Source: a virus
Strand: one strand, 5' to 3'
IMG/VR virus record: IMGVR_UViG_3300024999_000427
Location: 1 to 22,564 of that record
Length of the DNA stretch: 22,564 nt
Part shown: in pieces, positions 1 to 22,564 of the stretch
How positions within the stretch are numbered: position 1 is the first letter of the stretch
Layout: each line of letters begins with the position of its first letter
Notes under the pieces: generated by a model
What the model saw: only the letters and a program-made list of their open reading frames with translations
What the model was told of the DNA's origin: nothing
Database searches by the model: none
Position numbers and translations under genes: made by a program

Positions 1-25
1 TATCATAAGTCTTAACCGTCGCCAT
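1..25 (-). CDS. 5' end of a further phage gene (cut by window edge)
   Basis: Only the first eight codons are inside the window, reading MATVKTYD. An AAAGGACGGTGA ribosome binding site sits just before the ATG. The gene starts right after the terminator that closes the preceding minus-strand gene. By position (after the tail fibre and its small partners) a lysis or further tail gene is expected, but too little sequence is present to name it. Confidence 0.5.
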
Positions 26-44
26 AATTCACCGTCCTTTCGAA

Positions 45-75
45 CATAAGAAAAGAGAGGCATTTACCTCTCTTA
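45..75 (-). terminator. Rho-independent terminator after the 49-aa ORF
   Basis: On the minus strand an AAGAGAGG/CCTCTCTT stem (8 bp, arms 67-74 and 53-60, 6-nt loop) is followed by TTCTTAT. The stem overlaps the stop codon of the 49-aa ORF, so it would end the tail operon here, just before the next gene starts. Confidence 0.7.
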
Positions 76-222
76 GACTATCGGAACAATCTTATCTTGA
101 AATCCATCAGCCACAAGTATTGAGTCCGCCGTATCCTTCAACGGTAAGTATTTTTGAATCTTAAAAACTGCCAAATAGTCCAATCTTCCCTCTTCGATTC
201 CATTAGCTAAATATAAAGCCAT
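73..222 (-). CDS. Small phage protein downstream of tail fibre (49 aa)
   Basis: The 49-aa protein begins MALYLANGIEEGRLDYLAVF and ends DGFQDKIVPIV. It has an AGAAGGAG ribosome binding site and is followed at once by a terminator hairpin. Its pattern (a Gly-Arg/Lys-Leu-Asp-Tyr stretch, then a hydrophobic segment, then a D-G-x-x-D tail) recalls the roughly 50-aa proteins of unknown role that follow tail-fibre genes in many Bacillota phages. That resemblance is from memory. No catalytic motif, signal peptide or membrane segment is visible. The tight spacing with the 63-aa gene upstream suggests co-expression with the fibre. Confidence 0.65.
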   Translation of the reverse strand: MALYLANGIEEGRLDYLAVFKIQKYLPLKDTADSILVADGFQDKIVPIV

Positions 223-246
223 GTTTTCCACTCCTTCTAATTCTTT

Positions 247-438
247 TTAAGGATTCAATATTATGAAGTCAACTGCACCTTGAAGTATGGCGTATTTTTC
301 CTTGAGTAATTCTAATTCTGTTTTTGGAGGTACAACGGGTGGCAAACTAGCTTCGTATTCCCTTTGCGCTATTTCTTCGGGAGTAAAGGGGGATTCTTTA
401 ATCTCTCCTGTTGCGCAATTAATAACCAACTTATCCAT
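247..438 (-). CDS. Small fibre-associated protein (63 aa), unknown role
   Basis: Starting at the ATG that overlaps the fibre stop codon (TAATG) gives MDKLVINCATGEIKESPFTP and so on, 63 aa. A GGGGGTG ribosome binding site lies at good distance inside the fibre gene. An in-frame ATG 15 bases upstream has no such site. The layout, a short 'VINCATGE' beta strand, a charged T-P-E-E-I-A-Q segment, a proline-rich linker (PPVVPPK) and a C-terminal helix, is typical of small proteins encoded next to phage tail fibres. It might be a fibre chaperone or attachment factor, but that is only inference from position. Confidence 0.7.
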   Translation of the reverse strand: MDKLVINCATGEIKESPFTPEEIAQREYEASLPPVVPPKTELELLKEKYAILQGAVDFIILNP

Positions 439-1334
439 TACTTGCACCCCCATAGGACGAATCTACTACTTATACCGATATTCCCAGCACTTGCTTTTAG
501 TGAAATTTTACTGATCTCAGCTAAGGTGTTTGTCCAAATTCCTCCTAATGTATATTTATATAAATTGCTTGCCTCAGTACCTCCCTCGGCGTACCATTCG
601 GCAATTACGCGTTTTGTTTTTGAGGAGATAAAATTAGAAATTTCAATCATCCCAAACGAATGGGTATAACTACTATCGGGTAATGCTCTTTCTAAAAGTA
701 TTTTTGTAGCACCCACTACACCTAATGCAGCTGTATTTGCTCCAACGGCATAGAATTGTTGATACCTATAATTTGCAGCTACATCATCGTTGAATATTAA
801 CTCTAGACCCGCCACTATTGATGTATCCTTAACGGCATCAAGCATTAATCTGAGATTTTTATACCCACTTGGTATGCTGGAAAAATCAATCTGTGTCACT
901 GCACTAGATAGCGTTTGTTCGGCTATTTTCACCCACGCCCCATCTGCTACGTCTTTCCACTCCGTAGCCGTTGCCCCTGCATTAACTACAAGTGCTTGTC
1001 CAGTTGTCCCTATTGCATCAGGAGCATGTTTGATATTATTCGATGAATGTGTAGTAACTCTCTCCTTAATCTGCCCCGCCTCATCCGACAACTTAACATC
1101 CGTCAATGACCCATCAGTTATCTGTCCTAATATCGCATTGACAATCGCCGTATAAAGCCAATTATCTTCGCTTGTTGAGTTCAGTAAATCAATCAGACTA
1201 TTTGTGAAAACCCTGACTTCCTCCGATTGGGCATCTAATTTAGACCATACTTGAGAAGGGGATAAGACAGAGTTCAGGTCATATGGTTGCCCCACAAACT
1301 TATCTGTTATTTCCCCCATTTTGGGAAACGCCAT
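438..1334 (-). CDS. Putative tail fibre / receptor-binding protein
   Basis: This 298-aa protein has three visible parts. Residues 1-70 are an N-terminal helical region. A short low-complexity linker follows, with GSLTDVKLSDEAGQIKERV and a T-G-Q-A-L-V-V-N-A-G-A-T-A-T-E-W segment typical of fibre shafts. From about residue 135 there is a beta-rich C-terminal domain opening with IAEQTLSSAVTQIDFSSIP and 'SGYKNLRLML', a pattern I recognise from receptor-binding domains of many phages. Its start codon overlaps the stop of the large tail protein upstream (TAATG), so the two are probably translationally coupled. No catalytic site is visible. Host receptor and specificity cannot be read from sequence. 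Confidence 0.75.
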   Translation of the reverse strand: MAFPKMGEITDKFVGQPYDLNSVLSPSQVWSKLDAQSEEVRVFTNSLIDLLNSTSEDNWLYTAIVNAILGQITDGSLTDVKLSDEAGQIKERVTTHSSNNIKHAPDAIGTTGQALVVNAGATATEWKDVADGAWVKIAEQTLSSAVTQIDFSSIPSGYKNLRLMLDAVKDTSIVAGLELIFNDDVAANYRYQQFYAVGANTAALGVVGATKILLERALPDSSYTHSFGMIEISNFISSKTKRVIAEWYAEGGTEASNLYKYTLGGIWTNTLAEISKISLKASAGNIGISSRFVLWGCK

Positions 1335-3181
1335 TATTTCACCCTCTTCCTCATACTGTAGCTAATCATTGCCGCCAACATCGTCATGCCACGATTGAGC
1401 ATGTTGTTGCGAATTTTAAACGAAAAATACTCCGCCTTCACCCCTATCTTCTCGCTCTGTGATTCTGGATAATCAGGAGCATCCGACCCTGCATTGAAGT
1501 ACGCTGCATGGAAGTATCGAGCATCAAAACCCCCAACTTCCTGAACAATAGGTATCTCCTCTTCCCCTCCATCAGAGATAAGCGTTAAGGTATGCTCTGT
1601 GCCGAATCCTGCCTTAAACGTCAGGTTGATTCGCTCAAACTTCTTAATCCATTCCCTGCCACCTAAGAACATCAAAGGAGCTTGCCACCACGCGTCTATA
1701 GCTACGTTATCATCAGAGTACGGATTATTGTCTACAGGCTGTTGTTCCCCATAGAGCATACCGATTGCGTTGTCGCTCATATAAAGAACGTCAGAGCGCG
1801 TAATAAAGCCTCCTGCTTTGCCGTATAGCCCTGAATAGGGATACCAGCAAAATACATTGTTCGCTAAGTCTGAGTAGTCTAAATCGAGTACCCATACTTT
1901 GTCCTTAACATGGAGCAGATACTTATTGCGATACACTTCGGCATGAGCATTCCTCAAATCAGATTGAGTGTTGTCGAGCAAACCACTTGCTATGCCGTTA
2001 CGCCCATTGATATTGCGACTTATCGTTTTGCAGTTCGCTTGCCCTTTGACTAAGCTAGGCCATGTCCATACTACACCCTTATCTGAGAGGGCTAGAAGGC
2101 CATTCTGAGCAGGGTGAACAGTTCTGGGTGCAATACATCCAAACTCATCATTAAGGCCGTATGTGGGGAAGCTAACGTCCCCTGATGAGCTAATATCAAT
2201 CTCTGAATACCATTGGCTTGTCTCATCGCCAGGTTGCTTGTAAGTGATAAGGTATTCGTTCATCCTGCCCCATCCTGAGATTGCACGAGCATCACCACCT
2301 ACGCCAAAATCGCCATCTTCAGGCCAATACGTTGGGTCATACACCGCACAGAATCGAATGAGGTTGGGATATTCAGGATGTCCACTTATCATCACTCTTG
2401 AGTCGTTTTTACCGCCATACTCAATCGCCATAGTACATTTAGTAATGACGGTTTCATCCATGAGAGCATCAGCTTCGAGTTGAATCTCTACATTATCTGT
2501 GCCAAGAATAGGAGCAGTAGAAAAGGTTGCCTTCCATGTTGTCCTGTTAAAAGTAAAACCACTACCCTCAACTATTTCTTCGCCATAGATATAGGCTTTG
2601 AAAAGATTAGTAGAGAGAGTGATTTTTGTTTTGCCGTCTTCTTCGTATTGGATACCACATTGATACTCGGTCGCCGTACCATTGGAAGAAAAGGATTCTC
2701 GCCAAAAGTCGGATAGATGATTGAAGTTCTCGTTTGGAGTTCCTTCTGTGCCATCAGGTTTTTTGCCCATCGCTACTACAGGAATATAGGCTAGGCTTTT
2801 TACCGTAGCGACAGGGTTTGTACCATCATAGTAGAGGAATTCTGTACCGGTCAGGAAATAGCACTTATCACCGACATCAAAGAATGTGACTAGGGCATCA
2901 GCAAAAGTCAGAACCGAACCTGTGCAGAGGTCTGCTTTTGTGTCTTCTATCTCATTGTAGGAGTATAGCTTGCCGCCATGGGCAATAAGAAAAATCGGCT
3001 CGTCTGAACCGATTCTGTAGTATTCATGTGTACCGCGGATTGGAGTATCGCCCCATGAGGTTTCATTGACACGAGAGAAGCCATTTCTTTTTGTCGGGAC
3101 CGAACCCCCGTCATAGTTGCAGTTTTCCATAGATGGCGATTGGGAAGGTCTGATCTGATCGGGAGCGACAGCTATATTCAT
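1334..3181 (-). CDS. Large tail hub/stabilisation-like protein (beta-propeller type)
   Basis: From the first ATG the protein is 615 aa. It opens with IAVAPDQIRPSQSPSMENC and then 'YDGGSVPTKRNGFSRV', the 'selected positions define a gene list plus pedigree' signature seen at the N-terminus of podovirus large tail proteins (P22 gp10-like or T7 gp12-like). The rest is a run of beta strands with repeated F-x-Y-D/S-x-x-V-W patterns, consistent with a beta-propeller. It lies between the connector-like gene and the fibre, the expected place for a tail hub. The ATG at 3181 has no convincing ribosome binding site. The reading frame continues upstream for 15 codons to an ATA that sits 5 nt after AGGCGGTGG, giving an N-terminus ATQVYDFSDGFSDG, so the true start is probably 3226. 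Confidence 0.75.
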   Translation of the reverse strand: MNIAVAPDQIRPSQSPSMENCNYDGGSVPTKRNGFSRVNETSWGDTPIRGTHEYYRIGSDEPIFLIAHGGKLYSYNEIEDTKADLCTGSVLTFADALVTFFDVGDKCYFLTGTEFLYYDGTNPVATVKSLAYIPVVAMGKKPDGTEGTPNENFNHLSDFWRESFSSNGTATEYQCGIQYEEDGKTKITLSTNLFKAYIYGEEIVEGSGFTFNRTTWKATFSTAPILGTDNVEIQLEADALMDETVITKCTMAIEYGGKNDSRVMISGHPEYPNLIRFCAVYDPTYWPEDGDFGVGGDARAISGWGRMNEYLITYKQPGDETSQWYSEIDISSSGDVSFPTYGLNDEFGCIAPRTVHPAQNGLLALSDKGVVWTWPSLVKGQANCKTISRNINGRNGIASGLLDNTQSDLRNAHAEVYRNKYLLHVKDKVWVLDLDYSDLANNVFCWYPYSGLYGKAGGFITRSDVLYMSDNAIGMLYGEQQPVDNNPYSDDNVAIDAWWQAPLMFLGGREWIKKFERINLTFKAGFGTEHTLTLISDGGEEEIPIVQEVGGFDARYFHAAYFNAGSDAPDYPESQSEKIGVKAEYFSFKIRNNMLNRGMTMLAAMISYSMRKRVK

Positions 3182-3223
3182 ACCATCAGAAAAGCCATCG
3201 GAAAAATCATATACTTGAGTTGC

Positions 3224-3240
3224 TATTTAAACCACCGCCT
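3224..3240 (-). promoter_or_regulatory. Shine-Dalgarno AGGCGGTGG followed by an ATA candidate start
   Basis: The minus strand reads AGGCGGTGG, TTTAA, ATA. The site immediately follows the stop codon of the connector-like gene (3241-3243). It is the only good ribosome binding site for the 615-aa tail protein, and an in-frame stop lies directly before the ATA. This argues for initiation at a non-ATG codon or for a mutated start codon. Confidence 0.5.
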
Positions 3241-4188
3241 TTACCATGAAAAGAGGTTCGAAAATGTTCCCGTCTGCGAAGATGCACTTGAAATAAGATT
3301 TAAGCGTTTCTCTGTGTACTGCTTCAGGTATCCGTCCCCTTTTCCTGTCTCTTCAGAGTTCTGAATTGTGCCGGCCACGTTGTAGGGTATGATTAACGCC
3401 GCATCATCCCTCAAATCAATCTCTAGTTCATCGTCAGTTGCCTCTACACCTGTGAATGTCAACAGATTGGGTTTGCGCCAGTAATGAATAAGGAATTCAC
3501 ATGGACCTTCTAGATTGTTCACGAAAAGTTCATTCTCAGGAGTCTTGATGAGATTGGTGTAGGGAAGGAATTGCCTTGCATCCCTTCTAATCTCCGCATA
3601 ATTAAGGTCGAGGAAATCAGTAGGAGTCTCAATTCTACGCCATGGGGAATGGGAAGGAATCGAGTTCACATCAGGGAATGAATATGGATAGAGTACGAAA
3701 TTCCTGAACAGATACAGATAATCGCCTGTAAACCTTAGTCTCACTGTATTTGTGGACAATGATGGAGATATGAGTCGCTTGTACTCTACAAAGGTAGTGA
3801 CGGATGATTCTATGGTTATCGTTTCGAGAGGGGAGTAGTTTGTGCCATCGGAAGATTCCTCAATAACGATTGTTGCAGGACCCGTTGATTCGAGGGAAAC
3901 AGATTTTGCATTACCTAGTACGATGGAGAAATCTATGGATGGAATATGCTGTCGAATTGAACTTGTATCGTCGTAAAGAGAGTTCTTGATGGGGTTATGA
4001 GGGATGAGGAGAGTTTTGGGGAGTTTTGCAGTTGTGGAGGCTAATTCCATGATGGATTCGTTGCAGACTTGTTGGATTTTGAAACCGTAGTCAGCGACTT
4101 TGATTGGGGCTAGGACATTTCCTCTTGAGGAGTAGTCATCTAAGAGCTTGAGGGTTGAACGCCTTATTTCTCCGTACTTAATTGCCAT
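3241..4188 (-). CDS. Putative head-tail connector / tail adaptor protein
   Basis: This 315-aa protein opens MAIKYGEIRRSTLKLLDDYS, an amphipathic helical start like that of P22 gp4- or T7 gp11-type adaptors that plug the portal. A central beta-rich part (about residues 85-155) follows, with V-I-E-E-S-S-D-G-T-N-Y-S-P-L-E-T, a common motif of small jelly-roll inserts in virion proteins. The C-terminal half contains 'DLNYAEIRRDARQFLPYT' and an acidic segment. It starts after AGGAGGTTTACA and ends directly before the ribosome binding site of the large tail protein. Position and size support a connector role. The exact family is not certain. Confidence 0.6.
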   Translation of the reverse strand: MAIKYGEIRRSTLKLLDDYSSRGNVLAPIKVADYGFKIQQVCNESIMELASTTAKLPKTLLIPHNPIKNSLYDDTSSIRQHIPSIDFSIVLGNAKSVSLESTGPATIVIEESSDGTNYSPLETITIESSVTTFVEYKRLISPSLSTNTVRLRFTGDYLYLFRNFVLYPYSFPDVNSIPSHSPWRRIETPTDFLDLNYAEIRRDARQFLPYTNLIKTPENELFVNNLEGPCEFLIHYWRKPNLLTFTGVEATDDELEIDLRDDAALIIPYNVAGTIQNSEETGKGDGYLKQYTEKRLNLISSASSQTGTFSNLFSW

Positions 4189-4209
4189 TGTAAACCTCCT
4201 TTCGGGTAT

Positions 4210-4236
4210 AAAAAATAACCGCCCGAATGGACGGTT
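4210..4236 (-). terminator. Rho-independent terminator in the tail module
   Basis: Minus-strand stem AACCGTCC/GGGCGGTT (8 bp with one G-U, 4-nt loop ATTC) followed by ATTTTTTATA. It lies between the deacetylase-like gene and the connector gene, so it could lower expression of the connector, tail and fibre genes relative to upstream cargo, or end a separate cargo transcript. Confidence 0.75.
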
Positions 4237-4347
4237 TGGGGAACTAGGACGTTTGTATCTTTAGCGAAGGTTTTATTTAATGAATAGTTGCAACCTCATA
4301 CGACATTAAACATTGTTGCTGTTTTTTAAATTACTAATTATAAATAT

Positions 4348-5238
4348 CTACCACATAGGTAGTATATCCCAATTTAATTTTAAATTAAAATCACTTCTGC
4401 TAGGGAAACGTCCAACATAATTTTTATTTTTTGCCCAAATGCACGCATCGGTCATGCCTTCTCTGTATATAATTTGTTCGGGTTGCATATATACTTCGTG
4501 AGTTGTTATAGTGAAAAACCTTTGCCAGGGTAATCCCTTTTTACTAAAAACATCGTTTAGATATGCTGTCATTGTCATCGGATACCCTAATCTACCTGCC
4601 CCTACAATAGCTTCGACATAAAATGGTCTTGATACAAATAGAATATTATTGGCAACATCTAAATAGCTACCATGCATCACCAACCTTGAACGTGTTATAT
4701 CATCTAAATAATGACAATCTGCACCCCACGGTGGAATATATTCACTTGATCGATGCAGTGATGTTGAATACCATAGGCGGTCTCCAACTTCTTGCGTAGA
4801 TATTGTTTCCATATCTATTTTATTACCTGAATAAAAATGAATTATGGTATTAAGTGTCCAACACTCCAAACCTGCAAATCTTTCAACTTGGTTTTTTACT
4901 ATAAAGTAATCATCGGACATATTACGTGTTTTCGTTTCAGCCCAATATCTAGTCGGATAATCCCAACAATGAAAACTAAAATTAAGCCAATCGCTATTAG
5001 CTTGGAATTCTGATTTATGTACGTCTGTACATTGTGATAAATCAAAAGTAGAATTGTAATCCCTATAAAACAAAGATAGGTTAAAATGTGCATTATATGC
5101 ATCATGCAACGTTTTATAATATTTCAATATAGGTTCATCGAAAATACTTAGATAGTTGCCCTCTGTTAATTCTTTAAGACACAAAATCGCATCATCAACA
5201 ATTACGGAATATTGTCGCCTAGCTTTTAAATTTATCAT
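4348..5238 (-). CDS. NodB-like carbohydrate deacetylase-type protein (cargo or virion-associated)
   Basis: Starting at the ATG 6 nt after GGGTGGTG gives 296 aa; a GTG 12 bases upstream lies inside that site. The N-terminal part 'YSVIVDDAILCLKELTE' carries an Asp-Asp pair. It is followed by 'SIFDEPILKYYKTLHDAYNA', 'HFNLSLFY', 'FDLSQCTDVHKSEF', 'SDWLNFSFHCW' and 'NQVERFAG'. I recognise this series from a family of NodB-fold (polysaccharide deacetylase-like) proteins in bacteria, where the first Asp pair and the F-x-F-H histidine are expected metal or catalytic positions. No signal peptide is visible. The gene is clearly more AT-rich than its neighbours and lies between a beta-rich putative virion gene and a terminator, suggesting acquired cargo. 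It could modify host surface glycans from within the particle. That role is inferred. Confidence 0.5.
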   Translation of the reverse strand: MINLKARRQYSVIVDDAILCLKELTEGNYLSIFDEPILKYYKTLHDAYNAHFNLSLFYRDYNSTFDLSQCTDVHKSEFQANSDWLNFSFHCWDYPTRYWAETKTRNMSDDYFIVKNQVERFAGLECWTLNTIIHFYSGNKIDMETISTQEVGDRLWYSTSLHRSSEYIPPWGADCHYLDDITRSRLVMHGSYLDVANNILFVSRPFYVEAIVGAGRLGYPMTMTAYLNDVFSKKGLPWQRFFTITTHEVYMQPEQIIYREGMTDACIWAKNKNYVGRFPSRSDFNLKLNWDILPMW

Positions 5239-5243
5239 TTTAG

Positions 5244-5909
5244 TCACCACCCTATATTAATAGGATATGCTTCAATACGTGCCCACAATGTTAATAAGTT
5301 GGTTTGGTCAACATCGGTATTGTTATAATATGTTAGATTATAAGGCATACCGGCGGTAGCGACTCCACTCATCAGTAATTGTGATATAAGGTTAGTATCA
5401 CCAGTAGGTCGAACCGAAATCATAGGGGTTTCAAATTGATGGTTTCTGACATATATTGTACCGTTGAATGTTGCTTTGCCATAAATATCTTTCATGTAAC
5501 TGTTACCTAATTCTATAGTATGTGTTCCAGTAGTTGCGCTTGTCGGAGCTGGTACTATTATGTTTAATCCTGTGATTCTCCACAATTCTCCAACTGGTGG
5601 AACTATAGAGATAGTATCAACCCCTGTGGTTGCGGGCACATTTAATGTTTTGTTATAATTTGGTAATTGAACTTTACATGATTGTGATACAGTTGATACA
5701 TTAAATGCATCTTTTAACTCGTCATACGCTCTTGGAGCACTATCTACAATACCTAAAACTGCATTACCATTCGGGTCAATTTCGAATTTAATAGGATATT
5801 CAACACCGTTTATTTCGACCTTCGCTAAACTCCCAACAACCATAACAGGAGCTGACCCATCGCTATTATACTTTTGATAATTTCCTTGTTTGTCCCAATT
5901 TGTTCCCAT
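5244..5909 (-). CDS. Putative minor virion protein, beta-rich (221 aa)
   Basis: The protein begins MGTNWDKQGNYQKYNSDGSA and continues with 'VGSLAKVEINGVEYPIKFEID', then a predicted beta-sandwich with many Thr/Asn/Ile residues (for example 'GTHTIELGNSYMKDIYG' and 'LISQLLMSGVATAG'). This looks like a structural protein. The start is set by AAGGGAGTGG 6 nt before the ATG, and it overlaps the upstream gene by 44 bases in another frame. Its stop overlaps the ribosome binding site of the deacetylase-like gene, so the two are coupled. Both share an AT-rich composition unlike the capsid genes, suggesting they arrived together. I do not recognise a named family. Confidence 0.6.
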   Translation of the reverse strand: MGTNWDKQGNYQKYNSDGSAPVMVVGSLAKVEINGVEYPIKFEIDPNGNAVLGIVDSAPRAYDELKDAFNVSTVSQSCKVQLPNYNKTLNVPATTGVDTISIVPPVGELWRITGLNIIVPAPTSATTGTHTIELGNSYMKDIYGKATFNGTIYVRNHQFETPMISVRPTGDTNLISQLLMSGVATAGMPYNLTYYNNTDVDQTNLLTLWARIEAYPINIGW

Positions 5910-6102
5910 GTTTAACCACTCCCTTTTTCGGTTGTTTTGGCTTTTCTGCTTTTTCTACGACTTTCTCGGGTTCAACAACTGTATTCTTCGCGATTGAATG
6001 CAGGGATTGAACTGATTCGTTAAGTTGTTTGAGTTCTGTGAGAATGGCGAATAGGAGTTTGTTTGTGTCGCCTACGAGATTTTCGGGTTTGATGTTGAAC
6101 AT
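5866..6102 (-). CDS. Small coiled-coil protein (78 aa) of the head-tail module
   Basis: From the ATG after GGAGGTATTT the product is MFNIKPENLVGDTNKLLFAI and so on, 78 aa. Residues 10-40 form a leucine-rich helix or coiled coil (LLFAILTELKQLNESVQSLH). The rest is a very basic, Lys/Glu/Pro-rich tail. An upstream in-frame ATG four codons earlier overlaps the ribosome binding site and is less likely. The gene's 3' end overlaps the next gene by 44 bases. It could be a small oligomerising virion or chaperone protein; no family is recognised. Confidence 0.6.
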   Translation of the reverse strand: MFNIKPENLVGDTNKLLFAILTELKQLNESVQSLHSIAKNTVVEPEKVVEKAEKPKQPKKGVVKHGNKLGQTRKLSKV

Positions 6103-6139
6103 AAATACCTCCAAAAGAGAAAGGGAGCGTTATGCCCCC

Positions 6140-6328
6140 TTAGCTTGATTTGATAACGCCAGATGCAATGAGAGTGGCTATGATAGCATCTACTTTGTCT
6201 GAGATAGCTTGGGATTCTGCCGCTACATAGGTTGCTGTGACCTCTTGGTCGAGTGGCTCGATGGTTGTGTTGTCTGTGAGTTGTTTGCCGCCTACGACGA
6301 GGGGGCCAGAGAAATGAGTGTTTGCCAT
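6140..6328 (-). CDS. Small head-fibre-like protein (62 aa)
   Basis: The sequence starts MANTHFSGPLVVGGKQLTDN and ends with a short helix 'ISDKVDAIIATLIASGVIKSS'. The 'xHFSGPLxVGG' opening followed by a brief beta linker and a terminal 'NxIIxALxxAG'-type helix is what I associate with short phage head-fibre or decoration proteins (phi29 gp8.5-type family). It is very short for that family, so only the assembly domains may remain. It has a strong AAGGAGG ribosome binding site and follows the HNH nuclease, which seems to have been inserted between it and the capsid gene. Confidence 0.5.
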   Translation of the reverse strand: MANTHFSGPLVVGGKQLTDNTTIEPLDQEVTATYVAAESQAISDKVDAIIATLIASGVIKSS

Positions 6329-6341
6329 GATGTTGCCTCCT

Positions 6342-6373
6342 TAAAATAAAAGCACCCCTATTGGAGTGCTTTT
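6342..6373 (-). terminator. Terminator overlapping the HNH stop codon
   Basis: Minus strand AAGCACTCC-AATA-GGGGTGCTT (one G-U pair), then TTATTTTAA. On the plus strand the same arms contain a C-A mismatch, so the element is oriented to end minus-strand transcripts. Together with the promoter upstream it makes the HNH gene a self-contained transcription unit. Confidence 0.75.
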
Positions 6374-7365
6374 TGTTGTTCGTTGTATTCGGTTCTACTA
6401 TATTTCGTCCATGCGTATCCTGCTGCCTTGCGACATTCGGCGTTGTGGTATTTAACCATACCTCGTTTCAGCCGACTAGGGGTTACGCTGAATTCAATAC
6501 CGCAATGTTCGCAAATGAGAGGAATCCGTTTCTTCTTACTATTGTTGAAACATTCCGTTGAGTGGAATTTTCCACGCCCTGAATTAATGCGTTCCTGCGT
6601 TGTGCTAAATTCAATTCCACATCCTTGACAGGTAACATTCAGATGTATTTCAGGCTTCTTCGGTATTCCTTTTTGCTTTTTTCCATGACAGGAAGGGCAA
6701 AGTATCTGAAGGTTATCAGGGTCATCGTTTCTGTTTTCCGTCTGACCACTTCCATCAATATGGTGTCCGGCTAGTCTTATTTCTGCGCCACATTCCGAAC
6801 ATCTATTACTATCACGCTCAAGGGCTACTGCTTTGTTTCCTGAAAACCTTGTTTTGTCATGATACTCCCGTTCAATTTGTTTATACAGTTCGGGATTCTT
6901 CTCTTTCTTGCGGCGATCATTTTCCTTTGAGCGTTCAGGGTTGTTTAGTCTCCATTGCTTCGCCCTAGACCTATAAACATCTCCTTTTTCAAGATAGATT
7001 TTCTTGGACGCACACTCAGGACTACAGCATACCTGCTTGTTTACGGTTGGCATGAACACCTTTTCGCAAATTGGACAAATTCGTTCAGTTAATATTCTTT
7101 TTTTCTTTTCCCATTTAGCTTTATCGCGGCATACATCTGAACAGTAAGTTTGGTCTTGCCTATGAGGTGGAATAAACACTTTTCCGCAGAATGGGCAAGT
7201 TTTGGGTGTTTTCTCTTTCGGAGGCTTGTCGGGAGGAATATAATCCTTCAAGTATTCTTTCCGCTTTTCGGAATCGTACTTATGCCTACATTCCTTCGAG
7301 CAAAACCTACCAAACCCTTCACCGTTATCATACTGTTTGCCGCAGATTGGACAATAGACCAACAT
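6358..7365 (-). CDS. Free-standing HNH endonuclease with multiple zinc knuckles
   Basis: This 335-aa protein has three N-terminal Cys4 zinc knuckles (pairs near residues 5/8-22/26, 57/60-75/79 and 97/100-114/118). A basic helical linker follows, then an HNH core near residues 185-232: C189-x2-C192, H201-H202-I-D, N218, then C223-x2-C226-H227 (H-H-x-D ... N ... H with two structural CxxC pairs). Two further C-x2-C-G-I-E-F ... H-x3-C knuckles lie near 246-272 and 285-311. This is a DNA endonuclease of the type that behaves as a mobile, homing-like gene in phages, with the zinc knuckles likely used for DNA recognition. It is wedged between the capsid and head-fibre-like genes and has its own promoter and terminator. 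The start ATG lies 9 nt after GGAG, inside an inverted repeat. Confidence 0.9.
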   Translation of the reverse strand: MLVYCPICGKQYDNGEGFGRFCSKECRHKYDSEKRKEYLKDYIPPDKPPKEKTPKTCPFCGKVFIPPHRQDQTYCSDVCRDKAKWEKKKRILTERICPICEKVFMPTVNKQVCCSPECASKKIYLEKGDVYRSRAKQWRLNNPERSKENDRRKKEKNPELYKQIEREYHDKTRFSGNKAVALERDSNRCSECGAEIRLAGHHIDGSGQTENRNDDPDNLQILCPSCHGKKQKGIPKKPEIHLNVTCQGCGIEFSTTQERINSGRGKFHSTECFNNSKKKRIPLICEHCGIEFSVTPSRLKRGMVKYHNAECRKAAGYAWTKYSRTEYNEQQKALQ

Positions 7366-7438
7366 AGCTCGACACTCCTTTATTATAAACTTTAACTAAT
7401 TATATCAGTTTAAGTTTAGCGTGTCAAGCTATGTTGGT
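7358..7438 (-). promoter_or_regulatory. Inverted repeat with an embedded promoter controlling the HNH gene
   Basis: Arms 7358-7375 and 7421-7438 pair over 18 bp (one G-U in minus-strand RNA). An inner pair, 7387-7397 with 7407-7417, adds 11 bp with one mismatch. The HNH start codon (7363-7365) is inside the outer stem and its GGAG (7375-7378) is at the stem edge. The -35 lies in the distal arm and the -10 in the apical loop. RNA reading through from the capsid gene would fold and hide the start. RNA begun at the embedded promoter would lack the distal arm and leave it open. This mechanism is inferred from the sequence layout. Confidence 0.7.
7399..7427 (-). promoter_or_regulatory. Consensus sigma-A promoter for the HNH gene
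   Basis: Minus strand TTGACA (7427-7422), exactly 17 bases, then TATAAT (7404-7399). Both hexamers match the consensus perfectly. Transcription would start near 7392, about 27 bases before the HNH start codon. Confidence 0.85.
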
Positions 7439-7461
7439 ACTAATTTATGTCACTCATTATA

Positions 7462-8433
7462 TCAGGCTGGAATACTGAATTGGAATGGGTGCCACGAAAA
7501 TGCTCCAGCACTAAACCACATAAGTGAACCAATTTTCCACACTTGAGATTCCATATCCTTCCAACTATTTACCTCATATGAGTCACCGGATTCGAGTCTA
7601 TTCACCAATTTTAGACTTTCTTTTGCTTGTTCCGAGTCAAGAACGCACCACGGTTGTCCTGTCTTGCCAGTTTGTTTGCGGAAATTTTTCCACACGACTA
7701 ATTTCATTGAGCCATAGAAGATGTTGGGGTTATTATCGGCAGTATCCACCTTACCCATACCGCCGATAATCTCAATGGCTTTCTGGCGAAGGGCCGTAGG
7801 GACGACTAACGTATCTGGTTGGAGATTGGCATCTTTTCCATTTTCTTCCTTTGTGTCGAACATCTTTTGACACAAAGCTTCGAGATTGGCTTCGTTCAAC
7901 TCTAGAGCCTCTAAGTTATCTTGAGTTGAACCGTAATTAGCGGATGTGTGGGCATTAGAAGCAATTGGTAATCCATTTGCGACATTCGTCCAATTCAAGT
8001 TAACCCCATTAATCGCATAGCTCGCTTGGTCGGCATTCGTAAAAATGCCAGCGCATGCATTCTCGCGAAGCCTTGCGGCTGCCAAGGCAAATTTACCTTG
8101 GTCAGTTTTCAGATTAACCAACTTGGCATTTGATAAAAGGAAACGATCGTACGCCATGCCACTTTGCCAAATTATGGGAGTCCACACTTTGGAATTTCCT
8201 TCCTTTTGCTGACCATATGTGAATTCTCCACCCCATTGAGTGAATTCCGGCGCGCCAACCATTTCGCTGATTGCCTCAGTAGGGTTGTCTGATTGAATCT
8301 CGTCAAACAAAAGGGGAATCATGGAATCCTTTATTGCATCAAGGTATTTATCTTGCCAATAGGCCATCAGTGGGTTCTCATATAAACCTACCATCTTTTG
8401 GAAATTACCACTATCTTGAATCATTACACCCAT
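7462..8433 (-). CDS. Major capsid protein
   Basis: This 323-aa protein follows the scaffold and decoration genes, the normal place for the major capsid protein. It has an N-terminal helix (QKMVGLYENPLMAYWQDKYL), then 'MIPLLFDEIQSDNPTEAISE', then an extended beta segment resembling an E-loop ('FTQWGGEFTYGQQKEGNSKV'). A long helix follows (KFALAAARLRENACAGIF), then a P-domain-like part ending 'LMWFSAGAFSWHPFQFSIP'. The pattern suits an HK97-type fold, which is inference from order and composition. The ATG at 8433 is preceded by AGAGGTG. The HNH gene follows after 96 bases with no terminator between, so capsid transcripts would read into the HNH hairpin. Confidence 0.85.
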   Translation of the reverse strand: MGVMIQDSGNFQKMVGLYENPLMAYWQDKYLDAIKDSMIPLLFDEIQSDNPTEAISEMVGAPEFTQWGGEFTYGQQKEGNSKVWTPIIWQSGMAYDRFLLSNAKLVNLKTDQGKFALAAARLRENACAGIFTNADQASYAINGVNLNWTNVANGLPIASNAHTSANYGSTQDNLEALELNEANLEALCQKMFDTKEENGKDANLQPDTLVVPTALRQKAIEIIGGMGKVDTADNNPNIFYGSMKLVVWKNFRKQTGKTGQPWCVLDSEQAKESLKLVNRLESGDSYEVNSWKDMESQVWKIGSLMWFSAGAFSWHPFQFSIPA

Positions 8434-8459
8434 TCTAATACACCTCTATCTTTCTTAAA

Positions 8460-8879
8460 TTAAGCTTGGCAAATGTTCTTACCAGCAATCATCTGTACTT
8501 TCAAATTTGTGGCATCCTTCTTCAAAATCCGTAAATGCCCACCGGTCACCGTAGCACTCGCCACATTAGCCCCATTCGCATCCAACACAGCCAATTTCAG
8601 CCCAGGTAAGAATGTAGCAGCAGCCGTCCCTGTGTAATCAGCCTCGATGATGTCCCCAGGCTTAACCAACTCCATCACAGCCAGAACATCCGTCCCAGCA
8701 TCAGCCGCCTTAACGCAAACAGCCTCAACCGCCGCTGTTGCAGCCGCCTTGGTCCAGCGATTTGAAGCCAGGTAATAGCCACTTCCTACTACAGCCGCCT
8801 CTGAATCTGTCATGTAAATGTCCTCTACGAATTTGCCATGGTAGTTCCCAAGGATACTACCGATAATTTTTAACGCCAT
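8460..8879 (-). CDS. Putative capsid decoration protein
   Basis: This 139-aa protein is rich in Ala, Val, Gly and Thr and predicted to be mostly beta, with motifs such as 'VKPGDIIEADYTGTAA' and 'GLKLAVLDANGANVASATV'. Position between scaffold and major capsid, length and composition match head decoration or stabilisation proteins of many phages. AAGGAGAG precedes the ATG. There is no enzyme motif. Family membership is inferred rather than shown. Confidence 0.6.
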   Translation of the reverse strand: MALKIIGSILGNYHGKFVEDIYMTDSEAAVVGSGYYLASNRWTKAAATAAVEAVCVKAADAGTDVLAVMELVKPGDIIEADYTGTAAATFLPGLKLAVLDANGANVASATVTGGHLRILKKDATNLKVQMIAGKNICQA

Positions 8880-8893
8880 GGTTCACACTCTCC

Positions 8894-9772
8894 TTATTTC
8901 TTTAAATACTTAGCCTCTTTCTTCCGAGCCTCAGCCTCCGTATAACCCATAGCTTTCCAGACGCGCATCTTCTCGGCAGAGACTTCAACCTCTTTACCCT
9001 GTACCTGATTCCCACTCTTCTCTGTCCCCAAATGAGCCTTACTTCCGATATTCCGAATTGCCCCTTGCGCCCCTTCCTCCTTAGCTCTTTGGCGAATCTC
9101 AGCGCGATTAACAGCCTCATAAGCTTCTAAAAGGGTCATCCCTCTATACGCCTTCTCCTTAATAGCCTCAAAGTTCGGTAACGCTTGCATATCCGCTAAT
9201 GTCTTTACCTTCAAATCCGGATACTCGTCTGCCAACTCCTTAATCTCAGCGTTAATTGCAGCTTGGCCCTGCTGCGCTTTTGCCGCCTTGATATCGGGAT
9301 GATTCGCAACGAGTTCATTAATTAGGTCAGGGTCAACACCCTTTGCTTTGTACTCTTCTTTTTGCAGAGCAGCCTCAAATTCCTCAACTGTGTTAATCCC
9401 ATGAGACTTGCCATACTGTGCGGCAACGTCAGCATCAGAGTAGACTCCATATTCCTTGCCGTATTTACGAGCAATCTCTTGGTCGCGTCTACGCTGTGTC
9501 TCTAGGTCTGCGGCTCGCCTTTCAGCCGCTTCAGCTTTACGCCTCATTTCAGCAAAGGCGGCATTTTGCTCAGGAGTTTGTCTTGTCTGAGTAGCGACCT
9601 CAGTACCACTTTGGGTTCCTTCTTGGATTCCCTCAGTTCCGGTTTCGCCTCCGGTTAACTCTCCTGCTTGTGTTCCTTCGGTTCCTGTGTCTGTGGAGGC
9701 GGCGGCCCCTCCGATTGCGCCATCTTCATCCATCATTGGACGTAGGGTTTTTAGATTGAAAATGTTAAACAT
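8894..9772 (-). CDS. Capsid scaffolding protein
   Basis: Starting at the ATG after AAAGGAGAAAAAATC gives 292 aa; a weaker start 33 bases upstream would place that site inside the gene. The N-terminus MFNIFNLKTLRPMMDEDG is followed by a low-complexity Gly/Thr/Glu stretch with repeated 'GTEGTQ/GTEGIQ'-like units. A long charged coiled coil comes next (about residues 70-110, MRRKAEAAERRAADLETQRR), then more helices and a basic C-terminus (EAEARKKEAKYLKK). Acidic N-part, central coiled coil and basic C-terminal capsid-binding helix are the hallmarks of phage scaffolding proteins. It precedes the decoration and capsid genes. Confidence 0.8.
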   Translation of the reverse strand: MFNIFNLKTLRPMMDEDGAIGGAAASTDTGTEGTQAGELTGGETGTEGIQEGTQSGTEVATQTRQTPEQNAAFAEMRRKAEAAERRAADLETQRRRDQEIARKYGKEYGVYSDADVAAQYGKSHGINTVEEFEAALQKEEYKAKGVDPDLINELVANHPDIKAAKAQQGQAAINAEIKELADEYPDLKVKTLADMQALPNFEAIKEKAYRGMTLLEAYEAVNRAEIRQRAKEEGAQGAIRNIGSKAHLGTEKSGNQVQGKEVEVSAEKMRVWKAMGYTEAEARKKEAKYLKK

Positions 9773-9852
9773 GATTTTTTCTCCTTTTGCGTATCCGTTC
9801 GCCAACGTATTGCACCTATTTGGAAGGTGAACCCTGCCTCAAATTAGGCATA

Positions 9853-9880
9853 AGAAAAAGGCGACTGGTATTGCCGCCTT
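9853..9880 (-). terminator. Rho-independent terminator upstream of scaffold
   Basis: Minus strand AAGGCGGC-AATACCA-GTCGCCTT (8 bp with one G-U) followed by TTTCTTATG. It lies between the 47-aa ORF and the scaffold gene, so scaffold and capsid expression must come from read-through or an unrecognised promoter. I see no convincing one in the 80 bases between the hairpin and the scaffold start. Confidence 0.7.
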
Positions 9881-9894
9881 AGCTGGATGGATAT

Positions 9895-10038
9895 TTACTT
9901 TCCGTTATTATTCGACTTCTTAGACCTTAGATCTCCCTGACCTTTCAGGATTTTTGTAGCAGGTTTACTGCGCTCTCCTGAAGTCCCGAACGTGAATGAT
10001 GCCTTAACCGGCATTGCAGACTTTAGATTTTGTCCCAT
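9895..10038 (-). CDS. 47-aa basic protein between two terminators
   Basis: The ATG follows a perfect AAGGAGGTGA ribosome binding site. The product begins MGQNLKSAMPVKASFTFGTS and ends with a Lys/Ser/Asn-rich tail. It is strongly basic, lacks cysteines and is probably disordered at its C-terminus. A terminator lies on each side, so it forms its own small unit inside the head operon. I know no named family. Possible roles are a scaffold or portal accessory protein or a nucleic-acid-binding peptide. Confidence 0.65.
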   Translation of the reverse strand: MGQNLKSAMPVKASFTFGTSGERSKPATKILKGQGDLRSKKSNNNGK

Positions 10039-10068
10039 TATGTCTCACCTCCTTAACCTAAAGATGGG

Positions 10069-10093
10069 TAAAATAAAAGAGCCTTCTCAGCTC
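10069..10093 (-). terminator. Short terminator after the Tad1-like gene
   Basis: Minus strand GAGCT-GAGAA-GGCTC (5 bp with one G-U) followed by TTTTATTTTA. The stem is short but the T-rich tail is good; efficiency may be partial, allowing read-through into the scaffold and capsid genes. Confidence 0.5.
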
Positions 10094-10104
10094 ATCGGTT
10101 GACT

Positions 10105-10488
10105 TTATTTGATATGTGTTCCTTCGACCCCACGTTTTTCTCTGGCCATTGTTCGCTTTCTTAACCACATTAACGCCTCTTCAAGCTTCGTAATAGCAAC
10201 TGCGTTATCCCTGCAAGCAAACTCTGTTTTCTGGAAGTGTTCAAGCCTGGTAATTACCATTGCAATTAAATCCTCGTTGCACACACCATTAACGCCGCAT
10301 TCTTTAATAGGCCCCTCTTGAAAATGAACCTCACACAAAACAGGTTGTGGTTCACCCTTTGGATAATCTACGGCAGCAACTTCAAAATTATGAGGAGCAT
10401 TGTACTTCATTAACTCCGGAGATTCGTGATACACCGCCGTATACTTGTTAGTTAATAAATCGTGTTTGAGTTCCACCTTATCCACCAT
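10105..10488 (-). CDS. Acb2/Tad1-like protein (possible anti-CBASS/anti-Thoeris sponge)
   Basis: This 127-aa protein has a divergent N-terminal half, then 'HFQEGPIKECGVNGV' (about 55-69) and 'NEDLIAMVITRLEHFQ'. A C-terminal helical hairpin follows with 'CRDNAVAITKLEEALMWL' (92-109) and 'KRTMAREKRGVEGT' (111-124). The R-[DE]-N-x-x-x-[IL]-T-K-L-E-E-A-L-M-W pattern plus 'RGVEGT' is what I recognise as the Acb2/Tad1 hairpin domain. Known members bind signalling nucleotides: cyclic di- and trinucleotides of CBASS, or cADPR isomers of Thoeris. By family knowledge it would blunt host abortive defences by sequestering the signal. It overlaps the upstream gene by 11 bases in the portal-to-scaffold interval. 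An AGAAAGG lies very close to the ATG, so a start at the next GTG codon is possible. Family assignment is fairly firm; the ligand is unknown. Confidence 0.65.
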   Translation of the reverse strand: MVDKVELKHDLLTNKYTAVYHESPELMKYNAPHNFEVAAVDYPKGEPQPVLCEVHFQEGPIKECGVNGVCNEDLIAMVITRLEHFQKTEFACRDNAVAITKLEEALMWLRKRTMAREKRGVEGTHIK

Positions 10489-10726
10489 ACCTTTCTAAAT
10501 TAGCCAAAATCATTTGGTCTACAATGTCACACTGAATATGACCGCATATCTCCTGCCTTGTGCCAAAATCAGCATTGAAATAACCTGTCATTACCTCTCC
10601 GCTCTTTAGTTTGAAGGAAACGACAATCGACTCAACCTTATTCTCCTTCGCAATATCGAATGTTTCAATTAGGAACTCATTAGGGCCTTGCGCACTTGAT
10701 TGTGGGAAATGGAGTATTTTAGCCAT
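10478..10726 (-). CDS. Conserved-type small phage protein (82 aa)
   Basis: It begins MAKILHFPQSSAQGPNEFLI and contains 'VVSFKLKSGEVMTGYFNADF', then 'GTRQEICGHIQCDIVDQMIL' and 'ANLERYGG'. The form 'x-F-P-x-S-S ... y-x-T-K/S-G-E-v-x-t-G-y-f ... E-x-C-G-H-x-Q-x-D-I' recalls a widespread small phage protein of unknown function. GGAAGG precedes the ATG. It overlaps the genes on both sides by 8 and 11 bases, so it is translated together with the Tad1-like protein. A link to counter-defence is possible from this pairing but unproven. Confidence 0.6.
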   Translation of the reverse strand: MAKILHFPQSSAQGPNEFLIETFDIAKENKVESIVVSFKLKSGEVMTGYFNADFGTRQEICGHIQCDIVDQMILANLERYGG

Positions 10727-10913
10727 TTGTTCCTTCCGCCTTATAAACGTGCATTATTCCACCGCCATTTTCTTTGCCTTCAAATAAATACACATGATAA
10801 CCATTAATATCTGCATCATGACTACCGAATTCATTACCCGTGTACGAAGGGAAGGTTTTCATGAGCAAAACCAAGTTATCGACTTCAATAGATTGTAATT
10901 TTACTTCTTTCAT
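10719..10913 (-). CDS. Small protein of unknown function (64 aa) after portal
   Basis: The ATG overlaps the portal stop codon (TAATG) and is preceded by AGGAGGACAGTA. The product starts MKEVKLQSIEVDNLVLLMKT and is a small acidic alpha/beta protein ('YHVYLFEGKENGGGIMHVYK'). There are no cysteines and no membrane segment. It begins a run of three overlapping small genes that ends with the Tad1-like protein. No family recognised. Confidence 0.6.
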   Translation of the reverse strand: MKEVKLQSIEVDNLVLLMKTFPSYTGNEFGSHDADINGYHVYLFEGKENGGGIMHVYKAEGTNG

Positions 10914-13045
10914 TACTGTCCTCCTACAATCTGCTGTAATATAGCAATCTGTTCTTCCTGTGGTCTACTCAAAAACACTTCCAACTTATCAGGGTCCATC
11001 TTTAGCAACAACTCCTGTACAGGTTCTGGGAACTCCTGTAGAGCTTGTTCTATCTCAGGAGGTATATTTGCCTCACCTTGCGGTTGCTCGCCCTCCTGTG
11101 GCACCCTAGACTCTCCTACAGTACTTTGTGTCTCTCCCGTTGGTTGCATTTGCTCTAAATCCTGTGGTTGAAGTTGTATTCCTGCTTTTGCCGCTAATTG
11201 AATCTGTCCTGCAATTGGTAAGTCCCTAAATGAGATTGATTCAGCAGGTCCCTTTTGTTCTTCCTGCTTAGGAGCCTGTTGCATCTGTTTAACAATCTGC
11301 CCCATCTCGTCAATGACACCCTGTAGATCCGGTACACCAAGTTTGTTCAAGAGCTTCAAGAATGTCAGGTTCCCTGGGTTTGGCTCGAATCGTCCCTGTC
11401 CTGCTAAATTGCTCAATGTGTTGAACACTTCGCTTCTCGACTTCATAAATCCACTCTCAGCATTAATCTCAATGTCAAAGTCAGGATAAATGTAGTTGCC
11501 CGACATATCTTTGAGCATTGCCAACCTGTCGAACTTTCCATACTGTGCTTTTGGTTGCGGCATAGATGGGTCTGCGTTCGGGTCTTGAAGTGGTTCGCCT
11601 TTAATTCTGAATGGCCTAGCTTCATCTACAAAGGCTAAGGCAAAGTCTGCAATAGTTCTGTATATCCTTTTGTAAGCAGAAGCCTTATACGCTGTTTTAA
11701 GGGCTACCTTGAAGTTTGCTTGCTCTACATATACCTGAGCTTGCCTGCCACTCGTTACACCTTGGTCTCGAACGCCTAATGCTGAGTTTGTGGCCCCTGT
11801 TAATAACTGCATCCACTCTTTGAGTTGATTAATCCATGCTACTCCATCGATGTTGCTGTTCATGTCGATTTCTTTTGTCGATTGGTTCGGGTCCTTAACG
11901 TAAATCACACTAGAGATAGATGATTCAAGGGCAATCTTTACTTCTTGGCTGTCACAGAGAATCTTCTTATTTCCCTTTAAGTGCTGTTCCTCATGCTGAT
12001 AAACCGCTTTTTTGATAGCCTCATTAATGTCGTGAATATCCTCCATAATAGAGATTCCCCAAAAGGACTTGTCCCTAGGAATAAATGGCTGATAAATTAA
12101 ATCCCAGGACTTCGGAACGTAATAGTCAACTTCCTTACCTTCATACTCCTCTGTATTAGCAATCTCGCCTTCGATTCTCCGATGGAAGAATTTAGGTAAA
12201 TGGCTAATTACTAAGTCGCCAGACCACCATAACTTACATATGTCGCCTTCTTCATCCCTGTACGATGTTTCTACGATGGTGTACTTGGCTAACCCCATTT
12301 CCCGATCTCCTGCGTCTTGATCGGAAACGGTTATTCGTTGCGAACCGGACATTTCATCATACTCATGAAATAGTTGAGCTTTATTCTCAAGCACTTCCTT
12401 TGTGATATGCGGCCATTTGCGAATGATGTAATTGGCTGTGCGATTGTTTGGATGATGATAATGCTCCATGTCGTCAATGCTAGTTGCCCCATGATTCGGG
12501 ATGATGTCTTTTGGGTGTGGCATGGATATCTCTATTTCCCCGACATACCCTGCTTTTTTGACGTTGTTGTTCCAATGGATTTTGTGGAAGGCCCCACCGA
12601 ACTTCATTACCCTACGTTCATTGTGGAGGTTAATTTCTTCAAGGGATGGTTGAGCAGAACGAACCACATACATGACGTAGTTTTTAAGGATTTCGACAGA
12701 CTCTTCATCATCTTGAGCTATGGCCTTGAAGTCAGGGTCAGGAACATCGAGCGAAATCAAGCTCTCGACAATCATTCGAGGGAAATTAATAATCGTGCGT
12801 GGACTCCTGTTAGAATTGGTTAGCTCGTCCTCAACATTTTGGAAGTCCCTACCTGCATTGTATACGCTCTCCCAAGCATCGAACCTCTTATCCCATGGTG
12901 CTTTAGCTCGTTTATCTGCCTCAAACACAGGTTGCCATTGCTCTATAAGTTCGCGGTCTGCCTCTTCCTGCTCGGCATCGACTACCATTTCTTTCTTGCC
13001 CATGATTTTACCAACTGCCTTTCGAGCCTTAGTTAGTAGCGACAT
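10913..13045 (-). CDS. Portal protein
   Basis: At 710 aa this matches the size of podovirus (P22-type) portals rather than the shorter HK97 or SPP1 types. It follows the large terminase and precedes the scaffold, as portals do. Visible features are an acidic N-terminal helix, a 'RSPRTIINFPRMIVES' segment, a long clip/stem-like region ('YQPFIPRDKSFWGISIMEDI' then 'HDINEAIKKAVYQHEEQ'), and 'GVTSGRQAQVYVEQANFKVA', typical of portal wing/stem sequences. The C-terminal part from about residue 570 is Gln/Pro/Glu-rich with repeated helical segments, compatible with a flexible barrel tail. AGAGAGGTGAAACA precedes the ATG. Confidence 0.85.
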   Translation of the reverse strand: MSLLTKARKAVGKIMGKKEMVVDAEQEEADRELIEQWQPVFEADKRAKAPWDKRFDAWESVYNAGRDFQNVEDELTNSNRSPRTIINFPRMIVESLISLDVPDPDFKAIAQDDEESVEILKNYVMYVVRSAQPSLEEINLHNERRVMKFGGAFHKIHWNNNVKKAGYVGEIEISMPHPKDIIPNHGATSIDDMEHYHHPNNRTANYIIRKWPHITKEVLENKAQLFHEYDEMSGSQRITVSDQDAGDREMGLAKYTIVETSYRDEEGDICKLWWSGDLVISHLPKFFHRRIEGEIANTEEYEGKEVDYYVPKSWDLIYQPFIPRDKSFWGISIMEDIHDINEAIKKAVYQHEEQHLKGNKKILCDSQEVKIALESSISSVIYVKDPNQSTKEIDMNSNIDGVAWINQLKEWMQLLTGATNSALGVRDQGVTSGRQAQVYVEQANFKVALKTAYKASAYKRIYRTIADFALAFVDEARPFRIKGEPLQDPNADPSMPQPKAQYGKFDRLAMLKDMSGNYIYPDFDIEINAESGFMKSRSEVFNTLSNLAGQGRFEPNPGNLTFLKLLNKLGVPDLQGVIDEMGQIVKQMQQAPKQEEQKGPAESISFRDLPIAGQIQLAAKAGIQLQPQDLEQMQPTGETQSTVGESRVPQEGEQPQGEANIPPEIEQALQEFPEPVQELLLKMDPDKLEVFLSRPQEEQIAILQQIVGGQ

Positions 13046-13049
13046 TGTT

Positions 13050-13238
13050 TCACCTCTCTTTAGACATAATAAAAAAACTTTTCAGCTCGTCCTCTAATTC
13101 CTTCTTCAGTCTTCTTCTTGTATCGCGCTGTAATATCTTCTTGATATCACCCTTAATCATTTCCTTGGCAAAACGTCCATCGCCACGAAGGTCATAGCAG
13201 CTACAACTCCACCTAAAATGAACTTTGTCGCGCATCAT
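13050..13238 (-). CDS. Small basic protein (62 aa) between terminase and portal
   Basis: The start (ATGATG) overlaps the large terminase stop and sits 5 nt after GGAGG, so translation is likely coupled to it. The product has an N-terminal 'WSCSCYDLRGDGRFA' with two close cysteines and a highly charged helix (KKILQRDTRRRLKKELEDEL). The second ATG (13235) is an equally possible start. Unknown family; a small DNA-packaging or head accessory factor is conceivable from position alone. Confidence 0.55.
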   Translation of the reverse strand: MMRDKVHFRWSCSCYDLRGDGRFAKEMIKGDIKKILQRDTRRRLKKELEDELKSFFIMSKER

Positions 13239-15148
13239 TTCTTCCTCCGATACTTAGCCATTTCCACATACTTATCACTAAACTCAATATTAGCCTTAAC
13301 TCTCGCCTTCTCTTCTTCGCTCATATTGGGAGGTAGCTCGAATTGAGCATTGCGTTCGATTGTGAATCGCTGTTGGGACCGGCTGGCGTTAGCGATCATA
13401 TCCGACATTAGGATATCGTCATGTTTGCCTGACTCTGCATCGGGTCTGCCGTTTTTGTCAATGACGAATGTTAGGCATTCAGAAAGCATGTCGATATGGG
13501 TGAAGAGTTCGATGTTGTCGCGGATTAGGACGATTTCATTTGAAATAATCATCGGTCGAGTGTTTGAATCCGTTTTCCAACCGTTTTTGTATTGCTTTTT
13601 ATGGCCTACTTCGTCAATGACTTCACGCCTATACTGTTTTGGATAGTTGAGCCGTTCCAATTCCTTGACGGGGTAGATATCAAAGTTAATTTCAATACTC
13701 AGTAATGCTGTGTTGTAATACTTTCCAAGGCAGTACATTTGGTGCGCGTAGGTATCGGGGTCTATCTTATCGTGGAGGGTTGCCACACGTTTTCCGTTGG
13801 AGTTGTCAATGACCGTTGCGCTAAACTTATCAGCCCCATCCCCGGCCGTATCTCCTCCCGCGCAATAAGGATGTCCTGCTTTTGGTTCCTCATAGATGTG
13901 GATATAATTACCGAATCCATTGACGAATCTGATTGAATCGTCCTTGATCTTATCTTTGGTTTCGGGATTATTCCACTCGAATAAAAAAGAACCTCGTTTC
14001 GGAGGTTTTTCTTTGTACTGCTTTTTTAGTTGTTCCATTCGTAGCATAATCTGTTTGCTATTGAATACCGGTCTGCCTGTCGCTAGGAATGCCTCCGATG
14101 GATAAGATGGGCACTCTTGTGACATAATATCCCTATCTCCATTACAATCGTTCTCAAGCGACCACATATACCAGGCTATTTGTTCAACCTTTAGGTTGTA
14201 AAGATCATATATTTTCCTCAGATAACAAGGAAGGCAATCGCAATTATTATCATGACTCCTAGAGTCTTCCATGGTCTGCATGATTTCTTTTGCAACTTCA
14301 TCAGTCACCGGCATTTGGTACTCAGAGCTATCAAACCAAGCGAAAAACATGGGAACCCATTGACTCTTCCCTGCCTCGGCCTTATCCCAAAGGTCCTTAA
14401 AGTCGTTCATCCCGTTGGCAGTTGATTCAATCGCGACAATTGTTCCTACCTTTTTGGGAACAGATTTAAGGATACCTGTTAAACTCTTTTTGGGATTGCC
14501 AGAATAAAAGGCGAATTCGGAAAGGTGAACATAGTAATGAGTATCAGAACGACCGATGCCTTCACTACCTGCTGTCTGAACCTTGATTCTGCTATTAAGA
14601 CCTTCCTGCTTGCCTTTGTAATGAGGCGGTCTATCAAATATAAGCTCTCTTGCGTTAGATGCCTGTTGAAGTGGCTTTACATTATCTGGTAAATTTTTGT
14701 TCATGAATTTAGCCTTTTCGAAAATCGCATTCGTGCTATCATCACGATGGGCGACTACAAGGGCTATTCTGTTTTTGTGCTTAATGATTCTGCATATAAA
14801 TTTACCCTGAATATATGTTGAACCACCAACCTGTCTAGCCTTCAATATGATAAGCCGTGCAGGAATCCCCTGGGCCTCCAACTCTTTTATCTTATCATCA
14901 ATCTTCTTTTGGATTTCATTAAGTACGAGTGGTACTGTGTCGCCATCCTTATTAACGATCTTCACGTAATACTTTAACCAATACTCATCATCCCTCCTAG
15001 CCGCCTCCTGCTTTAATTGCTCATAATAGGCAGCCAATTGGGCTTGAGTCATTTTCTTCTGCTTAGGTTGCTCTTCTGCTTTTGGCTTTTCTACCTTTGG
15101 CTTGGCAGCAGCTTTTTTCGGTTCCTTTTTAACTTTTTGCTCTGCCAT
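13235..15148 (-). CDS. terL: Terminase large subunit (ATPase and nuclease)
   Basis: From the ATG 8 nt after AAGGAG the protein is 637 aa; an upstream GTG lies inside that site. Counting from the GTG for simplicity: residues 5-36 are a Lys/Ala/Pro-rich low-complexity tail. The ATPase domain shows the Walker A variant KARQVGGST (about 106-114), a Walker B-region variant 'YVHLSEFAF' (about 209-217, with Ser-Glu instead of Asp-Glu) and a coupling motif 'IESTANG' (243-249). A Cys cluster CDCLPC (306-311) precedes 'VEQIAWYMW'. The RNase H-like nuclease part shows GGDTAGDGADKF (434-445), an 'LSIEIN' strand (487-491) and 'GKHDDILMSD' (577-586), giving the expected three acidic sites. It drives DNA packaging through the portal encoded next to it. 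Confidence 0.92.
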   Translation of the reverse strand: MAEQKVKKEPKKAAAKPKVEKPKAEEQPKQKKMTQAQLAAYYEQLKQEAARRDDEYWLKYYVKIVNKDGDTVPLVLNEIQKKIDDKIKELEAQGIPARLIILKARQVGGSTYIQGKFICRIIKHKNRIALVVAHRDDSTNAIFEKAKFMNKNLPDNVKPLQQASNARELIFDRPPHYKGKQEGLNSRIKVQTAGSEGIGRSDTHYYVHLSEFAFYSGNPKKSLTGILKSVPKKVGTIVAIESTANGMNDFKDLWDKAEAGKSQWVPMFFAWFDSSEYQMPVTDEVAKEIMQTMEDSRSHDNNCDCLPCYLRKIYDLYNLKVEQIAWYMWSLENDCNGDRDIMSQECPSYPSEAFLATGRPVFNSKQIMLRMEQLKKQYKEKPPKRGSFLFEWNNPETKDKIKDDSIRFVNGFGNYIHIYEEPKAGHPYCAGGDTAGDGADKFSATVIDNSNGKRVATLHDKIDPDTYAHQMYCLGKYYNTALLSIEINFDIYPVKELERLNYPKQYRREVIDEVGHKKQYKNGWKTDSNTRPMIISNEIVLIRDNIELFTHIDMLSECLTFVIDKNGRPDAESGKHDDILMSDMIANASRSQQRFTIERNAQFELPPNMSEEEKARVKANIEFSDKYVEMAKYRRKK

Positions 15149-15163
15149 AGGTTTCACTCCTTA

Positions 15164-15322
15164 TCACCAACCAACTTTCGATTCAGGGCTTTGGCTCTCT
15201 ACCACAATCTTCTCATCCCTGCATCGACCTAAATCATAGTTCCACCGCTTGCAGGTTGCACAATTCACCCTGATATTAGGTTCTATTTCGATAAAGCATT
15301 TGCACGCTCTATTTTCTCCCAT
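15164..15322 (-). CDS. Small four-cysteine zinc-knuckle-like protein (52 aa)
   Basis: The ATG follows CAGGAGGACAACCT. The product reads MGENRACKCFIEIEPNIRVN, then a CATCKRWNYDLGRC segment. Cysteines occur as C-x-C ... C-x2-C ... C, so a small zinc-binding fold is plausible. It lies directly before the large terminase gene, whose ribosome binding site starts at its stop codon. Unknown family; such short Cys-rich proteins are common in Bacillota phages. Function cannot be assigned. Confidence 0.6.
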   Translation of the reverse strand: MGENRACKCFIEIEPNIRVNCATCKRWNYDLGRCRDEKIVVESQSPESKVGW

Positions 15323-15340
15323 AGGTTGTCCTCCTGTGGA

Positions 15341-15529
15341 TTAGGCCATTATTGGTCTGCTAAGGTAATAGTTCGTCAACCTTCGAGCAGCCATTTCATT
15401 GCCCATTGATTTTAAAGTTCTTAATCCGATTAACTCAGTTTCGCTCAGTTCAATTCTCTTTTGCTCTTCGTAAACATCGTTCATCCACGAATGAACATAA
15501 TCCATATTAACGGGCTCGGCGTAACACAT
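15341..15529 (-). CDS. Small helical protein of unknown function (62 aa)
   Basis: The reading frame starts MCYAEPVNMDYVHSWMNDVY, with GGAG 9 nt upstream. The rest is one or two amphipathic helices (EEQKRIELSETELIGLRTLK). No motif or membrane segment. Short gaps on both sides (11 and 17 bases) place it in one operon with the zincin and the small Cys-rich protein. Confidence 0.5.
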   Translation of the reverse strand: MCYAEPVNMDYVHSWMNDVYEEQKRIELSETELIGLRTLKSMGNEMAARRLTNYYLSRPIMA

Positions 15530-15546
15530 TCATTGTCACTCCACTC

Positions 15547-15852
15547 TTAGTCATCATTGTTTGGTGCAAATATCTTTGGATTATCAACTACAACCTGATA
15601 TAATATCGCCCCAAGTCTTTCAACCATCTTCTCATCCTGCTCTTCTTGTATGTCGTACAGGCAGTTATGAATCAGTTCATGGAGCAACGCTTCCTCTTGT
15701 CTACTTTTAGGGTAATTTGAGTTAAGCCAGATAATATTTTTCCCTAATTGAGTCCTGCCTATTGTGTCATCGGCTATAGACTCGTTATTATTGGTGATCT
15801 CCACAGTTAGATAATGACCACCTATTTTTACTGTTTCAGGAATATTTAACAT
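15547..15852 (-). CDS. Small HExxH metallopeptidase-like protein (101 aa)
   Basis: The protein has a beta N-terminus (TVKIGGHYLTVEIT), then the zincin motif H58-E-L-I-H62 in 'EEALLHELIHNCLYDI', and a downstream glutamate in 'MVERLGAILYQVV' (E78) that could be the third zinc ligand. This is the layout of short phage zincins related to ImmA/IrrE or SprT-type peptidases: two hairpins, HExxH helix, glutamate helix. Family knowledge suggests cleavage of a repressor or a host protein, but many such proteins have no known target. AAGGCGG precedes the ATG. Downstream of it lie packaging genes, upstream a possible operator. Confidence 0.7.
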   Translation of the reverse strand: MLNIPETVKIGGHYLTVEITNNNESIADDTIGRTQLGKNIIWLNSNYPKSRQEEALLHELIHNCLYDIQEEQDEKMVERLGAILYQVVVDNPKIFAPNNDD

Positions 15853-15883
15853 CGTTTTACCGCCTTGTCTTAAACTATCTATT

Positions 15884-15903
15884 AAACGTTAATTATAACG
15901 TTT
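15884..15903 (-). promoter_or_regulatory. Palindromic -10 element / possible operator before the zincin operon
   Basis: The inverted repeat AAACGTT ... AACGTTT (7-bp arms, 6-base centre) has a perfect TATAAT (15897-15892, minus strand) at its centre, 32 bases before the zincin start. A -35 at proper distance is weak. A dimeric regulator binding the palindrome would block this -10, making it a candidate switch for the packaging and structural operon. Confidence 0.4.
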
Positions 15904-16014
15904 AGGGTTATATTTAAAGGTAAGTTGCATGTCTACAACGTAAGACGAGCTTTTTTCGCTGAAATCATGGGGTTTTGGGTTTAGAAGAAGGAGTTAATGA
16001 GGGGAAGAATTAAA

Positions 16015-16587
16015 TCAATTTACCTTACTGTTAGCACCTTGTTCTTCGAGGTTCCTTTTTTCCTCTAGGTCCAAAAATTTCTCAATGATTGCCGGTGGTA
16101 AGTGAGCATTTAACTCATCTTGGAAAAGTAAAAATAAATTCAAATTCAAATAAGTTCCAGAAAAAAAGTATATTGGGTTAAAAAAATACAGAACATGTTT
16201 TTTGTTCTGCTCTGTAGGGTCAACCTGTGGTTTTATTATCTTATTATCAAGCATCTTCTTGAGTAATGACCTGCCCTGTCTATCCTTCAGCCCAAACACT
16301 TTAATTATGTCTGATTGGGTGTATTCCTTAATGTAGTTTCCGACTCTCCTACCTAGCATATTTGAATTTCCGTAAATCAGCCTAGATAGCCTTAGTATTT
16401 TACCTAACTCTGAATCGCTAAATTCTTTAGGCAGGTCAATGTCTAAGTAATTCTTAATACTTCGACTCTTATACTTAAAGTTGTACCCTTTTACTGGGTC
16501 AAACGGATTATACATATTTCTAATTTTAGTACCTAATATCTCTCCATTCTCCTCACGGAATGTAGTGATTTTTTGTTTAATAGTCAT
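16015..16587 (-). CDS. Winged-helix-type DNA-binding regulator or replication protein
   Basis: Starting at the ATG after AAAGGGAGTG gives 190 aa; an upstream ATG 42 bases earlier lacks such a site and lies within repeats. The middle of the protein contains 'ELGKILRLSRLIYGNSNML', then 'YTQSDIIKVFGLKDRQGRSL' and 'LKKMLDNKIIKPQVD', a helix-turn-helix followed by a wing-like segment 'VLYFFNPIYFFSGTYLNLNL'. This architecture, with its 'Y-F-F-N-P-I-Y-F' strand, recalls plasmid or phage proteins of the RepL-like/MarR-like winged-helix type. It is flanked upstream by two 19-bp direct repeats, which suggests autoregulation or replication-origin binding. Which of these roles applies is open. Confidence 0.6.
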   Translation of the reverse strand: MTIKQKITTFREENGEILGTKIRNMYNPFDPVKGYNFKYKSRSIKNYLDIDLPKEFSDSELGKILRLSRLIYGNSNMLGRRVGNYIKEYTQSDIIKVFGLKDRQGRSLLKKMLDNKIIKPQVDPTEQNKKHVLYFFNPIYFFSGTYLNLNLFLLFQDELNAHLPPAIIEKFLDLEEKRNLEEQGANSKVN

Positions 16588-16605
16588 AAAAACACTCCCT
16601 TTTGG

Positions 16606-16656
16606 CATGTCACCAAATTGCCAAAACATGAATTGACCATGTAATCAAATTGCCAA
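16606..16656 (-). repeat. Two 19-bp direct repeats (operator or iteron-like)
   Basis: Copies at 16606-16624 and 16638-16656 match at 17 of 19 positions; the minus-strand unit is TTGGCAATTTG(A/G)T(T/G)ACATG. Starts are 32 bases apart, about three helical turns, so bound proteins would face the same side. They lie just upstream of the winged-helix gene's likely start. Confidence 0.65.
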
Positions 16657-16707
16657 GTCAAATTAAGCCTAATCCATTGTGCCACAAGGCTTTCAGGGTT
16701 TTGGCTT

Positions 16708-16747
16708 GGAAAACACGTATATAGGTATTACTTACGTGTCTGTTTCC
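16708..16747. repeat. Long imperfect inverted repeat upstream of the winged-helix gene
   Basis: The plus strand has GGAAA ACACGTA ... TACGTGT CTG TTTCC: a 7-bp inner and 5-bp outer match with a 3-base bulge and a 13-base centre. No T-run follows on either strand, so it is not a standard terminator. It could be an operator, an origin structure or an RNA element. The rest of 16657-16839 shows no gene. Confidence 0.45.
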
Positions 16748-16839
16748 GAGCTTTTCAGGGTAAACCCTTCAAGCCTTCAACAGGGGAACGATTACCATAG
16801 GCAAGTTTCTGTAAAAAAATTATAAAATATTTTTGGGAA

Positions 16840-17025
16840 TCAGTTTACCTTCCTTAGAATGAATTCATCTGCATTGCCTAATGTTTTTTCTATGGTGTGA
16901 TTACTTAAGCTAAAACTAATGTGAAGAAGGTTTGGCTTAGAGAGTTTGTTATTGGTGACATAGCAAGCACCTTCTTTGCTGTATCGCTCTAAGTCTGATG
17001 GTGTTATGTAAAAATGGATGTCCAT
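16840..17025 (-). CDS. Small protein of unknown function (61 aa)
   Basis: It begins MDIHFYITPSDLERYSKEGA after AAAGGAGATTAAAAT, a strong ribosome binding site. The product has 'HFYITPSDLERY' (strand plus helix) and 'LHISFSLSNHTIEKTLGNAD'. There are no cysteine pairs or membrane segments. It lies alone between two non-coding stretches rich in repeats, so it may be an early or regulatory gene. No family recognised. Confidence 0.55.
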   Translation of the reverse strand: MDIHFYITPSDLERYSKEGACYVTNNKLSKPNLLHISFSLSNHTIEKTLGNADEFILRKVN

Positions 17026-17100
17026 ATTTTAATCTCCTTTAAAAAATATTTTGTAGTTGTTAGGAGGTATATACATAGGTACGAGCGACACCCGAAGATG

Positions 17101-17180
17101 CCCTCCCCCCCTACTTTTTTCTAAACAACCACCACCTGGTACTACAACCACCATACCACCATACCCCCACCCTACCCCCA
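17101..17180 (-). other. G-rich (minus strand) non-coding tract
   Basis: The 234 bases between the 61-aa gene and the GIY-YIG gene hold no convincing gene. On the plus strand it is C/A-rich; on the minus strand it has runs of 5, 3 and 5 G within 15 bases (17165-17179), GGTGG repeats, and another 7+3 G cluster at 17101-17111. This could form G-quadruplex-like structure. An open frame crosses it in the minus direction but has no ribosome binding site. Confidence 0.4.
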
Positions 17181-17259
17181 GCAGCACTACTACTTTTTTG
17201 CGCTCTCTCTACTAAGAATGATTTATTTTATTTTGTGAGGCTAAGGGGTACAAGCTACC

Positions 17260-17682
17260 TTACAGTCCACCACCAAGGGCAGCAAAGCACATGTGCCAAC
17301 TCTCTATGTCATATCTATCCTGTTCGGCATCATACATACTATCATCCTGTTCCTTATCGTCTGAACGTATTACCTCGTATTCTCCGCGTTCTTCTTCCTT
17401 GATTGATGCCCTCATCTTTCTGGTGATCTTATATTCAATCCAATTAGGCTCAACTAATAATAAGTCCATTTCTTCCTTCTTATGATTAAACTGATGGTTA
17501 TAAGGTGGATTATTGACCCCTATTAGGTATATTTCATATATCCTCATCGTGGCATCGGTTCCGAACTTGGCATACTCTATCCTATTTGTATCCATGTAGC
17601 ACTTTCTAGGCAAGTGGCCCTGTTTGGAGAAGTGACCGTTTTCCATTCGTTTATCAATATCATTAGTTCTGCCGATGTACAC
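17260..17682 (-). CDS. GIY-YIG endonuclease (5' end uncertain)
   Basis: The open frame from a GTG gives 140 aa starting at the second half of the catalytic motif: 'YIGRTNDIDKRMENGHFSKQ' followed by 'FGTDATMRIYEIYLIGVNNPPYNHQ' and an acidic C-terminus. The first half, 'FIYYVYKFIDNKNEIV', is encoded in frame just upstream (to about 17727), so the true protein includes it. That gives Y-Y-V ... Y-I-G, Arg of 'GRT', and Glu in 'IYEIYLIG'. No ATG, GTG or TTG lies before it in frame. The likely start would be an ATT at 17724, or the ATG at 17731 (with AAGGTG before it), which runs into a stop in another frame. This is a small mobile nuclease, intact or lightly damaged. Confidence 0.75.
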   Translation of the reverse strand: MYIGRTNDIDKRMENGHFSKQGHLPRKCYMDTNRIEYAKFGTDATMRIYEIYLIGVNNPPYNHQFNHKKEEMDLLLVEPNWIEYKITRKMRASIKEEERGEYEVIRSDDKEQDDSMYDAEQDRYDIESWHMCFAALGGGL

Positions 17683-17753
17683 AATCTCATTTTTATTGTC
17701 AATGAACTTATAAACGTAATAAATAAACCATCAACACCTTACTATTTTTCGGC

Positions 17754-17785
17754 ATAATAAAAACACCCCAAGCGAATGAGGTGTT
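17754..17785 (-). terminator. Terminator after small terminase
   Basis: Minus strand AACACCTC-ATTCGCTT-GGGGTGTT (8 bp with one G-U) followed by TTTATTATG. It separates the small terminase unit from the GIY-YIG gene and the downstream packaging genes. Confidence 0.75.
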
Positions 17786-17920
17786 AACTTTATTTATGCG
17801 AATGTGACACAATGGGATTCTGGCACATTCAGAATCAACCTATAGGCGGTTTCCAGGGTTTCATGCTCAACTAGTGACCTCTAATTGATAAAAGTCCACG
17901 ACTCAAGGACATAACCATGG

Positions 17921-18475
17921 TTATTCAGACGATTCAATATCTACTATTTCACCCTGAATCTGATTGCGCTCCATGATTTCTAACAGCTGTTTAAGGTCCG
18001 AGTCTTCTAGAGCTACAATATTTTGAGTCAGCAAGGGTCCACCGTTTGCACCGGATACCTCTATGTTTTGGGTATCTCTCCATTTAGCAGGTTGCCTGTT
18101 TTTTAACCAGAAGATTGCAGAAGTTGCATCAGGGGGATAATGCTTAGTAGTTGGCACAATGACAGGCTCACCATCATGTATGAAGATTTTATCTTCAGGA
18201 TGGCTATATCCTGAAGCTCTATGATACAGTTTTGATGCTATCTCAGCATCAGCAATTTCCTTCCCATTTTTCAGGGCTAAATTAAACTCTTTGTGAGCCA
18301 TCTTCCAATTATTAACTGTTTGTTCGGTAACCTCAAAATAGGTTGCTAGGTCGACATCGGTAGCGCCCAATAAGCAGTAATTATATGCAAGTTTGGCAAA
18401 CTCTTCTTTATACTCACTCTTGCGACCTCCACCAGGGTTTCCTACTGCATATTGATTACCTTTTTCAGCCGACAT
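17921..18475 (-). CDS. terS: Terminase small subunit
   Basis: This 184-aa protein carries 'GNPGGGRKSEYKEEFAKLA' then 'LLGATDVDLATYFEVTEQTV' and 'NNWKMAHKEF' (about 12-63), the helix-turn-helix of small terminase subunits. A hydrophobic oligomerisation part follows with 'PPDATSAIFWLKNRQPAKWR', a signature seen in many TerS proteins, and an acidic C-terminus that would contact the large subunit. It would bind the pac/cos site and guide the large terminase. Start follows GGAAGGGGAATAG and overlaps the upstream HNH fusion by 11 bases. It lies about 2.8 kb upstream of terL, an unusually large gap. Confidence 0.85.
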   Translation of the reverse strand: MSAEKGNQYAVGNPGGGRKSEYKEEFAKLAYNYCLLGATDVDLATYFEVTEQTVNNWKMAHKEFNLALKNGKEIADAEIASKLYHRASGYSHPEDKIFIHDGEPVIVPTTKHYPPDATSAIFWLKNRQPAKWRDTQNIEVSGANGGPLLTQNIVALEDSDLKQLLEIMERNQIQGEIVDIESSE

Positions 18476-19106
18476 ATCTATTCCCCTTCCTGAGATTATC
18501 TATAGCAAATAACGGTTGCAGATTCTCTAGTGACCAACAAGCCTTAAATTCATCATCCTCTTGGTTCTGATAATTAAACCAACTGTCAGGCTTTTTATGA
18601 TCAATGTGCCACACTTTTCCGTAATTATCCCATGTCATTCCTTCTTTGAATTGCATTTCAAGATGTTGTATTAAATCCTTAACCGTGTATCCAAGATGCC
18701 TAAATACACCTTCTTTGTTATTTCCCTTTATCCTTGATCTAATCAGGCTAGAAATATTGAATCTTATTCTTGTATGTATGTCATTCTTGACTTTATCCTT
18801 CAAATATTCATTGGCTTGTTTCCTGATATGCGGTAGTTTTCTGTACTGCCTCCGCTTTTCTTTTTCCTTCTCCTTATTAATCAAGTATTCTTCCTGATCA
18901 TTCATAGCATTAATAATAGCGTTCCTGAATCCCTCATATTTATCTATCCACTCGAATAGCTCAGAATCACTTATATTAAAGAACCATGCTAGTCCTTTAT
19001 CGTTTACATTAAGATACAAACACAATTTATATGCCTGCTCATTGTACTTTTCATCATATTTGGAAGGTCTACCTCCTGCATGTTTAACTACTACCTCAGC
19101 CATCAT
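18465..19106 (-). CDS. Small-terminase-like HTH fused to an HNH endonuclease
   Basis: Residues 10-75 read 'GGRPSKYDEKYNEQAYKLCL', 'NDKGLAWFFNISDSELFEWI', closely matching the HTH of the neighbouring small terminase (GGR-x-S-x-Y ... A-Y ... F-x-x-x). A basic linker (about 76-115) and an HNH domain follow: 'EGMTWDNYGKVWHIDHKKPD' (H167 and H170 region), then 'CWSLENLQPLFAIDNLRKGN' (N195, N204). The HNH subtype is the common phage form with 'G-M-T-W ... W-x-I-D-H ... N-L-Q-P-L'. It looks like a paralogous small terminase whose C-terminus was replaced by a nuclease. It could cut cos DNA during packaging or be a mobile endonuclease targeted to terS. AAAGGAGGTG precedes ATGATG. Confidence 0.8.
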   Translation of the reverse strand: MMAEVVVKHAGGRPSKYDEKYNEQAYKLCLYLNVNDKGLAWFFNISDSELFEWIDKYEGFRNAIINAMNDQEEYLINKEKEKEKRRQYRKLPHIRKQANEYLKDKVKNDIHTRIRFNISSLIRSRIKGNNKEGVFRHLGYTVKDLIQHLEMQFKEGMTWDNYGKVWHIDHKKPDSWFNYQNQEDDEFKACWSLENLQPLFAIDNLRKGNRYVG

Positions 19107-19198
19107 CAGTACACCTCCTTTAATATCTCACCACACGCCCTACAACGCCATTCTAAGCCTACTAATCATCTATCTAATACAAACACTACAGATAGCTC

Positions 19199-19214
19199 AT
19201 TACTAAGCTCAAAA
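19199..19214. repeat. 16-bp repeat, copy 1 (upstream of the first plus-strand promoter)
   Basis: ATTACTAAGCTCAAAA, identical to the copy at 21165-21180. It lies 64 bases before the -35 of the promoter at 19278. The divergent non-coding region 19107-19341 otherwise has only that plus promoter; no minus-strand promoter for the terminase genes stands out. Confidence 0.6.
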
Positions 19215-19277
19215 CACTTCCCTTCTAATAATGCAATCAAAGCTTAAAAATAAATTAAACTTTCTTTTGAATATCTC

Positions 19278-19306
19278 TTGCATAATCAAATAGACTATGT
19301 TATGAT
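19278..19306 (+). promoter_or_regulatory. Promoter for the ardC operon
   Basis: TTGCAT (19278-19283), 17 bases, TATGAT (19301-19306). Transcription would begin near 19313, about 30 bases before the first gene. Confidence 0.7.
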
Positions 19307-19341
19307 TACGTCAACAAAGCAAAACGCAAGGAGGAAAACGC

Positions 19342-19500
19342 ATGGCACACTTATATATAGTTAAAGTTTTCGAGGGCGGAGAGAAGTTTGAATACGAATA
19401 CGGCAACCTCAAACACGCTCGTGAGCATTTCGATTCCGAACCACACGCCGTATTGGTAGAATATAAGGACGGCAAATACGATCTTGTAAGAGCTAAATAA
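19342..19500 (+). CDS. Small acidic protein, first gene of the ardC operon (52 aa)
   Basis: The start follows AAGGAGGAAAACGC. The product reads MAHLYIVKVFEGGEKFEYEY and 'GNLKHAREHFDSEPHAVLVE', 'YKDGKYDLVRAK'. It is predicted to be a compact beta-beta-alpha-beta-beta fold, with an N-terminal strand, a helix around 22-31 and two C-terminal strands. No known family is recognised. Small acidic proteins placed first in operons with ArdC are often DNA-mimic or anti-defence candidates, but nothing in the sequence proves that here. Confidence 0.7.
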   Translation: MAHLYIVKVFEGGEKFEYEYGNLKHAREHFDSEPHAVLVEYKDGKYDLVRAK

Positions 19501-19517
19501 GAGGAGGAAAAATTAAA

Positions 19518-19718
19518 ATGACAATTGACAAAATAAAGCACTACGTACCCGAACAGATTATTGCAACTATTAATGAATGTGTGAAACTCCAAGAGGTTGA
19601 AGTGCTCAAAAAGTGGTTAACCGATTGCACACAGGAAATTGAATTCAGACAATCTCAAAAAATTGATACGTTCCCCTTGCACTACGAAAAAACCTATCTC
19701 GAAATGGTACTATCCTAA
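19518..19718 (+). CDS. Small helical protein in the ardC operon (66 aa)
   Basis: It follows the first gene by 17 bases with a GAGGAGG ribosome binding site. The product starts MTIDKIKHYVPEQIIATINE and continues as charged amphipathic helices (CVKLQEVEVLKKWLTDCTQE). No motif is recognised. Two hairpins follow its stop codon, so expression of the genes beyond may be modulated here. Confidence 0.65.
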   Translation: MTIDKIKHYVPEQIIATINECVKLQEVEVLKKWLTDCTQEIEFRQSQKIDTFPLHYEKTYLEMVLS

Positions 19719-19767
19719 GAGAGCTTTTGCTCTCGCTTCAACAAATCATAATCGGTTTGCTGAAGCG
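19719..19767 (+). promoter_or_regulatory. Two tandem hairpins before ardC
   Basis: The first stem is GAGAGC-TTTT-GCTCTC (19719-19734). The second pairs 19734-19745 with 19756-19767 (12 bp, one mismatch, 10-base loop). Neither has a U-tract, so complete termination is unlikely. They lie directly downstream of the 66-aa stop codon and 20-30 bases before the ardC ribosome binding site, where they could stabilise RNA or tune ardC translation. Confidence 0.45.
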
Positions 19768-19796
19768 GAAGTAAAAACTAAGAGGAGGAAAAAGAA

Positions 19797-20624
19797 ATGG
19801 CAACTAAACAAACAGTCTACGAAATGGTCACTGAGCGCATTATTAAAAAACTTGAATCCGGTGTAATCCCTTGGAGAAAACCTTGGAACTCATCCGGTGC
19901 AGTTGCTTGGGATACCCAGAGAGAATATCGAGGCATTAACGCAATGCTACTAGAGCCAGGCGAGTATGCAACCTTCAATAAGATTAAAGAAGCAGGTGGA
20001 AAAGTCAAAAAGGGAGCCAAAGGCCAAATAGTAGTCTTTTGGAAAATGTTTGAGAATGAAGAAGACCCAGACAAAAAAATTCCATTCTTACGTTACTTCA
20101 CGGTTTTTGAGATCAATACTCAGGTTGAAGGATTAAAGAGTAAGCGCAAAGAAGTAGAAGCGCACAACCACAACCCTATAGAATCAGCCGAGCAAATAAA
20201 AGAAGCCTACCGGAATTGCCCTCCGATAAGCTACGCGCCAGGTAAAGCCTTCTATGTGCCTTCCACCGACTCCATAAGTGTACCAGAAATTAACGACTAC
20301 AACAACCCCGAAGAATTCTATAGCACTATGTTCCATGAGATGGTACACAGCACCGGTCACAAATCACGATTAAACCGTAGCGGAATCACAGCCATAGCAG
20401 CATTCGGTAGTGAGACATACAGCAAAGAGGAATTGGTCGCGGAAATCGGTTCGGCAATGCTTTGCACAGTAGCAGGAATCGACCAAACCACCTTTGAAAA
20501 TTCAGCATCTTATGTCTCATCATGGTTACGAGCATTAAAGGGAGATCCTAAAATGGTAGTATTCGCCGCAAGCCAAGCGCAAAAAGCAGCCGACCATATT
20601 AGAGGAATTAAAGCCGAGTACTAA
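19797..20624 (+). CDS. ardC: ArdC-type antirestriction protein
   Basis: This 275-aa protein has the two-domain ArdC layout. The N-terminal ssDNA-binding part carries 'YEMVTERIIKKLESGVIPWR' with P-W-x-x-P-W (25-30), then 'YRGINAMLL' and 'FNKIKEAGGKVKKGAKGQIV'. The C-terminal zincin-like domain carries 'MFHEMVHSTGHKSRLNR' (H180-E-M-V-H184) and 'EELVAEIGSAMLC' (E212/E216 supplying the third ligand). In known systems ArdC protects incoming DNA from host restriction, especially in single-stranded form. It is preceded by AGAGGAGG and transcribed with small genes. Length and motifs are complete. Confidence 0.9.
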   Translation: MATKQTVYEMVTERIIKKLESGVIPWRKPWNSSGAVAWDTQREYRGINAMLLEPGEYATFNKIKEAGGKVKKGAKGQIVVFWKMFENEEDPDKKIPFLRYFTVFEINTQVEGLKSKRKEVEAHNHNPIESAEQIKEAYRNCPPISYAPGKAFYVPSTDSISVPEINDYNNPEEFYSTMFHEMVHSTGHKSRLNRSGITAIAAFGSETYSKEELVAEIGSAMLCTVAGIDQTTFENSASYVSSWLRALKGDPKMVVFAASQAQKAADHIRGIKAEY

Positions 20625-20676
20625 ATTAATAAGGCCAGCAGGGAGCCAATACCCTGCATGAAGGAGGAAGAAGAAA

Positions 20677-20907
20677 ATGTTATTAAAAAGCAATCAAGCT
20701 TATGGTATCTCAATAGGCCACAAAACAGTCTTCACAAAAGCAGGAGCAATTGAAAGGTATAAAGCATTCCTAGAGGTTTGCTATAATGATCTCTCAGTCG
20801 AAGGAACCTTAGTTCTATCGGATGTCCAAAGCGATTTAGTAAAAGCCGGTTTTACTTGGGAAGAAATCGAAGGAATTGAAACCGCATACTTAAAGGAGGT
20901 ATTATAA
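20677..20907 (+). CDS. Small protein downstream of ardC (76 aa)
   Basis: AAGGAGGAAGAAGAAA precedes the ATG. The product reads MLLKSNQAYGISIGHKTVFT and 'VLSDVQSDLVKAGFTWEEIE', a mix of beta and helix with an acidic C-terminus. The stop overlaps the next start (TAATG), so it is coupled to the RHH-type protein. I do not recognise a family. Its place between ArdC and a DNA-binding protein suggests a role in early takeover or counter-defence, by inference only. Confidence 0.65.
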   Translation: MLLKSNQAYGISIGHKTVFTKAGAIERYKAFLEVCYNDLSVEGTLVLSDVQSDLVKAGFTWEEIEGIETAYLKEVL

Positions 20908-21077
20908 TGGCCAGTGGAGGAAAACGAGAGGGAGCAGGAAGAAAACCCCTACGAGATGCTACCGCAATTAATAAAACAATCCGCTTTACTCCTACAGAAT
21001 GGGACGAAATAGTTATCCGCGCACACATAAAGGGCATTACACCAAGTGAATATGTTAGACAAAAGGCTCTCGTATAG
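20907..21077 (+). CDS. Ribbon-helix-helix-type DNA-binding protein (56 aa)
   Basis: The product opens with a basic tail 'GGKREGAGRKPLRDATA', then 'NKTIRFTPTEWDEIVIRAHI' and 'GITPSEYVRQKAL'. A short beta strand (TIRFT) and two helices with 'S-E-Y-V-R' in the second is the standard RHH pattern (MobC/NikA or Arc/CopG-like). It probably binds DNA as a dimer, possibly the operators of this operon. The ribosome binding site AAAGGAGGT lies in the previous gene; the stop sits inside the loop of the terminator that ends the operon. Confidence 0.75.
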   Translation: MASGGKREGAGRKPLRDATAINKTIRFTPTEWDEIVIRAHIKGITPSEYVRQKALV

Positions 21078-21093
21078 CGAGAGCCTTTCCTTT
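21062..21093 (+). terminator. Terminator of the ardC operon
   Basis: A perfect 11-bp stem, AAAGGCTCTCG/CGAGAGCCTTT, with loop TATAG, then CCTTTACC. It overlaps the stop codon of the RHH gene, which falls in the loop. Confidence 0.8.
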
Positions 21094-21164
21094 ACCCCCA
21101 GTAAGCCCTCAAGCACCTCACAAGCTCACTAATATCAGATCAGCACCACTAATACTAATCAAAT

Positions 21165-21180
21165 ATTACTAAGCTCAAAA
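21165..21180. repeat. 16-bp repeat, copy 2 (upstream of the second plus-strand promoter)
   Basis: ATTACTAAGCTCAAAA, identical to 19199-19214, here 41 bases before the -35 at 21221. Surrounding sequence is rich in short CACTAAT-type repeats. The region 21078-21313 has no gene. Confidence 0.6.
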
Positions 21181-21220
21181 GACGCTCAAAACAATATTTT
21201 AAATAATCTAGATTTACCTA

Positions 21221-21249
21221 TTGACGCACGCACGCACTAATGGTATGAT
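21221..21249 (+). promoter_or_regulatory. Promoter for the second small-gene operon
   Basis: TTGACG (21221-21226), 17 bases, TATGAT (21244-21249). Transcription would begin near 21256, leaving a leader of about 58 bases that contains an extra AAGGAG and a possible 15-codon TTG-started leader peptide whose stop overlaps the next ATG. Confidence 0.75.
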
Positions 21250-21313
21250 GTAATCAATCAAGGAGTTGCTTGCAGATCACGAAGGGGGTCGAAGCTAAAA
21301 GGAGTTTTTATAA

Positions 21314-21526
21314 ATGAAAAAGAATTGGTATCAAATTGATCGCAGACAAGAAAGTGGAGAACTTGATAGGTATGACATGATAAAATCAACTAGCCTTGAA
21401 AACGCCTTGCAAGAGTATCTTGGTTCTGACTTTAGCGATTATACGGTAACTAAAGTTGGTAAAACACTTAAAGCGGAGTGCCCTCAAGAAACATCCATCT
21501 ATCTGGAGGTATTAAAATGCAAGTAG
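21314..21526 (+). CDS. Small acidic protein (70 aa), first gene of the second operon
   Basis: AAAAGGAGTTTTTATAA precedes the ATG. The product starts MKKNWYQIDRRQESGELDRY and continues 'DMIKSTSLENALQEYLGSDF' and 'SDYTVTKVGKTLKAECPQET'. It alternates helix and strand and is rather acidic. No family recognised. Its 3' end overlaps the RHH-like gene by 10 bases. Confidence 0.6.
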   Translation: MKKNWYQIDRRQESGELDRYDMIKSTSLENALQEYLGSDFSDYTVTKVGKTLKAECPQETSIYLEVLKCK

Positions 21527-21657
21527 GATTAAATACACGCATCGAGCATGGCCTTCGGGTCCGCCTTGATGCACAGGTAGCGAAGGAAGAACGTCCATTA
21601 TCTAAGGTAGTAGCTGAAGCGATTGAACAATACTTAAATGCGAAGGAGGGGAATTAA
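21517..21657 (+). CDS. Ribbon-helix-helix-like protein (46 aa)
   Basis: The product reads MQVGLNTRIEHGLRVRLDAQ then 'VAKEERPLSKVVAEAIEQYL'. A short N-terminal strand (VGLNTRI), a first helix (EHGLRVRLDAQVAKEE), a turn with proline-Leu-Ser and a second helix (KVVAEAIEQYL) match Arc/CopG-type RHH proteins. CTGGAGGT precedes the ATG. It probably acts as a small dimeric transcriptional regulator, with the 16-bp repeats as conceivable targets. Confidence 0.7.
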   Translation: MQVGLNTRIEHGLRVRLDAQVAKEERPLSKVVAEAIEQYLNAKEGN

Positions 21658-21658
21658 G

Positions 21659-21838
21659 ATGTGGTCAATACTTATAAACGGTAAAGAGTACAGTCGATTC
21701 TACACAAACCTACGGAGCCAGAAGCACGAAAAAACCATCATAGCCCAGTGGAAAGAAAGATTCACTAGCCGATTACCAGAAGGAATCATAACTGCTAAAC
21801 CATACATCAGCACAGCATTGGATCATTACGGAAGATAG
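21659..21838 (+). CDS. Small basic protein (59 aa)
   Basis: The ATG at 21659 follows GGAGGGGAATTAAG, and the previous stop ends at 21657, so the more upstream ATG is less likely. The product starts MWSILINGKEYSRFYTNLRS and contains 'EKTIIAQWKERFTSRLPEGI'. It is basic and mixed alpha/beta, with no recognised family. A short GAGGGAA/TTCCCTC hairpin (21843-21863) follows. Confidence 0.55.
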   Translation: MWSILINGKEYSRFYTNLRSQKHEKTIIAQWKERFTSRLPEGIITAKPYISTALDHYGR

Positions 21839-21927
21839 CCTAGAGGGAACCTTTTCTTCCCTCCCTCATATCTCTAAAACTTAGGGACGTGAGGGAATGA
21901 AGAAAAACTAAGAAAGAAGGAATTGAA

Positions 21928-22251
21928 ATGACGGTTAATGCAAATTTAGTTGGGCTAATAACTGAAAAGGAGAACTTGGAGCAAGTGGCAGGCTTTATCC
22001 TCTCTGGATATTTTTGTTCTCTAAAGAAGTTACTGAATATTGCCGTGAACTCAGAGCCAAGAAAAGCTAATGCGGAAGAAATCGAAGACTATAACTCTTA
22101 TATGGATACGGTAAAGCGAATAGGTGAAATTAATCAGAAATTAAAGGTTATCTGGATGACGAGGAAGGGAGTTGGTAATGTAGAAATAAGTAAAACCATG
22201 GGGTACAGGCCCGATTACGATTTCGATGGATTACTGACCAAGCCAGACTGA
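21928..22251 (+). CDS. Protein of unknown function with a C-terminal helical domain (107 aa)
   Basis: AGAAGGAATTGAA precedes the ATG. The N-terminal half is helical (VNANLVGLITEKENLEQVAG; 'LKKLLNIAV'). The C-terminal part has 'RIGEINQKLKVIWMTRKGVG' and 'NVEISKTMGYRPDYDFDG', where a small HTH-like 'N-x-x-I-S-K-x-M-G-Y' stands out. It could bind DNA. It is the last plus-strand gene before a strong terminator. Confidence 0.6.
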   Translation: MTVNANLVGLITEKENLEQVAGFILSGYFCSLKKLLNIAVNSEPRKANAEEIEDYNSYMDTVKRIGEINQKLKVIWMTRKGVGNVEISKTMGYRPDYDFDGLLTKPD

Positions 22252-22275
22252 TGCGCAAAAAGATTTGAATCAAAG

Positions 22276-22308
22276 AACTCTCGAATCAATCGAGGGTTTT
22301 TCTTTTTA
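22276..22308 (+). terminator. Strong terminator ending the plus-strand region
   Basis: AACTCTCGA-ATCAA-TCGAGGGTT (9 bp with one G-U) followed by TTTCTTTTT. It converges on the small minus-strand gene that ends at 22306. Confidence 0.85.
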
Positions 22309-22500
22309 TAACGGCCCCCGAACAGGTTTATTATTCTTAAGTAGCTTTTCAATCTCCTCAAGCTCCCTATCGCCCCTTCTCTTTGCTATCTCTTCGGGGT
22401 TGATGCAGGTCAGTTCTTCGTGGTCCCAATAGCGACGGGTGAAGCAGTTGATGTATGAGCTCTTATATGCAGCCATGAATGCAGCGCATGATGTACTCAT
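22306..22500 (-). CDS. Small helical protein at the right edge (64 aa)
   Basis: From the ATG after GGGGGTGAGATTGATT the product is MSTSCAAFMAAYKSSYINCF and so on; an upstream TTG start lies within that site and is less likely. It continues 'TRRYWDHEELTCINPEEIAK' and a charged C-terminal helix 'DRELEEIEKLLKNNK'. Three cysteines, no clear zinc motif. It lies between a plus-strand terminator and a hairpin at the edge. No family recognised. Confidence 0.5.
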   Translation of the reverse strand: MSTSCAAFMAAYKSSYINCFTRRYWDHEELTCINPEEIAKRRGDRELEEIEKLLKNNKPVRGPL

Positions 22501-22511
22501 AATCAATCTCA

Positions 22512-22564
22512 CCCCCAAAAATACAAAAGACGCGACAAGGCTATAATTAAGCCATTGCGCGTCT
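22512..22564 (-). terminator. Large hairpin with T-rich tail at the window edge
   Basis: Minus strand AGACGCG ... CGCGTCT (arms 22558-22564 and 22528-22534) with inner CAA/TTG and GGCT/AGCC pairs separated by single-base bulges, followed by TTTTGTATTTTTG. It would end minus-strand transcripts coming from beyond the window. The hairpin may extend past the edge. Confidence 0.6.

Follow-up and report, generated by a model that had tools for sequence, protein, structure and literature searches.

The window, i.e. the whole stretch of DNA that was analysed, is an uncultured-virus record of 22.6 kb; a near-identical record differs from it by 1 base in 7 kb. On its minus strand the major head (capsid) protein gene lies 5′ of a gene for a zinc-ribbon/HNH endonuclease, and the gap between them is 96 bases. 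Both Pfam and PHROGs assign the latter to the HNH family, the PF01844 domain scoring 31.9 bits (curated cut-off 21.4) over residues 189-232. Among annotated phage records no relative of this protein or of the capsid protein was found at 1e-5, a scan of GTDB for relatives gave 2 distant partial matches and nothing else, and within the window we detected neither a known Rfam family nor a tRNA. The features of the locus, from the capsid gene onwards, are the following:

7462..8433, minus strand: major head (capsid) protein gene (PF10124/PF25209, phrog_371)
7421..7438, minus strand: distal (5′) arm, ACCAACATAGCTTGACAC, which holds the -35 (inverted-repeat search, fold)
7422..7427, minus strand: -35 hexamer TTGACA, 6/6, inside the distal arm (promoter scan)
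7407..7418, minus strand: inner helix, 5′ strand, TAAACTTAAACT, 11/12 positions complementary to 7386-7397
7399..7407, minus strand: extended -10 TGaTATAAT (TGATATAAT), with TATAAT at 7404-7399 and a spacer of 17, in the apical region (promoter scan)
7392, minus strand: where the nuclease's own transcript is predicted to start (position rule, 7 nt past the -10)
7386..7397, minus strand: inner helix, 3′ strand, AGTTAAAGTTTA (complementarity, fold)
7375..7381, minus strand: Shine-Dalgarno AAAGGAG, adjoining the ATG arm, its last G within the proximal arm
7358..7375, minus strand: proximal (3′) arm, GTGTCGAGCTATGTTGGT, which holds the start codon ATG at 7365-7363 (inverted-repeat search, fold)
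6358..7365, minus strand: zinc-ribbon/HNH endonuclease gene, 335 aa (Pfam HNH; phrog_1271, HNH endonuclease, 1.9e-31)

A sequence-only reading had noticed at 7358-7375/7421-7438 an 18-bp inverted repeat with one G-U, enclosing a perfect TTGACA-17-TATAAT promoter whose -35 is in the distal arm, the nuclease ATG being in the proximal arm; this description and all its coordinates were confirmed. The arms, 18 nt each, form 17 Watson-Crick pairs and one U-G around a loop of 45, the capsid stop codon ends 23 nt ahead of the distal one, and no other sigma70-type match than TTGACA-17-TGaTATAAT reaches 12/12 within the first 20 kb, which were scanned. An inner 11-bp stem had also been proposed: 11 of the 12 positions can indeed pair (7418-7407/7397-7386), but in the minimum free energy (MFE) structure they are split into 6+7 pairs, and because this helix extends into the -10, placing that element in the apical loop, rather than in the apical region, was slightly generous. 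The long inverted repeat is confined to the surroundings of the HNH gene start. The hairpin was considered as an intrinsic terminator and rejected: no T-run follows it, and no terminator is listed on that strand from the capsid to the HNH gene. We also noted a direct repeat, CTGATATAAT(G/T)AGT, at 7452-7465 and 7395-7408; the first copy forms a second extended -10, without a good -35, that overlaps the capsid stop codon, and RNA starting from it would carry both arms.

Read-through RNA and RNA starting at 7392 had been expected to fold differently, which they do in silico. For the 151 bases of RNA from 7320-7470 the free energy is -45.8 kcal/mol (z -4.7, with 0/200 shuffles as good), as against -11.3 kcal/mol (z +0.3) for the RNA from 7392, whose structure is not unusual, and the modelled cost of opening the ribosome binding site (RBS) goes from 24 kcal/mol in the former to 5 kcal/mol in the latter. 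An unbroken 18-bp stem, with G-U allowed freely, is present in 3% of shuffled 22.5-kb sequences, so that the stem by itself is mildly rare; what is unusual is its placement on the promoter and the start codon, not its length. Pairing of the promoter side with the RBS side has a z of -7.2, reached in 0/1000 shuffles.

Further IMG/VR contigs, found via the capsid protein, provided relatives of the locus. Across them, the space that follows the capsid gene is a hot spot for cargo: several types of HNH gene occur there, L011 has an antisense GIY-YIG gene, L050 and L054 have no nuclease, and L008, L010, L053 and L103 have antisense small genes and a terminator, then an HNH gene. That nucleases are present, absent or replaced at one site is an indirect hint that the HNH gene may encode a homing nuclease. 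Wherever an HNH gene was found directly behind the capsid gene, its RBS or start has a complement in the promoter DNA: the distal arm is in or abuts the promoter and the proximal arm is on the RBS or start in 12 out of 12 directly capsid-linked HNH genes. In the relatives the arms are placed as follows, the site of the distal arm being given first and that of the proximal arm second:

L005/L009/L021/L051: abutting the -35; codons 2-5
L013, L026, L045, L049: spacer; Shine-Dalgarno (SD)
L014: -10; ATG
L052: spacer; between SD and ATG
L044: -35 and spacer; SD (decayed HNH gene)
L027: -35 region; SD

The L027 capsid shows no BLAST similarity to that of the window, but both fall into one remote head-protein family. 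The predicted start is 3′ of the distal arm in the window and in the 12 genes tested, so that the own RNA would come without the 5′ arm; in the L005 group it would begin at the SD itself. Three further observations concern the site. The L044 remnant behind the capsid gene (from 4970) is a truncated zinc-ribbon/HNH gene in which the ATG position reads ATA, and its promoter and RBS still form a strong hairpin (-31.5 kcal/mol). L103 retains at 190-225, directly behind its capsid gene, the sequence CGATTAGCTTGACATAGTGAAT, which makes up the distal arm with the -35 in the L005-type hairpin, its cargo now being of the terminator-shielded type (antisense gene, terminator, another HNH gene), and L008 has at 2736-2790 a decayed version of this orphan distal arm and -35; it looks as if an exchange of cargo may have left the arm behind in both. 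Finally, the antisense GIY-YIG nuclease gene of L011 (4994-5581, minus strand) is directly behind the capsid gene, which recalls segD of T4, between genes 23 and 24.

The mild rarity of the window stem, found in 3% of shuffled windows, and the close relatedness of some loci leave some room for the view that a single chance hairpin, devoid of function, was inherited by all of them. The pairing was measured as the energy of the duplex that the RBS region forms with the 60 bases preceding the predicted start, with 1000 dinucleotide shuffles as reference; the tested set comprised 11 HNH genes that follow the same capsid gene and one that follows the major head gene without BLAST similarity. All 12 show promoter-RBS pairing, with p from 0.000 to 0.014, the latter, weakest value being that of L052. 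When a promoter score of at least 9 and a z of at most -2.5 were jointly required of 532 mechanically called genes from the same contigs, exactly 11 were selected, and all 11 are directly capsid-linked HNH nucleases. The twelfth, L052, failed this joint criterion, probably because its promoter is about 100 bases upstream. None of the remaining 85 genes with a promoter score of at least 9 shows such pairing, and other HNH genes of the same phages were not selected. In addition, the nine distinct hairpins total -230 kcal/mol with their native arm partners and -138 ± 16 kcal/mol with permuted ones (0/100,000 permutations). Inherited coincidence is scarcely credible against these figures, all the more so as the nine hairpins serve several nuclease types, one of them behind a capsid gene without BLAST similarity.

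The idea that such pairing is general to phage HNH genes was rejected, since it was not seen in 13 HNH-region genes of unrelated phages (f2b1, Lietuvens, 63301, phiSS12, BUCT083, Pascal, Sw5, PB50, 6ec and TMW 1.591). As a positive control, T4 e gave a z of -2.1; T4 segB, for which the start was guessed, went undetected, so the metric can overlook true cases. Several other genes of the phage group deserve mention. In the window, at 18465-19106 and 17921-18475 (both minus strand), an HNH-like C-terminus, that of 18465-19106 (z -1.8, weak promoter), comes after an N-terminus that matches the start of the protein from L090:11542-12048, and a second such gene adjoins. The L090 protein seems to us to be a small terminase subunit, and the arrangement looks like the invasion of its gene by a nuclease. 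A GIY-YIG nuclease-like gene is at 17260-17682 (minus strand; z -0.2, where the test is weak, the start having been called internally), and 19797-20624 (plus strand) encodes an ArdC-like antirestriction protein that has an MPTase-PolyVal metallopeptidase domain. Upstream of the capsid region, L083 has at 9902-11023 a gene with an 11-point promoter, whose product we take, by eye from its sequence, to be TnpB-like. Just 5′ of the capsid gene, a 139-aa gene shows strong pairing of the RBS with its upstream region (z -3.5 to -4.2), without a good promoter, in several relatives (L093:10450-10869, L082:10816-11235, L007:3554-3973, L008:1321-1740, L088:3309-3728); in its window equivalent, 8460-8879, the pairing is not strong (z -1.4). 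This is possibly a translational control of a head protein.

Modelled accessibility is also in line with what was seen in the window: for 9 of the 12 loci the cost of opening the RBS is 9-19 kcal/mol lower in the own RNA. The relief is just 2-4 kcal/mol in L005 and L009, because their own RNA retains a small local hairpin, and 1.8 kcal/mol in L052. Terminator-shielded HNH genes have an RBS that is likewise costly to open in a hypothetical read-through RNA, and thus the contrast between shielded and directly linked genes is confined to promoter-RBS pairing, which the former do not show (p 0.10 for L008, 0.85 for L010, 0.38 for L053 and 0.37 for L103). This bears on the possibility that the hairpin is an RNA-processing or stability element, e.g. 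an RNase III site, that parts the capsid mRNA from the downstream one, RBS occlusion being a by-product. The long, near-perfect helix just 3′ of the capsid stop codon speaks for such an element. However, helix length and position vary between loci and one side is nevertheless always on the RBS or start, and the shielded genes lack the pairing; we consider this explanation very unlikely.

It had also been suggested that the arms should be conserved or covary in homologous loci. Pairing and placement are kept in all 12, arm sequences are not, and compensatory changes are found in both groups that could be compared, with 93/93 cells paired overall and three compensatory double changes. In L021/L005/L009/L051 (4 sequences) 60/60 cells are paired, a single double change has turned U-A into C-G, and seven pairs have one-sided wobble variants; in L026/L045/L013 (3 sequences) 33/33 are paired, with two double changes (G-C to A-U and C-G to U-A) and one wobble. 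Sliding the partner strand reduces pairing to 21-61%. Since the sequences are few and shuffled controls equal the covariation score in 107/500 (4-sequence group) and 59/500 (3-sequence group) cases, we take covariation as supporting, not decisive.

These comparisons also speak to the alternative offered by the sequence-only reading, an operator whose half-sites would bind a dimeric repressor, possibly the HNH protein itself, and so shut the promoter. The arms do overlap promoter elements, and I-TevI is a known autorepressor with an operator over its own promoter (PMC2988022). Yet a half-site of conserved sequence and spacing was not found between loci: in related genes at the same site the arms differ in sequence, in spacing and in position relative to the promoter. 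One arm is always at the RBS or start region of the RNA, and sequence changes preserve RNA pairing, G-U included. The window and the L005 group even have a -35 neighbourhood in common, TAGCTTGACA, which is paired with different start-region stretches, hard to reconcile with an operator. Because half-sites shift in this way while RNA pairing stays, an operator is disfavoured, and we hold it to be highly improbable.

The explanation that we prefer, with a probability of roughly 0.8, is that a cis-acting RNA lock silences the HNH gene on the capsid message and exempts RNA from the gene's own promoter. Recurrence in relatives and modelled accessibility support in silico the earlier proposal of a T4-like lock with a host sigma-A promoter. 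Transcription reading through from the capsid gene would yield an RNA with both hairpin arms, whose pairing would bury the HNH Shine-Dalgarno, the start codon or both, so that capsid RNA would give little or no nuclease. As the distal arm is within the sigmaA/sigma70-type promoter, upstream of the predicted transcription start, the own RNA should not contain it; its RBS would be open and nuclease would be made. With promoter and lock encoded together in a stretch of a few dozen bases, a mobile nuclease could be expressed independently of its host capsid operon. The lock looks selected rather than accidental, because it recurs with at least nine different sequences. A cargo gene at this site would either end the incoming transcript, by means of a terminator, or turn deaf to it, by means of the lock. 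Whether one may generalize further we see as an even bet: entry into a transcribed capsid operon would repeatedly select a read-through-proof host promoter that encodes the RBS-hiding strand, a convergent entry rule for terminator-less cargo to which a terminator with an antisense gene would be the alternative at the same site. In any case the lock tracks the position directly behind the capsid gene, not HNH genes at large. It suggests how selfish nucleases may persist within an essential operon, supplies a sequence signature for spotting genes meant to ignore their own operon, and represents a compact design to insulate inserted genes against read-through expression.

Known systems share parts of this arrangement. 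The segD gene of T4 is between genes 23 and 24, antisense and without a recognised promoter (PMC2988022). It resembles the present case in that a nuclease gene separates the major capsid gene from the one that comes next, whereas the nuclease genes here are sense, with their own promoter and lock. In IS10 and IS50, RNA from outside folds back and hides the transposase RBS while RNA from the own promoter, a host sigma70 promoter near the element's end, does not. The likeness is in the sigma70-type promoter and in a fold-back that hides the RBS in read-through RNA only; the difference is that we deal with an HNH nuclease in a phage capsid operon and saw no transposase, terminal repeats or antisense RNA.

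The lock principle itself is established for T4 I-TevI, I-TevII, I-TevIII and segB, Aeh1 mobE, and T4 e and soc (PMC2988022, PMC3014915). Those locks, too, hide the RBS or start when the RNA comes from an upstream promoter and leave the RNA of an internal promoter without the 5′ arm, and they frequently belong to mobile nuclease genes, the free-standing HNH gene mobE among them (PMC2988022, PMC3014915). At the present locus the read-through RNA likewise has, in silico, a hairpin over the RBS and start, and the own RNA, by its predicted start, is without the 5′ arm. However, the locks of T4 segB, I-TevI and Aeh1 mobE depend on phage middle or late promoters (PMC2988022), whereas TTGACA-17-TGaTATAAT is host-type, and no T4 late promoter TATAAATA was found between the capsid and HNH genes. 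With phage-programmed promoters the T4 lock therefore sets early/late timing; here we propose a shield against the capsid, i.e. late, operon. The phages, nucleases and hairpins are unrelated, and the promoter is of consensus host type. The same logic, in unrelated sequences of another phage lineage, suggests that the T4-style lock is no T4 peculiarity bound to phage-programmed promoters; what is new relative to it is the host-type promoter, the capsid-operon site and the repeated independent hairpins.
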